Of a stretch of 64,000 bases of DNA, positions 1 to 64,000 are shown in pieces (the first letter of the stretch is position 1; the number at the start of each line of letters is the position of its first letter). This DNA comes from Pedobacter duraquae (lineage in GTDB: Bacteria; Bacteroidota; Bacteroidia; Sphingobacteriales; Sphingobacteriaceae), in NCBI RefSeq assembly GCF_004362245.1, contig NZ_SNWM01000002.1, positions 682,001 through 746,000 on the forward strand. The letters run 5' to 3'. Both the position numbers and the translations under genes were made by a program. The notes beneath the pieces are model-generated. The model was not told where the DNA came from, ran no database searches, and saw nothing but the letters and a program-made list of their open reading frames with translations.

Positions 1-1
1 A

Positions 2-1222
2 GTCTGGAATAACGCGTTACAGTACAATAAAAGCATTCAGATCAAACAATTGCAGGCAGAGGCTAAAGCCGAGGATATCAAGGACGCAAAAGCAGAAAGA
101 CTTCCAGAAATCAATGCCGAAGGAGAATATGCCAGGGTAAGTAATATGCCGTTATTTGAAAACGGATTACTGCATGCTCACGGACAGTTTCCGGTATTAC
201 ATACCTTTTATAAGGTAGGTGGTGATGCTTACCTAAACTTATATAGCGGTGATAAAATCAACTTGAAGATCAAAACTGAGGAAACGCTCAACCAAATCAG
301 GCAGGAACAGAAAAACATGACTGTAGCTGATGTAAAATTGAAAACAGCAGCCTATTTTCTGGAGTTGCAAAAAAGCTATCAGTTTAAGAAACTGATCATG
401 AGCCATATTGCCGATCAGGAGAAACAGATCTTACAGATTAAGCAACTACTAAAAAATGGAGTTGTGTTGAAGAGCGACCTTTTACGTGCAGAACTGCAAT
501 TGTCGAGGGACAAACTGACATTGACGCAAATCGAGAATGATATCCAGATCGAAAGCCAAAAGTTGGATATCCTGACTGGTCAGCCCGACGAAGCCGTTAT
601 AAACCCCGATACTTTGGCGGATGTAGAGTTGCTCACTGTCAAATCTTACGACGAATATCTTTTACAGGCACAGGCAAATTCCTTTCAGAACAAAATCTCA
701 GAACAGCAAACAAATTTATCGAAGGTAGCTTTAAAAACCACCAAAGGTAATCTAGCACCTAAAGTGGGTCTTTTTGCGAACTATGCCTACAGCTACCCGC
801 AGATCCAATTTTACCCTTATGGCGATGCCCTTTTTGGATTGGGGATGGCCGGCATCAAGGCGAGCTTTGCACTAGATGGTTTTTACCACAACAAGCATAA
901 AGTTAAGGCTGCCGAACTGGAACTCAAATCACAGGAGCTGGAGCATTCAGATCAGCAGGATCGTGTGCGGCAACAAGTAAAAGAAGCTTTTCTACGGTAC
1001 CAGGAAGCATTAAACAGAATCCGCGTAGCGCGCGTAAATATCGCTCAGGCAAAGGAGAATGCCAGGATTGTATACAATACCTATTTTAACCAATTATCTC
1101 TGGTAACAGATCTTCTTGATTCGGATACCGCCCTTTTGCAAAGCCAGTTTGAGTTAACATCCGCTCAGATTGCAACCCAAATGCAATACTATCAATTACA
1201 AAATGTTATCGGAAACCTATAA
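2..1222 (+). CDS. TolC-family outer-membrane efflux protein, 5' end cut by window edge
   Basis: The reading frame is open from base 2, so the start codon and signal peptide lie upstream of the window; only about 406 codons are visible. The protein is rich in long amphipathic, Gln/Lys/Glu-rich helices with the two repeated halves of the outer-membrane efflux (OEP) fold. A channel-forming trimer in the outer membrane is the known role of the family. It stops one base before the start of a HlyD/EmrA-type adaptor, followed by an MFS pump, so it is most likely the exit duct of that tripartite exporter. The TTG at base 50 is not a convincing start, because the family homology continues upstream of it. 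Confidence 0.9.
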   Translation, partial: VWNNALQYNKSIQIKQLQAEAKAEDIKDAKAERLPEINAEGEYARVSNMPLFENGLLHAHGQFPVLHTFYKVGGDAYLNLYSGDKINLKIKTEETLNQIRQEQKNMTVADVKLKTAAYFLELQKSYQFKKLIMSHIADQEKQILQIKQLLKNGVVLKSDLLRAELQLSRDKLTLTQIENDIQIESQKLDILTGQPDEAVINPDTLADVELLTVKSYDEYLLQAQANSFQNKISEQQTNLSKVALKTTKGNLAPKVGLFANYAYSYPQIQFYPYGDALFGLGMAGIKASFALDGFYHNKHKVKAAELELKSQELEHSDQQDRVRQQVKEAFLRYQEALNRIRVARVNIAQAKENARIVYNTYFNQLSLVTDLLDSDTALLQSQFELTSAQIATQMQYYQLQNVIGNL

Positions 1223-1223
1223 A

Positions 1224-2282
1224 ATGAAACAGCAAAATCTACATACACGCACAGATAAATTAATCACTATCATCACCTCATGGATTGCTGGAGCTGTATT
1301 ACTCATACTCCTTGTTTGGGGAGGCATCACGCTCTGGAATCTAAAAACTTATGAAGAAACCAACGATGCACAGGTTCAGGAATACATCAATCCCATCACA
1401 GCACGCGTGGGCGGTTATATCAGTGCGATCCGGTACGAGGAAAATCAGCAGGTTAAAAAGGGGGATACCCTTCTGATCATTGATAACCGGGAGTATGCTT
1501 TACAACAACAAGAGGCCGAAGCGGCACTTGACAATGCCGAGGCCCAGGAAAAGGTACTCACAAGCAATATCCATACAGCAGAACAAACTGCCGCTGCGGT
1601 GCAAGAGCAAATTTCATCCGCTAAAGCACGCCTATGGAAGCAACAGCAGGAATATGACCGCTATAAAAAACTGTTCGACGCTGAATCTGCCACCAGACAG
1701 CAGTTGGAAAATGTGGAGACTGCACTACAGGTGGCACGGTCCGACTACCAGGCAGCATTGATCAACTACCAGGCCTCACTATCAAAAACCAACGATACAA
1801 AGGTACAGGAGACCGTACTTCAGACCGAAATCAAGAGACGGGCTGCGGTGTTGAACCGAAATAAACTTGATGTGGGTTATACAGTTATCACCGCCCCTTA
1901 CAATTGTCAGATGGGCAGACGAACAATACAGACCGGACAGCAGATTCAACCCGGACAAACGTTGGCTTATATTGTTGATCAGGATGCCGGCAAATGGGTA
2001 ATAGCAAACTTTAAAGAAACACAGTTAAGACATATGCATGTTGGTGATATAGCAGAGATCAGCGCCGATGCATTTCCGGATCAAACCTTTGAAGGAAAAA
2101 TCGAGTCGCTCTCGCCGGCTACCGGCTCCAGCTTCTCACTGCTGCCGCCAGATAATTCGACAGGGAACTTTGTGAAAATCGTACAACGTATCCCTGTGCG
2201 CATCAAACTAACAGACAACACACTTGCCTTGGCAGCACTACGTACCGGTATGAATGCTAATGTCGCCATCCGTAAAAAATAA
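1224..2282 (+). CDS. EmrA/HlyD-family membrane fusion protein (efflux adaptor)
   Basis: An N-terminal transmembrane anchor (about residues 13-38) is followed by a biotinyl-lipoyl half-domain, a long Gln/Glu/Ala-rich coiled-coil hairpin, and the second lipoyl half plus beta-barrel; this is the EmrA/HlyD order. The family bridges an inner-membrane pump to TolC. The ATG at 1224 directly follows the TolC stop and gives a short cytoplasmic N-terminus before the membrane segment. The frame extends upstream inside the TolC gene, but that extension looks like shadow coding. It is the middle gene of the TolC-adaptor-MFS operon. Confidence 0.9.
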   Translation: MKQQNLHTRTDKLITIITSWIAGAVLLILLVWGGITLWNLKTYEETNDAQVQEYINPITARVGGYISAIRYEENQQVKKGDTLLIIDNREYALQQQEAEAALDNAEAQEKVLTSNIHTAEQTAAAVQEQISSAKARLWKQQQEYDRYKKLFDAESATRQQLENVETALQVARSDYQAALINYQASLSKTNDTKVQETVLQTEIKRRAAVLNRNKLDVGYTVITAPYNCQMGRRTIQTGQQIQPGQTLAYIVDQDAGKWVIANFKETQLRHMHVGDIAEISADAFPDQTFEGKIESLSPATGSSFSLLPPDNSTGNFVKIVQRIPVRIKLTDNTLALAALRTGMNANVAIRKK

Positions 2283-2286
2283 CCTT

Positions 2287-3882
2287 ATGAATCTGGATTC
2301 ATCAGTGATCAAATCATGGGTACCGTCCTGGTTTATGAGGATTGTGATCTTTTTGGTCATCCTCCCTTCCTTGGGACTATTCGGACTTTCTACCGCCAGC
2401 GGCAGCGGGGCTTCCGGATACTATGGAGCCGAACCGGCAGATGTACAATACTCCATGATTGTCTTCTATGCTGCCGTAGCAAGCTTCTTTGCACTGGAAA
2501 GGCGATTTTTTAGCTTCATCGCTATCAAACCCTACCTACTTATCAGCAGCCTGTTGCAAATCATTACATCTTATATCTGCTATACTACACATAACTATCA
2601 GGTTCTCTTGCTTTTCAGGTTTATCCAGGGTATGGCCAATTGCGCTTCGACCACGATATGCATTACCCTGATCTTTGGGCAGCTTAAAACAGAAAGAGCG
2701 AGAGAAATAGGATATTCAGTGTTCTATGGCATGCTGCTTTGTATCGCACAGTTTACAACATTGGTTACAGCACCACTACTGGATGCGTTCGACTTTAATG
2801 CCCTCTACAAAGCGGTTATTTTTCTCTATGTCCCGGGAACAGTAATCTTATTCTTCCTATTAAATAATGTCAGGATAGAAAAAAAAATCCCGCTATATCA
2901 ATTGGATTGGGCCAGTTTTTTGATTTATGCTGTTGCACTTTGTTTGCTTGGCTATGTTTTGGTCTACGGCCAGCAGTACGAATGGTTTAGCGACCCACGC
3001 ATTACCTATTCCAGCATTGGCGTGATATTTCTTTTGTTAACACATGTATTGCGACAAAAGGGCTTAAAACGGGCATACCTTGATCTCTCAGTTTTTAAAT
3101 ACAAGAAATTTGCACTAGGGGCATTATTGATTTTCATCCTTTACATCTGCCGCGGAGCGATGGGCGTCACCACAACCTATCTCGTAACCATTCTCGGCAT
3201 GGACCCTATCCACATTGGTTACCTATATACTGCCAACATCGCTGGTGTTATTCTCAGTATTCTGATAAGCTCAAGGATGGTGTTGATGCAGCGCCCTATG
3301 CGTTTAATCTGGATTGTCGGTTTTCTTTTTTTATTAATATTCCATGTGTGGATGTACAACCTGTTTGTACCGCAGGCAGACGCAACAACATATATCCTCC
3401 CGCTATTTATCCAGGGCCTTGGTGCAGGAACCCTCATGACTCCTATAATCTTGTTTATGATTTCCGCCGTACCTGCACATCTAGGAGGCACGGCCTCTGC
3501 CACGGGTGTATTTTTTAGGTTTGCAGGCTTTTGTTCCAGTATCGCCGTGATCAACTACTTCTCAATCACCAAGCAAAGCGAACACCTGATTAGATTCCAG
3601 GAACAACTCAGCACATCAAATGGATTGGCAACACAAAGGATAAGCGGCTACAAACAACTCCTGGTGAGTCGTGGGATCGCCCCTGATCAGGCATCACGAC
3701 TGGCAAATGGCCTGCTCTCCAAATCCGTCCATGTTCAGACGCAACTTCGCTATGCCATGGATTATTATCAGCTCATCAGTTGGGTAATTATCGCAACTAT
3801 CCTGCTCATCGCCTTATACCCGGCTGTAAACCGTACCGTTATCAATCTTAGAGGCAACCAACCATCACCAGCATCATTTTAA
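2287..3882 (+). CDS. MFS multidrug transporter, EmrB/DHA2-like
   Basis: This is a hydrophobic protein of about 531 residues with some 14 membrane segments, the size and topology of DHA2 (EmrB-type) drug:proton antiporters. Motif C of the antiporters is only loosely recognisable. Its position 4 bases after the EmrA-like adaptor and behind TolC argues for a tripartite exporter spanning both membranes. Start: the ATG at 2287 (MNLDSS) is preferred to one 33 bases upstream inside the adaptor gene. The stop codon overlaps that of the convergent phosphorylase-like gene in a shared TTAA. The substrate cannot be told from the sequence. Confidence 0.87.
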   Translation: MNLDSSVIKSWVPSWFMRIVIFLVILPSLGLFGLSTASGSGASGYYGAEPADVQYSMIVFYAAVASFFALERRFFSFIAIKPYLLISSLLQIITSYICYTTHNYQVLLLFRFIQGMANCASTTICITLIFGQLKTERAREIGYSVFYGMLLCIAQFTTLVTAPLLDAFDFNALYKAVIFLYVPGTVILFFLLNNVRIEKKIPLYQLDWASFLIYAVALCLLGYVLVYGQQYEWFSDPRITYSSIGVIFLLLTHVLRQKGLKRAYLDLSVFKYKKFALGALLIFILYICRGAMGVTTTYLVTILGMDPIHIGYLYTANIAGVILSILISSRMVLMQRPMRLIWIVGFLFLLIFHVWMYNLFVPQADATTYILPLFIQGLGAGTLMTPIILFMISAVPAHLGGTASATGVFFRFAGFCSSIAVINYFSITKQSEHLIRFQEQLSTSNGLATQRISGYKQLLVSRGIAPDQASRLANGLLSKSVHVQTQLRYAMDYYQLISWVIIATILLIALYPAVNRTVINLRGNQPSPASF

Positions 3883-5531
3883 CCGGCCGTATACATGGTT
3901 TCATAATACGCCCCAGCGAGCCTGCTACTTTCAAATTCAGGCACTACATCCTTGGCAGCACGTTTAACAATGTTTAACCAACCCGCCTGGTCAGAATAAT
4001 ACATTGGCACAACTACTTGCTCAATAACATCCATTAAATTGTTATTTTCTTCAGCATCAAGCTTTTCAGGATTAGACTGATCTGCAGCAGGCTGCACTAA
4101 AAAGCTATTCTGTTTGTCGACAGCAAACTCAGGAATCCATCCATCGGGAAGTGACAGGTTAATACTCCCGTTCATTGCCGCTGTCATACCGCTCGTTCCT
4201 GATGCCTCCCTATACATCCGCGGATTATTTAGCCAAACGTCGGATCCTTTTTTGAGCAAGGCCGAGAGGCCGAGTTCATACCCTGTAAGTACAGCGCAGT
4301 TTGCAAGTGGCTTAGCCCGGGTGATTATTGTATTGAACAGGTCTACCGCCCCCTGATCCTCAGGATAGGGTTTTCCGGCCCATATAAACTGCACAGGAAA
4401 CTCTGCATGACTCAAAAGCTTTAAGAAGCGCTCCCAATTATACATCACCAGATCTGCACGTTTATAACTGGCAAAACGTCTGGCCCAAACTATAGTTAAT
4501 ACATTCTCGTCAAATAACTTCCCACACTGATCAGCAACAACTTTAAAAAGGTCACGTTTCATCTGCTTCTTGCGGTTTGTGATTGCAGCATCGTCGGATG
4601 CAGATAATGCAGCCTCCAATACATCATCTTTCCAGTATTTCTTGTTCTGCGCATTCGTTATAGATGTAATCTCACATACACCGGGATTGCTGCCCCACAT
4701 CTCTCTGGCAACCTGCCCATGCAATGCAGAAACACCATTTGCCTTTCTAGCAAACTTCAGCGCTGCAAGCGTATAGTTAAATTTATCTCCATCCATCCCA
4801 AGCACAAACTTAACCTCATGCTCCTGAAGATGGTAAAAGAAAGACATCTCCTTTAACAAACCATACTGGTGTTCTTCATTTCCCGCCATTTCGGGGGTAT
4901 GTGTAGTAAACACAACTCTTTTTCTGACCTCCTCTAAGCTTTTGTATTTGGCATATAGATAAAAATTGAGCGAAACCGAGTGCCCTTCATTCATGTGGTA
5001 TACATCCCTGTCAAGACCAATTGTATCCAGCAAAATAGCACCTCCGGTACCCAGTACAATACTTTGGGCAATACGGGTAGTTTCGTTGGAGTCATACAGG
5101 TGCTGTGTGATCGTTCTTGAAATCGGATCATTCTCCGGGATATCAGTACTCAACAGGAATAACGGTGCTGAGCCGAAAGTCTCAGGTTTTAGCAGGTATG
5201 CCCTCACATGCACAGAAGCATCATGAACGGGTACCGTAAATACAATTCCTGTATCTGTCAGAAAGCTGTAGTCCTTTTCAATAAAATAAGGCTTCATCAA
5301 TCCCTCGGGGGATCGGCCCTGATCGTAATATCCGTCTTTCCAAAGGATTCCTATCCCTACCAGATTTTGTTTGAGCTCGTAAGCACTACGCAGGTGAGAA
5401 CCGGCAAGAAAGCCTAATCCACCGCTATAGATCTTTAAAGACTGGTCAATAGCAAACTCCATAGAGAAGTAGGCAACTGATTTTTCGTAGCGGCTATCCG
5501 GGGTATATCCAAAAATTTCAGACTGGGTCAT
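3879..5531 (-). CDS. alpha-glucan phosphorylase-like glycosyltransferase (GT35 fold) lacking the PLP lysine
   Basis: The 550-residue protein has the GT-B phosphorylase layout of the short bacterial alpha-glucan phosphorylases: N-terminal SMEFAID, an SGGLGFLAG glycine loop near residue 40, HMNEGHS and HTPEMAGNEEH in the middle, and a YREASGTSGM block near 440-450. In true glycogen phosphorylases this block carries the lysine that binds pyridoxal phosphate (as in EASGTGNMK or GTSGMK). Here the aligned residue 450 is threonine (codon at 4182-4184). So it is probably a phosphorylase relative with altered chemistry, not a normal PLP enzyme. Glucan metabolism is likely; the reaction is open. No glycogen genes lie beside it. 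Confidence 0.8.
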   Translation of the reverse strand: MTQSEIFGYTPDSRYEKSVAYFSMEFAIDQSLKIYSGGLGFLAGSHLRSAYELKQNLVGIGILWKDGYYDQGRSPEGLMKPYFIEKDYSFLTDTGIVFTVPVHDASVHVRAYLLKPETFGSAPLFLLSTDIPENDPISRTITQHLYDSNETTRIAQSIVLGTGGAILLDTIGLDRDVYHMNEGHSVSLNFYLYAKYKSLEEVRKRVVFTTHTPEMAGNEEHQYGLLKEMSFFYHLQEHEVKFVLGMDGDKFNYTLAALKFARKANGVSALHGQVAREMWGSNPGVCEITSITNAQNKKYWKDDVLEAALSASDDAAITNRKKQMKRDLFKVVADQCGKLFDENVLTIVWARRFASYKRADLVMYNWERFLKLLSHAEFPVQFIWAGKPYPEDQGAVDLFNTIITRAKPLANCAVLTGYELGLSALLKKGSDVWLNNPRMYREASGTSGMTAAMNGSINLSLPDGWIPEFAVDKQNSFLVQPAADQSNPEKLDAEENNNLMDVIEQVVVPMYYSDQAGWLNIVKRAAKDVVPEFESSRLAGAYYETMYTAG

Positions 5532-5676
5532 AATGTGTCGTTAAATCGTAAATGTAAAGCATCCCATTTAAAATTACTATTAAATAAATATTATTTGGAC
5601 GCAGAATTATTTGCAAAATTTTATGGAAAGATACTCCGGCAATCATCTAATTAGTAAATCACTAAACTTAATTATT

Positions 5677-6177
5677 ATGGCTGAGCTAACTACTTCCCGA
5701 AAAATGAGTCCGAAAGTTGACCTGACTGCAATGGTAGATCTGGCATTTCTGCTGATTACTTTTTTTATGCTGACAACCTCCCTGAACAAGCCAGTAGCTA
5801 TGGATATTGCAAAACCCGAGGATAAAGGAATTCAGATGCCAGTTCGCGCTTCCCAAACGATGACCATTTTACTTGGCAAGGATAACAAAGTGGCTTGGTA
5901 TATGGGTGAAGCTGATCAAGCCAGACCAATCATCACGCCGTTAATTGAGATCAGAAGTTTTCTTGTCGACAATAAAAACAAAGTAGAAACACTGTTTGCA
6001 GATACAAAGAGATCAATCTTCGTCATCATTAAGCCTACCAGCGCTGCGAAATATAAAAACCTGGTAGATGTGATGGACGAACTTCACATTGCAAAAATCA
6101 GCAATGCACCTGCCATTGACGATGCCCACATTACGCCCGAAGAAAAAGATTTCTTAACAAAGAATAAACTGCTTTAA
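5677..6177 (+). CDS. ExbD/TolR-family biopolymer transport protein
   Basis: The 166-residue protein has a short cytoplasmic N-terminus (SRKMSPKVDLTAMVD), one membrane helix with the conserved aspartate at its start (MVDLAFLLITFFML), and a periplasmic domain. This is the ExbD layout; the family works with ExbB in proton-driven energising of TonB or related machines. The ATG at 5677 gives the usual N-terminus; an upstream frame would add an unlikely 22 residues. No exbB or tonB gene is adjacent, so it is an orphan copy here and its partner must be elsewhere. Confidence 0.87.
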   Translation: MAELTTSRKMSPKVDLTAMVDLAFLLITFFMLTTSLNKPVAMDIAKPEDKGIQMPVRASQTMTILLGKDNKVAWYMGEADQARPIITPLIEIRSFLVDNKNKVETLFADTKRSIFVIIKPTSAAKYKNLVDVMDELHIAKISNAPAIDDAHITPEEKDFLTKNKLL

Positions 6178-6178
6178 T

Positions 6179-6206
6179 AGCAGCTGGATACGCATCTGCT
6201 TTTTTA
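6179..6206 (+). terminator. possible weak terminator after exbD-like gene
   Basis: A short inverted repeat AGCAG/CTGCT is followed by a T-rich run (TTTTTATTTA). The stem has only 5 pairs, so this is a weak candidate. Confidence 0.35.
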
Positions 6207-6338
6207 TTTACCCGATATAGATCTGTACAACCATACATGCCGTAGATAAATTTAAAGCTGGCTTAACTAAGTGCACCAAACTTTTACAGTACCTTAGCCA
6301 AAACCTTCCGCAACTATTCACAAGCATTTACATTTCAG

Positions 6339-7487
6339 ATGACTAAAAAAGTCAAGTTTATCAATACCGCACAGTCGGCATTTTATGCCACTGTAAGAAA
6401 AAGAGTAGATGCGTATTTCACGACAAATCAGCTTTCAAAACACGCAAACGCCGCTATGTGGCTTAAGGTAGCTTTTTTCCTTGGCGCAATGCTCTCCTTA
6501 TACCTCACTATTCTCTTTGTTCCGTTAAACCAGTATGTCTTATTGGTGCTGGCCATGGTTACTGGTATGTTTGGTGCATTTGTAGGATTTAACGTTTGTC
6601 ATGACGCCATTCACAAAGCCTTATCCGCCAACGCACAAAGAAACAAAAGCTTCAGCTTCGTATTTAACCTGATTGGTGCTAGTCCCTATGTCTGGAATAT
6701 CTGCCACAACATCGTGCATCATACGTATACTAATATTGCGGGCCACGACGAAGATATCGATGTGGCACCAGGCCTGATCCGATTCTCTGATGAAGAACCT
6801 GTAAACAAGATACAGCGCTACCAGCATATTTATGCTTTTGGCCTATACAGCCTGGCTATGCTTTCCTGGGTTTTCCGTAAAGACTATAAAAAGTTTTTCC
6901 AGGAAAAGATCGGCGAACATGTTAATACACACCCACGAATAGAATACTTCAGGCTATTCTTTTATAAGTCTATTTATTATTTCCTGTTTATCGCCCTCCC
7001 CTTAATAGTCATGCCGATTACTTTCTGGCAGTTCTTTATCGGCTTCATGGCGATGCAGCTGGCACAGGGACTTGTACTAGGTCTTGTTTTTCAACTTGCG
7101 CATGTTGTAGAGGGAACCGAATTCCCATTACCCGATGCACAGGGGTCTATCGATGAGGCCTGGGCAGCACACCAAATGAAAACTACTGCAAACTTTGCCT
7201 GCGAAAGCAAGCTGGCTGCGTTTTTCTGTGGTGGACTGAACAGACAAATCGAGCATCACCTTTTTCCTAAAATCTGCCACATTCACTATCCTGCTATTGG
7301 AAAAATAGTTAGGCAGACAGCGCTGGAATTTGAACTTCCTTACATTGAAAGCAGCACTTTCACAGGGGCTTTAAGCTCCCATTACCGCATGCTAAAAAAA
7401 CTGGGTAAAGAGGCTTACAGGCTGCAGGAAACTCATCCAAAACCAGCACTGGTATTGGTTAAGCACATACCCAGCGTTGTTGTCTGA
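6339..7487 (+). CDS. membrane fatty-acid desaturase (acyl-lipid/acyl-CoA, front-end type)
   Basis: Three histidine boxes of the di-iron membrane desaturases are present: HDAIH at 88-92, HNIVHH at 123-128 and QIEHH at 303-307. The glutamine in the third box is typical of the delta-5/6 'front-end' and linoleoyl-CoA desaturase group. Hydrophobic pairs of membrane helices lie at about 40-85 and 200-260. The length (382 aa) fits the family. It would put a double bond into a lipid acyl chain at the inner membrane, using an outside electron donor, since no cytochrome b5 domain is present. It is followed on the same strand by an Old Yellow Enzyme with its own promoter box. Confidence 0.92.
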   Translation: MTKKVKFINTAQSAFYATVRKRVDAYFTTNQLSKHANAAMWLKVAFFLGAMLSLYLTILFVPLNQYVLLVLAMVTGMFGAFVGFNVCHDAIHKALSANAQRNKSFSFVFNLIGASPYVWNICHNIVHHTYTNIAGHDEDIDVAPGLIRFSDEEPVNKIQRYQHIYAFGLYSLAMLSWVFRKDYKKFFQEKIGEHVNTHPRIEYFRLFFYKSIYYFLFIALPLIVMPITFWQFFIGFMAMQLAQGLVLGLVFQLAHVVEGTEFPLPDAQGSIDEAWAAHQMKTTANFACESKLAAFFCGGLNRQIEHHLFPKICHIHYPAIGKIVRQTALEFELPYIESSTFTGALSSHYRMLKKLGKEAYRLQETHPKPALVLVKHIPSVVV

Positions 7488-7539
7488 TCATCTTTCCGTC
7501 ATCTCTCCTGATCAGTAAAAATTCAATCGCCTTGGCATA

Positions 7540-7547
7540 TACCTTTG
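7540..7547 (+). promoter_or_regulatory. Bacteroidota -7 promoter box (TACCTTTG)
   Basis: Exact match to the TAnnTTTG consensus, 22 bases before the ATG of the Old Yellow Enzyme gene. No clear -33 TTG was found at the expected distance. Confidence 0.5.
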
Positions 7548-7569
7548 CAGCGTACTTGAATTTTAATTT

Positions 7570-8676
7570 ATGAACACAGAAAATTTATTCAGGCCCTTTA
7601 GCCTGAAATCTTTGCATACAAAAAACCGGATTGTTATGGCTCCCATGACGCGGTCTTTTTCTCCAGGTGGTGTTCCTACAGCCGATGTTGCCGCTTATTA
7701 CCGTAAGCGTGCCGAAGGTGAAGTGGGGCTTATCCTTTCCGAGGGAACCGTTATCGAACGCGTTTCTTCGTCCAACGACGCCAACATTCCACATTTTTAC
7801 GGTGAGCAGGCCCTTGCGGGATGGTCTTCTGTAATCGAAGGTGTACACCAGGGCGGCGCACAGATGGGACCGCAGATCTGGCATATGGGCATAATGGACA
7901 ACCACCATTCAGGATGGCTGCCAGCTCAGCCTTTTGAAGGACCGTCAGGATTGAACAGACCTGGATTCAATAACGGAAATACCATGACCGAAAGCGATGT
8001 CGCCGATACGATCGCTGCATTTGGCAGGGCCGCAGCAGATGCAAAAAGACTTGGCTTTGATTGCGTGGAGATTCATGGTGCCCACGGTTACCTTGTTGAT
8101 CAGTTTTTTTGGGAAGGTACCAACGAACGTACCGATAACTATGGCGGTAAGACGCTGGAAGCAAGAAGTCGCTTTGCCGTTGAAGTAATTAAGGAAGTAA
8201 GAAGACAGGTAGGCGAAGATTTTGCAATCATTATCAGGCTTTCACAATGGAAACCAGCCGATTACACCTATCAGCTTGCTAAGACAGCTCAGGAGATGGA
8301 AGCATGGTTAAATCCTATGGCCGATGCCGGAGTTGACATTTTCCACTGCTCACAGCGTAGGTTCTGGGAAAATGAGTTTGAAGGTTCCGATCTGAATTTT
8401 GCCGGATGGGCAAAAAAAATTACAGGAAAAGCAACCATTACCGTAGGTTCTGTAGGCCTTAATGGAGAATTCCTGGCAGCGTTTGCCGGCGAAAGTTCAC
8501 AGCCAAGCTCCCTTGATGAATTGATGCGCAGGATGGATCGCGGAGACTTTGATCTCGTTGGTGTAGGCAGACCGCTACTGGCTGATCCGAACTGGGTGCA
8601 AAAAATCAGAGAAGGACGTACGGACGAACTGAAAGGATTTACTAAAGATGCTTTAAGCTCACTGATTTTGGATTAG
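7570..8676 (+). CDS. Old Yellow Enzyme family alkene reductase (NADH:flavin oxidoreductase)
   Basis: This 368-residue TIM-barrel flavoprotein shows the FMN-binding start (NRIVMAPMTRS, about 19-29), the active-site pair H169/H172 in EIHGAHGYL, the TNERTDNYGG motif and a C-terminal VGRPLLADPNW phosphate-binding motif. The family reduces the C=C bond of alpha,beta-unsaturated carbonyl compounds or nitrate esters with NAD(P)H through FMN, in the cytoplasm. It probably stands alone, between the desaturase and the convergent transglutaminase gene. A hairpin follows its stop. Confidence 0.93.
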   Translation: MNTENLFRPFSLKSLHTKNRIVMAPMTRSFSPGGVPTADVAAYYRKRAEGEVGLILSEGTVIERVSSSNDANIPHFYGEQALAGWSSVIEGVHQGGAQMGPQIWHMGIMDNHHSGWLPAQPFEGPSGLNRPGFNNGNTMTESDVADTIAAFGRAAADAKRLGFDCVEIHGAHGYLVDQFFWEGTNERTDNYGGKTLEARSRFAVEVIKEVRRQVGEDFAIIIRLSQWKPADYTYQLAKTAQEMEAWLNPMADAGVDIFHCSQRRFWENEFEGSDLNFAGWAKKITGKATITVGSVGLNGEFLAAFAGESSQPSSLDELMRRMDRGDFDLVGVGRPLLADPNWVQKIREGRTDELKGFTKDALSSLILD

Positions 8677-8683
8677 ACTACCG

Positions 8684-8716
8684 CAACAACAGCAATAGCT
8701 TTTATTGCTGTTGTTG
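8684..8716. terminator. 14-bp perfect hairpin between convergent genes, overlapping poly-Gln codons
   Basis: Left arm 8684-8697 (CAACAACAGCAATA) pairs perfectly with 8703-8716 across a 5-base loop. The right arm is the poly-Gln coding tail of the convergent transglutaminase gene. The stem is not GC-rich and no strong T-run follows, so a role as two-way terminator is plausible but unproven. Confidence 0.5.
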
Positions 8717-9685
8717 TTGCTGTTGTTGCATAATTGCATCCATATGCCGTTGGTAGCTGTTCTTTAATGGCAATGTCGTTAACGGCTTGCTATAATTGAT
8801 CTCTCTTGGCTGGAAATAATTTTCCGTTTCAAAATCATCATCATCATAGCCCACAGAAACGTTTACTTCCATCAGGTGACCCGAAGAGCCTTTAAAAACC
8901 CCTTTCACGGGCGAGCAGTCACTAAAATCACGACCCACAGCCAGTCTTACATGTTTTTCGTTGGCAATGCAATCATTTGTAGGATCCAAACCCAGCCAGC
9001 CGTAGTCAGGGATATAAGCTTCCGCCCATGCATGCGTTGCACCTTCCCCCCGCATCCCATCCTTATTCGGACAGATGTAACCACTAACATACCGCGCCGG
9101 AATCTTTGTTAACCTGAGCATCGTGGTGAGCAAATGTGCAAAATCCTGACAAACTCCTGCCTTAAGACGCAGGATCTCTTCCAGGGTAGTATCTACCGTA
9201 GTAACTCCTTTAATATATTCAAAATGCGTAAACACATAATTACAGAACTTAACGGCCGTTTGATATGGCGTGTCGTCCGGATTCCGTAGCGTTGCGATGG
9301 CAGCTGCTAAAACATCGGCTCCATCAAAGCTTTTTTGCTTCAAATAATCGATGTAGGGAACTTCAAACTTAATTTCGTCCAGGATCCGCCATTGCTCACT
9401 GCTAAAGATATCATCTTGTGGCAGCGTTTTAGCTATCGTTTCAACAGATATTTTTGAGAAGATCTTCAGCTGCGTATGAGGTTCGCCCTGTGTAAAAATC
9501 CCTACTTCATTTCCATAATAATCAATAAATATATCCACATCGGGCGTATTAGAAATATTGAGATCGTGTTTTATAACCTTCTGATATTCGTCTTTTATCG
9601 GGAAAAGTATAATTTGATTGGCACTATCACGAACCGGAGCATCGTATTTGTAATTGGTGATATGTTTAATTTTAAAAACAGGCAT
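8702..9685 (-). CDS. transglutaminase-like cysteine protease of the ATP-grasp/alpha-E system, with C-terminal Gln8 tail
   Basis: The N-terminal bacterial transglutaminase beta domain (about 1-90) is followed by the transglutaminase core: catalytic Cys in AGVCQDFAH, His in ATHAWAEAY and Asp in LGLDPTND. It is the last gene of a tight operon after alpha-E (9-base gap) and ATP-grasp genes. This trio was predicted by comparative genomics (Iyer, Aravind and colleagues) to make or attach and then trim peptides. The activity, protease or transglutaminase, is not settled for the family. Odd feature: the protein ends in eight glutamines after AIM, encoded by CAA/CAG codons that form one arm of a hairpin. 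Confidence 0.9.
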   Translation of the reverse strand: MPVFKIKHITNYKYDAPVRDSANQIILFPIKDEYQKVIKHDLNISNTPDVDIFIDYYGNEVGIFTQGEPHTQLKIFSKISVETIAKTLPQDDIFSSEQWRILDEIKFEVPYIDYLKQKSFDGADVLAAAIATLRNPDDTPYQTAVKFCNYVFTHFEYIKGVTTVDTTLEEILRLKAGVCQDFAHLLTTMLRLTKIPARYVSGYICPNKDGMRGEGATHAWAEAYIPDYGWLGLDPTNDCIANEKHVRLAVGRDFSDCSPVKGVFKGSSGHLMEVNVSVGYDDDDFETENYFQPREINYSKPLTTLPLKNSYQRHMDAIMQQQQQQQQ

Positions 9686-9694
9686 GGTTGTTAT

Positions 9695-10630
9695 TTAAGA
9701 GTTTGCGAAATAATATTCATCCATCAGGTTTCCGATACCATAGAGTTCAGACCGGACTTTAACCAGGTAATTATGCAGTCCTTCCGACTTCATGCTGTAA
9801 ACAGAACTATAGGTTATGTTACTTGACAATCTGCCGATGATGAAAGAAAGGCTATTATAATGTTCCATGTTCTGGTCGCTCTTCAAACGCCCAAAATAAC
9901 GTTGGATATTGTCGACGGCATAAATAGCTGAACGCGGAAAATCTTTGTTTAACATCACCAGCTCCAGGATATTCTCTGCCGTAAAGCCCTCTCTATAGGA
10001 CTTAAGGTATAGCTCATATCCGCCAAGAGAAAGCAATAAATGTTTCCAGTAAGATGTATCCAACAGCAAGTCAGGATTGTCTGATACTGAGCTAAACTTG
10101 ATATCGAGGATATCGATCGACTGGATGCTACGCTCCAGGTATTTGCCTATGCTCATGAAACTGCGGCTCTCACCTCTTTCCATTGTGCTTTCGGCAGTTC
10201 CATAGTAGAGCATCACCTGTTTACTCAGAATGTCGAGGGCCGTAATTGGGTCATCTTTCTGTACATACCACAGTAATTTAGGATCTTTTACCGTATGGTA
10301 ATACTCATTCAGACACTGCCACAGGTCCTTTGCAATATGCTCCTGTACGCTGCGTGCGTTTTCGCGCGCCAGCGTAACCATATTGATTACTGAGTTGGGA
10401 TTGTCCCGGTTAAATAAAAGGTACTCTACTACTTTGCGACTATCATTCTTGATTTCCGCAATACTTTCGGCATCGCCTCCTGATGAAATCCGGATTACAG
10501 GATCCCAGGTAAACTCCTGAATGGTATCCTGTGAAGAGGCATAATTTATCTTGAGCATTCTAAGAATGCCGTCGCTACGTTCAACGTATCTGCTCAACCA
10601 ATATAAGCTTGAAGCTACTCTACTTAACAT
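9695..10630 (-). CDS. alpha-E domain protein (COG2307)
   Basis: This is a 311-residue all-helical protein with the family's N-terminal signature MLSRVASSLYWLSRYVERSD and a second conserved helix near ESRSFMSIGKYLERS. Alpha-E proteins have no proven enzyme activity; they occur almost only beside a circularly permuted ATP-grasp ligase and a transglutaminase-like protein, as here, and are thought to act in the same peptide-modifying pathway. The gap to the ATP-grasp gene is 13 bases and to the transglutaminase gene 9 bases, so the three are probably one transcript. Confidence 0.92.
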   Translation of the reverse strand: MLSRVASSLYWLSRYVERSDGILRMLKINYASSQDTIQEFTWDPVIRISSGGDAESIAEIKNDSRKVVEYLLFNRDNPNSVINMVTLARENARSVQEHIAKDLWQCLNEYYHTVKDPKLLWYVQKDDPITALDILSKQVMLYYGTAESTMERGESRSFMSIGKYLERSIQSIDILDIKFSSVSDNPDLLLDTSYWKHLLLSLGGYELYLKSYREGFTAENILELVMLNKDFPRSAIYAVDNIQRYFGRLKSDQNMEHYNSLSFIIGRLSSNITYSSVYSMKSEGLHNYLVKVRSELYGIGNLMDEYYFANS

Positions 10631-10643
10631 AAAAATCTAAAAT

Positions 10644-12092
10644 TTAAGCCGATAAAACCCACGTATCTTTACTTCCACCACCCTGCGAGCTATTCACAAC
10701 CAGGGATCCCTCTTTAAGCGCCACCCGGGTTAGGCCGCCGGGCACTATAGAAATGCCATCAGGTCCACATAAAGCATAAGGCCTTAAATCTACCCGCCTC
10801 GGCGTTAGCAGGCCGTCCATATAACATGGCGCAGTAGAAAGACTAATTGTAGGCTGTGCAATAAAGTTTCGCGGATCCTTCAGGATTTCCTGCTTGTATA
10901 GCTGCATTTCCAGTTCTGTGGCGGCATGTCCCATCAGCATCCCATAACCACCACTTTCATTGGTCTTTTTAATCACCATTTTATGCATATTCTGGAACAC
11001 ATATTCCTGCTGTTCCGGGTCGCTAAGACTGTATGTCGGAACATTCTTGAGCAAAGGTTCCTCGTTTAAATAATACCGGATCATATCAGGCACATAACTG
11101 TATACCGCCTTATCATCGGCAACACCATTCCCTATTGCGTTGATAATCGCCACATTTCCTTTCCTGTAAGCACTCATCAATCCGGCAACCCCCAGCACGC
11201 TATTTGGGTTAAATACCAACGGATCAATAAACTCATCATCCACTCTTCGGTAGATAACATCTACCTGCTGCAGGCCGGTGGTCGTTTTCATAAACACTTT
11301 TTGATCCCTCACAACAAGGTCGCGCCCTTCCACCAGTTCAACACCCATCAGTCGCGCCAGCGTTGTATGTTCGTAATATGCAGAATTATACATGCCCGGA
11401 CTAAGCAATACAATTGTTGGGTTGGCCACTGCCCGCGGAGAAAGCGCAACAAGATTCTTATACAAGATTGCAGGGTATTCTGTTACGCTGCGCACACCGC
11501 ATTGTGGAATAAGATCCGGAAAAAGCCTTTTAGTGATCTCCCTGTTTTCCAGCATATAGCTAACGCCCGATGGCGTACGTAAGTTATCTTCCAAAACATA
11601 AAAGGTACCATCGTAATCACGGATTAAGTCGATACCAGCAATGTGGATATAGATGTCGTGCGGAACATTTAACTGATACATCTCTCTTAGAAAATGCGGA
11701 CACGAATAGATCAATGCGGCTGGAATTACTTTATCCTTAATGATGAACTGATTACTGTACACATCTTTTAAGAAAAGATTAAGTGCTTTTAATCGCTGCT
11801 TAATTCCTTTTTCGATAAAGGCCCACTCGCTGGCTGTAATTACCCGGGGGATAATATCAAACGGAAATATTTTTTCAATCCCCTCACCACTGTCATACAC
11901 AGTAAAAGTGATACCCTGACTCATAAATAGCCGTTTCGCAAGCTCTTCTTTCTTATTCAGATCACTCGCAGACTCTTTTTGTAGATAATTTAGAATTCTA
12001 TGGTACTGACCACGCAGATTTTGCTCAGAAATATACATTTCATCCCATGTATTTGGGACATTTTGATAGCTATTTAAATTAATTCGACTCAT
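10644..12092 (-). CDS. circularly permuted type 2 ATP-grasp protein (COG2308)
   Basis: The 482-residue protein carries the family landmarks: VYDSGEGIEKIFPFDIIPR near 60-80, EDNLRTPSGVSYMLENR in the first third, and a permuted nucleotide-binding lysine/glycine loop (KKTNESGGYGML) near 375. ATP-grasp enzymes of this group are predicted to form amide bonds, ligating an amino acid or amine to a carboxylate via an acyl phosphate. It is the first gene of the minus-strand trio with alpha-E and transglutaminase-like genes. No Anbu-type proteasome-like peptidase gene, which often accompanies the trio in other bacteria, is seen here. Confidence 0.92.
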   Translation of the reverse strand: MSRINLNSYQNVPNTWDEMYISEQNLRGQYHRILNYLQKESASDLNKKEELAKRLFMSQGITFTVYDSGEGIEKIFPFDIIPRVITASEWAFIEKGIKQRLKALNLFLKDVYSNQFIIKDKVIPAALIYSCPHFLREMYQLNVPHDIYIHIAGIDLIRDYDGTFYVLEDNLRTPSGVSYMLENREITKRLFPDLIPQCGVRSVTEYPAILYKNLVALSPRAVANPTIVLLSPGMYNSAYYEHTTLARLMGVELVEGRDLVVRDQKVFMKTTTGLQQVDVIYRRVDDEFIDPLVFNPNSVLGVAGLMSAYRKGNVAIINAIGNGVADDKAVYSYVPDMIRYYLNEEPLLKNVPTYSLSDPEQQEYVFQNMHKMVIKKTNESGGYGMLMGHAATELEMQLYKQEILKDPRNFIAQPTISLSTAPCYMDGLLTPRRVDLRPYALCGPDGISIVPGGLTRVALKEGSLVVNSSQGGGSKDTWVLSA

Positions 12093-12208
12093 ATAAGCGT
12101 AATTACTTTCTAATAATAGCGTTTTAATCGATAAAATATGAATTTTAACTACAAAAAACTTAATAAAAGACTAAAACACCAGATAATTCTTAAATATATA
12201 ATGAATCA

Positions 12209-12216
12209 TAAATTTG
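12209..12216 (+). promoter_or_regulatory. Bacteroidota -7 promoter box (TAAATTTG) for the tetR-RND operon
   Basis: Exact TAnnTTTG match 58 bases before the ATG of the TetR regulator. A transcript start would fall just before the palindrome at 12241-12253. Confidence 0.5.
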
Positions 12217-12240
12217 TCATAAGTTTTTCAGGAGGCAAAC

Positions 12241-12253
12241 AACTTGTCAAGTT
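12241..12253. promoter_or_regulatory. palindrome AACTTG-T-CAAGTT, candidate TetR operator
   Basis: A perfect 6-bp inverted repeat with one central base lies between the -7 box and the tetR start codon. TetR repressors usually bind such palindromes close to their own promoter, so self-regulation of the efflux operon is a reasonable inference. Confidence 0.45.
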
Positions 12254-12273
12254 ATCCGTTTATTTGCGACCGA

Positions 12274-12858
12274 ATGAACGTTCAATTAGAAGATTGCCAC
12301 AGCAAAAGACGCGCTATTTTGAATAGCACCCTGACCCTCATCAAGGACTATGGGTTTCATGGTACGCCTATGAGCCAGATTGCGAAACATGCGCATGTGG
12401 CGGCGGGCACAATCTATCATTATTTCGACTCCAAGGAAACATTAATTGTGGAGCTGTATGTAGAAACTAAGGAAAAGCTGGCCGAGGCCATTCTGATGAA
12501 TTACGACGAAACTAAAACATATAAAGAGCGTTTTTTCCAGTTCATGATCAACCAGTATAATTTCTATATCAACAATCCTTCTGCCCTGGTTTTTCTTGAG
12601 CAATATCTGAATTCACCATTCGCTAAAAATTACCCGGAAAAGGACAGCCCTCTTTTTCTGGAAAAAGTCATTCCTTTCTTCGTATTTGGCATAGAAAATG
12701 GGGTCTTTAAAAACATAGATTCACGTTTACTCGGCCCAACGATCAAAGGGACACTTGTTGCCGCCGCCAATTTCAGATTAGCAGAACAAATGATTTATTC
12801 GGAAGAAGATATCATTGAAGTAGTACAAATTATTTGGGACGGCATAAAAAAACAATAA
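12274..12858 (+). CDS. TetR/AcrR-family transcriptional regulator of the RND efflux operon
   Basis: The N-terminal TetR helix-turn-helix (AILNSTLTLIKDYGFHGTPMSQIAKHA then GTIYHYFDSKETL, about residues 10-55) is followed by a helical ligand-binding domain. The 194-residue length is typical. The ATG at 12274 is preferred over an in-frame TTG at 12244, which lies inside the candidate operator. It is followed after 41 bases by tolC, acrA and acrB homologues on the same strand, so it is probably the local repressor that is released by a pump substrate. Confidence 0.9.
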   Translation: MNVQLEDCHSKRRAILNSTLTLIKDYGFHGTPMSQIAKHAHVAAGTIYHYFDSKETLIVELYVETKEKLAEAILMNYDETKTYKERFFQFMINQYNFYINNPSALVFLEQYLNSPFAKNYPEKDSPLFLEKVIPFFVFGIENGVFKNIDSRLLGPTIKGTLVAAANFRLAEQMIYSEEDIIEVVQIIWDGIKKQ

Positions 12859-12899
12859 CACAGATGATAGCACAAATACACAATTCCCTTTTCTTATAT

Positions 12900-14246
12900 A
12901 TGAAACCACACAATTTCCTTTTATTTCTGCTTTTTGCAGGGCTAACCCTGCCCTTATCGGGCTACAGTCAGACCACATCAGCAGACAAACAACTCAATAA
13001 CGCCACCCTGCAGGAAGTCATAGATTTCGCGCTAACAAACAAACCTGGTGTTAAACAATCGCTGATCGATGAAGAAATCGGAGAACGGGACATTAAATCT
13101 GCATTATCCGGATGGTTGCCGCAGATTAATGCCAATGGAACCTACAACAATAATTTGAAGCAGCAGGTAAATACGCTGACCACAAATGGCCAGACTTCAT
13201 TTCTGACACTTGGAACAAGACATACTTCCAGTGTAATCCTGCAGGCAGATCAGCAGTTCTTAAACGCCGGTTTGATCCAGGCATCCAAAGCAGCGAAGTT
13301 TTACAGACAGCAATACAAACAGAATACGGAAAACAACAAAATCACAACAGTTGTTGATGTAAGCAAGGCTTATTATGACATCCTGACCAGCAGGGAGCAA
13401 CTTAACATCATCAACGAAAATATCGCAAGACTTGAGAAACAGTTAAAAGATGCTTCAGCGCAATATGATGTTGGCCTGGTTGATAAAACCGATTATCAAC
13501 GGGCACAGATCAGCCTGAACAACTCAAGGGCTGATAAAAAGCGTACCGATGAGCTGTTAAAATACAAATATGCCTATCTGAAGGAGTTAATCGGATACAG
13601 TCCGGAAGCACCATTTACATTAAATCTTGCCGGCACAAATATGGAAGCGGGCATTTTATTGGATACCACACAACAAACGGCTTATACAAACAGGGTGGAA
13701 TATCGTTTACTGCAAACACAAAAACAATTGCAACACCTGAATACCAGCTATAATAAATGGACTTACCTCCCTACTATTTCTGGATTTGCTAATTATAGCT
13801 TTAATTACCTGAACAACAATTTCAGTAATCTATACGATAACTCCTACCCGGGATCTGTAATCGGACTGAAGTTAAGTATGCCGATTTTCCTGGGTACAAA
13901 AAGAACACAGGAAATTAGAAAGTCTGAGCTACAGGAGCGCAGAATCGATTTAGACCTGGTCAACACCAGAAACCAGATCAACACCCAGTATGAGCAGTCC
14001 ATGGCAACTTATAAAGCCAACTTAAATGACTGGAAAACATCAAAATCGAATGTTGACATCTCCAGACAGGTATATAACACAATCAAATTGCAATATGACG
14101 AAGGCATCAAAACCTACCTGGATCTGATGACATCAGAAACCGACCTGCGTACTGCGCAACTCAATTATTTAAATTCACTGTACAGCTTGCTATCCGCAAA
14201 ACTGGACGTACAACAAGCATTAGGAACAATCACTGTAAATCAATAA
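12900..14246 (+). CDS. TolC-family outer-membrane efflux protein of the RND system
   Basis: The N-terminal signal peptide (KPHNFLLFLLFAGLTLPLSGYSQ) is followed by two OEP repeats with long coiled-coil helices; about 448 residues, normal for the family. It forms the outer-membrane channel for the AcrA/AcrB-like pump whose genes follow after 6 and then 18 bases. Two ATG starts are possible (12864 and 12900); the later one gives the cleaner signal peptide. The second half shows the usual internal duplication (SQQVYNTIKLQYDEGIKT-like segment near the end). Confidence 0.92.
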   Translation: MKPHNFLLFLLFAGLTLPLSGYSQTTSADKQLNNATLQEVIDFALTNKPGVKQSLIDEEIGERDIKSALSGWLPQINANGTYNNNLKQQVNTLTTNGQTSFLTLGTRHTSSVILQADQQFLNAGLIQASKAAKFYRQQYKQNTENNKITTVVDVSKAYYDILTSREQLNIINENIARLEKQLKDASAQYDVGLVDKTDYQRAQISLNNSRADKKRTDELLKYKYAYLKELIGYSPEAPFTLNLAGTNMEAGILLDTTQQTAYTNRVEYRLLQTQKQLQHLNTSYNKWTYLPTISGFANYSFNYLNNNFSNLYDNSYPGSVIGLKLSMPIFLGTKRTQEIRKSELQERRIDLDLVNTRNQINTQYEQSMATYKANLNDWKTSKSNVDISRQVYNTIKLQYDEGIKTYLDLMTSETDLRTAQLNYLNSLYSLLSAKLDVQQALGTITVNQ

Positions 14247-14252
14247 GCACAA

Positions 14253-15422
14253 ATGAACACGACGAATTACTTAAAACTAGGCATCGTTATCCTTGGATCA
14301 ATCACGCTGGCATCCTGTGGTGGTGGCGACAAAGCTGCGCAGCAGCAGGGACCGCCTCCGGCCACACCGGTAACAACATATACAGTAGCTGAGCAACCCG
14401 TTGTCACAACAGATACTTATCCTGGTGTGGTAGTAGCCTTAAATGAAGTCGAACTTCGTCCTCAGGTAGGTGGCTACATTACAGCAATTTATGTTAAAGA
14501 CGGACAAAAAGTAACAAAAGGACAAAAGCTTTACGAAATTGACAGAACAAAATATATCGCCGCTTTTAACAGCGCTAAGGCAAATGTTGCAGTAGCTAAA
14601 GCAAACCGCGACAAGGCGAAAAAAGATGCCGACCGTTATACCAGACTTGCTGAGCAGGATGCTGTAGCCAAACAACGTGTAGATTATGCACTTACTGATC
14701 TGGCTAATGCCGAATCTCAGGTTGCTGCTGCGCAGGCCGAGCAGTCGTCTGCGGCAAATGATTTACAACGTTCAATCATTGTTTCTCCATTAACAGGAAC
14801 TATAGGTATCTCGCAAGTTAAACTAGGTGCCCTTGCCTCACCTGGCACTACCCTGCTGAACACGGTATCGACAAACGATCCAATTGCTGTAGACATTTCA
14901 GTAAATCAGGCTGAAATTCCAAGATTTGCAGCTTTGCAAAAAAATCCGTCTGCCATTCAGGATTCACTATTCAGCGTTCAGCTTCAGGATGGAAGTATCT
15001 TTAAAGGTTTAGGAAGAATCGTTGCTATCGACCGCGCAGTAGATCCACAAACGGGTACAATCAAAGTGAGGTTGAGCTATCCCAATGCCAGCGGAAAACT
15101 CCTGGCGGGTATGACAGTAAACCTGAAAGCATTGAACAAGTCGAACGGAAACCAATTGGTTATCCCTTACAAAGCAGTTACAGAACAACTTGGGGAATAT
15201 AATGTATTTGTTGTTGGCGACAGCAGTAAAGCAGAACCACGTATTATCAAGTTGGGTAAACAATTTGATCAGAGTGTTGCCATTACAAATGGGTTAAAAC
15301 AAGGTGAGGTCATTGTTGTAGAAGGCGTACAAAATGTAAGACCAGGAGCAGTAGTTAAAGCCGGAACTGCCGGAGAAGCAAATGGACAACAGCCTGCAGC
15401 CGCACCTGCAGCAAAAAAATAA
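14253..15422 (+). CDS. RND efflux periplasmic adaptor, AcrA/MexA-type lipoprotein
   Basis: A lipoprotein signal ending in LASC (cysteine 22) is followed by a lipoyl half-domain (VELRPQVGGYI), an alpha-helical hairpin (about 95-160), the second lipoyl half (SIIVSPLTGTIGIS), beta-barrel and membrane-proximal domains, ending in an Ala/Pro-rich tail. This is the standard adaptor that joins the AcrB-like pump to TolC. It lies between tolC and acrB homologues with tight spacing. Confidence 0.94.
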   Translation: MNTTNYLKLGIVILGSITLASCGGGDKAAQQQGPPPATPVTTYTVAEQPVVTTDTYPGVVVALNEVELRPQVGGYITAIYVKDGQKVTKGQKLYEIDRTKYIAAFNSAKANVAVAKANRDKAKKDADRYTRLAEQDAVAKQRVDYALTDLANAESQVAAAQAEQSSAANDLQRSIIVSPLTGTIGISQVKLGALASPGTTLLNTVSTNDPIAVDISVNQAEIPRFAALQKNPSAIQDSLFSVQLQDGSIFKGLGRIVAIDRAVDPQTGTIKVRLSYPNASGKLLAGMTVNLKALNKSNGNQLVIPYKAVTEQLGEYNVFVVGDSSKAEPRIIKLGKQFDQSVAITNGLKQGEVIVVEGVQNVRPGAVVKAGTAGEANGQQPAAAPAAKK

Positions 15423-15440
15423 TTTAAGAATTTCAGATAT

Positions 15441-18400
15441 ATGATCTCAGAAGTATTTATAAGACGGCCGGTCACGGCAATTGTCATCTCTATTCTCATC
15501 GTACTGATCGGTACCATCGTTATCACTACACTCCCGATTAGTCAATACCCTAACATTGCACCACCAACGGTAACGGTAAGTGGTACGTATACAGGTGCCG
15601 ATGCTGAAACGGTAGAACAAACAGTAACTACCCCAATTGAAAGTCAGATCAACGGAACGCCGGGTATGAAGTACCTGTCGTCCAACAGTACATCGGACGG
15701 CCGCTCAGCAATTACGGTAACATTTGATGTAGGAACCAATATCGACATTGCGGCTCTGGACGTACAAAACCGCGTAGGTATTGCAGAACCTGCTTTACCG
15801 GAGGCAGTGAGACGTTTGGGGGTAACCACAAAAAAAGCTAACAATGACATCCTGATGGTGGTGGGTCTGTACTCGCCAAATGGCACATACGACCAGAAAT
15901 TTATTTCCAACTACGTCAACCTTTACGTTAAAGACGCGCTACTCAGGATTCCTGGTGTAGGTGATGTGCAGGCTTTTGGTCAGCCCTTCAGTATGCGGGT
16001 ATGGCTTGATGCCAATAAACTGGCCCGTTTAAACCTTACCCCAGCTGATGTTTCTACAGCTATTGCCGAGCAAAATTCCCGTATTCCGGGTGGTACTGTT
16101 GGCGGGCCCCCGCAGTCAGATAACCAGACTTTCGAATTCTCGGTAGTATTGGATGGCGATTTGAACACCGAAGAACAGTTTAGAAATATCGTTGTTAAAA
16201 ACGGAGAAAATGGATCTGCTGTTTATCTAAAGGATGTGGCACGTGTAGAACTGGGCGAGTTCAGTTATGCTACCCGTTCTAAAATCAACGGAAAAGTGGC
16301 TTCTATGATGGCCATTAACCAGACTCCGGGTGGAAATGCTGTGCAGACCGCTGATGGTATCGATAAAGCCCTGGAAGAGTTGAAAAAATCTTTCCCTAAG
16401 GATCTTGATTATAAAGTAGGTTACGAAACAGTCTCTATTGTAAAGGTCTCCATTAGCGAAGTAATCCACACCTTGGTTGAAGCGCTTATCCTGGTAACCA
16501 TCGTTGTGTTCTTCTTCCTGCAAAGCTGGAGAGCAACTTTAATTCCAGTACTTGCCATTCCAGTATCCATTATCGGTACGTTTATTCTATTTACCCTTTT
16601 CGGTTTCTCTATTAACGTATTAACGATGTTCGGTTTCGTACTCGCCATCGGTATCGTAGTGGATGATGCCATTGTTGTGGTAGAAGCCGTGCAGCATTAC
16701 ATGGACCACGAAGGTCTTTCTGCACCGGATGCTACACGTCGTGCTATGGCCGATATTACAGCTCCGGTAATCGCAATCGCATTAATTCTTGCAGCTGTAT
16801 TTATTCCGGTAGGATTCATTCCCGGCATGGTTGGACAGCTGTATCAACAGTTTGCCATCACAATCGCCGTATCAGTAATCATCTCTGCATTTATAGCATT
16901 ATCACTTACTCCGGCATTGTGTTCTTTGCTGCTTACACCAATGAACCTGAGTGAAGACTCCAGAGGACTGAACAAGTTCTTCTTCAAATTCAACAAATGG
17001 TTTGCAAAGGTTACGCACAACTATTCCAATGGTGTAAAATGGGCCTTAAAAAAAGCTCCTTTGGTGATGATTATCCTCGCATGTCTTTATGTAGGAACCG
17101 TTGGTCTGTTCGTTAAAAAACCTTCTGGATTTATCCCTAATGAGGATGCCGGTATCTTCCTGATGGGAGTTACACTTCCTGAGGGCGCTTCTGGCGCAAG
17201 AACAGATGCCTTTATCAAAAGAATTACAGAAGACATCCAGAAAAAACATCCTGAAGTTAAAAATATAACTTCTATCGCAGGTATCAACATCCTGAACCGT
17301 TCATTTAAATCCAATGCTGCAACATTCTTCGTTCAGCTCAAAGGATGGGATGAGCGCGATGGCGACGTAGCCAGCACCATTGCTGCGGTTACGCAGGAGT
17401 TTGCGGGCGACAAAGATGGTAGTGTGCTCGTGGTAGCACCACCACCTATTCCCGGACTTGGTATTAGTGGAGGTTTCTCATTACAGATCCAGGAAAAACA
17501 GACTGGTGATATCAAAAAGTTTGAAGCGAATGTTGGCAAATTCCTCGGTGCCGCCAACCAGCGTCCGGAGATAGCTATGGCCTACACCCTCTTTAACGCG
17601 AGAACACCAAATTACCAGGTTCATGTTGACCGTGATCAGGCCAAGAAAATGGGCGTTTCCATTGGATCTGTATACAGTACTATTTCTGCTTATCTGGGTT
17701 CTAGCTATATCAACGACTTCACCCGTTACGGAAGGAACTTCCGCGTAGTAACACAGGCAGACACTAACTACCGTTCCCAAATCGAAAACCTAACACAGCT
17801 CTACGTAAAAAATGCTGCCGGGACATCGGTACCTTTGAGCTCAATTGTTTCTTATAAAACGGTAGAAAATGCATCTATCATCAATCACTTTAACTTGTTC
17901 CGATCTATTGAAATTGCAGGATCGGCAAAACCGGGTTATAGTTCGGGGGATGCACTAAAGGCACTTGAAGAAGTAGCTGCGCAGACATTACCAGCTAACT
18001 ATGCTTATAATTTCTCTGGCTTGTCGCTTGAGGAAAAAGAGGCTGGAAGCAGTACAACACTGATCTTCGGACTGATTGTTGTCTTTGTGTTCTTGCTATT
18101 GGCAGCCTTATATGAAAGCTGGTCTGTACCATTCTCTATCCTCCTTGCCGTACCGCTTGGGTTATTTGGTGCGATACTCGCCCTGACTTTCTTACCTAAA
18201 TTAGATAACAACATTTATGCTCAGGTAGGTTTGATCACCCTGATTGGTCTATCTGCAAAGAATGCGATTCTGATTGTTGAGTTTGCCAAGGAACGTGTAG
18301 ATTGGGGTATGGAGCTGATCGCTGCAACGATAGAAGCTGTACGTTTGCGTTTGCGCCCTATTGTAATGACCTCATTAGCCTTTATACTCGGGGTAATTCC

Positions 18401-18620
18401 GTTGATCATCTCACATGGTGCCGGCGCTGTTTCCCGTATGACCATTGGCTGGACTGTGGCAGCAGGTATGCTCTCAGCTACTATCCTTGCCATATTTATT
18501 GTTCCCGTACTTTTTGTATTAATTACAAAACTAGCTTACGGCAAGAAAAAACTGGCAGAGCTACAGGCAAATTACAAACCTGAAGATCACCAGAACACAC
18601 TTCATGCTGATGAAGACTAA
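15441..18620 (+). CDS. RND multidrug efflux permease, AcrB/MexB-like (HAE1)
   Basis: The 1059-residue length and layout are those of hydrophobe/amphiphile RND pumps: N-terminal FIRRPV and a first membrane helix, large periplasmic loop with the PLPEAVRRLGV segment, the proton-relay aspartates in GIVVDDAIVVVEAV (TM4), a second periplasmic loop, and the TM10 lysine in GLSAKNAILIVEF. It exports drugs, dyes or detergents from periplasm and inner membrane using the proton gradient. It is the last gene of the tetR-tolC-acrA-acrB operon and is followed by a strong terminator. Confidence 0.96.
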   Translation: MISEVFIRRPVTAIVISILIVLIGTIVITTLPISQYPNIAPPTVTVSGTYTGADAETVEQTVTTPIESQINGTPGMKYLSSNSTSDGRSAITVTFDVGTNIDIAALDVQNRVGIAEPALPEAVRRLGVTTKKANNDILMVVGLYSPNGTYDQKFISNYVNLYVKDALLRIPGVGDVQAFGQPFSMRVWLDANKLARLNLTPADVSTAIAEQNSRIPGGTVGGPPQSDNQTFEFSVVLDGDLNTEEQFRNIVVKNGENGSAVYLKDVARVELGEFSYATRSKINGKVASMMAINQTPGGNAVQTADGIDKALEELKKSFPKDLDYKVGYETVSIVKVSISEVIHTLVEALILVTIVVFFFLQSWRATLIPVLAIPVSIIGTFILFTLFGFSINVLTMFGFVLAIGIVVDDAIVVVEAVQHYMDHEGLSAPDATRRAMADITAPVIAIALILAAVFIPVGFIPGMVGQLYQQFAITIAVSVIISAFIALSLTPALCSLLLTPMNLSEDSRGLNKFFFKFNKWFAKVTHNYSNGVKWALKKAPLVMIILACLYVGTVGLFVKKPSGFIPNEDAGIFLMGVTLPEGASGARTDAFIKRITEDIQKKHPEVKNITSIAGINILNRSFKSNAATFFVQLKGWDERDGDVASTIAAVTQEFAGDKDGSVLVVAPPPIPGLGISGGFSLQIQEKQTGDIKKFEANVGKFLGAANQRPEIAMAYTLFNARTPNYQVHVDRDQAKKMGVSIGSVYSTISAYLGSSYINDFTRYGRNFRVVTQADTNYRSQIENLTQLYVKNAAGTSVPLSSIVSYKTVENASIINHFNLFRSIEIAGSAKPGYSSGDALKALEEVAAQTLPANYAYNFSGLSLEEKEAGSSTTLIFGLIVVFVFLLLAALYESWSVPFSILLAVPLGLFGAILALTFLPKLDNNIYAQVGLITLIGLSAKNAILIVEFAKERVDWGMELIAATIEAVRLRLRPIVMTSLAFILGVIPLIISHGAGAVSRMTIGWTVAAGMLSATILAIFIVPVLFVLITKLAYGKKKLAELQANYKPEDHQNTLHADED

Positions 18621-18642
18621 TTAATAATAGTTAAAATTGAAG

Positions 18643-18671
18643 GGGCTTTCTAAACAGAAAGCCCTTTTTTT
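18643..18671 (+). terminator. strong intrinsic terminator after acrB-like gene
   Basis: Stem GGGCTTTCT/AGAAAGCCC (9 bp) with loop AAAC, followed by seven T residues. Confidence 0.9.
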
Positions 18672-18730
18672 ATGCACTGAACACATTATAAAAAAAACAC
18701 AACTAAACACTTCGTTTTTAAATTTTATTA

Positions 18731-18746
18731 TTCTACATTAGTAGAA
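18731..18746. promoter_or_regulatory. BlaI/MecI-type operator (TTCTAC-ATTA-GTAGAA)
   Basis: A perfect 6-bp inverted repeat with a 4-base centre lies 24 bases before the blaI-like start codon. It contains the TACA/TGTA-like half-sites known for BlaI/MecI operators. A further GTAGAA half-site stands at 18761-18766. Its placement supports self-repression of the repressor-protease pair. Confidence 0.7.
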
Positions 18747-18770
18747 CGATATATCTAAACGTAGAAAGAA

Positions 18771-19142
18771 ATGAAATTATCTAAGTCTGAAGAGCAGTTA
18801 ATGAACCTGATCTGGAAGCACAAAACGGTGTTCCTAAAGGATCTTATTGAAAGTCATGATGATCCCAAACCTGCTACCACAACCGTTGCCACTTTACTAA
18901 AACGCATGCAGGACAAAGGCTTTGTAGGCTATAAGCTATACGGCAATTCCAGGGAATATTTTGCTTTGGTAAAAAAGAATGACTATTTCGCCAAACATGT
19001 TAAAGGGATGATCCAGAATTACTTCGGAAACTCCGCTTTACAATTTGCTTCTTTCTTCACTACAACCAGTGATCTGACGGCTGATGAACTGGAAGATCTC
19101 AAAAAAATAGTTGATCAGGAAATTCAAAAAAAGAAATTATGA
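18771..19142 (+). CDS. BlaI/MecI/CopY-family transcriptional repressor
   Basis: This 123-residue protein has the N-terminal winged helix of the family (KLSKSEEQLMNLIWKHKTVFLKDLIE, then TTTVATLLKRMQDKGFVGYKLYGNSREYFAL) and a C-terminal dimerisation helix region. The family represses its own operon and is inactivated by proteolysis triggered by a BlaR1-like M56 membrane protease. The start codon of that protease overlaps the stop of this gene (ATGA, 4 bases), a sign of translational coupling. Confidence 0.93.
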   Translation: MKLSKSEEQLMNLIWKHKTVFLKDLIESHDDPKPATTTVATLLKRMQDKGFVGYKLYGNSREYFALVKKNDYFAKHVKGMIQNYFGNSALQFASFFTTTSDLTADELEDLKKIVDQEIQKKKL

Positions 19143-20608
19143 TACTTTATCTCCTCAAATCACTGATATGTTCAGGATGCTTATACCTGTTTTATCATTT
19201 GTTGCTGGAAAAAGAAAAGATGTATCGTTTTAATAGATTTTACTTGTTGTTTAGCATCATCTTTTCGTTTAGCATCCCATTCCTGGAATTGAAAAGGGAT
19301 ATCATTCCCGAGGTTACCCTAAACAGGTTTCAGCCAATTGCCTATAGCGATCCACTGCCGCAATCAATTGCATACGCAACTGCTACACAGGAGGGATTGG
19401 TAAACTGGGACTGGCCTCAGGTTGCCAAGCTGGTGTATCTGTTCATATCAACCTTCCTTTTATTGCGGTTCTTTCGGAATATTTACCTGCTTTTCAAGAA
19501 AGTTGGGAAGCGGCCATTTTTACGTTATGAGAACGCCAGGCTGGTATTGAATGATGACCATCTCGGTGCCCATAGCTTCCTCAACTATATCTTCCTCGAT
19601 AAAACCAGCTATCTATCTGGAGCGCTGCCCCTGCAGATCCTGGACCATGAGCTCAGCCATGTGAGGCAAAAACACTCCTGGGATGTCCTTTTCATAGAAC
19701 TACTCTTTACGCTCGCCTGGTTTAACCCACTTTTGTTGATTTACAGAAAAGCAATTTTACTGAATCATGAATTTCTGGCAGACGAGAGTGTCTTAGCGTT
19801 GCACAGCGATACTGCGCAATATCAGGAATTGCTTTTATCAGAAATATTGATGGCAAACACATTATTCATTACCAGCAAATTCAACTATTCGATAACCAAA
19901 AAAAGATTAATCATGATGAAGAAACAAGCTAACACCAAAACTACGTTGTTAAAACAACTCACATTAGTTCCATTGCTAACAATAGCCGCCTTTACCTTCT
20001 GTGGAAATGTGGAGCAAGTACAAGCACAACAAGAACATGCGCTTGTTGCCGTGATACCGGGGAAAAAAGACAAGGATTCAAAAAAACTAAACTTCGTAAC
20101 TTTCAGAAGACAGGGTGCCTATACTAACGCAGGAGTATCTGCAAATCTGATGGCCGAGTATCGGGAACTGGCGTCAAAGTTTAAGTTTGATGAGGAGCAC
20201 CTGAAGGGATTTTTGACAAAGGGCACTGCGGCAGAGCAAAACAGAATGGAGACAATTTGGAAACAGATGAGCTTGAAACAACAAAATGAGCAAGCTATAG
20301 CTTTCAACCTGAAGATGGATCCACTGAAGCCAGCGAAAGTGACAGCTGAGCAATTGCAGACCTGGAAAAATCCAACTTATGGCGTCTGGGTGAATGGAAA
20401 AAGGATCAAAAACGAAACGCTTGCCAACTACCAGCCAAAAGATTTTGGAAATGTGCACACCAGCAAATTGTACGGCCGTGCTAAAAAGGAAAACAGGACT
20501 TATCAGGTAGATTTGATGACCGAGACCTATAGAAAAGAATTCAATGAAAAACTAAAAAATAGTCCAGACTACTATATCGTCTATACTAATACGCCTTATA
20601 CCAAATAA
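19139..20608 (+). CDS. M56-family membrane metallopeptidase (BlaR1-like antirepressor)
   Basis: Several N-terminal membrane helices surround a cytoplasmic zinc-protease domain with HELSH at 170-174 and a downstream NHEFLADE ligand segment near 210-216. Another helix near 275-290 (VPLLTIAAFTFCG) leads to a C-terminal outside region of about 200 residues. That region is not a penicillin-binding sensor domain: no SxxK/KTG set was found. Like BlaR1 it probably senses a signal outside and cleaves the BlaI-like partner, but the signal is unknown. The operon pair is closed by a hairpin. Confidence 0.88.
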   Translation: MILYLLKSLICSGCLYLFYHLLLEKEKMYRFNRFYLLFSIIFSFSIPFLELKRDIIPEVTLNRFQPIAYSDPLPQSIAYATATQEGLVNWDWPQVAKLVYLFISTFLLLRFFRNIYLLFKKVGKRPFLRYENARLVLNDDHLGAHSFLNYIFLDKTSYLSGALPLQILDHELSHVRQKHSWDVLFIELLFTLAWFNPLLLIYRKAILLNHEFLADESVLALHSDTAQYQELLLSEILMANTLFITSKFNYSITKKRLIMMKKQANTKTTLLKQLTLVPLLTIAAFTFCGNVEQVQAQQEHALVAVIPGKKDKDSKKLNFVTFRRQGAYTNAGVSANLMAEYRELASKFKFDEEHLKGFLTKGTAAEQNRMETIWKQMSLKQQNEQAIAFNLKMDPLKPAKVTAEQLQTWKNPTYGVWVNGKRIKNETLANYQPKDFGNVHTSKLYGRAKKENRTYQVDLMTETYRKEFNEKLKNSPDYYIVYTNTPYTK

Positions 20609-20615
20609 CAAAACA

Positions 20616-20640
20616 GGGCTCCTGAAATGTTCGGGAGCCC
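20616..20640. terminator. hairpin terminator between convergent M56 and LytTR genes
   Basis: Stem GGGCTCCTGAA/TTCGGGAGCCC (11 bp with one G-T pair, loop ATG), followed by AATTTTATT on the plus strand. It lies between the stops of two converging genes and could serve both. Confidence 0.75.
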
Positions 20641-20647
20641 AATTTTA

Positions 20648-21319
20648 TTATTTGAGTTTATTTAATAAATACTTTTTGTACACTTGTCCAACAGGAAGTG
20701 TCTGTTGGTCAGCAAGCACCACAGAATCCTGCAAAATGCGGGCTATATAAATTCGGTTGACGAGATAAGAACGATGTATCTGTACAAATTGAACAGGATC
20801 CAACTTCTCAAGAATGCCCTTCAAGGTATGATAGATTACGTGTGTCTTTTCTGGAGTTACAATTTTAACATAATCCTTACAGCCCTCTACATACCAGACA
20901 TCCTGTTGCCGAAGATTCAAAAATCCTCCTTTATCTTTAATGATCAGCGTATGCATCGATTCATTTTCAGCACTCAGGCTGCCCAGTTTGTTTACGGCCG
21001 TAACAAAACGTTCATAAGAAAATGGTTTCAGCAAATAGTCTACAGCGTTGAGTTCAAATCCCTCAAAAGCATATTGTTTATAGGCCGTAGTAAAAATCGT
21101 TTTAGGCGGTTTTGCTAAAGCTGTCAGAAAACTAATTCCATTAATCAGCGGCATTTCTACATCCAGAAAAAGTAAGTCCACATGATGCTTACCCATATAT
21201 TCATAAGCTTCAACGGCGTTTCTAAATTTTGCCACCAATGATAAACCTGGCGTTTGCATAATATAATGTTCCAGCACCTGATGTGCCAGCGGTTCGTCGT
21301 CGAGGATTACACACTTCAT
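20648..21319 (-). CDS. LytTR-family response regulator
   Basis: The N-terminal receiver domain has acidic residues D7/D8, the phosphorylation site D53 (LLFLDVEMPL) and the conserved TTAYKQYAFEGFELNAVDYLLKP end. The C-terminal LytTR DNA-binding domain covers about 130-223 (VQIHRSYLVNRIYI). The start overlaps the stop of the histidine kinase gene by 4 bases, so the two form a two-component operon. Targets cannot be told from the window. Confidence 0.94.
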   Translation of the reverse strand: MKCVILDDEPLAHQVLEHYIMQTPGLSLVAKFRNAVEAYEYMGKHHVDLLFLDVEMPLINGISFLTALAKPPKTIFTTAYKQYAFEGFELNAVDYLLKPFSYERFVTAVNKLGSLSAENESMHTLIIKDKGGFLNLRQQDVWYVEGCKDYVKIVTPEKTHVIYHTLKGILEKLDPVQFVQIHRSYLVNRIYIARILQDSVVLADQQTLPVGQVYKKYLLNKLK

Positions 21320-22410
21320 ATCAACCTAATTATTAACTGAGCACGATACTCATGCTCTGACTCCGTAAAATTCAATTCATACTTTCCGGGGTAGTAAAGT
21401 TCCAGTCTCCTTCGGATATTAGCTAATCCAATACCACCCCTACCCTTTTGCATCCCTCCATGATATTGCAACTTATCATTGACAATACTGAAATTAATTT
21501 CTTGATTGGTCACAGTTAACGTTGCATCCACACCTGCAGCATTCTCCAGTTTATGTTTACCATGCTTAAAGCTATTCTCCACCAATGGAAGGAAAAGCAA
21601 GGGCGGAACTTTGACCGAAGGGATAACTTCGGGACTATGCATAAAGACTTTCGCTTCGGGAAATTTCTGTTGCTCCAATTCAAAATACCCCTTCAGAAAT
21701 TCAGCTTCATCATTCAGTTCTACAAATTCCTGATCACAATCATAAAGAATATACTGCATCATTTGCGATAACAGGAGAATAAAGCGTGGCGTTTCTTTGG
21801 AGCCCATCAAACTCAAGCCATAGAGGCTGTTGAGCGTATTGAACAAAAAATGTGGTTGTAGCTGTGTTTTCAACATACTCAATTGCAACTGGAGATTATC
21901 AGTTTCAACCTGATGTCGCTTCTGCTCCGTCTGATAAGAAAAACGGGCAAAGGCCAGGCACAAAAAAGTAATCAGATCAATCAGCATTACATCAATATCC
22001 AGAAACGGGTTTTTGAACAGGTGCGTAAAAAAACGATGTACCGTGCGTTCCTCGGTTCCCTGCATAAAAATCCAGGCCATGCCCTGCATTGCGTAAATAT
22101 AAACCGGAATAAAGTACACAACGGTGAGCAACAGCAGTAGCCAATACCGTTTAGACCCCAACAACGCCGGAACCATCCACCTGTAATAAGGTATGATGAA
22201 TACCATGGAACATATGCTATACAGGCATATTTCCAGATAAGGGAAGCTACTGTTGGGAATATGAGGAAGACCTGAACTTTCCAGGTGAGCAGAGTATTTA
22301 TACATACCCACATAGAACACCCAGATCAATCCTTCGAAAACAGCAGGAAAACTGAAATTTATTTTTTTAACCACATCCCGAAAGTCGTAATAATATTGGA
22401 GTACGGGCAA
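21316..22410 (-). CDS. LytS/YehU-family sensor histidine kinase
   Basis: About four membrane helices in the first 160 residues are followed by the HisKA_7TM-less LytS-type kinase core: phospho-accepting His in QLQPHFLFNTLNSLYG (about 187) and an HATPase domain with PLVENSFKHGK (N-box) and GGIGLANIRRRL (G-box). It would phosphorylate the overlapping LytTR regulator. The start is uncertain: no ATG is in frame before residue 36, so TTG at 22410 or GTG at codon 13 (22374) must be used. The upstream in-frame stop is only 10 bases away. Confidence 0.9.
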   Translation of the reverse strand: MPVLQYYYDFRDVVKKINFSFPAVFEGLIWVFYVGMYKYSAHLESSGLPHIPNSSFPYLEICLYSICSMVFIIPYYRWMVPALLGSKRYWLLLLLTVVYFIPVYIYAMQGMAWIFMQGTEERTVHRFFTHLFKNPFLDIDVMLIDLITFLCLAFARFSYQTEQKRHQVETDNLQLQLSMLKTQLQPHFLFNTLNSLYGLSLMGSKETPRFILLLSQMMQYILYDCDQEFVELNDEAEFLKGYFELEQQKFPEAKVFMHSPEVIPSVKVPPLLFLPLVENSFKHGKHKLENAAGVDATLTVTNQEINFSIVNDKLQYHGGMQKGRGGIGLANIRRRLELYYPGKYELNFTESEHEYRAQLIIRLI

Positions 22411-22440
22411 ATCTTTCGACTAACGTCACTTTCTACACGA

Positions 22441-23517
22441 TTAAATACCATCCAGCACATCCAATAAATGTTGCAGATCCTGCTCGGTATTATAGAAATG
22501 GAAAGACACGCGGATTCCCCTGCCTCGTGCAGTATATTTGATATTTGTACGCTCAAGTTTAGTAAAATCTTCTTCTGCAATGAGCAGGTTAAATATGTTA
22601 CTGTGCAATTTCCGGTTAACAATTTCCGGAGCTAGCAGACCACGGTCCTCAAATGCTGACTTAGCCTTAACAATTAAATTATTGATCCGATGATCAATGA
22701 AGTCCTTTCCTAAATCCTCAAACCAAAGGATACTTTGGTATAGCGTCCCGAATGAGAGGCTGTCCTGATGCCCGCTTTCAAAGTACAGCGATAAAACAGT
22801 GCGGTCCTGTAAAAAAGCCTCATTCGGCAATCCCAGTTCTTGATTAGCACTGTAGATATCTGCAGATACCGAAGGCTTCATCAACATAAAACCATTCCCA
22901 TAACCACCAAGCATCCACTTATAACCACTGGCAATTAGCACGTCGACTCCAGAGGCATCGAAATCAAAACTTTCAGTTCCACAATACTGCGTGCCGTCGG
23001 CAACAATCAATAGATCTGGATACAATTGCTTTAAGCGCTTTAAAAACTGCAGGTCAATTTTCAGTCCATTGCTATATTGTACAATACTAAATGCGAATAC
23101 GTCTGGACGTGTCGCAGCCATTTGAGCCAAAATATTTCCTTCCAGATCTGCATCGGGCAAGACATAGTCTACTGCAAAACCCCTGTTTACAACACTATAA
23201 TTTACTGCAGGGTAATCTTCTTTAATCAATAGGAAACGGTGACTCGCTGGAATACCTTCCAACAACCTGGCAAATCCATGTGAGAAATTGGGAACAAGAA
23301 ATGTATGCGCTACCTCCGCATTAAAATATCTTGACAATGCGATCCTGACCTCCTGTAAAAATGCTGGTTGCTCAATCCTAAAATCACTTGCACCATCCAT
23401 AAAACTCTGGTCGTGCGCCCTACGCCAATCCAGAATCGGTTCTGAAAGAATCCCTGAGTATGCTGTATTCAGATACGTGCTATGTTTTAAAATTGGAAAA
23501 AGCGCTTGAAAGTTCAT
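22441..23517 (-). CDS. class V aminotransferase-fold PLP enzyme
   Basis: The 358-residue enzyme of fold type I has the PLP lysine at about residue 200 in ASGYKWMLGGYGNGF and the cofactor-binding Asp in LIVADGTQYCG (about 174). Relatives include cysteine desulfurases, kynureninase and isopenicillin N epimerase; the substrate is not evident, and no desulfurase active-site cysteine loop was recognised. The ATG at 23517 is preferred to a TTG 6 bases upstream. It ends 30 bases before the kinase gene and could be co-transcribed with it. Confidence 0.85.
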   Translation of the reverse strand: MNFQALFPILKHSTYLNTAYSGILSEPILDWRRAHDQSFMDGASDFRIEQPAFLQEVRIALSRYFNAEVAHTFLVPNFSHGFARLLEGIPASHRFLLIKEDYPAVNYSVVNRGFAVDYVLPDADLEGNILAQMAATRPDVFAFSIVQYSNGLKIDLQFLKRLKQLYPDLLIVADGTQYCGTESFDFDASGVDVLIASGYKWMLGGYGNGFMLMKPSVSADIYSANQELGLPNEAFLQDRTVLSLYFESGHQDSLSFGTLYQSILWFEDLGKDFIDHRINNLIVKAKSAFEDRGLLAPEIVNRKLHSNIFNLLIAEEDFTKLERTNIKYTARGRGIRVSFHFYNTEQDLQHLLDVLDGI

Positions 23518-23540
23518 GAACAAATATAATGCAAACCAGC

Positions 23541-23864
23541 TTAGCTCCTAGCAGCCCATTGATAAAGCTTTCGTTTTTTTAAATAGTTCAAGTCCCTGTC
23601 GTGGGCATAGGCCTCCTTTTCAAAACAGATAGCAAAATACGCTTCGTCATGATTTTTATATCGCATACGGTTAAGCAGGTAGTGCCCTAAGTAAATCAGA
23701 TAAAAAGGAAGAATAAGCAATTCCAGTTGCTGACGAAAATGAATCTCTTCATGATTGATAATTACCGGATCATGTTGAAGGAAGGGCGACTTAAAAAGCA
23801 TAAAGGGATAGAGCGCCATTGCTGATGCAGGTAAGTCAGGCACAATAATTTTCCAATATCTCAT
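23541..23864 (-). CDS. small membrane-associated zincin-like protein (HExxH), function unknown
   Basis: This 107-residue protein carries HEEIH at about 38-42, a hydrophobic helix next to it (ELLILPFYLIYLGHYLL) and a downstream FEKEAYAHD segment whose glutamates could give the third zinc ligand. This resembles a stripped-down M48/M56 metallopeptidase core. Start: ATG at 23864 (MRYWKII) or 23876. It lies 23 bases before the aminotransferase gene on the same strand. No function is known to me for this family. Confidence 0.65.
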   Translation of the reverse strand: MRYWKIIVPDLPASAMALYPFMLFKSPFLQHDPVIINHEEIHFRQQLELLILPFYLIYLGHYLLNRMRYKNHDEAYFAICFEKEAYAHDRDLNYLKKRKLYQWAARS

Positions 23865-23935
23865 AAGCAAACACATTTTTTGTAAAATAACAAACCAATG
23901 TCTGTAAATCAAGAAATAAAAACCAACTTTATCCT

Positions 23936-24850
23936 ATGATCCAAAGGAAAAATGAGAATTGGTTCCGTATGCTTTTTATATGGCAGGGTTCTGTGTTGCC
24001 GAAGATCCTTCCCCGATTGGCATTACTTTTCATGTTCACAGTGGCCGTCGTCTATTTCAAGAATGATCTTTTTTACAAAATCCCGCTCAATCCGGCTCCT
24101 TTTACGCTGTTCGGTATCGCCCTCGCGCTTTTTTTAGGATTCAGAAATACGGCCAGTTATGATCGGTTTTGGGAAGGCAGAAAATTATGGGGTGCTTTGT
24201 TAAATGACACCAGATCTTTAGCGCGCCAATTTCTATCACTCAGTCCTTACGAACGCGACAGCAAGGAGACAACAGCATTTATAAACCTGCTCATCGCCTT
24301 AGTCTATGCATTAAAACACCAGCTACGAAAAACCGATGCCGGTACCGACCTTTACAAATATCTGGATGCAAACACCGCTCTGGAGCTATCGGATGTGCAC
24401 TTTAAGCCTGTTATATTAATGAATAAATTGGCTGCAATGCTAAAGGAAGCACGCCAAAAAGGTGAAATTGATTCAATTACGCTGGTCGCTTTTGATCAGA
24501 ATCTCGATAAGCTGTCCGATATCATCGGTGGATGCGAGCGACTGGCTTCTACACCAATCCCATATACCTATAAGTTGATGCTACACCGTACCGTGTATCT
24601 CTATTGTTTTCTGCTACCCTTTGGGTTTGTTGATAGTCTGGCCTGGATGACGCCGGTTGTAGTCACTTTTATCGCCTACACTTTTGTAGGATTCGAGGCT
24701 ATTGCCGATGAAATAGAGGAACCGTTCGGTCTGGAGCCCAATGACCTCCCGCTCGACACGATTACACGAATGATTGAAAGCACCCTACTTGAGATGACGG
24801 GTCGACCGATGCCAGAACACATAGCAGAAACGGGTTTTATCCTAACCTAA
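23936..24850 (+). CDS. bestrophin-family anion channel
   Basis: The 304-residue protein has the bestrophin/YneE layout: N-terminal membrane helices, the conserved LGFRNTASYDRFWEGRKLWG segment near 70-90, a long cytoplasmic helical part, a second hydrophobic pair (about 220-250) and a conserved acidic EEPFGLEPNDLPLD near the C-terminus. Bacterial bestrophins form pentameric channels, some for chloride and some for cations. It is transcribed divergently from the zincin-like gene. Confidence 0.93.
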   Translation: MIQRKNENWFRMLFIWQGSVLPKILPRLALLFMFTVAVVYFKNDLFYKIPLNPAPFTLFGIALALFLGFRNTASYDRFWEGRKLWGALLNDTRSLARQFLSLSPYERDSKETTAFINLLIALVYALKHQLRKTDAGTDLYKYLDANTALELSDVHFKPVILMNKLAAMLKEARQKGEIDSITLVAFDQNLDKLSDIIGGCERLASTPIPYTYKLMLHRTVYLYCFLLPFGFVDSLAWMTPVVVTFIAYTFVGFEAIADEIEEPFGLEPNDLPLDTITRMIESTLLEMTGRPMPEHIAETGFILT

Positions 24851-24900
24851 ACTTTAAGAAAAAATTACCTCATCCGACTATAAAGATCAGGTTACAAGAT

Positions 24901-24908
24901 TATATTTG
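24901..24908 (+). promoter_or_regulatory. Bacteroidota -7 promoter box (TATATTTG) for osmC-like gene
   Basis: Exact TAnnTTTG match 85 bases before the OsmC start; this implies a leader of about 80 bases. No good -33 element was seen. Confidence 0.5.
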
Positions 24909-24993
24909 TGTAAAAACCCGGTAACATGGTACGTCAACAATAACGTATTAGTCTTGCCTGATCATAAACCAGCATAAACTTAGAAACAAAAAC

Positions 24994-25413
24994 ATGAAAC
25001 GCACAGCACAAGCACATTGGAATGGTACACTTACCGAAGGAAAAGGAGAAATCACTACGCAGAGCACAATTCTGAACAAAACTCAATATTCATTTAAAAC
25101 ACGATTTGCAGATGGCATCGGCACCAACCCTGAGGAATTAATTGCAGCGGCACACGCAGGCTGCTTCACAATGGCTGTTGGCGCTGCTTTATCACAAGCG
25201 GGTTTTACACCTGGCGACTTAGATACACAGGCGGTTCTGGATTTAGACATGGTGGCACTTAGCATCACGGGCATTCATCTGGAATTGAAAGGCTCAGTAA
25301 TCGAAGGTGTGTCAGAAGCGCAGTTCAATGAAATTGCTGAAGGCGCAAAAGCCAATTGTATTGTATCGAAAGCACTTAATGTACCTATCACATTAACTAT
25401 TCAGTACGCATAG
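24994..25413 (+). CDS. OsmC-family peroxiredoxin
   Basis: The 139-residue protein has both redox cysteines of the family: C57 in AAAHAGCFTMAVG and C122 in GAKANCIVSKAL. The FADGIGTNPEELIAAAHAGC block is diagnostic of OsmC rather than Ohr. It reduces organic hydroperoxides in the cytoplasm and is usually induced by osmotic or stationary-phase stress. It stands alone between its own promoter box and a strong two-way terminator. Confidence 0.95.
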   Translation: MKRTAQAHWNGTLTEGKGEITTQSTILNKTQYSFKTRFADGIGTNPEELIAAAHAGCFTMAVGAALSQAGFTPGDLDTQAVLDLDMVALSITGIHLELKGSVIEGVSEAQFNEIAEGAKANCIVSKALNVPITLTIQYA

Positions 25414-25423
25414 TTTACATATG

Positions 25424-25468
25424 AAAAATGCCTGCCCAATCGCGATTTGACAGGCAGGCATTTTTTTT
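25424..25468. terminator. strong bidirectional intrinsic terminator
   Basis: A 13-bp stem (AAAAATGCCTGCC / GGCAGGCATTTTT) with a 16-base loop is followed by eight T residues on the plus strand and five T residues on the minus strand. It serves osmC from the left and the small DUF3606 gene from the right. Confidence 0.9.
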
Positions 25469-25487
25469 AGATTCACACCAATATTTT

Positions 25488-25661
25488 TTACGTGTTATCC
25501 AAAAATATCTTTACGGCACTTACCGAGGGGCCAACCAATGTTACAAGTTCCCGCAGTCGCTCAGGACTTAAGTCGAATCGTTTAGCCCAGATTTCCACCT
25601 CATAATTTTCCGCTACATTGATCCGGTCAGTTCCCGGCCAGTTGTCTTTTAACCGTTCCAT
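25488..25661 (-). CDS. small DUF3606 domain protein (57 aa)
   Basis: A short frame from ATG at 25661 to TAA at 25488 encodes a 57-residue protein with the DUF3606 pattern: DRINVAENYEVEIWAKRF, then SPERLRELVTLVGPSVSAVKIFL. DUF3606 proteins are small, common in soil bacteria and of unknown role. Its 3' end points at the shared terminator. The frame is easily missed because of its length; the family match and the terminator support it as real. Confidence 0.85.
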   Translation of the reverse strand: MERLKDNWPGTDRINVAENYEVEIWAKRFDLSPERLRELVTLVGPSVSAVKIFLDNT

Positions 25662-25728
25662 AATCCACTACATTTGGGTTAAGCCTGAACAACCAGAGGG
25701 CAATTATGTTTTCACAATTATCTGTTAC

Positions 25729-25761
25729 ATTTTAACATTTCGACCGTTTATTTTAACATTT
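25729..25761 (+). repeat. two direct copies of ATTTTAACATTT, 21 bp apart
   Basis: Exact 12-base copies at 25729-25740 and 25750-25761 lie just upstream of the FKBP promoter box, about two helical turns apart. The second copy sits about where a -33 element would be. Confidence 0.6.
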
Positions 25762-25780
25762 ATCTATAACGGAGAATCAT

Positions 25781-25788
25781 TATATTTG
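25781..25788 (+). promoter_or_regulatory. Bacteroidota -7 promoter box (TATATTTG), almost leaderless
   Basis: Exact TAnnTTTG match ending 6 bases before the ATG of the FKBP lipoprotein gene. Transcription would begin within a few bases of the start codon. Confidence 0.6.
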
Positions 25789-25794
25789 CCACAC

Positions 25795-26280
25795 ATGAAA
25801 TTAACTTTATACACATTACTGGCATTTTGCCTGTTGGGTAGCTTTGCTGCCTGCAAAAAAGATAGTGAAACAGAGACTTATGACCGCGCATTATATTTTG
25901 GTCCAGATACCATAGCGATTCGTGCTTATGTTAATGCCAATAAAATTCCTGCAATTAAATCTCCAAGCGGTATCTTCTATCAGATTATAGCACCAGGTAC
26001 AGGATCTGTTAATTACACCACAGCAACAACAATTGTATGTGACTATGAAGGAAAGCTTTTAAACGGCACTATATTCGACACCACAACTGGAAAAACGGCT
26101 TTTTCAACCAATCTTGGTGGCGTAATTACAGGCTGGCAGATTGGTATTCCCCTGATACAGAAGGGTGGAAAAATCAGGTTGATTATGCCTTCCTTCTATG
26201 GCTATCAAAACGTCGCTAAAACATCAATTCCGGCAAACTCACCTCTTGATTTTACGATCACGTTGAACGACGTAAATTAA
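25795..26280 (+). CDS. FKBP-type peptidyl-prolyl isomerase lipoprotein
   Basis: A lipoprotein signal (LLGSFAAC, Cys20) is followed by one FKBP domain: VCDYEGKLLNGTIFDTT, VITGWQIGIPLIQKGGKIRLIMPSFYGYQ, SIPANSPLDFTITL. Such envelope FKBPs help fold secreted or outer-membrane proteins. The 161-residue start at 25795 is fixed by the signal peptide; the frame is open upstream but has no coding sense there. The stop shares a TTAA with the stop of the convergent sigma factor gene. Confidence 0.92.
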   Translation: MKLTLYTLLAFCLLGSFAACKKDSETETYDRALYFGPDTIAIRAYVNANKIPAIKSPSGIFYQIIAPGTGSVNYTTATTIVCDYEGKLLNGTIFDTTTGKTAFSTNLGGVITGWQIGIPLIQKGGKIRLIMPSFYGYQNVAKTSIPANSPLDFTITLNDVN

Positions 26281-26864
26281 GAGTTAAAAATATCCATCAG
26301 GATTACAGTAAGGACGGCCAGGTCTTTAAACGATAACCTCAAAAACTTGAGCGCACGGGTAAGTTGATTTTCTACCGTGCGCTTATCTATACCTAATTTC
26401 TCAGCTATCTCGTCGTTAGTCATCATCTGAAAACGGCTGAGTATAAAAATCTCGCGACAGCGTTTAGGTAGCTTTTGCAATTGCAGATCCAGGGCAGTTT
26501 TCATGTCCGAATAGGCCAGCAACTCTTCTCCCCCATTATTTACCCGCTCTATGGAGTGCAACTCAATGTCCTCTTTATAATCCAATGGCAACAACTTGAG
26601 CACAGCAATCTGCTTATAAACTCTATAACGCGCTGCTGCAGTTATGTAGCCCACGAAAGATTCTATCTGTAGCGTTTTCCGGTTATTCCAGATCGTAAGG
26701 AAAACATCATGGACAATTTGCTCACAGGTTTCTGCATCACGCAGATAGGCAAAAGATTTGGCATATATTTTCCCCGAATAACGATGAAAGAGTTCGGAAA
26801 ATGCCCGCTCATCATCATTACAGATTGACTTTAACAAATCTGAGTCGGTGACTTTTATATCCAT
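26277..26864 (-). CDS. ECF RNA polymerase sigma factor of the SusCD locus (SigW/FecI-like)
   Basis: Region 2 lies at about residues 22-90 (FSELFHRYSGKIYAKSFAYLRDAETCEQIVHDVF) and region 4 at about 130-185 (LPKRCREIFILSRFQMMTNDEIAEKLGIDKRTVENQL). It is divergent from a FecR anti-sigma gene and a SusC gene with an STN domain. In this known arrangement, substrate binding at the receptor signals through the STN domain to FecR, which frees the sigma factor to transcribe the receptor operon. Confidence 0.94.
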   Translation of the reverse strand: MDIKVTDSDLLKSICNDDERAFSELFHRYSGKIYAKSFAYLRDAETCEQIVHDVFLTIWNNRKTLQIESFVGYITAAARYRVYKQIAVLKLLPLDYKEDIELHSIERVNNGGEELLAYSDMKTALDLQLQKLPKRCREIFILSRFQMMTNDEIAEKLGIDKRTVENQLTRALKFLRLSFKDLAVLTVILMDIFNS

Positions 26865-26967
26865 ATCTGGTCTGGGCTAAAATACAGCTTTTATGAATTA
26901 AACGGCCTGTTCGCCATCATTTATAAAATAAATAAAAAATATTTTACAAATGTGTGTGTGTTCCTCG

Positions 26968-26977
26968 CCCTATAGGG
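26968..26977. promoter_or_regulatory. palindrome CCCTATAGGG in the sigma/fecR divergent region
   Basis: A perfect 10-bp palindrome lies 25 bases before the fecR start, just after a (TG)n tract. Its place would suit a promoter element for the local ECF factor or an operator. No experimental consensus is claimed. Confidence 0.4.
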
Positions 26978-27001
26978 TACTCTATACTTACAAAACCAAA
27001 T

Positions 27002-28144
27002 ATGACCAGGGAAGACTATATTTTACTGTACGAAAAATACAGATCCGGAGACTGCAATTTACAGGAGATCAGATTACTGGAAAATTACAAAGACGATTTC
27101 TCTTTAACGAACGTTGTATGGGACTCCACTTTGGGAGATCACGAAGAAATTACCGCGCGCATTCATGCAAAGCTGACGAATAGCATTACTCATCAAAAAA
27201 CAAGAAAACTGAGTTGGTTTAACTTCCCTGCTGCCGCCGCTGCTATAGCGTTGATCACACTCAGTGCTGCGCTTTATTTCTACACACAAAAGGAGCCAAA
27301 AGAAACACCGAAAGTAAATTACGCAAATACAATCAAGCCGGGGAGCAACAAAGCTATCCTGACACTCGACGACGGCTCGAACATCACCCTCAATAATTCT
27401 GAAAACAGCATATTAGCTAATGAAGGTACGGCGATCATTAAAAATGAGGTTGGTGGTAAACTTGTTTATCAGACATCGGGCTCACCTGCTCAAAAGGACC
27501 GATTCAACACCATTACCATACCCCGCGGAGGGCAGTATCAATTGCAGTTACCCGACGGCACACAGGTATGGCTAAACGCCGAATCATCGTTACGTTTTCC
27601 TGTTGCATTTAATGGGGCCGACCGCAAGGTTGAACTTAAAGGTGAAGCCTATTTTGAAGTTGCAAAAAATAAAGCGAAACCCTTTCGCGTGATTAGCAAT
27701 GGCACAGAAACAGAAGTGCTGGGCACCCATTTCAACATCAATGCCTATGATCAGCAATCCACCACAACACTTGTTGAAGGATCTGTCAGATTAAAAAAAG
27801 AAGGTAAATCAGCTATTTTAAAACCTGGTGAATACGGGACAATAGATGGTACCAGTAATTTCAGTATCGCCAAGGCGGATCTCGAGGCTACCGTTGCCTG
27901 GAAAAATGGCATGTTCATCTTCCATGATGAAAACATCAGATCAATCATGGCTAAGGTAAGTCGCTGGTACGATGTTGACGTTAGCTATACCGGAAACACA
28001 GCCAACAAAGACTTTTATGGAAAAACATCACGATATAAAAATGTAGATGAGCTCCTCAAGAATATGGAATTAACAGGAACAGTACACTTTAAGATTGAAC
28101 CTGGTGCAACTGAGAAAGGAAGGAGGATCGTTGTAATGCCTTAA
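27002..28144 (+). CDS. FecR-family anti-sigma factor
   Basis: The protein has a cytoplasmic N-terminus of about 80 residues, one membrane helix (FPAAAAAIALITLSAALYFY), the FecR domain (IPRGGQYQLQLPDGTQVWLNAESSLRFP... GEAYFEVAKN) and the C-terminal DUF4974/secretin-like domain (FIFHDENIRSIMAKVSRWYDVDVSY). It holds the ECF sigma factor inactive until the SusC/STN receptor signals. The ATG at 27002 (MTREDYILLYEKY) is chosen over one 48 bases upstream. The gene heads the glycan-utilisation operon. Confidence 0.93.
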   Translation: MTREDYILLYEKYRSGDCNLQEIRLLENYKDDFSLTNVVWDSTLGDHEEITARIHAKLTNSITHQKTRKLSWFNFPAAAAAIALITLSAALYFYTQKEPKETPKVNYANTIKPGSNKAILTLDDGSNITLNNSENSILANEGTAIIKNEVGGKLVYQTSGSPAQKDRFNTITIPRGGQYQLQLPDGTQVWLNAESSLRFPVAFNGADRKVELKGEAYFEVAKNKAKPFRVISNGTETEVLGTHFNINAYDQQSTTTLVEGSVRLKKEGKSAILKPGEYGTIDGTSNFSIAKADLEATVAWKNGMFIFHDENIRSIMAKVSRWYDVDVSYTGNTANKDFYGKTSRYKNVDELLKNMELTGTVHFKIEPGATEKGRRIVVMP

Positions 28145-28182
28145 CCTGTACTTCATAACAGAATAAATTACCAAAAAAAAGC

Positions 28183-28207
28183 CCCCTGGTGGTTACGACA
28201 CCAAGGG
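28183..28207 (+). other. imperfect hairpin between fecR and susC
   Basis: Arms CCCCTGGTG and CACCAAGGG pair with one mismatch over a 7-base loop; an A-run precedes it and no T-run follows. It may stabilise or separate the abundant susC message from fecR. Confidence 0.45.
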
Positions 28208-28259
28208 ACAATAGATTGGTAAACAATGAATCGAAAACCACTTATAAACCAATAATCAA

Positions 28260-31200
28260 ATGTATAAATTTTACGCTGCATTTCCCTGCAGGTCAAAGCC
28301 GCGTCGCGTGCTGTCAAAACTTTTGCTTACTATGAAACTGATTTGTTTGCTGTTGATTACTACTATTATGCAGGTTTCTGCAGCAGGGTATGCCCAAATG
28401 GTAAATCTCAAAAAAGACAAGGCTTCCATGAAGGAAGTTATAAATGATATCCAACGACAAACAGGCTATAGCTTTATTGTTAGTTCCGAACTGCTTAAAC
28501 TCGCCAAGCCTGTTACCGTTAACTTAACAAACACACCTTTTGAAACTGCACTGGACAAATGCTTTTCCAGTCAGCCTTTAGACTACGTGATCAATGAAAA
28601 AACGATTGTCATCACAAAAAGGATGAATCTTCCAGTTGTTGCACAACAGGAGACTACTGTGAGTGGCAAAGTTACTGATGAAAAAGGCATCCCTATTGCC
28701 GGTGTTAATGTTATAATTAAAGGCAAAGCTGGAGGTACCTCTTCAGATGCCGATGGTAACTATAAAATCAATGGAGTAACTCCAGGGAGCATGTTGGTCT
28801 TTACACAGATCGGCATGGATTCCCAGCAGATTATCATTACCAATCAAACTACGCTAAATGTTATTTTAAAAGAAGCTCCGATGGGCTTAAATGAAGTTGT
28901 CGTGGTGGGTTACGGAACTCAAACGAGAAAAGATATTACTGGAGCAATTACCTCAGTTAAAAACCAGGATCTGCACGAAAGACCAGTGAATAACATTAGT
29001 CAGGCTTTGCAAGGTAAAGCTGCAGGAGTATACGTTTCCACTAATGTAGGTGCAGGAAATGGTAATGAACCGGGTGCAGGCGTTAAGATTTTTATCAGAG
29101 GTAATAGATCAATTCAAGCTTCTAACGAGCCCCTCTATGTAATTGACGGCATACCCATTAATGGTGGTTTAAACGACATAAACCCAGATGACATTATATC
29201 TATTGACATATTAAAGGATGCATCTTCTACGGCTCTATATGGTTCCCGTGGATCCAACGGTGTTGTGATTGTAACTACCAGACGTGGTAAAACCGGTCCG
29301 GCGCAGGTCAATTATAATGCTTATGCTTCTATTGGTGCAATTGCCCGTTACATCGATGTAATGGATGGTAACCAGTTCGCAGAATATAAAAGAGAATCCC
29401 GGAGAGCCAACAATACTTATAATAATGCAGATCCCAATGCAGACAAAAACCTGTTCAATTCAATTGAACTCGCATCAATTGCTAATGGATCTTCTACAGA
29501 CTGGCAGAGACTGTTTCTTCAAAATCAAAAAAGACAAAACCATGAACTGAACATCAATGGTGGCACAGAAACAACCAGATATTCAATTTCTTTTGGTTAT
29601 AATGATGATAAGGGCTACAACCCCGCACAAAGTTTCAGCAGATATTCAACAAGAGTCAACTTAGACCAGGATCTTGGCAAGCGCTTTAAAGTCGGCGTGT
29701 CGCTACTGGCCTCTTACAGCAAAGCAAATAATGCTAACTCTTACTACAACACTTTAATTTCAAATCCTCTTGGTCAGGCTTATGATGCTTCGGGAAATCT
29801 GGTATTTCTCCCGTCAAATGATGCGCTACTTCCAAACCCACTCACAGACTTGGTAGACAAGGCGGTGATTAGCCGAAATACACGCATGCGTATCTTAGGT
29901 AGCTTCTATGGAGAGGCGAAGATTATAGATGGACTGACATTAAGAACAAACTTCGGCCCCGACCTAATTGAAAACAGAGCAGGATCATTCTTCAGCCCAA
30001 ATACAACCTATAGAAATCTCGCACAATCAACGGCCGCAAACAGTGAGGACTTTACGTTAATCTATACTTGGGAAAATATGCTGACCTACAAGAAGACTTT
30101 TGGTAAACATAGAGTTGATCTTACTGGTCTACAAAGTATCACTTCCAGGACGGTTGAAACTACGAGCGCTAATGCCATGGGTCTACCTTTAGAGTCATTC
30201 GAAAATTATAATATTGGTGCCGCAACTACCATCACAGGAATTGGTAGCAACTACAACAAATGGTCTATTCTTTCCTACATGGGAAGGGCAAACTACGCCT
30301 TTAATGATAAGTACCTTGTTACTTTTACGGCAAGAGCTGATGGTTCTTCCCGTTTTGGCAACAATAACAAGTGGGGATTCTTTCCTTCTGCAGCCTTGGG
30401 ATGGAATATCACGAATGAGGATTTCATGAAAAGCGTAACAGCCGTTAATAATCTAAAATTACGTCTAAGTTATGGTACTACTGGAAATACTGGGATTAAC
30501 GCCTACCAGACACAAGGTTTATTGAATCGGACCGTCTATGATTTTGGTGGTACTGATGCATTTGGTTACCGCCCAGGCTCCATTAGAAATGATGACCTGA
30601 AATGGGAATCGACTACAGCTCTCAATGTCGGTCTAGACTACGGGATTCTCGATAATCGCATTACCGGTTCTATCGAGGTCTATACCTCAAAAACTAAAGA
30701 TTTGCTACTATTCAAAGTCCTTCCTGCAACGGGTGGGTTTGACCAGGTTCTTCAAAATATAGGTACAACTAAAAACCGAGGATTGGAATTTGGTATTTCT
30801 ACGCTCAATATCAAACCTGCTGCAGAAAATGGATTCTCTTGGAACACAGATCTCAATTTTGCTATCAGCAAAGAAGAGATTGTTGAACTATCTCAGGGTA
30901 AAATCGATGACGTTGGAAATAATCGTTTCATAGGATCTCCAATAAATGTATTCTACGATTATAAAAAAATTGGGATCTGGCAACTTGGCGAGGAAGCAGA
31001 AGCAGCAAAATACAGTTCATCTGTAGGACAAGTTAAAATTCAGGACACCAATGGTAACGGAAGAATCGACGGTGCAGATCGCGTTATTTTAGGTCAGGAT
31101 CTTCCTAATTTCACCGGCGGTATGACCAACAGATTTGGTTACAAAGGATTCAGCTTATCAGTGCTTGTCCTTGCCAATTTCGGAAATACTTTTGTAAACC

Positions 31201-31568
31201 CGCTTTATTCAGGCAACACCATGGCTTTAGCAGGACGGTACAACAATATCAACGTAAACTACTGGACTAAAACAAACCCGACAAACGATTTCCCGCAACC
31301 TAACGTAGCGAACTCGACACCGACATTTGCCAATGCACTGCGCTATTTTGATGGCTCCTTTGTGAAGATTAAGAACATTAATCTAGGATATCAGTTTTCC
31401 CCAAACATTTCTAAAAAAATAGCTGCAAAATCATTAAGGATTTACGGCAGTGTTTCCGATCCATTTACACTCGCTCCTTACCTATCAGACTTCAATGGTA
31501 CAGATCCTGAGATTCCTGGAAGACCTGCCATCGTAACCTACACCCTCGGTCTAAATGTTACTTTTTAA
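28260..31568 (+). CDS. SusC/RagA-family TonB-dependent transporter with N-terminal STN signalling domain
   Basis: The 1102-residue protein has, in order, an extended signal peptide ending near VSAAGYAQ, an STN domain (about 50-125), a carboxypeptidase-like beta-sandwich (VSGKVTDEKGIPIAGVNV), the LNEVVVVGYG TonB-box region, a plug (ALQGKAAGVYV, YVIDGIPINGG, ILKDASSTALYGSRGSNGVVIVTT) and a 22-strand barrel ending TLGLNVTF. It imports glycan fragments together with SusD. The STN domain fits control by the FecR/ECF pair upstream. Confidence 0.96.
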   Translation: MYKFYAAFPCRSKPRRVLSKLLLTMKLICLLLITTIMQVSAAGYAQMVNLKKDKASMKEVINDIQRQTGYSFIVSSELLKLAKPVTVNLTNTPFETALDKCFSSQPLDYVINEKTIVITKRMNLPVVAQQETTVSGKVTDEKGIPIAGVNVIIKGKAGGTSSDADGNYKINGVTPGSMLVFTQIGMDSQQIIITNQTTLNVILKEAPMGLNEVVVVGYGTQTRKDITGAITSVKNQDLHERPVNNISQALQGKAAGVYVSTNVGAGNGNEPGAGVKIFIRGNRSIQASNEPLYVIDGIPINGGLNDINPDDIISIDILKDASSTALYGSRGSNGVVIVTTRRGKTGPAQVNYNAYASIGAIARYIDVMDGNQFAEYKRESRRANNTYNNADPNADKNLFNSIELASIANGSSTDWQRLFLQNQKRQNHELNINGGTETTRYSISFGYNDDKGYNPAQSFSRYSTRVNLDQDLGKRFKVGVSLLASYSKANNANSYYNTLISNPLGQAYDASGNLVFLPSNDALLPNPLTDLVDKAVISRNTRMRILGSFYGEAKIIDGLTLRTNFGPDLIENRAGSFFSPNTTYRNLAQSTAANSEDFTLIYTWENMLTYKKTFGKHRVDLTGLQSITSRTVETTSANAMGLPLESFENYNIGAATTITGIGSNYNKWSILSYMGRANYAFNDKYLVTFTARADGSSRFGNNNKWGFFPSAALGWNITNEDFMKSVTAVNNLKLRLSYGTTGNTGINAYQTQGLLNRTVYDFGGTDAFGYRPGSIRNDDLKWESTTALNVGLDYGILDNRITGSIEVYTSKTKDLLLFKVLPATGGFDQVLQNIGTTKNRGLEFGISTLNIKPAAENGFSWNTDLNFAISKEEIVELSQGKIDDVGNNRFIGSPINVFYDYKKIGIWQLGEEAEAAKYSSSVGQVKIQDTNGNGRIDGADRVILGQDLPNFTGGMTNRFGYKGFSLSVLVLANFGNTFVNPLYSGNTMALAGRYNNINVNYWTKTNPTNDFPQPNVANSTPTFANALRYFDGSFVKIKNINLGYQFSPNISKKIAAKSLRIYGSVSDPFTLAPYLSDFNGTDPEIPGRPAIVTYTLGLNVTF

Positions 31569-31578
31569 TCAATCAACC

Positions 31579-33222
31579 ATGAAAAGAATTTATTTCACCA
31601 TATTAATATCAACCATTGTGTTGCTAGGCGCTTGTAAAAAAGAACTGGTTGAAGACAGCCGTTCTGAAGTAACAGATAACTACATCAGCACACCCGATGG
31701 TATTCAGGCAGCCGTTAATGCTGCTTATAGTTTACAGAGAGCGTATTGGGGTACTGAGCTTGGCGCTAATCTTAGCGTTACAGGCACGGATGAATACACC
31801 GCCGGATCTGATGCCGACAGAGATTTCAATGCCTATAATGCAAATCTGAACCCTGTAAAGGGAAACTTTACAACAGCATGGACCAATTTCTATCAAGGTA
31901 TCAATGCCTGTAATGCAGTCATCAACAGGGCGCCCGATGTGACTATGGATGCAACGTTAAAAACAACGCGTGTTGCCGAAGCCCGATTTTTACGAGCGCA
32001 GTTTTATTTCATGCTTGTGCAAATGTGGGGTCCTGTACATATCACTTTAACGGAAACCAAAGGCGCAGTAACAACCGCAAAACGCTCGCCCGTTGCTGAG
32101 GTTTATAAAGTTATCACCGACGATCTGGATTATGCGATCACTAACCTGCCTACAACAACAGCAAACTATGGCAGGGCCATCAAACCTGCAGCGCAGCATT
32201 TAGCAGCTAAAGTATACTTAACAAAGGCTGGTATCACAAACGACCAGGCAGATTATACCAAAGCAGCAGATCTGGCAAAAGCAGTAATTACAGGATACAG
32301 TTATAAATTATTAGACAACTTTGCTGATATATTTGCGCAAGGTGCCGGAGAAAGAAATACAGAGACCATTTATTCCGTGCAATACAGCAACAACCTGCTA
32401 ACGAACGGTGATGGAAATACCTTGCACTTATATTTCATCTTCAACTATGACTTGCAACCGGGCATGCAACGCGACCTTGCAGGTGGCAGGCCTTACAAAA
32501 GATATAAACCAACGGCTTTTACTTTAAACACTTTATATAACCACCAAACGGATGGTCGTTTCGATGCCACTTTTAAACGCACTTATTTCTGTAACAAAGC
32601 AGGAACTTACACCATCAACGGCCACGCAGTAAACATGAAACTCGGCGATACCGCGGTGTTCTTCCCAGATGTTGAGCTTACTGCAGCACAGATTGCCACC
32701 AAAAACTATTCCGTATACCCGCCAAGTAAAGTAACTGAAGCCTTATATCCAACCTTAACAAAATACCTGGATCCAACCCGTACAGACGCCAATGCCACTT
32801 CCGGTGCACGCGATTTCATCCTCTACCGCCTGGGAGAAACCTATCTCATCGCTGCCGAAGCATTGCTGATGAGTGGAAAACCTGATGAAGCGCTCACCTA
32901 TATCAATACGTTAAGAAGAAGAGCGGCAAAAAAAGGTATCACAGATGCAGCTACAGCATTGAACAAAACGGCTATGGAAGTGACTAGCGCGCAGCTTAAT
33001 CTGGATTTTATCCTTGATGAACGTGCCCGCGAACTTAATGGAGAGCATCAACGCTGGTTTGACCTGGTACGCACCAAACAGCTGGTTAACCGTGTAAAAT
33101 TGTATAACTCATTGGGTGCACCAAATGTTAAAGACATCCATATGCTTCGTCCGATTCCACAAACGCAGATCGACAGAACAGATGGCGGCGCCTCAGCATT
33201 TCCGCAAAATCCAGGTTACTAA
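31579..33222 (+). CDS. SusD/RagB-family glycan-binding outer-membrane lipoprotein
   Basis: A lipoprotein signal (VLLGACKKE, Cys15) is followed by the helical SusD N-terminal domain (AEARFLRAQFYFMLVQMWGPV), TPR-like helices and the C-terminal SusD block (RLGETYLIAAEALLMSGKPDEALTYINTLRRRA, DERARELNGEHQRWFDLVRTKQL). About 547 residues. It forms the lid over the SusC barrel and binds the glycan. The gene follows susC within 11 bases; the ATG at 31579 is fixed by the lipoprotein signal. Confidence 0.96.
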   Translation: MKRIYFTILISTIVLLGACKKELVEDSRSEVTDNYISTPDGIQAAVNAAYSLQRAYWGTELGANLSVTGTDEYTAGSDADRDFNAYNANLNPVKGNFTTAWTNFYQGINACNAVINRAPDVTMDATLKTTRVAEARFLRAQFYFMLVQMWGPVHITLTETKGAVTTAKRSPVAEVYKVITDDLDYAITNLPTTTANYGRAIKPAAQHLAAKVYLTKAGITNDQADYTKAADLAKAVITGYSYKLLDNFADIFAQGAGERNTETIYSVQYSNNLLTNGDGNTLHLYFIFNYDLQPGMQRDLAGGRPYKRYKPTAFTLNTLYNHQTDGRFDATFKRTYFCNKAGTYTINGHAVNMKLGDTAVFFPDVELTAAQIATKNYSVYPPSKVTEALYPTLTKYLDPTRTDANATSGARDFILYRLGETYLIAAEALLMSGKPDEALTYINTLRRRAAKKGITDAATALNKTAMEVTSAQLNLDFILDERARELNGEHQRWFDLVRTKQLVNRVKLYNSLGAPNVKDIHMLRPIPQTQIDRTDGGASAFPQNPGY

Positions 33223-33231
33223 CACAACAAG

Positions 33232-35325
33232 ATGAAAAAATATGGCATAATCGTGCTCCTGTTCCTAACGGGACAGGCAGCACTTTGCATCCCTAAACCA
33301 GAGTTCGCCTTCAGCGGATCATCACAGATTTATATCCATCCTGTTCTGCAAGAGGATGCCGCAGTACAGGATGCTTTGCAGGATCTCAAAACAGCTGTTA
33401 GTCAAAGAAGTCGACAAACACCGGCAATCAAGTCATTGCTCAGTGGCACTACTTTTTCAGCAAACGCAGTGCTTATCGATACCGCAAACTGGACTGTACC
33501 AAACCAAACAGAAACATACCTGCTGGAAAAGCAAATCAGGAATGGAAAAAACGTTTTGCTCGTTAAAGCCGGCAGCCTGCGCGCCGTTTGTTACGCCATT
33601 TACTATATCACTGAACAATTCAAACTGGGCGAAAAAACTTTAATTAAAGGATCCAAACTGTTAAAAACCCCTGATTTTAAATTCAGGATGATCACCCAGC
33701 CATTTGAAGTTACGGGATTTGCAGCAGTGGCTTCTACTGCAAAACCCATTATCCGTGAGCGTCAATTTGATCCTATGCGTCCCTTTGACGGTGCAGGTTA
33801 TGCACCTATGGATGAGGCGCGCAATATTCTGCGCTCCGGCATGAATACCTTATATATAGGCAGCTACAGCTTTGCCAGCACTTATGCTGGCCTTTCCGAC
33901 TCGATCTTCCCGCCTAACACAGCGGGAAGAACATGGGTCGAAGCACGCCGCACAAAATTCAGGGAACTTATCGCCGCCGCCGAGAAATACCACCTGCAGG
34001 TTTGTGTAAACAGCGATATATTTGCATATCCCAAAACTGTACAGCACAAGGATCGTTACAAAGCACTCAACGCCTCACTGAATGAGATCCTTACCGATTT
34101 CCCGGAAATAGATGTCGTAATAGGCCGCTTCGGCGAGAACTATTCCTACTTCAATCCTTATTTTACAGGTAAAGGACCTGCTTCAGAAACAGAACTTGCA
34201 GCAGTGATAGATTCTATTCAGGCTATCGTAGTCAAAAAGTACCACAAAACGTTCATTCCCAGAACCTGGTCGCTAGGCAATGATGCCTGGCATGCAGATC
34301 CCGCCTTATACACAAAAATCACAGCAGAAATCAAGGCTGATACCGGCACCATATTTTCTGTTAAAAATACGCAGACTGATTTCTGGAGGTACAATAAGTT
34401 CAACCCAACGCTCGGCAAGGGCACCAAAAAACAAGCTATAGAATACCTGGCTCAGGACGGCTACCACTTTAAGTCGTCCATCCCGAACTATGAAGTTATA
34501 CGTATGGCTCGTGGAAGTAAGGAAATTGATAAAGGCCCCGCCGGCATGAAAGCTGCCAAGGCAATGGGAATAGAATATACCTGGGGCTGGCTCAGTGCCG
34601 ACGGCTGGTGTGGCCCCTACCTCAAACGCGAAGAATGGCTTATGGCGAATATCTTCGGCTATACCCACCTGATGTGGGATAGCAAGGAAACACCCGAATC
34701 ACTCGCGGCAAAATGGGCATCACTTGCTTTCAATGTACCAATAAAATCAAAAGCTGCAACCACTATTACCGGGATCCTGATGGAATCTGAAGACATGATT
34801 CTTAAGGCATGTTACTTTAACGGTTACAGTGCTACACATGACGGCTGGCTTCCGGCACTCAACTGGGAACGAGATGATGTACTCGGCGGCGGAACAAAGT
34901 CGCATAAAAACCTGGATTGCCAGTTTTCTTTTGGCCCTGGAACGATCAAAGCATTATTCAGTAAAGCGACATTCGCTCAGGATTGCGCAGACAAAAAGCA
35001 GGCATGGGAACTCGCAAAAAAAATGCTGCGTGATTACGACCTGATTAAAGCTACCCTTCCCGATCAGAAACAAGCAACAGAAGTACGCAGTACCCTGGTA
35101 TCTGCCGAATATCTGACAGGTGTGATTTACCACTATATCAGCGGGATGTTCAGTTATTATAATGGCGACAACGCCGCAGCAAAAAAACACCTGCTGGAAT
35201 GGAGAACAACCTGGAAAACATACAACGAAAAAGTTTCGGCCCTACCCGGTGCTCCTACACCAATGGTGAACGGCGGCATGGTAGAAACGAGTGAAGAAAC
35301 ATTAAAAGAATTAGCTAATCAATAA
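33232..35325 (+). CDS. secreted GH67/GH20-like putative glycoside hydrolase, family unassigned
   Basis: A signal peptide (KKYGIIVLLFLTGQAALC) leads to an N-terminal alpha/beta domain of the kind found in GH67 and GH20 enzymes (VKAGSLRAVCYAIYYITEQFKLG, about 112-134). A barrel-like domain of about 300 residues follows, with GRFGENYSYFNPYF, RTWSLGNDAWHADP and EYTWGWLSADGWCGPYLKREEW, then a helical C-terminal part. The order suggests an alpha-glucuronidase-like hydrolase, but catalytic residues cannot be named safely. It lies between susD and the GH92 fusion with spacings of 9 and 3 bases, so it almost certainly acts on the same glycan. Confidence 0.6.
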   Translation: MKKYGIIVLLFLTGQAALCIPKPEFAFSGSSQIYIHPVLQEDAAVQDALQDLKTAVSQRSRQTPAIKSLLSGTTFSANAVLIDTANWTVPNQTETYLLEKQIRNGKNVLLVKAGSLRAVCYAIYYITEQFKLGEKTLIKGSKLLKTPDFKFRMITQPFEVTGFAAVASTAKPIIRERQFDPMRPFDGAGYAPMDEARNILRSGMNTLYIGSYSFASTYAGLSDSIFPPNTAGRTWVEARRTKFRELIAAAEKYHLQVCVNSDIFAYPKTVQHKDRYKALNASLNEILTDFPEIDVVIGRFGENYSYFNPYFTGKGPASETELAAVIDSIQAIVVKKYHKTFIPRTWSLGNDAWHADPALYTKITAEIKADTGTIFSVKNTQTDFWRYNKFNPTLGKGTKKQAIEYLAQDGYHFKSSIPNYEVIRMARGSKEIDKGPAGMKAAKAMGIEYTWGWLSADGWCGPYLKREEWLMANIFGYTHLMWDSKETPESLAAKWASLAFNVPIKSKAATTITGILMESEDMILKACYFNGYSATHDGWLPALNWERDDVLGGGTKSHKNLDCQFSFGPGTIKALFSKATFAQDCADKKQAWELAKKMLRDYDLIKATLPDQKQATEVRSTLVSAEYLTGVIYHYISGMFSYYNGDNAAAKKHLLEWRTTWKTYNEKVSALPGAPTPMVNGGMVETSEETLKELANQ

Positions 35326-35328
35326 GAT

Positions 35329-38300
35329 ATGAAAAGAAGAAAAATCTATACCATCATGGTCATGCTTACGATCATAGTGGGTTGGCAGAATATCAGCTTT
35401 GCACAGGGAAACCTGAAATATGTTAATCCATTTATCGGCACTGAAGCTACAGGACACACCTATCCCGGCGCCACGGTGCCCTTCGGCATGGTGCAACTCA
35501 GTCCTGAGACAGGAAATTACAACTGGGCCTACTGCTCAGGTTATCGTTATACAGATAAGGAAATCCATGGTTTCTCTCATACCCACTTAAATGGAACTGG
35601 TGCTATGGATCTGGGTGATATTCTCATTTTCCCCTATCAGACACTGGCTGATAAGGGCTATAAAAGTGGATTCTCCAAGAGCAGTGAAAAAGCTTCTCCC
35701 GGCTTCTATGAGGTAACACTTAATGCCGACAATATTAAAGCCGAACTTACCGCAGCAGCGCATACCGGCGTGCATCGGTACACTTTTAATAAGTCAGGCT
35801 CCGCCTACCTGCTCGTTGATCTTCAACATGGCCTGGTCGACAAAGAAAAAGACCTCGCTGGCAGAGTATTGGAAAGTAAGGTGAATATTGAAAACAAAAC
35901 AACAATCACAGGCTACATCCGCTCAAAACGTTGGGTAGATAAAAAGATATTTTTTGTCCTTCAGACGACAAAATCGTTTACCACTGCAAGCTTTGCTGAT
36001 GGAGAACGGAAACGGCAGATCGTAATAAACTTTCCATCCACTAAAGGTGCTAGCATAGAGATGAAAATTGCCATTTCTTCGGTAAGCATTGAGGGAGCCA
36101 GAAAAAATCTAACAGAGACTACAGGCAAAAATTTTGATGCTGTACGTGCCGAGGCCGAAAAAACCTGGACTACCTACCTCAATAAAATGGCTATTGAGGG
36201 AAATGACGCACAAAAGCAGAATTTCTACACCAGTATGTACCACCTGGCTATACAACCCAATAACATCGCTGATATCGATGGTAAATACCGCGCTCAGGAC
36301 GACAAGATCTATACCTCACCCACTAAAACGTACTTCTCTACATTCTCACTTTGGGACACCTACCGCGCAGCGCATCCCATGTACACGATTTTAATGCCAG
36401 AACGGGCCGGGCAGATGGTTCAATCTATGATCGGACATTTTAATGCCGCTGGTACCCTGCCTGTGTGGACGCTGTTTGGCAAAGAAACCTGGACGATGAT
36501 CGGAAACCATGCCGTACCGGTTATTGCCGATGCAATGCTGAAGAACATTAAGGGATTTGACTATGAAAAAGCGTATCAGGCTGTTAAAACAACGCTGACT
36601 AACAACGGTAATCCAAAATACGACTGGTCGATCCTCAACAAGTATGGTTATCTGCCTGCCGACCTTGTAAAAATAGAATCTGTATCGAGAACGCTGGAAG
36701 CGGCATTTGACGACTGGTGTGCCGCACAAATGGCTAAAAAACTGAATAAAACATCCGATTACGGTTTCTTTATCAAGCGCGCAGGGGCTTATGCCAATGT
36801 ATTTGATCAAAAATCAGGATTGATGCGTGGCAAAAAATCTGACGGCAGCTGGGTGAATCCTTTTGATCCTTTAAAAATCTCACATGCCGAGTCAAGTGGT
36901 GGCGACTTTACTGAGGGAAATGCCTGGCAATATACCTGGCATGTTCAGCAGGACGTACCGGGATTGATTAGACTAATGGGTGGAGAAAAAGCATTTACCA
37001 ATAAACTGGACTCCTTATTCAACATGGATTCTAAAATAACCGGCGATGGCTCCACGCTTGACGTTACCGGACTGATCGGCCAATACGCACATGGCAACGA
37101 ACCGAGTCACCATATCACCTACTTGTACACATTAGCTGGCGAACCCTGGAAAACCCAGGAACTGATTCCTAAAATTCTGAAGGAACAGTACAAAAATGCA
37201 CCCGACGGACTGAGTGGGAATGATGATTGCGGACAGATGAGTGCCTGGTACTTATTCAGCACCCTAGGATTCTACCCTGTTAACCCGGCAGAAGGTAAAT
37301 ATGTATTTGGTGCTCCCGCCTTTAAAAAGGCCGTAATCAATCTGGAGGGTGGTAAAACCTTTACGGTCGAAGCCCCGGAGGTATCCACAAAAAATATTTA
37401 CGTTCAGAAAATTGAACTGAATGGCAAACCTTACTATGGCAATACCATTAATCATTCGGAGATCATGGCTGGCGGCAGACTTGTTTTCACTATGGGATCA
37501 AAACCCGCTGCTTTAATGCAGGTGGGATTAAAAAAAAAAGTTAACGACAAACTAGGTACCTGCACCCATTTTGCACAGGGCTGGAACTATGAAAACATCA
37601 TGCCTATGATCGCTGATGCCGGTCTCGGCTGGATCAGGGACGATTTGAACTGGAATGACGTAGAAAAGCAAAAAGGCGTCTACGTTATTCCTGCTCAAAC
37701 GTTGAAATGGATCAAAGCAGCACATGCACATAACTTAAAACTGATTCTCTTGCTTAATCGCGGTAATTCCTTATATAGTAATCCCTACGATCCCGAAGCC
37801 TATGCGCAGTTCTCGGCCGCCATGGCCAAGCAGCTCAAGGGCGATGTGGATGTCTTTGAAATGCAGAATGAACCTGCAAATTTTGGCTATACCAAATATT
37901 ACGGCGGACACTGGAACGGGATAGATGCTAGTGGCAAGCAGGAAGCATGGGTAACGAACTACGTGACACTGCTGAATAAAGCTGCAAAAGCCATCAAAGC
38001 CGTAGACCCGACAGTAAAAGTAATAGGTCTGGGCTCGGTGGCTCCGGTTAATTTCCGACAGTTGCAGGCAGGCATTGCTCCTGAGGTTGACGGCTTAACA
38101 GACCACCCCTATAGCTACAGAACGGTACCCGAAATCATTCCCTATAGCGGCTCTGCAGGAATCCTGAAAAGAGATGGAATTGCCACGGCAGACGATAAAG
38201 GAACCTTTAGTTCTCAGATAGAAATGTACCGGGCGCAGTCTGCGAAATATAACGGCCCTAAGGAAATCTGGCTTACAGAATTCGGGTACTCTGTTTTTCA

Positions 38301-38898
38301 ACCGGCTAAAAAAACGTTGTTTGCCGGTTTCACCGAAAATGCACAGGCCAAGTATTTACAACGCAGGTTGATGATGGGCTTGGGAATGGACATTACCAGG
38401 TTAATGCAGTACGACTTTAAAGACGACGGCAAAGACCCCTACGAACCTGAACACCACTTCGGCCTGGTTGATCCGGAACTAAATCCTAAGGTGGCTTACA
38501 ACGCTGTTAAAAGACTGGCTGAAACAACTGCCGATTTCATTTCGGACCCATCCATTAACGTGTCGGTGTTTCCCGTGGCAGACCGGCCAGATACCTATCC
38601 CATCATATGGGACCAATCCATGCTGGCGGCGCCAGGTACCATCCCGGTTTATACATTCAAAGATCGACTGAACCAAACGGTTATTGCAATCTGGTCGGCA
38701 GAACGTGCCGACGGCGATTTCAGCACCAGACTTGCCAATTTAACAATAGACGCTGGAAATAAGCCGGTAAAATCCATGACTATGACCGACCTGATGACCG
38801 GTACAAGCCAGGAGCTGGAATTCACTACAAAACAAGGTAAGCTGAATATTGATAATATGAACATCCCTGATTACCCGGTACTGATCTATCTCAAATAA
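35329..38898 (+). CDS. fusion enzyme: GH92 alpha-mannosidase plus clan GH-A glycoside hydrolase
   Basis: After a signal peptide (to about residue 25), residues 28-734 form a full GH92 exo-alpha-mannosidase: YVNPFIGTEATGHTYPGATVPFGMVQLSPET, GFSHTHLNGTG and GNDDCGQMSAWYLFSTLGFYPVNP. Residues about 740-1189 form a TIM-barrel glycosidase of clan GH-A (GH39/GH5-like), with acid/base E848 in EMQNEP and nucleophile E984 in WLTEFGYS, then a small beta domain. GH92 needs calcium and removes alpha-mannose from N-glycans or mannans. The second half could cut the backbone. The join lies in an A10 run (37530-37539); one extra A gives TAA two codons later, one fewer gives TAG soon after. Confidence 0.88.
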   Translation: MKRRKIYTIMVMLTIIVGWQNISFAQGNLKYVNPFIGTEATGHTYPGATVPFGMVQLSPETGNYNWAYCSGYRYTDKEIHGFSHTHLNGTGAMDLGDILIFPYQTLADKGYKSGFSKSSEKASPGFYEVTLNADNIKAELTAAAHTGVHRYTFNKSGSAYLLVDLQHGLVDKEKDLAGRVLESKVNIENKTTITGYIRSKRWVDKKIFFVLQTTKSFTTASFADGERKRQIVINFPSTKGASIEMKIAISSVSIEGARKNLTETTGKNFDAVRAEAEKTWTTYLNKMAIEGNDAQKQNFYTSMYHLAIQPNNIADIDGKYRAQDDKIYTSPTKTYFSTFSLWDTYRAAHPMYTILMPERAGQMVQSMIGHFNAAGTLPVWTLFGKETWTMIGNHAVPVIADAMLKNIKGFDYEKAYQAVKTTLTNNGNPKYDWSILNKYGYLPADLVKIESVSRTLEAAFDDWCAAQMAKKLNKTSDYGFFIKRAGAYANVFDQKSGLMRGKKSDGSWVNPFDPLKISHAESSGGDFTEGNAWQYTWHVQQDVPGLIRLMGGEKAFTNKLDSLFNMDSKITGDGSTLDVTGLIGQYAHGNEPSHHITYLYTLAGEPWKTQELIPKILKEQYKNAPDGLSGNDDCGQMSAWYLFSTLGFYPVNPAEGKYVFGAPAFKKAVINLEGGKTFTVEAPEVSTKNIYVQKIELNGKPYYGNTINHSEIMAGGRLVFTMGSKPAALMQVGLKKKVNDKLGTCTHFAQGWNYENIMPMIADAGLGWIRDDLNWNDVEKQKGVYVIPAQTLKWIKAAHAHNLKLILLLNRGNSLYSNPYDPEAYAQFSAAMAKQLKGDVDVFEMQNEPANFGYTKYYGGHWNGIDASGKQEAWVTNYVTLLNKAAKAIKAVDPTVKVIGLGSVAPVNFRQLQAGIAPEVDGLTDHPYSYRTVPEIIPYSGSAGILKRDGIATADDKGTFSSQIEMYRAQSAKYNGPKEIWLTEFGYSVFQPAKKTLFAGFTENAQAKYLQRRLMMGLGMDITRLMQYDFKDDGKDPYEPEHHFGLVDPELNPKVAYNAVKRLAETTADFISDPSINVSVFPVADRPDTYPIIWDQSMLAAPGTIPVYTFKDRLNQTVIAIWSAERADGDFSTRLANLTIDAGNKPVKSMTMTDLMTGTSQELEFTTKQGKLNIDNMNIPDYPVLIYLK

Positions 38899-39073
38899 AT
38901 AAAAATCCTGGCGATGCAGAGAAAAAGCTGGTTACTGTTTTTCTAATTTGCCCCTATGCGATACTATACCTATGGTGCTGCGAAAGTAGCACTATAGGTA
39001 GTTTCGCTCCCTGCCATATTTTATACTATTTTGATTATAAAATAAAATTGTCCTGCCAAAACAACTGCTTTCG
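38899..39073. other. non-coding stretch after the glycan-utilisation operon
   Basis: No gene of credible coding quality was found here. An A/T-rich 7-bp inverted repeat (AGAAAAA/TTTTTCT, near 38920-38945) just after the operon may be a weak terminator, and a larger hairpin follows it. Confidence 0.5.
38967..39000 (+). other. 15-bp hairpin with GAAA tetraloop
   Basis: Left arm 38967-38981 pairs along its full length with 38986-39000 (two G-T wobbles) around the loop GAAA at 38982-38985. A GNRA-type loop makes this a stable RNA structure. It could be the 3' end structure of the operon message or part of a small RNA. Confidence 0.6.
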
Positions 39074-39133
39074 TCCAGTATCTCTCCAGTTCTTGTCCAG
39101 TTCCTGTCCAGACATCAGCCAAAAAACACTGGA
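39074..39133 (+). repeat. four TCCAG repeats at exact 11-bp spacing plus one inverted copy
   Basis: TCCAG occurs at 39074, 39085, 39096 and 39107, each 11 bp after the last, so all face the same side of the helix; CTGGA (inverted) is at 39129-39133. The array ends 13 bp before a -7 promoter box. This looks like a phased binding site for a regulator of the downstream DUF6266 gene. Confidence 0.65.
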
Positions 39134-39145
39134 TAAAACATGTAT

Positions 39146-39153
39146 TACATTTG
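39146..39153 (+). promoter_or_regulatory. Bacteroidota -7 promoter box (TACATTTG) for DUF6266 gene
   Basis: Exact TAnnTTTG match 62 bases before the start codon and directly after the TCCAG array. Confidence 0.55.
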
Positions 39154-39215
39154 GATAATTACTGTATTAGTCGTATATTGTATAGTGCATAACTAACTTA
39201 TACACAGAACTTAAA

Positions 39216-39854
39216 ATGGCAATTCTCAAAAACGGAATCTTAAGCGGCCCCCTTGGTAAGGTGGGACCCGTTGTGGGTTACATGCGCCGCGGCGTTTATG
39301 TAATCCGTTCCAAGGCAGAAGTAACTCCGCCAAGGACAGAAAAACAAAAAGCTACTCTGCAACGGATGCAGGTCTTGAGTCCATTCCTCAACCTGATTTC
39401 AGACTATCTGGCTATAGGCTTTCAGCTCGAAGCAGAAGGAAAAAGCAGAACCCCAAACAACGAGGCTAAGTCTTACAACCTCAAGTATGGCGTTAAAGGG
39501 CAGTATCCAAATCAAGAAATAGATTATCCCGGACTTAAGCTAACCAGTGGGCAATTGCCGATACCAGAGGACTTTCAACTTGAGTTTGAAGATCAGGGCC
39601 TTAAATTAACCTGGAACACTGAGGGAGATCTGCGTGGCACAAGCCCAAAAGACCAATTGATGTTGATGGCTTATTTTCCTGAGAGCGACAAAGTGGTGAA
39701 AATTACTGCTGGTAAGCAAAGGAAATCCGGGCTACAGTTTAAAAGAATCAACGCCCAACTAAGGGGTAAAACCATGGAAGTATATGTGTCTTTTATTTCG
39801 GAAAACAGGAGGGCGATCTCCAACAGTAAATATTTAGGCAGATACACGTTTTAA
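39216..39854 (+). CDS. DUF6266 family protein
   Basis: The 212-residue protein opens with the family signature AILKNGILSGPLGKVGPVVGYMRRGVYVIRSKAE, followed by a Pro/Thr/Lys-rich turn and a beta-rich body. DUF6266 is a family of unknown function that is often present in several copies in Sphingobacteriaceae genomes. No signal peptide is evident. The gene stands alone behind a promoter with phased repeats. I cannot assign a role. Confidence 0.85.
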   Translation: MAILKNGILSGPLGKVGPVVGYMRRGVYVIRSKAEVTPPRTEKQKATLQRMQVLSPFLNLISDYLAIGFQLEAEGKSRTPNNEAKSYNLKYGVKGQYPNQEIDYPGLKLTSGQLPIPEDFQLEFEDQGLKLTWNTEGDLRGTSPKDQLMLMAYFPESDKVVKITAGKQRKSGLQFKRINAQLRGKTMEVYVSFISENRRAISNSKYLGRYTF

Positions 39855-39886
39855 ATCATTCCTGAGGCCTTTTGTCATATATTCTG

Positions 39887-39894
39887 TATGTTTG
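39887..39894 (+). promoter_or_regulatory. Bacteroidota -7 promoter box (TATGTTTG) for fkbM-like gene
   Basis: Exact TAnnTTTG match 22 bases before the start codon. A TTTG at 39871 is too close to be an ideal -33 element. Confidence 0.45.
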
Positions 39895-39916
39895 GGCATC
39901 GTAGTCCGCCATAAAG

Positions 39917-40705
39917 ATGATCGCAAACCTTATTAAAAGAATTCTAGGTATCCATCCTCAGCAAGGGGTAAAGCCTTTAAAAAACCTGATCCACGTGGGA
40001 TCTAAATTTCATGGATACCATATTCCGCAGGAATTTCTGCGGCCTGAATCGGTATGCTATCTAATTGGTGCTGGTGATGATATCAGCTTTGATACGGAAC
40101 TCAAAGTGTTGTTCGATTCACAGATTTACATTTTCGACCCAACTCCGGAAGGCATAGAACATTTTAAGCAGCTTAAGGTAGATACTGCAGCAGGCAAGCC
40201 AACAACAATTGATAACCTTGCCCCTTTTACCTACAGTATCAGCAGCGAAAAACTGGAAGAAATCCATTTTGTAGAGATTGGTGTATGGGATACCAAAACC
40301 ACCTTAAAATTCTACGATCCGGTAAAAGAAAATTACGCATCACACTCGGTTTATCTTTTTACAGATTCAGACACTTATATTGAAGCACCGGTGGATCGTT
40401 TATCAAGCCTGATGCAACAACTTGGACATACTGCCGTAGACATGGTCAAGATGGAAATTGAAGGTGCAGAGTACACTGTAATCGATACAATCGTGAAAGA
40501 TAAACTGGACGTTAAACTGATCCTTGTAGAGTTTGATGAGGTCTACAATACAAAAGACAAAGGTTTTCATTTCAGGATTAAAAAGGCCTGTAAGCAGTTA
40601 ATGGATGCAGGTTATGTGATGATCCATTCTACTGAGCACCTGAAAAGAAGTTTTCTAAGAAAGGACATTTATGCGCAGCTTAAAGCCAGGGAAACATCTA
40701 AATAA
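39917..40705 (+). CDS. FkbM-family methyltransferase
   Basis: This 262-residue class I SAM-dependent methyltransferase of the FkbM type shows YLIGAGDDISFD as SAM loop (about 49-60), an acidic end of strand 2 (IYIFDPTPEG), the family's V-x-R-L-S-S-L motif (APVDRLSSLMQQLG) and VDMVKMEIEGAEYTVI. The family methylates hydroxyl groups of sugars, polyketides or glycans. No glycan-biosynthesis genes are beside it, so the substrate is unknown. Confidence 0.9.
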   Translation: MIANLIKRILGIHPQQGVKPLKNLIHVGSKFHGYHIPQEFLRPESVCYLIGAGDDISFDTELKVLFDSQIYIFDPTPEGIEHFKQLKVDTAAGKPTTIDNLAPFTYSISSEKLEEIHFVEIGVWDTKTTLKFYDPVKENYASHSVYLFTDSDTYIEAPVDRLSSLMQQLGHTAVDMVKMEIEGAEYTVIDTIVKDKLDVKLILVEFDEVYNTKDKGFHFRIKKACKQLMDAGYVMIHSTEHLKRSFLRKDIYAQLKARETSK

Positions 40706-40718
40706 GCCTTTTCCCCGG

Positions 40719-41318
40719 TTACAGTTTGCTATTCAGGAGATTCAACGTCAATTCTCCATTTTCAGCTAATTCAAAACGGGTTATCGAAGAGTTCTCCTGG
40801 GCGATCTTCCTATAGTTTTTCAACGGCATACCAAGTTTATGAGCAAGAAATAACCGGTTAACCCCATTATGAGCTACTACAAGAATATTTCCTGAGGAAT
40901 GTCTTTCTAACAGACTATTAAAAAAATCAGCTACACGTTCAACAACCTCTGCTCCGCTTTCTCCCGTGCCTCCGGCACGATATTTTGCAGGATCTGTATC
41001 CCAGTTTTGCCAGCTCATCGGGTCTTCAGCAACAAACTCCGCTCTTGTTTTCCCCTCCCAAACACCAAAGTCCACTTCTATCAATCTCTGATCAGTCTCC
41101 ACTTCTGAACCATTTGAGGCAATCTCGGCAGTTCTTTTCGCCCTGAATAATGGAGAGGCATACACCGCATCAAGCTTTATATTCCTCAATTGCTCGGCAA
41201 CAGCAGTTGCCTGCGCCAACCCTTTTGTAGTTAATTGTGCATCTGTTCTTCCGCAATAGCGGTTGCCATCAGCATTGTAAGTTGTTTCTCCGTGTCTGAG
41301 CAGATAAATGTTAAGCAT
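40719..41318 (-). CDS. histidine phosphatase family protein (phosphoglycerate mutase-like)
   Basis: The phosphatase signature LLRHGETTYN (catalytic His9 of the RHG motif) is near the start, with LIEVDFGVWEG and VVAHNGVNR (second catalytic His) later. About 199 residues. It overlaps the upstream FGGY kinase gene by 8 bases (ATGCTTAA), so a kinase and a phosphatase are translated in close coupling. It may remove phosphate from an intermediate of the pathway. The long upstream frame inside the kinase gene is a shadow. Confidence 0.9.
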   Translation of the reverse strand: MLNIYLLRHGETTYNADGNRYCGRTDAQLTTKGLAQATAVAEQLRNIKLDAVYASPLFRAKRTAEIASNGSEVETDQRLIEVDFGVWEGKTRAEFVAEDPMSWQNWDTDPAKYRAGGTGESGAEVVERVADFFNSLLERHSSGNILVVAHNGVNRLFLAHKLGMPLKNYRKIAQENSSITRFELAENGELTLNLLNSKL

Positions 41319-42768
41319 AGATGTTCGTGGTACTAATATAGCGTTTGTTAACGAGTGCCGCCAGAAATTTCTGGTAGGCCTTATCATATTGCGCAACGAG
41401 CTCTGGTTCCGGAAAAACTTCCAGCTCCTTGATATTGAGTGTCGCAGCAGCTTCTATCAGCGAATTAAAATGTGTTTTTGATGCAGCAGAAATCGCAGCA
41501 CCAACAGCGCCGGAAGCTTCCTTCATCTTGATGATCGGAAGGTTAAGCACATTGCTTCTGATTTTTAACCAGACCTTGCTGTTGCTTGCCCCACCTGCAG
41601 TGTATACCGCATGTACTTTTTCTCCCGACAGCTGGCTGATCAGCTCATAGGCGTATCTTTCCAGATAAGCCACCCCTTCCATATTAGCTGTAAATTGCGC
41701 TTCAGGGGAGAGTCCTTCGGGCTCAAAACCCTGAGCTTTAGGCGCCAATATCGGAAACCGCTCTCCATACTGGCGCAATGGCCAGGCAATTACGCCACTT
41801 GGGATCATGCCTTCGGCAACTTTGTTATAATGTGGTAGCTTGTCACCAAATGCTTTTGTTACCCAGTCGGCACCAGTATTACTTGCACCACCGGGCATCC
41901 AATACCCTGCGGGGTGCCTGTGACTATATATCCTGCCCTGGGGATCCAGTACTTCATTTTCTGTAACGCCTTTAATCACCATTGTGGTACCTATGGTAGT
42001 GTTCCAGTTTCCTGGTGCCACAGCACCCGAAGCAATTTGCGACGCACAGCCGTCTGTTATCCCTACAGCAACCTTAATTCCTTCAGGCAGTCCCAATGCG
42101 GCCGCTACCATGGGATCGATACTACCTAAAACACTTCCAGAAGGCAGCACTTGTGGCATCCATCCGCGTTTTAGAGGGATTGAAGCAAACAGATAATCCG
42201 GCCATTCCAGTTTGCTCACATCGTAACCTGATTTAAAGGCGTTCGTGTAGTCTGTGATCCCCCAGCATCCGCTAAGCTTGCCAACTATGTAATCAGCGGC
42301 ATGGATCCAGGAATGGATCTGTTTTATTTTTTCAGGGTAACATTCCAGGAACCACAGCATTTTAGAAAGACCGCAGGAAGCATTAAAGGTCGTAAAACCT
42401 GCTTGCCCGGCATGCTGTGCCGCTTGTGAGCAAAAAGCACCCTGATCTGCTGAGCGTTTATCACTATACATAATCGCCCGATGTAAAGGCTGATGGTTTT
42501 CATCCAATGGGATTACGGTGCCGGAAGTAGAAGTTACACCAATAGCTTCAATAGCGTTGAGGAACAGTTGGCCCCTCCCCTGAGAAGTGATTTCCAGCAG
42601 GCAATCCTGGCAACTCTGCCACCACAGCTGAGGGTCTTGCTCCTCCCTTGAATCTGCAGTAAGCTCAAATACCCGTTCTGCCTGGGCAGCAATCTGCCCA
42701 TCGGCACCCAATACAACTACCCGGGCACCCTGAGTGCCTATATCTATACCTATAAAGTATGGCGCCAT
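41311..42768 (-). CDS. FGGY-family carbohydrate kinase 1 (xylulokinase/ribulokinase-like)
   Basis: The actin-fold sugar kinase has PYFIGIDIGTQGARVVVLGADG at its start (ATP phosphate-1 loop), GVTSTSGTVIPLDENHQP and SDKRSAD in the first domain, GITDGCASQIASGAV near the middle and TAGGASNSKVWLKIRSNVLNLPI (FGGY signature region) in the second domain. About 485 residues. It phosphorylates a pentulose or polyol. Its stop codon overlaps the phosphatase start, and its start is one base after the stop of a second FGGY kinase; one operon with these is clear. Confidence 0.93.
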   Translation of the reverse strand: MAPYFIGIDIGTQGARVVVLGADGQIAAQAERVFELTADSREEQDPQLWWQSCQDCLLEITSQGRGQLFLNAIEAIGVTSTSGTVIPLDENHQPLHRAIMYSDKRSADQGAFCSQAAQHAGQAGFTTFNASCGLSKMLWFLECYPEKIKQIHSWIHAADYIVGKLSGCWGITDYTNAFKSGYDVSKLEWPDYLFASIPLKRGWMPQVLPSGSVLGSIDPMVAAALGLPEGIKVAVGITDGCASQIASGAVAPGNWNTTIGTTMVIKGVTENEVLDPQGRIYSHRHPAGYWMPGGASNTGADWVTKAFGDKLPHYNKVAEGMIPSGVIAWPLRQYGERFPILAPKAQGFEPEGLSPEAQFTANMEGVAYLERYAYELISQLSGEKVHAVYTAGGASNSKVWLKIRSNVLNLPIIKMKEASGAVGAAISAASKTHFNSLIEAAATLNIKELEVFPEPELVAQYDKAYQKFLAALVNKRYISTTNIYA

Positions 42769-42769
42769 T

Positions 42770-44218
42770 TTAATTAAAAGTTGTTTTAAATGCCTTTCTG
42801 GTATCTTTCCATTCAGCATACAGTTGTTGCTCTTCCGGCAAAATTTGCGGGAAGGTAATTTCGAGCGTTACCGGCTCCGGCTGAGGCTTATTTAGTGCCT
42901 TATTGCAGATGAAGACCCCACCACTGATCGAAGACTGCGTGTAGTTTTCCCGAATCACTATTTTTTTTTGAAGCAAGTTGGCAATAAATTGCCTGAGGAC
43001 CGGACTTTGAATCCCACCACCACATGCCCACACGTAATCTACATCATGATTGACCACAGCACAAAGGCTATTGTAATTTTCCCTGATGCTACAAGCAATG
43101 TCCCACAGTGTTGCCCAAACAAATCCGGCACGACTAAGTCGATGTGAGACCGGCGTATCGAAGATAAATCCCCCACGGGTAATCGGCGATTTCTCATCCG
43201 CCACCAGGGATCCTAAAGAAGCGACACACTGGTAGTGATCCAATGCTGAAAGTTCCTTCTCTATTACAGCGTAAGGCTCATTCGGATAAAAAATCTCTTT
43301 TAATCGTTGGTAGTTAAGGCCTGTTACACCTGCATTCGCCTCAACAATAAAGCTATTGCTATCGATATGCCGTCCTGTCCATAACCGCTGCTGCGCATCG
43401 GTGGTATAAGCTATGCCGATCTGTACTATAGGCGTGGTAGTACCGGAAACGATAACGATATCACCAGCTTCAGGTTGTGTGCTCTGCACACCCAATTGCG
43501 TATCTGCACCACCAACAATAATTAATGCATCAGCAGAAATACCAAACGCCACAGCTGCTGCTGCCTTCACTGTTCCTAGTATTGTCCCCGAATCCTTCAG
43601 TTCAGGCAACAGTGAAGCATCAATATTGAAATATTCGCAGAGCCTTGCCGACCATTGTTTTTCTTTGACGTCATATAGCAGGGTTTCCGAAGCCTGTGAA
43701 TGTTCATAGTGCGAAACTCCACTAAGCTGGTAGGTAGCCCAATCGCTGATACTCATAAACTGAGCAGTCTGCGCCCAAATTTCTTTACGCCGTTCCCGGA
43801 TTCCAATTAATTTCATCGCCGAAAACAGAGAAGTCGGAAATCTCCCTGTTAATTGATAAACAGCATCAGCATCCGGGATGTTGGCTTCCCATTCTCGACC
43901 GCGATGGTCAATATTGGGTAAGCCTATCAGTGAGCTGCCATGTTGATCAATCAGTACAATTCCTTCACGCTGACTAGTGGATGTAACTGCAAGAACTGCA
44001 ACCGGACCAGCTTCAGCCAAAGCCTTGTGTGCTAAATCCTGAATTTCCTGCCAAAGCTTATTTGGATCAAAATAAAGGGCTTCAGGATATAATTCATCCC
44101 GTATGTACTCCATATCTACTCTCGCTAGTCCAAGCAATGTACCTGTTACAGATACTACTGCCACCCGTACATTTCCTGTACCGATATCTATCACTATATA
44201 TGCTTCCTGAAGATCCAT
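42770..44218 (-). CDS. FGGY-family carbohydrate kinase 2, LsrK (autoinducer-2 kinase)-like subgroup
   Basis: This is a 482-residue FGGY kinase with IVIDIGTGNVRVAVV at the N-terminus. By eye the segments STSQREGIVL, SISDWATYQLSG and IIVGGADTQLGVQST resemble LsrK more than xylulokinases or the neighbouring kinase, with which it shares only the general fold. No other lsr genes are nearby, so the true substrate is probably another linear sugar or polyol. It lies 18 bases after the dehydrogenase gene, in the operon led by susC. Confidence 0.88.
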   Translation of the reverse strand: MDLQEAYIVIDIGTGNVRVAVVSVTGTLLGLARVDMEYIRDELYPEALYFDPNKLWQEIQDLAHKALAEAGPVAVLAVTSTSQREGIVLIDQHGSSLIGLPNIDHRGREWEANIPDADAVYQLTGRFPTSLFSAMKLIGIRERRKEIWAQTAQFMSISDWATYQLSGVSHYEHSQASETLLYDVKEKQWSARLCEYFNIDASLLPELKDSGTILGTVKAAAAVAFGISADALIIVGGADTQLGVQSTQPEAGDIVIVSGTTTPIVQIGIAYTTDAQQRLWTGRHIDSNSFIVEANAGVTGLNYQRLKEIFYPNEPYAVIEKELSALDHYQCVASLGSLVADEKSPITRGGFIFDTPVSHRLSRAGFVWATLWDIACSIRENYNSLCAVVNHDVDYVWACGGGIQSPVLRQFIANLLQKKIVIRENYTQSSISGGVFICNKALNKPQPEPVTLEITFPQILPEEQQLYAEWKDTRKAFKTTFN

Positions 44219-44236
44219 TGGCCTTGATATTTAGCT

Positions 44237-45208
44237 TTAAAAATTAGTCAATTTAGCCTTTTCTGTAGCAAACCAATTCATAATTTTTCGGTTGAGAATC
44301 TCAACATGGTGATCCTCCACTTCGTCTGTGGCACCGGCAATATGTGGTGTAGCCAATACGTTTGGCAGGTTGATGATCCGGTTATCGGTTGCATCAGGGG
44401 GTTCGTGATCAAACACATCCAGAATTGCGCCACGGATCAGGTTATTCTCCAGGGCAAAACACAAGTCCTCACGAACAACAACACTCGCCCTTGCGGTATT
44501 TACAAAGATGGCATCTTTCTTCATTAATGAAATCAGGTCCTTGTTGATCATACCGATCGTATCCGGCGTTACGGGCAAATGAATTGATACGATATCTGAA
44601 GTTCGAAAAACCTCTTCAATGGTGGCTTTTGTATACTTTGGATCAAATTCCTTCAAGTAAGGATCATAGAAACTGATCTTACACGGAAAATTTTCTACCA
44701 TTTCAGCAATACGCTGACCGACGGCACCAAATCCCACCATACCAATAGTTTTACCGGCCATTTCATTCCCTTTAAATTGCAGGTATGAAGTATGGGCACC
44801 GGCACCCCAGCCGCCGCCTTTCAGCCATGCGCTTCCTTCAAAAACAAAACGTAGCATATCAATTACCGTAGCTAAAAACAGCTCTGCTACCGCCTGTGCA
44901 TTTCTGGCAGGGGTATGAAATACAGGTATGTTATAAAGTGCCGCTGTTTCCAGGCAGACATTACTGGGCGTACCCCTGCAAACTCCGATAAACTGGAGAT
45001 CCGGAAAAGCCTCGATCACTTCCTTCGTCACCTCATCATGTTCGGTAATCAAAGCGTCAGCCTGCGTTTCCCGCAGTAAACTGATAAGCTCTGAGGGGTT
45101 AAAAGCGCGCCCGTGATCCTTCCAGGGTCTGTTAATAACATCTCCAAGTGCATTTTCCAGTTCTTTTTGTCCTTCTTCGTGATAAGGGGCGGTCAGTAAT
45201 ATCTTCAT
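44237..45208 (-). CDS. D-isomer-specific 2-hydroxyacid dehydrogenase
   Basis: The NAD-binding Rossmann loop MVGFGAVGQRI (about 158-167) and the catalytic set R240 (NTARAS), E269 (DVFDHEPP) and H289 (TPHIAGAT) are all present; 323 residues is normal. It resembles phosphoglycerate dehydrogenases but lacks the C-terminal ACT domain, so it more likely acts on a sugar-derived 2-hydroxy acid or its phosphate. It is placed between susD and two sugar kinases. Confidence 0.92.
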   Translation of the reverse strand: MKILLTAPYHEEGQKELENALGDVINRPWKDHGRAFNPSELISLLRETQADALITEHDEVTKEVIEAFPDLQFIGVCRGTPSNVCLETAALYNIPVFHTPARNAQAVAELFLATVIDMLRFVFEGSAWLKGGGWGAGAHTSYLQFKGNEMAGKTIGMVGFGAVGQRIAEMVENFPCKISFYDPYLKEFDPKYTKATIEEVFRTSDIVSIHLPVTPDTIGMINKDLISLMKKDAIFVNTARASVVVREDLCFALENNLIRGAILDVFDHEPPDATDNRIINLPNVLATPHIAGATDEVEDHHVEILNRKIMNWFATEKAKLTNF

Positions 45209-45261
45209 AGTTGATAATTAGGGTATAACATTATTATAGCTGGCTGTAACATTAATCCGGG

Positions 45262-46932
45262 TTACCAACCCGGATTCTGTACAAGTTTTGTATTGGTTAG
45301 TATTTCGATGTTCGGGATTGGCCACAGATAATCACGATTAACATTAAAAGTTCTCGTCTCAATAAGACGCATTTGCGAGCGGTTACTGATTTTACTGTAG
45401 TCGGCAGTACCGTTTTCATCTAACGTTGGTGCCGAAGCCAGGAAAGCTTTAGGTATCCTACCCAACAACGGGCCCGGCATCACCTTTTCAGCAATCTTCC
45501 ATCTTCTGATATCAAACAATCTTAGTCCCTCCATCGCCAGTTCACATTTACGTTCCAGGCGTACAATTGCGCGCATCTCTGCCTGAGTCTTTCCTTTTGT
45601 AAGTGCCGGCAATGCTACTGTTGTACGTTGCCTAACCTGATTAATGGCGTCATACACGCTGTCATCTATCTGATTGGCCTCAATTTTTGCTTCTGCATAG
45701 ATTAGCAATACTTCAGCATAACGGATAAGAATGAGGTTCATATCAGAGTTTTCATCATCGGCCATGTCGGCGATATCCGTATATTTTCTGTATAGATACC
45801 CTGAATAGGTGGCAAAAGCATTAGTAGCATCGGTATTTGTTACACGCACTGCCGGACTAACATTATAATTCCAAACCTTTAAGCTATCCGGATGTGTTTC
45901 AAACTGATAACCAAATAATACAGAATTTGGAAGCACAACGGTGTAACCCAAACGCGGATCGCGGTTTTTAAAAGGTGCTTTAGGATCGTATAATGGCGAC
46001 TTATCAATTGGGAGGCCATCTTTCATCTCGTATGAATCTATCAGACTTTGCGGTGGAACCTCATTGGATACACCACCTGCCATACGCGAGGTTAAGAAAT
46101 TTGGCGTAGCATGTGTGAGGGTACCTTTCAGGTATTGAAGGGCAAAGATAATCTCAGCAGAAGTTTGGCCGGCATACGTAAATAGCTGTCCATAATCCGG
46201 ATGCAGCTTATAGGTATTCAAGGCCATTACAGCCTTTGCTGCATCCGCAGCAACTGTCCAGTCTCCATTATATAAAGCAGTTCTTGCTTTGATGGCCAGT
46301 GCAGCACCTTTAGTAGCGCGACCTGCGCTCTTAGCATCCACCGTTAGCGGGAGATCTTTTGCAGCATCATCCATTTCTTTGATTACGAAATCCGCCACTT
46401 CTCTTTTTGTGTTACGTGGCACCTGAGCTTCTTCAAGTTTAACCGTATGGGTAATCAGGGGTACCCCACCAAACATTTCAATTAAGTAATGGTAGTTGAT
46501 CGCCCGTAAGAACCTTGCTTCAGCCTTTACCTGATTGTATAACGCAGGGCTGATTTTATCTTTGACGCGATCAATATTATCAAGCAAGAAGTTACAGCGA
46601 CCGATACCCTGGTAATATTCGCGCCAGAAAACAAGGATTGAAGCGTTGTTACTGGCATGACTGCCTTTACCGATTTCCTGCATCGCATGGTTACTTCTGT
46701 TCCAGTCGATGTCTGTAGTTACGTCAAGAATTACAGGCCATGGACGCTGTGTCTTGGCTTCGAAATTCAACGCTTTGTAGCATCCAAAAAGTCCGAGCAT
46801 CAGTTCATCCTGATTGGAATAGAAGGATGCATCGGAAGGACCACTAAGGGGAACCTTATCCAGGAAATCTTTTTTGCAGGATGCCGGAAGGATGAGGCAG
46901 ACTGCGAGTATGAAGTAAATGATCTTATTCAT
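45262..46932 (-). CDS. SusD/RagB-family lipoprotein of the DeoR-linked locus
   Basis: A lipoprotein signal (IIYFILAVCLILPASC) leads into the SusD fold: VKAEARFLRAINYHYLIEMFGGVPL, then LIRYAEVLLIYAEAKIEANQIDDSVYDAINQVRQR and ERKCELAMEGLRLFDIRRWKIAE. About 556 residues. The ATG at 46932 is chosen because it gives the lipoprotein signal; in-frame starts upstream lie in the gap or in susC. It pairs with the SusC gene directly upstream. Confidence 0.95.
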   Translation of the reverse strand: MNKIIYFILAVCLILPASCKKDFLDKVPLSGPSDASFYSNQDELMLGLFGCYKALNFEAKTQRPWPVILDVTTDIDWNRSNHAMQEIGKGSHASNNASILVFWREYYQGIGRCNFLLDNIDRVKDKISPALYNQVKAEARFLRAINYHYLIEMFGGVPLITHTVKLEEAQVPRNTKREVADFVIKEMDDAAKDLPLTVDAKSAGRATKGAALAIKARTALYNGDWTVAADAAKAVMALNTYKLHPDYGQLFTYAGQTSAEIIFALQYLKGTLTHATPNFLTSRMAGGVSNEVPPQSLIDSYEMKDGLPIDKSPLYDPKAPFKNRDPRLGYTVVLPNSVLFGYQFETHPDSLKVWNYNVSPAVRVTNTDATNAFATYSGYLYRKYTDIADMADDENSDMNLILIRYAEVLLIYAEAKIEANQIDDSVYDAINQVRQRTTVALPALTKGKTQAEMRAIVRLERKCELAMEGLRLFDIRRWKIAEKVMPGPLLGRIPKAFLASAPTLDENGTADYSKISNRSQMRLIETRTFNVNRDYLWPIPNIEILTNTKLVQNPGW

Positions 46933-47005
46933 GACTTTATTTTTTGCTGTTGATACACGTAATGCGTTTGCAGTATTTGTTGTAGTTTTCATATGGGACC
47001 TGCGC

Positions 47006-50000
47006 TTAAAAGTTAACATCAAGTCCGACGGTGTAGGTTTTAACCTGCGGATACACGTCGCCACGACCAACCGGAGCCTCTACATCATAGCCTTTCCAGA
47101 AATGATCTTTGGTAAACAGATTTTGTCCATTTACAAAGACACGAATAGAGCTAGTTGATAATTTACTGGCGATACGGGCTGGCAGTGAATAGCCGATCTG
47201 CAGGTTTTTCAGGCGCAGGTAAGAAGCATCCTTAACCCAGAAGCTGGATACCTTCTCATTATTTGTCTCGCTAAATGCAAGTCGTGGAAAAGCAGCTCCA
47301 GTATTTGTTGGTGTCCAATTGTCTTTATGTTGCTCCTGAACCGTGCCCCCATTGAAGAAAGGCATAATGCCCTGCTGATACAGGAATCCGTCTGCCTTGC
47401 CTACACCCTGGAAAAACGCAGCTATGCTAAATCCTTTATATGAAGCGTTTAACGATGCTGAGTAGGTATATCGTGGAATTGTACTACCAATAATAACATT
47501 ATCTGCATCATTGATCACGCCGTCACCGTTCTGATCCTTATATTTAATATCGCCGGCTTTGGTTATACCAAACTGGGTGGCATGCGCTGCCGCTTCTGCG
47601 TCAGACTGAAATAATCCCTCTGCCTGAAGTCCGAACAAAGAGTTGATAGAAGATCCCTCACGACTTACCGTAAGTGCTGAGCGGTTTACGCCACGCAGAT
47701 CTACCACCCTATTGATCACATCAGAGAAATTCACGCTGATATCATATTTAAAATCCCGGATATTATTGCGGTAAGACAAGGCAAGTTCGTATCCTTTATT
47801 CGTCACCACGCCAACATTTTGAATTGGAGCAGCAAGACCTACCGTTAGTGGAATATCAAGCGTATAGAGAATATCCCTACTTCTTCTGATATAGTAATCA
47901 CCTGTAAAACTAAGATTCTTAAGGATGGTAAAATCAAGTCCAAAATCCGTCATCGCCGTTGTCTCCCAGGAAATTCCTGAATTAGCAAGTGTATTGAGCG
48001 CAGCAATATTGACAATCTGCTTGCCAATGGTATAAGAACCGCTCGCAATAGAAGAAGTAAAAGGATAGTTACCGATATTCTGGTTACCAAGTTCTCCCCA
48101 TGAAGCTCTGATTTTTAAATCATTGATTACATCCTTAACAGGTTGCATAAAACTTTCCTGGGATATTCTCCATCCGGCAGACACAGAAGGGAAGAAACCA
48201 TATTTATGACCTTCGGCAAAGCGTGATGATCCATCATAACGGCCGTTGATTTCGAGTAGATATTTTTGCTTATAATCGTAGTTTATTCTTCCAAAAAATG
48301 ACTGCAGTGCCCATTCGGCTGCTGATCCTGTAGTTTGCTGATTAGCTGAGGACCCTGTATTCAATACCGGATAATCAGGTAAAACGAAGTTGTCGCGGAA
48401 CGCAGAGAACCCATCATTGCGATAATCTTCCCTTGAGGCACCTACCAATACTTTAAAAGTATGATCACCAACAGCCTGATCAGCGGTAACCGTTGCCCTG
48501 TAATTATTATAGTAAGAGTGACTTAAAGAACGGGTTAAGGTACTTAATGCAGGCGCAGTGTAGGCTACAGTACCATCCTGTTTATAGGTTACTACCGCTC
48601 TGTTAAAATTATTGTCCTCAGATTGCGAATAGCGTGGTGCTGCTGTTAAATCGGCTTTTAGCCATTTCAATGGTTGGTAGGTCAGCGTTGCATTCAGCTG
48701 TGCCGACGGGCTTGAGTTTTTCTGGAAGCCCCCATCTTTTGTTGTAAAGGCTACCGGGTTACTACCATTCCAACCTTCTCCCCAGTTACCATTGCTATAC
48801 CTGAACGCCTGATTGGCAGGAATTCTGTTCATCCAGTGAAACACTGCGGAGGTACCCGGACCCGGCTCAAGAGAATTGGCTGCAAGTAACTGAAGGTCGA
48901 CCTTCAGGCTCAGCTTATCAGAAAAACGTACATCTGCGTTATTTCTCAACGTAAAGCGTCTGAACCCAGAGTTCTCAATGATACCTTTCTGATCAAAAAA
49001 TCCTGCCGAGGTAAGGAAGCGGATCTTCTCGCCACCGCCATTAATACTGATGAAATGACTCTGCATAAATCCAGATCCTGTAAGCACTTCTTTCTGCCAG
49101 TCTGTATTTGGATAAAGATCCGTATTCCCGGGATTATCACGATAAGCTTGGATCAGTGCATCTGAATAAAGTGGTGCTTTACCTGTATTGGTATAAGCAA
49201 GGTTGGTTAGCACCATGTGATCTATAGCATTCACCATTTTTGGCAGGTTTGTAGGATCCTGAAAACCTGAATATCCATTATAATTTACAGACAACTGGTT
49301 GTTCTTAGCTCTTTTAGTGGTCACCAGAATAACCCCATTTGCTGCTCTGGAACCATAGATAGATGCTGATGCGGCATCTTTTAGTACCGAAACGTTTTCA
49401 ATGATATTAGGGTCCAGCGCATTGATAGAGCCCTCTACGCCATCGATCAACACCAATGGATTCGCATCAAGGAGTGTTCCGATCCCGCGAATGCGGATAT
49501 TTCCAGCATCGGCTCCCGGCTGTCCTGACGACTGTGTTACCGTAACACCGGCAGCAAGTCCTTGCAATGCTGCCGAAGCTTGTCCCACTGGCCTTACGAT
49601 CAGGTCTTTCGAAGAGATCGACGATACAGCACCGGTTAGGTTAACCTTTTTTTGCGTGCCAAAGCCCACAACCACAACCTCATCGAGACCTTCGGTGCTT
49701 GGGATGAAGGAGATGTTAACAGTAGTTTGCCTGGTAACAGCGATCTCCTGACTTTCGTATCCTATTGAGCTGAATACAAGAATGTCACCAGGCTTAGTTG
49801 TAAGGCTGTAATTGCCATTTGCATCGCTTGAGGTACCTCCTTGTTGGCCTTTGATTTTAATCGATGTTCCAGGAACTGTACTACCGCCATTACGTTCGGT
49901 AATTTTACCTTTAATTGTGATTGGAACGCCGGTTTGGGCGAAGCCTACAGCATGGATCAGGTATAAGATTAATACCCCAAGCTGCATTTTTCTGAAGATA

Positions 50001-50023
50001 GCAGAATAGCACTTTTTTTTCAT
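47006..50023 (-). CDS. SusC/RagA-family TonB-dependent transporter without STN domain
   Basis: The 1005-residue transporter has a signal peptide (ending IHAVGFAQ), a carboxypeptidase-like domain (ITIKGKITERNGGSTVPGTSIKIKG), LDEVVVVGFGTQKKVNLTGAV, a plug (AALQGLAAGVTV, VLIDGVEG, VLKDAASASIYGSRAANGVILVTTK) and a barrel ending TVGLDVNF. It lacks the STN domain seen in the SusC at 28-31 kb, which fits control by a cytoplasmic DeoR regulator instead of sigma/anti-sigma. It heads a minus-strand operon with susD, dehydrogenase, two kinases and phosphatase. Confidence 0.96.
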   Translation of the reverse strand: MKKKCYSAIFRKMQLGVLILYLIHAVGFAQTGVPITIKGKITERNGGSTVPGTSIKIKGQQGGTSSDANGNYSLTTKPGDILVFSSIGYESQEIAVTRQTTVNISFIPSTEGLDEVVVVGFGTQKKVNLTGAVSSISSKDLIVRPVGQASAALQGLAAGVTVTQSSGQPGADAGNIRIRGIGTLLDANPLVLIDGVEGSINALDPNIIENVSVLKDAASASIYGSRAANGVILVTTKRAKNNQLSVNYNGYSGFQDPTNLPKMVNAIDHMVLTNLAYTNTGKAPLYSDALIQAYRDNPGNTDLYPNTDWQKEVLTGSGFMQSHFISINGGGEKIRFLTSAGFFDQKGIIENSGFRRFTLRNNADVRFSDKLSLKVDLQLLAANSLEPGPGTSAVFHWMNRIPANQAFRYSNGNWGEGWNGSNPVAFTTKDGGFQKNSSPSAQLNATLTYQPLKWLKADLTAAPRYSQSEDNNFNRAVVTYKQDGTVAYTAPALSTLTRSLSHSYYNNYRATVTADQAVGDHTFKVLVGASREDYRNDGFSAFRDNFVLPDYPVLNTGSSANQQTTGSAAEWALQSFFGRINYDYKQKYLLEINGRYDGSSRFAEGHKYGFFPSVSAGWRISQESFMQPVKDVINDLKIRASWGELGNQNIGNYPFTSSIASGSYTIGKQIVNIAALNTLANSGISWETTAMTDFGLDFTILKNLSFTGDYYIRRSRDILYTLDIPLTVGLAAPIQNVGVVTNKGYELALSYRNNIRDFKYDISVNFSDVINRVVDLRGVNRSALTVSREGSSINSLFGLQAEGLFQSDAEAAAHATQFGITKAGDIKYKDQNGDGVINDADNVIIGSTIPRYTYSASLNASYKGFSIAAFFQGVGKADGFLYQQGIMPFFNGGTVQEQHKDNWTPTNTGAAFPRLAFSETNNEKVSSFWVKDASYLRLKNLQIGYSLPARIASKLSTSSIRVFVNGQNLFTKDHFWKGYDVEAPVGRGDVYPQVKTYTVGLDVNF

Positions 50024-50333
50024 AACAAGTTTATTGAATAAATGATATTTGGTTTCTTAAGCTTTGGCCACTTCCATCAGATCTGCACCGTTCCTGTATT
50101 TTGAAATGAACGATCAAATAAACAAATTAAAGTTATTAAAACAAAATAAAACCTATTTTAAATAATATGAAAGCAATTTTAAGCTATTAACATCACCACA
50201 ACATGAGTATAATGTTAAATTATCATGAATATTTGCGGTTAATTCGCGGATATAAGTTAAATTCGCTATTATATCCAAAAGATTAAAAAATCAACAAAAT
50301 ACGCCAAATAAACGCTCTTAAAGCACTTTTACC
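50024..50333. promoter_or_regulatory. divergent susC / deoR control region
   Basis: No gene is present. It holds ACAAATTAAAG (50122) and ACAAAATAAAACCT (50141), two related copies about 19 bp apart, the second identical to one before the MFS gene. Near deoR there is an inverted repeat GGATATAA (50248-50255) / TTATATCC (50269-50276) and a loose direct repeat TTAATTCGC/TTAAATTCGC (50239 and 50257). These are candidate DeoR sites for both directions. Confidence 0.5.
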
Positions 50334-51098
50334 ATGAAGAATATTACCGATAGACATGAATTCATTCTAAAAAAACTAAAAGAAAACGGAAAAGTTAACA
50401 TTATGGAACTTATCGATCAGATGGAAGTTTCAGGTGTAACTATCCGAAAGGACTTAAAGTTATTAGAGGATAAGAGTCTTTTATTCCGTACGCGGGGTGG
50501 CGGATCCATCCATAATCCTTACGCTGCAGAGCGGACGATCAATGAAAAGGAGTTCATCAATTCGGATGAAAAGCAAAAAATTGCACGAGCAGCGATGGCA
50601 TTGATCGGAATGAACGACTCAATTACGATAGGATCCGGAACCACGGTTTTTGAGTTGGCCAGATGCCTGCATCCGAATAAACACTTAACAGTGATCACAC
50701 CGGCATTGAAAGTCGGCCTCGAATTAAGTAACCGGCCCAATGTAGAGGTTTTACAATTAGGCGGACTCATCCGTTCAAATTCTTCCTCCGTAGCTGGCAC
50801 TTATGCCGAACGTATCCTTTCTGATATTTCCTGCGGCATCTTATTTTTAGGGGTTGATGGGATTGATCTGGATTTCGGCCTTTCTATTACAAATTTATCT
50901 GAGGCTACTTTAAATCAAAAGATGATTGAAACCGCTCAAACCGTAGTGATCATGGCCGACAGCACTAAATTTGACAAAAGAGGCCTTGGTAAGATCTGCG
51001 GGTTTGAGCAGGTTCATTATATCATTACAGATAGCAAAGTACCTGATACAGTTGTAAGTGCTATTGAGGAACGTGGCGTAAAGGTTATTATTGCTTAA
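50334..51098 (+). CDS. DeoR/GlpR-family transcriptional regulator
   Basis: The N-terminal DeoR winged helix (DRHEFILKKLKENGKVNIMELIDQMEVSGVTIRKDLKLLEDK, about 6-50) and the sugar-phosphate-sensing DeoR C-terminal domain (NDSITIGSGTTVFELARCL, LFLGVDGIDLDFGLSITNLSEA, MADSTKFDKRG) are complete; 254 residues. DeoR proteins repress sugar catabolic operons until a phosphorylated sugar binds. It is divergent from the susC operon and convergent, by a shared TTAA stop, with the EEP gene of the second operon, so it is the likely regulator of both. Confidence 0.94.
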   Translation: MKNITDRHEFILKKLKENGKVNIMELIDQMEVSGVTIRKDLKLLEDKSLLFRTRGGGSIHNPYAAERTINEKEFINSDEKQKIARAAMALIGMNDSITIGSGTTVFELARCLHPNKHLTVITPALKVGLELSNRPNVEVLQLGGLIRSNSSSVAGTYAERILSDISCGILFLGVDGIDLDFGLSITNLSEATLNQKMIETAQTVVIMADSTKFDKRGLGKICGFEQVHYIITDSKVPDTVVSAIEERGVKVIIA

Positions 51099-52030
51099 GT
51101 GAAGCTTACTTCCGAACTCACAAAGTAATGGTCACTTGGATAGATACCATCTACCTGATCCATAATGATCTTTGCCCCTTCAGCTTTGAATTTTCCGCGG
51201 ATAAAAATAAAATCAATTTTTCCAGTCGTTTTCCCCGAGGTTTTCTGATAGTCTTTTCCCAAAAAATTATGGAAGGTTGCCCCCGGCTCTGTATTTCCAT
51301 GGATGGTGCGGTAAGTATCTTCCCAGCCGCCTTTGACAATGATATCATACACCGGATTTGTAGCGTCTACATTAAAATCCCCAATCAGCAGCTGCGGGAA
51401 GTCAGGCAGATATTGTGCCGTCTCTTTAACAATCAATTGTCCTTGCTTGTTACGCGCATCCTGGTCTTTATGATCCAGATGAACAGCCATAATCCTGAAC
51501 TCACGCCCAGAATGTCTGTCTTTAAGTCGCACCCAATTAACATGTCTGGCTCTTGCTGTATTCCATGACTTGCTCCCACCAATCTCTGGTGTTTCAGAAA
51601 GCCAATAGCATCCGGCAGAGACCATATCATATCTTTTTTTAGAATACATCACCAGGTTTTTAGCAATCCCATTATAGGTTTCCGGATTAACATCCATCTC
51701 AGGGCCCTCAAACCCAAAACAGCCATATTCGGGCATTTCTTTCTTAAGATCGTCTGCCTGCACTTTCAGCACTTCCTGAAAACCGATCAAATCTGGTTTC
51801 TGCGATTTAATCACCTGTATACATGCTTTTTTACGTGCAGTCCATCCACGGCCAATTGCATCATCCTCTGGCAAGGCTACGCGAATATTACAACCCAATA
51901 CAAGATGTGATGTTCCCAAGGGCATAGCAGATGCGTTTATCGTTTCGGCAAAAGACCCAATCGGCAGGCAGGATGCGGATACAGCAATACCCAATCCTTT
52001 TACAAAATTCCTCCTTGATACTTCGTTCAT
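51095..52030 (-). CDS. Tat-exported endonuclease/exonuclease/phosphatase (EEP) family phosphodiesterase
   Basis: A twin-arginine signal (SRRNFVKGLGIAVSASC, Arg 6-7) is followed by the EEP fold: GFQEVLK (catalytic Glu), AVHLDH, LLIGDFNVDA and a final SDHYFV. The cofactor-dependent family hydrolyses phosphodiester or phosphomonoester bonds of nucleic acids, inositol lipids or sugars. The Tat signal places it outside the cytoplasm, so it may release a phosphorylated polyol or sugar from a polymer or lipid head group. It follows the FAD oxidoreductase gene by 10 bases. Confidence 0.9.
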   Translation of the reverse strand: MNEVSRRNFVKGLGIAVSASCLPIGSFAETINASAMPLGTSHLVLGCNIRVALPEDDAIGRGWTARKKACIQVIKSQKPDLIGFQEVLKVQADDLKKEMPEYGCFGFEGPEMDVNPETYNGIAKNLVMYSKKRYDMVSAGCYWLSETPEIGGSKSWNTARARHVNWVRLKDRHSGREFRIMAVHLDHKDQDARNKQGQLIVKETAQYLPDFPQLLIGDFNVDATNPVYDIIVKGGWEDTYRTIHGNTEPGATFHNFLGKDYQKTSGKTTGKIDFIFIRGKFKAEGAKIIMDQVDGIYPSDHYFVSSEVSFT

Positions 52031-52040
52031 TTCGCTGAGT

Positions 52041-53438
52041 TTAAGATTCTGCTAACACTTGTGGATTCAGAAAAGCACCTTTTTCCTGTAGTTCGGCGCG
52101 AAGCAGGTTCACATCCAATGCCGACGGTAAAACACCTGCACGGATAGCGAGTTTGGCTGCCCTGCCCGCAGCCTCTCCCATCGCCATACATGGTGCCATC
52201 ACACGGATGGCCGACATAGCTTCGTGCGTAGTTGAAATGCATCTACCTGCTACGATCAGATTTTCGATTTTCTCAGGTATCAGGGAACGGTAAGGAATAT
52301 CATAACAGTCGCCACACCATTCCAGCGTACAGCCACCTCCCTGTGGGTGATGCAGATCCAATGGATAGCTGGCAACAGCAATAGCATCATCAAAACGGCT
52401 ACAGCCCAGAACATCCGCAGCGGTCATCACATATTTACCTACAATCCTGCGTGTCTCCCTGATTCCAATAAATGGAGCCATTTTGGTGAAATATGCATTT
52501 TCGAAACCTGGTACGTAGTTAATCAGGTATTTCTGAATATCATGAATCTGTCTTCTGCCTTCAGCCTCACCATAGGAAAGACTAGCCGGATCAGTACCAT
52601 CAACACCGTTAACACGGGTCATATTAACCCAAACTTCGCCTTCGCGAAGCCCAGTGATTACAATTGTACGTTCGGTTGGTAATTCCAGCCCATCCTCTTT
52701 TGCCTTATTGATTAGAGAACGTAGTCCTACAACAATAAACTGATTATTTTGCCCGAAGTACTCATTGGGAATAAAATCGGTTAGATAAGTTCTAGGTTCT
52801 TCGGAGATACTGGTCCTTAGTTTTTCCGTATCGACACCACCAAGGCAAAACATTAATGTTGGGGGCTGCACGCCACCCTGCTCGTTACCCTGTTCACACG
52901 CAACGCCGGCACGGAAAGCAACATCGGCATCACCTGTACAGTCGATTATCGTTTTTGCAAGGATTACCTCCCTTCCCGACTTGCTTTCTATAATTACGCC
53001 TTTAACACTGTTACCTTCTTTAATTACCCCTGCAAAAAACACATACAGCAGCACTTCAACGCCACTTTCGAGCAACATTTCAAGACCTACATTCTTGACA
53101 GCCTCGGGCTCTACCAGTGTCAGACTCATATGCAAAGGACAAGGACGATGCTCACTGGAAGCATTTTTTTCCTTTAGGCGATCAATAAATTTCTGTGGAA
53201 GGCCCTTGATAATCTGGTTGCCTTTCTGGCCGAGGAATCCAAGAATTGGCAAACCAATAGTCATATTGCCTCCTACAAAACTTCTGCTTTCAATCAGCAT
53301 GACTTTCAAACCATCGTCGGCAGCAGCCTGTGCTGCAATTAATCCCGACGGACCGCCACCCACTACCAATACATCCACCTGCGCACGAACAGGAAGTTCC
53401 CTTGCGGGCTCAGATACTGTCAGCTTCTCATTTTTCAT
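52041..53438 (-). CDS. FAD-dependent oxidoreductase (FAD_oxidored family)
   Basis: The N-terminal dinucleotide-binding loop DVLVVGGGPSGLIAAQAAADDG and MLIESRSFVGGNMT, a central IDCTGDADVA (second FAD contact) and a C-terminal ENLIVAGRCISTTHEAMSAIRVMAPCMAMGEAAGRAA block are typical of PF12831-type oxidoreductases. No signal peptide was found, so it is probably cytoplasmic. It lies between an MFS carrier (33 bases upstream) and an EEP phosphodiesterase, and may oxidise the imported sugar or polyol. The substrate is unknown. Confidence 0.9.
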   Translation of the reverse strand: MKNEKLTVSEPARELPVRAQVDVLVVGGGPSGLIAAQAAADDGLKVMLIESRSFVGGNMTIGLPILGFLGQKGNQIIKGLPQKFIDRLKEKNASSEHRPCPLHMSLTLVEPEAVKNVGLEMLLESGVEVLLYVFFAGVIKEGNSVKGVIIESKSGREVILAKTIIDCTGDADVAFRAGVACEQGNEQGGVQPPTLMFCLGGVDTEKLRTSISEEPRTYLTDFIPNEYFGQNNQFIVVGLRSLINKAKEDGLELPTERTIVITGLREGEVWVNMTRVNGVDGTDPASLSYGEAEGRRQIHDIQKYLINYVPGFENAYFTKMAPFIGIRETRRIVGKYVMTAADVLGCSRFDDAIAVASYPLDLHHPQGGGCTLEWCGDCYDIPYRSLIPEKIENLIVAGRCISTTHEAMSAIRVMAPCMAMGEAAGRAAKLAIRAGVLPSALDVNLLRAELQEKGAFLNPQVLAES

Positions 53439-53471
53439 AACACTATAGCTAAAAATTACACATTATATTTT

Positions 53472-54737
53472 TTATACCGTCAGCAACGGATTCCCGACTG
53501 CTACTTGTTTAGGTTTTTCAGGCTTTATCATTGTCCAAAGGATTAATACACCAATGGGATGCAAAAAAGCCATGACCATGAATATATTTTCTGCGCCTAC
53601 CTTACCCATAAACTGCCCGACAAAGTAATTGAACAACACGGCTCCACCCGCACCAAATCCCCCGGCAATACCGAGTACGCTGGCCACATTTCTACTGGGG
53701 AATGCTTCAGCAACGACGACGCTGACCGTAAAAAGCCAGCTGAGACAGGCGATCGCAACTACGCTAAATATCAAAAGGGTTGAAAAAGCACTTGGCAGAT
53801 ATGGTGTAAGCACGCAAAAAGGAGAAAGCACGGCCACGGCAGTCAACATTACTTTACGTGCCTGCAGGGGTTTTCTTCCTTTCCGAACCATATAGTCGGA
53901 CCAGGCAGAAGTTCCAATGGCACCGAGATCAGCAACCAGAAAAGGGATCCAGCCGTATAGGCCCATTTCTTTCAAGGAAAGTCCAGACTGCTCCTGAAGA
54001 TAACCCGGCAACCAGAACAAGCAGAAGTACCATACCGGATCTGTAACAAAACGAATAAGTAAAATACCCCACAGACTTCTTCTGGACCACAGCTGCTTCC
54101 ATTTAAAACCCTCAGTTTCCATTGGCTGTGCACTTTCAGTAGCCTCCTGCATGATAGATGTTGGTGGGTCACGGTAAATCATGATCCAGAGCAAGGCTAT
54201 AATTAGTCCCGAAATACCAGCTACAACAAATACCGTATGCCAGTTATAAGTGATGGCAAGCCAGGCCACTAACGGCGGAGCAATGATTGCCCCAATAGAA
54301 CTACCCGCAACGCACAGGCTGTTTGCTGTCGCCCTCAGCTTTCCCGGAAACCAAATTGTAACCACACGGAGCTGTGCAGGGAAATTTGTAGGCTCGGCCA
54401 TGCCTAGCATCCCCCTGAAAAAACCAAACTGACCAACGGAACGGGAAATGCCTCCGCCAATTGACGCGAGCGACCAGCCAATTATCCCAAAAAACATAGT
54501 CAAACGCGCACCAAATCGATCAACAAGCCAGCCAGTAACAGGATACATTAACGCGTAACATACCGTAAAAATATTAAGGATGAATGCATATCCGTCATCC
54601 GCAAGCTGGAATTCTTTTTTTATAACTGGTTTAAGGATTGATACGATCTGTCTGTCAAAGTAATTAAAAACAATGGCCAAAAAGATGACCAGAATAATTA
54701 ACCAGCGCCGGCGTTCGGGAAGAATAGCTTTTGACAT
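53472..54737 (-). CDS. MFS transporter of the anion:cation symporter (hexuronate/galactonate) type
   Basis: Twelve membrane segments and the FNYFDRQIVSILKPVIKKEF and GWLVDRFGARLTM (motif A) regions resemble the ACS family (ExuT, GudP) that imports sugar acids with protons. Starts at 54737 (MSKAILPERRR) or 63 bases upstream are both possible; the first gives the family's short N-terminus. It is the first gene of a three-gene minus operon with FAD oxidoreductase and EEP genes. Its presence points to an acidic sugar or polyol-derived acid as cargo. Confidence 0.88.
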   Translation of the reverse strand: MSKAILPERRRWLIILVIFLAIVFNYFDRQIVSILKPVIKKEFQLADDGYAFILNIFTVCYALMYPVTGWLVDRFGARLTMFFGIIGWSLASIGGGISRSVGQFGFFRGMLGMAEPTNFPAQLRVVTIWFPGKLRATANSLCVAGSSIGAIIAPPLVAWLAITYNWHTVFVVAGISGLIIALLWIMIYRDPPTSIMQEATESAQPMETEGFKWKQLWSRRSLWGILLIRFVTDPVWYFCLFWLPGYLQEQSGLSLKEMGLYGWIPFLVADLGAIGTSAWSDYMVRKGRKPLQARKVMLTAVAVLSPFCVLTPYLPSAFSTLLIFSVVAIACLSWLFTVSVVVAEAFPSRNVASVLGIAGGFGAGGAVLFNYFVGQFMGKVGAENIFMVMAFLHPIGVLILWTMIKPEKPKQVAVGNPLLTV

Positions 54738-54804
54738 CACACTTATATGTTTTATACTTGGTTTTCCAGCAACATTCAACCTGTCAGTTGCCTTATCCAA
54801 ATTA

Positions 54805-54835
54805 ACAAAATAAAACCTTTTAAAACAAAATAAAA
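54805..54835. promoter_or_regulatory. tandem ACAAAATAAAA motif before the MFS operon, candidate DeoR site
   Basis: ACAAAATAAAA at 54805-54815 and again at 54825-54835, 20 bp apart. The first copy continues as ACAAAATAAAACCT, the same 14 bases as at 50141-50154 in the susC control region. The sequence is A-rich, so chance similarity is not excluded. Confidence 0.45.
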
Positions 54836-54886
54836 ATATAATAAAACTAAATGTAAGTTTTTTAAAGTTTACAACCGAAGTTAGGA

Positions 54887-55990
54887 TTAATCCAGTTTGA
54901 AAGTAAACTCATCGTAATTCGCTTTCCTCCATGCGAGATTCTGCGTAGAAGGAGACAAAGCGAACAGCGGCGAGAAAGTTTTCACTTTGATCGTTTTGCC
55001 ATCTGGCATAAACTCAAGTATCCTGAGCCAGCCATCACCACCATTGCCATAATGACCGCCACCCATCGCCTGTGCATTAAAGGTCATTTGCTGTACAGTA
55101 ATGCCTTTATTATTTTTATCAGTTTTAAAGGCTACATGTTTTCGTGCATCATTAACACCCCCAATATGACCTGAAATTACCAGCTTGATATTGGATGAGG
55201 GATAGACCAGCTTTTCCCAGATCGCTTTGCCGTAATTAGCACCTGGAAGATCGTAACCCTCCTTTTCTATCCATTCATTGGTATATTTCAGATAGGCATG
55301 CGTAAGCAATACTACTGCATGGTCTTTATATTTTTTCTGTGCTACCAGTTCTCTGGCCCAGGTAAGAATCGTATCCCTGGGAGCAAATTCAATCGATAAA
55401 AACAGATATGGCTTACCTTGCGGAGACCGCCATTCGTAGGCTGCGTTCTCTAAACTATTGTTTCCATATATATTTGGCGCAACCTCGCGGAGCATTTTCT
55501 GATTCAGAAAATTCTTTTCAGCCGGAAAATATTCAGGAAAATGCGTGGTTTTAGGCTTATGGGTATAGCTGAATATATTATAATCATGATTTCCGGTAGC
55601 CGTGATATAAGGAATTTTCCCATCAAGTTTACCAAATGCTTTCGCCACTGCTTTCCACTGTTGCTGGCCAGTTTGATCCATTTTCTTGCCGTCAGGATTA
55701 ACGATATCGTCGTGCTCCACCAGATCGCCGGTACACATTACCATTTTGATGTGTAAGGAATCAATGCGTTCAGTGATCCAGTTCATCATCACGTCAAGTA
55801 TTGGCTGGTTGCGCTGAAACTTCACATAGTTTTGCGGATCTGGAAGGAGTACCATTGACCAGGAAGCAGTATCTGTTAATTTAGGATTTTCAAATTTCTG
55901 CGTCTGCTGTGCCTCAACATCGTTATTGAGGCATAAAATAAGAACTAAAAACAGTGAAGCGATAAGGCTTTTCAGCAAATGTAGGTTCAT
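54887..55990 (-). CDS. secreted calcineurin-like metallophosphoesterase
   Basis: After a signal peptide (LKSLIASLFLVLILCLNNDVEA), the metallophosphoesterase motifs follow in order: LLPDPQNY, MCTGDLVEHDD, TATGNHDYN, LLTHAYL and VISGHIGG. The 367-residue enzyme would hydrolyse phosphate esters in the periplasm or outside. With the Tat-exported EEP protein it makes two exported phosphoesterases in one locus, which suggests a phosphate-containing substrate. It probably has its own promoter, as 149 bases separate it from the MFS gene. Confidence 0.9.
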   Translation of the reverse strand: MNLHLLKSLIASLFLVLILCLNNDVEAQQTQKFENPKLTDTASWSMVLLPDPQNYVKFQRNQPILDVMMNWITERIDSLHIKMVMCTGDLVEHDDIVNPDGKKMDQTGQQQWKAVAKAFGKLDGKIPYITATGNHDYNIFSYTHKPKTTHFPEYFPAEKNFLNQKMLREVAPNIYGNNSLENAAYEWRSPQGKPYLFLSIEFAPRDTILTWARELVAQKKYKDHAVVLLTHAYLKYTNEWIEKEGYDLPGANYGKAIWEKLVYPSSNIKLVISGHIGGVNDARKHVAFKTDKNNKGITVQQMTFNAQAMGGGHYGNGGDGWLRILEFMPDGKTIKVKTFSPLFALSPSTQNLAWRKANYDEFTFKLD

Positions 55991-56041
55991 AATCGTGATC
56001 GATTTGGTTAAAACGAAACCAAATTAAATAAAATTAAAATG

Positions 56042-56063
56042 ATATTGTAATCAAATACAATAT
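56042..56063. promoter_or_regulatory. inverted repeat ATATTGTA-N6-TACAATAT upstream of metallophosphoesterase gene
   Basis: A perfect 8-bp inverted repeat with a 6-base spacer, 51 bases before the start codon (minus strand). Candidate operator. Confidence 0.4.
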
Positions 56064-56144
56064 TTTGAAACTAAAGTAGCCCCTTCACTTTAACTTAATA
56101 TGAATTTAACGTGATCTTTTCGGTCAGTAATAGTAACAAAGCAA

Positions 56145-57296
56145 TTAGTTACCGAGCACAATATCCCGATACAAAATATTCATGGTTTGACGAAGCACGT
56201 CATTCATCCCGCGGGTGTAAATTGGATTACAGCCATTGGTGATCACGACAAAGCCGAATTGATCTTTAGGTTGAAAGAACATGGCGCTATACAGTCCATA
56301 AGCTGATCCAGTATGACCTTTCATTGTTTTACCGGCGATAAGATTATCAAGTGTCATCATTGCCATCCCGTATCCCTCTTCATCAGACAATTTCGTTTGC
56401 ATTGCCTTTGCATACTTTTTCGCCATGATCCTAGTCTTTTTATATTTCCCGAGATTCATGTGCATGGTCATTACTTTAGCCAGGTCTGGCGCAGAAATTT
56501 TCATTCCACCGGTAGGTGAAAATATCGGAGTGCTATAACCCATTACATAGTTTTTTATTTCTTCGCTTCTTGGGTTGTAGGCAAGCTCAGCAACACTGAA
56601 ATGGTCGGCATTTTTTGCGTTGTACTCGTACAATGTAGTAAATCGCGATTTATCCAGCGAGTCTACGCAATATCCCCCGTAAACACCTAGCGGATCAAGT
56701 ACATGATGTTTCACATATTGATCAAAACGCTCACCTGACAGCTTTTCAATCACCGTTCCTACTAAATTATAATTAAGGTTGCAATATTGATAGCCGGCAC
56801 CCGGCTCATACGTGTTGTAACACTTCGCCCAGTCAGGGTTTTTATCAGGATTGATTACATCCAGATTAAAATAACCTTGTGAATCGTTAATACTTGAACG
56901 ATGTGAGAGCACCATTTTTAGGGTAATCACTGTTTCAGGGAATTTCGGATTACGTACTTTAAAACCAACAAGCTTACCAAAATCTTCATCAAGGCTCAAT
57001 TTACCGGCTGCCGCAAGCTGCATAACAGACGTTGCAGAAAAAGATTTGGATATAGAGGCAATCCTGAAAAGATCTGTAGTTGCCAGGGCTGTATTGTTTT
57101 CGCGGTTTTTCAATCCAAAGGATTTTGTATAAACCACATCTCCTTTTTTCACGACTACCACCGACAGGCCAACCACCTCAAGTTGCTTCATAAGTTCTTG
57201 AATCTCTGATTCGGCTTTTGCAACCTGTGAAAATCCGGGGAACGAAAGCGCCAGGCATAGCAGCATAAACAGTGAAAATCGGACAAATTGCAACAT
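56145..57296 (-). CDS. secreted serine hydrolase, class C beta-lactamase-related (PBP/esterase type)
   Basis: A signal peptide (to about residue 24) is followed by the serine hydrolase set: S81-x-x-K84 (SISK), Y171-C-N173 and a C-terminal GHTGSAYG in place of KTG. Such proteins are D-amino-acid peptidases, esterases or dipeptidases more often than true beta-lactamases; 383 residues. It is followed 21 bases upstream of its start by the end of a DUF6624 gene on the same strand. No activity can be chosen from sequence alone. Confidence 0.9.
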   Translation of the reverse strand: MLQFVRFSLFMLLCLALSFPGFSQVAKAESEIQELMKQLEVVGLSVVVVKKGDVVYTKSFGLKNRENNTALATTDLFRIASISKSFSATSVMQLAAAGKLSLDEDFGKLVGFKVRNPKFPETVITLKMVLSHRSSINDSQGYFNLDVINPDKNPDWAKCYNTYEPGAGYQYCNLNYNLVGTVIEKLSGERFDQYVKHHVLDPLGVYGGYCVDSLDKSRFTTLYEYNAKNADHFSVAELAYNPRSEEIKNYVMGYSTPIFSPTGGMKISAPDLAKVMTMHMNLGKYKKTRIMAKKYAKAMQTKLSDEEGYGMAMMTLDNLIAGKTMKGHTGSAYGLYSAMFFQPKDQFGFVVITNGCNPIYTRGMNDVLRQTMNILYRDIVLGN

Positions 57297-57317
57297 AGGT
57301 TTAGATTTTTCCGAAAG

Positions 57318-58271
57318 TTACAATTTATTCAGCTTTTCCAGTTCAGGAAGCTCTTTTTTATAAGTTTCCAGATCCCAAATTATTTTCCAGTTTTTCACAT
57401 AGTCAGCAATCGGACCAAGTCCAACTTTCGCTCTTCGCAAATCCACATGATCAGGGTCCAGGAGGGGCAAGAGATAAAAGCTGCCATCGTTTTTCATCGT
57501 CACCTGACTGCCATATAGCTGTTTCCTTCCCTCACCGAGTGCCACGCGATCCTCTAGCAGGGCAAGTGAACTACCACTTGCCTTTCCATCTTTTACCGCT
57601 TTACGCATCATAGGCAGATACTTTTGCTGAATAGCAAGATCGGAATGCTGAATAACGATGAACAGCGTTACGTTACCTCTCGGCCCTACTTTATCTTCAC
57701 CCAACCATCCGTACTTATCAAGGATGTTTGTAACCTTAACTATGTTTACACTATCGTAATGCATCATTATTTTTGCCAGACTATCAGTTACGCGATGTTT
57801 GGTAACGTATTTCTTTTGCGCGTTAACATATTCATCCCTGATACCCTGATCGGCAGAATATATTTTTTCCAGTTCCTTTTTAAGTGGCTGATTGTAATTC
57901 GCTTCCAGACGGGCTGATATAAGTTCCGTTTTAGCCATCAGTTTGGTCCATGCGGGCGTACTATGCAGTGAGGCCAGGTCGGAGTCGCTCTTCAGGTGAT
58001 TAAAATTAGCCCAGCCTCTATCCAGGCTTTGATTTAATAAAGATATTGCAGGTAGCGGTTCTCCCGCCAGTGCATAACTGCAGGCCGCATTATACAGGTC
58101 ATCAGCATTTTTCTTTTCAATTCTGAATGCTGCCGCATAAGTATCAGCAGATTCTTTATAAGCTTTTTTGACATAAAGGCTATACGCTTTTGAAATTAAC
58201 TCTGAATAGGAATTCTGTGCCATCGCAGCGACACCGATTAACAACAATAGAATAAACGCTATTTTTTTCAT
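57318..58271 (-). CDS. exported TPR-like protein with DUF6624 domain
   Basis: A signal peptide (KKIAFILLLLIGVAAMAQ) leads to TPR-like helices (YSLYVKKAYKESADTYAAAFRIEKKNADDLYNAACSYALAG, about 28-70) and the DUF6624 domain at the C-terminus, with the typical HSDLAIQQKYLPMMRKAV and LEDRVALGEGRKQLYGSQV. The function of DUF6624 is not known. The tight spacing suggests co-expression with the downstream serine hydrolase. Confidence 0.82.
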   Translation of the reverse strand: MKKIAFILLLLIGVAAMAQNSYSELISKAYSLYVKKAYKESADTYAAAFRIEKKNADDLYNAACSYALAGEPLPAISLLNQSLDRGWANFNHLKSDSDLASLHSTPAWTKLMAKTELISARLEANYNQPLKKELEKIYSADQGIRDEYVNAQKKYVTKHRVTDSLAKIMMHYDSVNIVKVTNILDKYGWLGEDKVGPRGNVTLFIVIQHSDLAIQQKYLPMMRKAVKDGKASGSSLALLEDRVALGEGRKQLYGSQVTMKNDGSFYLLPLLDPDHVDLRRAKVGLGPIADYVKNWKIIWDLETYKKELPELEKLNKL

Positions 58272-58370
58272 TACGCAAAGTTTTAATACTCATCCCGCTA
58301 TTGATTATCTGGATGCTAATGGTAAAGCTACGTAATTAACTAAATAAATAGTTATCTTTTCCCGTTAAAC

Positions 58371-59153
58371 TTATCTCCCATTTTTGATGGGCCGAATTGC
58401 ATAGACAACGCGTAAAGCATCGTCACGATCTTTAAGTATTGCGGCATCGAATTTATACCAGCCGTCCTGCGCACCACCCTGACCCTGATTTAGATGAACC
58501 ATAAGTTGGTTATCTTTCCACTGGTAACCATCAATCACCACAGAATGCCCAAAATCCTTCAGGTTGGCGAAATGCAGAAAAAGTGGCCTTCCGGCATTTA
58601 GTTCTTCACAGATAACTTTTTTCAGTTTTCCAGTTCCAAAAGGAAGTATGCCGTGCCAAGAGATGTAGCGTTTAACGCTGACATTATAATGCGCTTCCAA
58701 TAGGCTCGCGGGTGCAAGCTTATGCATATAGCTATCGGTTCCGAAATCCTTAGCTACAGCCAATGCGGCAAAATAATTGTACTTTGCTGTAGCCACCTTC
58801 TCAGCTTCTGTAGTCGCTAAGTTAAATTCAGGCACCAGATTTCCTAAGACTATAGTGTTACTGTCTATCTGTTCTTTAATCACATAGCCGTGCCGGGACG
58901 TGTAATCAACAGCGCCAAATGGCTTTAATTGGTGGTAGAACATGATCTGTGCCAGTGCAGTACTCCAGCAGCCCAGACGCAGGTGATCGGGCGTATACAT
59001 TTCAAAGCCCCCCATCTGTTTCCAATGCGTTTTGATCAGAATGTGATCAGCTTTTGTACCAGTGTCTATTCCCGGAAACGATGTAGCGCCAACAACATAA
59101 GAGACCCCACTGAACAGTGTGATCGCAATAGCGATTTTAGATTTTGTATTCAT
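58371..59153 (-). CDS. C10 (streptopain)-like exported cysteine protease
   Basis: After a signal sequence, LGCWSTALAQIMFYHQLKPFG (catalytic Cys62) and FGHSVVIDGYQW (catalytic His203) match the C10 papain-like pattern. The later HLNQGQGGAQDGWYKF aligns with the HINWGWGG...DGYY block of the family, with Trp replaced by Gln twice. The pro-domain typical of streptopain is short or missing: only about 60 residues precede the Cys. It may be an active protease or a diverged relative. The start at 59153 is set by the signal peptide. Confidence 0.72.
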   Translation of the reverse strand: MNTKSKIAIAITLFSGVSYVVGATSFPGIDTGTKADHILIKTHWKQMGGFEMYTPDHLRLGCWSTALAQIMFYHQLKPFGAVDYTSRHGYVIKEQIDSNTIVLGNLVPEFNLATTEAEKVATAKYNYFAALAVAKDFGTDSYMHKLAPASLLEAHYNVSVKRYISWHGILPFGTGKLKKVICEELNAGRPLFLHFANLKDFGHSVVIDGYQWKDNQLMVHLNQGQGGAQDGWYKFDAAILKDRDDALRVVYAIRPIKNGR

Positions 59154-59200
59154 TGCCTTAAGTTTCTGGTAAAGCAAGTGTTTAAAACAGGTACAAACTT

Positions 59201-59218
59201 CTCAAAACAAGTTTTGAG
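59201..59218. promoter_or_regulatory. palindrome CTCAAAAC-AA-GTTTTGAG upstream of C10-like gene
   Basis: A perfect 8-bp inverted repeat with a 2-base centre lies between the end of the AraC regulator gene and the C10-like gene, 47 bases before the latter's start. It may be an operator, perhaps for that regulator. Confidence 0.45.
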
Positions 59219-59238
59219 CGTAATTTATGCCTGCCAAA

Positions 59239-60360
59239 TCAAAGTTTGAGGTATCTTTTTGGAGAATGCCCGGTAGCGGTTTTGAAAATCCTGTAAAAGC
59301 TAGCCTCAGAATTGAAACCGGATTCAAGCGCAATGCCAAGAATAGATAGATGTGAATATCTCGGATCTTTAAGTTTTGTCTTCACTTCGTCCACACGATA
59401 CGTATTGATCAATGTGCGAAAACTTTGGTTTAAATCTTTATTGATTACAGTTGAAGTTAGCGCCACACTGAGTTGAAGCTGCTGCGCCAGCTTTTGAAGG
59501 GTAAGTTCATTATCCAAAAAAACACGATCTTCCCGCAAAGCAGCGAGTATAGTACGCTTTGCTGCTTCCAGCTCTTCCATTGTGAACCTGAGGACATCGC
59601 TGGATTGATTTTCATGGTTTACAGCCACTGGCTGAGGCAACGACTGACCTTGCAATCCTTTGTAAGCCAAATAGTAGGTTAGCACTGACAAATACACATA
59701 GAAAATCTGCCAACGCAAAAAAGAGCTTCTCGTATAAAATGCATGATCAGTAAAAACGTTGATAAAAAGTACGAGACCAAGTAAACCTGTCAACAGTAAC
59801 ACATGCTTAAGCCAGTTAAAGGTTGCGTAATTAGTATCAGAAACATTATCCTTGAGCCATCTCCGATATCGCTGCACGCTAACCAAACTAAAATACCCAT
59901 ATACAAATCCACTGACAACAGACAGATAGTCCTCCAGCTGCTTAACCTGATTAAAATGCCAGACCTCGGCTAGTGCATCTTTTTGCACAAAAGAAATCTC
60001 TGGCAGAACCAGGAAATAGACAATCAGTGCATGGGTCATAAATAATGCTGCCGGAACAAAATTCAGCCAGGTCTTATCTCTCCAGAAAAAAATTCGGCTT
60101 GTTAAAGACCTTACATATAGATAAATTAACGGCTGAATTACTAAATCAATTGCCAGGGGAAAATACCTAAAAGAGTTTGTATCCCAGAGTTTCAGCGTGT
60201 GCAGCAAAATCTTAAAACTAAGCATACTTGAAATGAGCAATAACGCGATCAGGAACTTGCTAGCGGTACTAACTGTGCCCTTCCTCAATAACAAGCCCGA
60301 CGAAACGACACCCTGGAGAATGCCAAAAGCAACGATAAGATCAAACCAGTTAAAAGACAT
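59239..60360 (-). CDS. membrane-anchored AraC-family transcriptional regulator
   Basis: Seven or so membrane helices fill the first 240 residues, followed by a C-terminal AraC double helix-turn-helix (LTLQKLAQQLQLSVALTSTVINKDL; SILGIALESGFNSEASFYRIFKTATGHSPKRYL). This 7TM-HTH layout is common in Bacteroidota and suggests direct sensing of a membrane or outside signal. The ATG at 60360 gives MSFNWFDLIVAFGILQG, a typical start. It sits upstream of the C10-like gene and is divergent from a metalloprotease gene. Confidence 0.9.
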   Translation of the reverse strand: MSFNWFDLIVAFGILQGVVSSGLLLRKGTVSTASKFLIALLLISSMLSFKILLHTLKLWDTNSFRYFPLAIDLVIQPLIYLYVRSLTSRIFFWRDKTWLNFVPAALFMTHALIVYFLVLPEISFVQKDALAEVWHFNQVKQLEDYLSVVSGFVYGYFSLVSVQRYRRWLKDNVSDTNYATFNWLKHVLLLTGLLGLVLFINVFTDHAFYTRSSFLRWQIFYVYLSVLTYYLAYKGLQGQSLPQPVAVNHENQSSDVLRFTMEELEAAKRTILAALREDRVFLDNELTLQKLAQQLQLSVALTSTVINKDLNQSFRTLINTYRVDEVKTKLKDPRYSHLSILGIALESGFNSEASFYRIFKTATGHSPKRYLKL

Positions 60361-60492
60361 TGCCGAACGTTTAAGAAAAGATGAATATAGGAAATAAATA
60401 ACCGCTCTTTTTTTAACTTTTTTTTTAGAAAAATGCAACGTTGGGCAGTTGACAGGTGTCATTTAGATATTTATCCAGTCAAAATCATTTCA

Positions 60493-61803
60493 ATGAAAAA
60501 CATTCTCCTCACCTGGTTCTTTTGTGCCTCCTTTTCAGCTGTCTTTTCTCAGACGGAAAATCAAAATATCATTACGACAGACATAGACCATTTTTGGGAG
60601 GCTTACGACAAGATCATTACTACAAAAGACAGTGTAGCTCAATATGGTTACCTCAACTCGTTATTTCTGGCGAAAGGATCACCAGGCCTGAAGTCAATCA
60701 TGGAAGTGCGCGATTACACCGCTAAATCTTATCTGGATGCCATCAATAGTTATCCCCTTTTCTGGAATTCGATAAGAAACAACACCCTAAAAACAAAAGA
60801 CCTTGCAGACAGCATTGCTATAGCTGTGCAGCAGATGAAAAAAACATACCCCAATTTGCGACCGGCACAGATTTATTTCACAATTGGCGCACTAAGAACA
60901 GGCGGAACAACGCTTAAAGATCGTATTCTGATTGGCAGTGAGATCGCTATGGCCGACAAGAATACTATTACGACAGAATTTCCGCAAACATTTTCACATT
61001 TGGGCCCGCACTTCAAAAGCAATCCAATTGATCAGGTAGTATTCACAAACATTCATGAATATGTACACACGCAGCAAAAAACAACAATAGCAAGCACTTT
61101 ATTGGGGCAGTGTGTTTTGGAAGGCGCTGCAGAGTTTGTTGCGGTTTTGTCTACAGGAAAAGAATCTACAACACCATCTATGAAATACGGGGAGGCACAT
61201 GAGGCGCAAGTCAGAAACAAATTCGCTACACAACTATATAACCCATTCAACGGGTTTTGGCTTTACACCAATGCCGCTAATGAGTTTAACCAGCGAGATA
61301 TGGGGTATTATGTGGGTTATGCAATTTGTCAGAAATACTATAACGGTGCGAAGGATAAGCAACAGGCAATCATTGACATGATTGAGCTGGATTATGATAG
61401 TGAGACCACACTAACCAGTTTTGTTGAGAAATCTGGCTACTTCAAAAAAGGACTTGCCAATATAAAAGCTGGTTATGAAAAAGGGAGGCCAACGGTTAGT
61501 TCAGTTAAGCCTTTCAGAAATCGATCAAAAGAAATAAATCCGTCCCTAACAGAAATAACAGTAACTTTCTCTGAAAATATGGATAAACGCTTTCGTAATT
61601 TCGAGTATGGCCCGCTAGGCCAATCTAATTTACTCAAGATAACCGCATTTAAGAGTTTCTCTGAAGACGGAAAATCTGCAACTTTCGAAGTGGAAGTTCA
61701 GCCTGGCAAAAACTACCAGATTGTACTTGGCCCGGGTTTCCGCTCGCTTCAGGGCATATCATTACAGCCATACCTACTGGAATTCAGTACTGCGGCACAT
61801 TGA
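60493..61803 (+). CDS. exported gluzincin-like metalloprotease with C-terminal Ig-like domain
   Basis: A signal peptide (MKNILLTWFFCASFSAVFSQ) precedes a helical domain with H188-E-Y-V-H192 and, about 19 residues on, VLEGAAEF with the likely third zinc ligand. This resembles the DUF2268/gluzincin type of predicted zinc proteases. The C-terminal 100 residues (PTVSSVKPFRNRSKEINPSLTEITVTFSENMD) form an SbsA/Big_5 Ig-like domain, often an adhesion or stalk module. The ATG at 60493 is fixed by the signal peptide. Substrate unknown. Confidence 0.75.
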   Translation: MKNILLTWFFCASFSAVFSQTENQNIITTDIDHFWEAYDKIITTKDSVAQYGYLNSLFLAKGSPGLKSIMEVRDYTAKSYLDAINSYPLFWNSIRNNTLKTKDLADSIAIAVQQMKKTYPNLRPAQIYFTIGALRTGGTTLKDRILIGSEIAMADKNTITTEFPQTFSHLGPHFKSNPIDQVVFTNIHEYVHTQQKTTIASTLLGQCVLEGAAEFVAVLSTGKESTTPSMKYGEAHEAQVRNKFATQLYNPFNGFWLYTNAANEFNQRDMGYYVGYAICQKYYNGAKDKQQAIIDMIELDYDSETTLTSFVEKSGYFKKGLANIKAGYEKGRPTVSSVKPFRNRSKEINPSLTEITVTFSENMDKRFRNFEYGPLGQSNLLKITAFKSFSEDGKSATFEVEVQPGKNYQIVLGPGFRSLQGISLQPYLLEFSTAAH

Positions 61804-61882
61804 AAGTCGCGGCTTTAAGAATTTGATATTGGAATAGTTATTGCTCTTTCGTGCGATCAACATTAATTCCATCATCTATTTT

Positions 61883-63994
61883 ATGAGTCAGTCTCCTCAC
61901 CTATTAAGCAACGAACAACTGATTGAGGTTTTCGCTTTAACAAAAACTGCCACAGCAATTCATGTTGGTGAAGACGCCGTGATTCAACTTGCCAATGATG
62001 CAATGCTCAGGATCTGGGGAAAAGACAAAAGTGTTATCGGAAAATCGCTCGAAGATGCACTTCCAGAACTGAGAGGTCAACCTTTCATAGAAATGTTTAA
62101 GCGTGTTTGGCTGGAAGGTCTGACGATTTCTGGAACAGACACACCTGCAACACTGGAGGTTGATGGTGTGCTAACTACTTTCTACTTCGAGTTTGAATAT
62201 AGAGCCATAAAAGATGCGCAGGGAAAAACAATCTGTGTGCTACATACAGCTATCGATATCTCGGATAGAATTTTAGGGCTTGAAGCTATCAAACGGGCTG
62301 AAGAAAAGGAATTGGCACTGGAAAAAGAACAGGCATTGAATGAGGAGTTGGCATCTACCAATGAAGAACTTGCAGCGATTAATGAAGAATTCCAGCAGTC
62401 GCAGGAAAACCTACATCTGTTAAACACGGAACTTGAAGCACGTGTGGAAGCACGGGTTCGGGAACTGCGGGAAACCGAAGAGCGGTTCCGCACAATGGCT
62501 GAAGGGACAGACATTTTAATTGCCGTGGGTGATGAAACTGGTGAAGCTATTTATTTTAACAAAGCATGGGAGCAGCTGACCGGGCGACCTATGCAGGAAC
62601 TGCTAAAGATCGGCTGGGTTGACCTGATACACTCGGACGACAGGGATCAGTTTTTAAGCAATTTTGTTGATAATTTTAATAAACGCGCGCCTTTTAGCGG
62701 AGAGTTCCGGGTGATGAATCATGATGGAGAATACCGATGGCTGTTGGCAAGCGGACCTCCAAGGTTTTTCCCCGATGGTTCATTTGCCGGCTACATCAGT
62801 TCTTGTATTGACATAACCGACCGCAAAAAAGAAGAGATAGAAAAGCAGGATCTTGCTGAGGAGCTGATCGCCATGAACGAGGAAATGACTGTTTCTAACG
62901 AGGAGTTGCTTAGCGCCAATGAGGATTTGATCATTACGCGTCAGCAGGTAGAGAAAGCAGAATTGGGCTTAAGGCTTGCTATTGATGCTGCCCGACTTGG
63001 TGCCTGGCAGATTGACCCCGCTACTAAGCACCTTACCTATAACAAGATGTTAGCCAAGCTCTTTGGTTATGAAGGTGCTGAACCTATGACATACGAGCAG
63101 GCCATTGCGCAGGTTACGCCGGAATACCGTCCAATTGTAACCGAGGCCATCGAAAAGGCTATCGCAAACCAAGGAAACTACGATGTTACTTACGCCCAGA
63201 ACAGGTTTAATGATGGCGAAGTAGTATGGTTAAGATCCTTGGGACGAATCAGTCAGGATGATGCAGGTGCCTACACGATATTTTCGGGTTTTGTGATGGA
63301 CATCACTGAATTAAAACAGGATGAACAGCGCAAAAATGACTTCATTGGAATGGTTAGTCATGAGTTAAAGACTCCACTCACCTCTTTAAACGGTTATATT
63401 CAAATATTGCAGAACAAAGCCAGAAAGGGTGAAGACACCTTTACTGTAAATGCGCTTGAAGTTGCTGGTAAGCAGGTCAGAAAAATGACCACCATGATTA
63501 ACGGTTTCTTGAATATCTCCCGTCTGGAATCTGGTAAGATTATTTTAAATAAAAGTCATTTCAGGCTTGATGAGTTGATCAATGCCTCAGTTAAAGAGAT
63601 GGTACTTATGGATTCCAGCCATTCGATCACCTACAAAATACATGAGCCCATTACCATAGTTGCCGATTATGACAAAATCAGCAGTGTGATTTCCAACCTA
63701 TTGAGTAATGCTATTAAATACTCGCCAAATAATAAGGAAATAGAAATTAGCTGCGCTATAGTCGACAACGCTGCCGTTGTTAGTGTTCGGGATCAGGGTA
63801 TGGGCATTGCAGAAAAAGATATGGGCCATTTGTTTGACCGCTATTACCGGGTTGAAAGTAATCATACGATATCTGGCTTTGGCATTGGGCTATACCTGAG
63901 TGCGGAAATTGTTGAAAGGCATACAGGGAGCATCTGGGCGGAGAGCGAAGTGGACAAAGGATCAACCTTTTATTTCAGTGTGCCATTAGCATAG
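61883..63994 (+). CDS. cytoplasmic multi-PAS sensor histidine kinase
   Basis: Three PAS domains (about 10-130, 205-325, 365-480) are joined by two heptad linkers rich in NEEL/NEEF repeats, then HisKA with the phospho-accepting His493 (MVSHELKTPL) and a full HATPase: NLLSNAIKYSPN, VRDQGMGIAEKD, GFGIGLYLSAEIV. The second PAS has a PAC tail. No membrane helices are present, so it senses an internal signal. No response regulator lies in the window; one may follow. The frame ends 6 bases before the window edge, and ATG at 61883 is chosen over 61841. Confidence 0.93.
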   Translation: MSQSPHLLSNEQLIEVFALTKTATAIHVGEDAVIQLANDAMLRIWGKDKSVIGKSLEDALPELRGQPFIEMFKRVWLEGLTISGTDTPATLEVDGVLTTFYFEFEYRAIKDAQGKTICVLHTAIDISDRILGLEAIKRAEEKELALEKEQALNEELASTNEELAAINEEFQQSQENLHLLNTELEARVEARVRELRETEERFRTMAEGTDILIAVGDETGEAIYFNKAWEQLTGRPMQELLKIGWVDLIHSDDRDQFLSNFVDNFNKRAPFSGEFRVMNHDGEYRWLLASGPPRFFPDGSFAGYISSCIDITDRKKEEIEKQDLAEELIAMNEEMTVSNEELLSANEDLIITRQQVEKAELGLRLAIDAARLGAWQIDPATKHLTYNKMLAKLFGYEGAEPMTYEQAIAQVTPEYRPIVTEAIEKAIANQGNYDVTYAQNRFNDGEVVWLRSLGRISQDDAGAYTIFSGFVMDITELKQDEQRKNDFIGMVSHELKTPLTSLNGYIQILQNKARKGEDTFTVNALEVAGKQVRKMTTMINGFLNISRLESGKIILNKSHFRLDELINASVKEMVLMDSSHSITYKIHEPITIVADYDKISSVISNLLSNAIKYSPNNKEIEISCAIVDNAAVVSVRDQGMGIAEKDMGHLFDRYYRVESNHTISGFGIGLYLSAEIVERHTGSIWAESEVDKGSTFYFSVPLA

Positions 63995-64000
63995 TTCCGA

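Follow-up and report, generated by a model that had tools for sequence, protein, structure and literature searches.

Likely slippage at a ten-adenine run in the interdomain linker of a two-domain glycosidase gene of Pedobacter duraquae

Introduction

Slippage of RNA polymerase at a run of nine A is established for the dnaX gene of Thermus thermophilus, where it yields gamma (PMC5009743), and for two-ORF dnaX genes with ten A, found by GeneTack, PMC3711429 proposes polymerase realignment. A related arrangement appears in the legend to Fig. 18 of PMC5009743, according to which a stem-loop beside the slippery site of Roseiflexus IS630 stimulates RNA polymerase slippage. The efficiency of slippage varies with organism and context (PMC1088944), and the same source reads the avoidance of A runs as a sign that slippage during transcription or replication is selected against. 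Slippage of the dnaX style is already known, as is the non-programmed slippage at A/T runs described in PMC6260861, a side effect of homopolymers in coding regions of the kind that we propose here from sequence.

Here, we analyzed a 64,000-nucleotide stretch of the Pedobacter duraquae genome (the window; contig NZ_SNWM01000002.1, positions 682,001 to 746,000), in which a run of ten A joins the two halves of a fused glycosidase gene. This run differs from the described systems in several respects. Slippage in T. thermophilus dnaX has been proven by experiment, whereas the fusion run lacks conservation, is predicted to slip, and lies in a gene for a secreted sugar enzyme. The two-ORF dnaX genes, as described in PMC3711429, have the ten A in common with it; there the slip is needed for tau, whereas here the unslipped message gives the long form. 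In Roseiflexus IS630, as in the fusion gene, a hairpin is found just upstream of the slippery run. However, judged by that figure legend, the IS630 site is T5C5 and its slip is needed for the transposase, whereas the run here is A10, for which a stimulator would be unneeded, and its hairpin is not clearly beyond chance.

Results

A fused glycosidase ends a SusC/SusD operon

The gene stands last in a SusC/SusD operon on the forward strand that is predicted to serve polysaccharide use. It is preceded by genes for a SusC-like TonB-dependent transporter (28260-31568; TIGR04056, E 2.7e-249), a SusD-like lipoprotein (31555-33222) and a 697-aa protein (33232-35325) with weak similarity to the GH67 C-terminus, below the curated cut-off. 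The 697-aa protein is kept in the two relatives with a homologous fusion (G422 and G085, below) and possibly represents an undescribed glycosidase group.

The fusion itself (35329-38898) is one open frame of 1189 aa (132.5 kDa) with an N-terminal signal peptide, judged by eye, and joins a GH92 enzyme of the alpha-mannosidase type to a GH39/PslG-like glycosidase. The GH92 part (35419-37500) comprises the Pfam 92N domain at residues 31-250 and the GH92 catalytic domain at residues 256-724, and it is complete (236/236 profile positions, E 4.2e-69, and 464/464, E 6.5e-177, respectively). The second domain starts at about residue 740 (37540-38895) and was recognized from sequence matches and a predicted model. 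Its conserved block GTCTHF starts at residue 743, and its catalytic glutamates, E848 (NEP) and E984 (LTEFGY), are invariant in all five aligned homologues. By sequence the domain matches PslG and the GH39 enzyme 5jvk, and the solved folds closest to its predicted model (mean pLDDT 77) were PslG (E 1e-21) followed by Bacteroides cellulosilyticus GH39. These two proteins (PDB 5bx9 and 5jvk) have the fold and catalytic glutamates in common with the second domain; they are only 20-21% identical to it, and here the domain is fused to GH92. A Pfam search of the domain returned only weak GH5 and GH44 matches and none to GH39, even at E 10. We call it GH39-like only, a predicted clan GH-A barrel nearest to GH39/PslG. 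A model of the full-length 1189-aa protein had a mean pLDDT of 40.

Single-base slips at the run leave a complete GH92 protein

The ten A occupy positions 37530-37539, in the codons for Leu734 to Lys737 of the interdomain linker (TTA AAA AAA AAA at 37528-37539, then GTT AAC GAC). A first-pass annotation of the window had placed ten A between GH92 and a second glycosidase, which holds, with the Pfam GH92 match ending at residue 724. It had also foreseen an AGT-TAA stop after the gain of one A, a TAG soon after the loss of one, and products of about 80 and 130 kDa, and our translations agree. With one A added, the GTTAAC that follows the run (37540-37545) is read as AGT TAA, giving ...LKKKS-stop (738 aa, 82.1 kDa); with one A lost, KLTTN is followed by the TAG at 37553-37555, giving ...LKKKLTTN-stop (741 aa, 82.5 kDa). 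Both slips retain all of GH92 and remove the second domain entirely. The site accordingly has two features of the dnaX type, an A/T homopolymer of at least nine in coding sequence and alternative frames whose predicted short products stop at the border between the domains. The early stops in both frames are in themselves unremarkable: 3% of coding positions close both frames as tightly, and 29% do so within ten codons or fewer.

The dnaX gene and the scarcity of long A runs indicate slippage in this organism

The same cells carry a built-in positive control in their own dnaX gene, identified from sequence (G000:C3:650983-652806, reverse strand), which has ten A at the gamma/tau junction (L028/L078). 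Within the genus, the site was exactly A10 in 30/30 loci read, in an otherwise variable linker. Across the class, the site could be placed in 94 loci, and 93 of these have A9-A11; 12 further loci remained unplaced. Moreover, at 15 loci gamma is the zero-frame product and tau is reachable only by a slip, 14 of them needing one extra A and one (L165) the loss of one; at one of the 14 (L170), no stop was met before the read stretch ended. Without slippage at the run, such a pattern would be difficult to account for. The breadth of A9-A11 at dnaX in the class may deserve reporting, although the kind is known from Thermus and PMC3711429. As a separate observation, the zero-frame dnaX product swaps within one family (L164 and L166-L172 versus L165), most two-ORF cases calling for an additional A and L165, with A11, for one fewer.

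Long A runs are also avoided in the genome. Coding statistics covered about 0.70 Mb of the genome in 547-551 genes, every ORF of 200 aa or more being counted as a gene. In this part, a run of at least ten A was seen once in coding sequence versus about 8.5 expected from synonymous shuffles, the one being the fusion linker run. Lys-Lys-Lys was written as all-AAA at 3 of 54 sites versus 17.9 expected (P about 1e-6), roughly a sixth of what codon usage predicts. The whole genome (5.29 Mb) holds 16 runs of at least ten A, the dnaX run among them; about four of the 16 are located well within genes that look convincing. For a second in-gene A10, in an anti-sigma-like gene (L032), the site was read in 19 relatives and proved not to be conserved, although two of them have an A10 a few codons downstream. 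The run looks adventitious, and chance A10s therefore occur in this genome. Another A10 (L015; own genome, C1 56632-56641) lies close to the C-terminal end of what resembles a small lipoprotein gene, one with few relatives.

Taken together, slippage on A10 in P. duraquae appears well supported, if indirectly, and from the dnaX run of the same length and the genome-wide avoidance of A runs we infer that the A10 of the fusion gene should slip.

Fused relatives lack the A run

Relatives of the fusion gene were sought in 145 genomes of the genus, 400 of the family, 400 of the order and 395 of the phylum, and in two contig scans. This search returned two fused relatives (G422 and G085), a genome with separate genes (G157), a remnant in G365 and a distant Coprobacter homologue, and nothing closer; each species compared is represented by one genome. 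In G422, of the same genus (JAATFQ), the same four genes stand in the same order and end in a 1225-aa fusion. In G085, of another genus (JAATFW), the fusion linker is exactly as long as that of P. duraquae. Both are about 70% identical to the P. duraquae fusion, and 66-69% over the second domain. In G157 (JAQBOG), the GH92 and GH39-like genes are separate neighbours; the GH39-like protein has a signal peptide, and the stand-alone GH92 protein ends in MGPEPKNNK, near the predicted slippage end of the fusion.

An A run is absent from all three linkers of the fused relatives (one from G422 and two copies from G085). Among the genomes compared, the A10 run thus appears particular to the P. duraquae lineage. 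The metagenome-derived G085 holds two copies or strain variants of the fusion (L006 and L007), each ended by a contig end.

Discussion

The run is probably a tolerated source of slipped transcripts

Slippage at the fusion A10 is likely, whereas selection for it is unproven. We put the probability at roughly 60% that the run is a site of slippage tolerated as a by-product, and not a conserved, selected switch. According to this explanation, an unconstrained linker would have picked up ten A in the P. duraquae lineage. Runs this long most likely cause RNA polymerase to slip in the family, as the organism's own dnaX indicates, and part of the transcripts would carry 9, 11 or more A. Translation of the slipped transcripts would yield, in addition to the 132-kDa fusion, a secreted protein of about 82 kDa that consists of GH92 only. 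Since GH92 needs no second domain to be complete, the loss would be mild and the run tolerated, and an interdomain linker would be the place where an A run costs least. That the run is tolerated rather than selected is suggested by the linkers of G422 and G085, which lack it, and by the non-conserved A10 of L032. Slippage at this site, its rate and its neutrality are what we infer from these comparisons. Of the slippage switch proposed in the first-pass annotation, slipping on A10 in this organism stands, indirectly, on dnaX and the avoidance of A runs, whereas the switch is left unsupported by the absence of the run from both fused relatives; counting A in related genomes, the check that the annotation had suggested, uncovered no conserved site. 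The gene offers a clear case for testing how frequently runs prone to slippage persist because they lie between independent domains, a position in which slipping does little harm.

A selected switch is less probable

The A10 and the two early stops, perhaps aided by a hairpin, could instead form a selected (programmed) slippage switch of the dnaX type that sets a useful ratio of GH92-only protein to fusion, which we consider unlikely but worth weighing against tolerated slippage. Run length and frame closure are the same as at dnaX, the cut would fall near the natural end of stand-alone GH92 proteins such as that of G157, and the run persists in a genome that strongly avoids A10 in genes, so that its retention may mean use. 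At about 70% identity, moreover, the two fused relatives are too distant to exclude a recently selected site. Should cells make the short form and benefit from it, one gene would supply two forms of a polysaccharide utilization enzyme with no second promoter or start. These points are weakened by the A-free linkers of the other fusions and by the L032 run, which shows that an A10 can sit in a gene of this genome and not be conserved.

The hairpin bears on the same question. It comprises 8 bp with one bulge (37504-37526, forward strand), and 3 nt separate its end from the A run; a hairpin placed in this way is reported to stimulate RNA polymerase slippage at another type of site (PMC5009743). 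Its predicted stability (-12.1 kcal/mol, z -3.0) was reached by 0.18% of coding 30-mers and by none of 200 shuffles. However, among the synonymous codings for this peptide 7.4% equalled it, and despite the strong shuffle result we dropped the hairpin as decisive evidence. As other runs of at least eight A in the genome showed no enrichment for such hairpins, it was likewise dropped as a general feature of these runs, and the organism's own dnaX site is without one. A more specific version, in which a dnaX-like switch with the hairpin as stimulator was newly recruited in this one lineage to govern the ratio of GH92 mannosidase to GH92-GH39-like protein from a PUL gene, seems slightly more doubtful again.

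Silence, ribosomal shifting and assembly error

It is rather improbable that the run is silent in practice, with slippage too rare to matter and the fusion as the sole product. The dependence of slippage efficiency on organism and context (PMC1088944) would allow for this, but dnaX in this lineage appears to rely on runs this long, and the genome avoids them.

Very unlikely is a shift by the ribosome in place of the polymerase. The heptamer A_AAA_AAA occurs in frame twice (37530-37536 and 37533-37539), and a -1 frameshift on it, stopping at the TAA, would give a product identical to that of one added A, LKKKS-stop. However, the RNA 3' of the run has no unusually stable fold (z +0.8 and +0.3) and so no downstream frameshift stimulator, unlike the cassette of the E. 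coli dnaX type. In addition, dnaX in the lineage keeps A9-A11, beyond what a heptamer needs, which would fit a 9-10 bp RNA:DNA hybrid better. Because the full run length is preserved and downstream structure is missing, we favour the polymerase as the slipping machine.

Least credible of all is an assembly error (9 or 11 A and two genes) or a run length that varies in the DNA between cells (phase variation), for although homopolymers are prone to error in sequencing and replication and G157 has two separate genes, homologous fusions in a congeneric species and in another genus, one with the same linker length, rule out a false fusion and indicate that the fusion is genuine and the ten-A frame correct. 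The second part is furthermore intact, conserved and equipped with its catalytic glutamates, yet it has neither its own start nor its own signal peptide, a point that the first-pass annotation had raised against an assembly error and that the homologous fusions now make firm.

The distribution of fused and separate forms suggests at least one event in this group that joined or split the GH92 and GH39-like genes. In a further genome of the genus (G365:C1:1322429-1322881; L009/L004), the GH39-like domain persists as a lone, decayed 3' remnant of about 150 aa.
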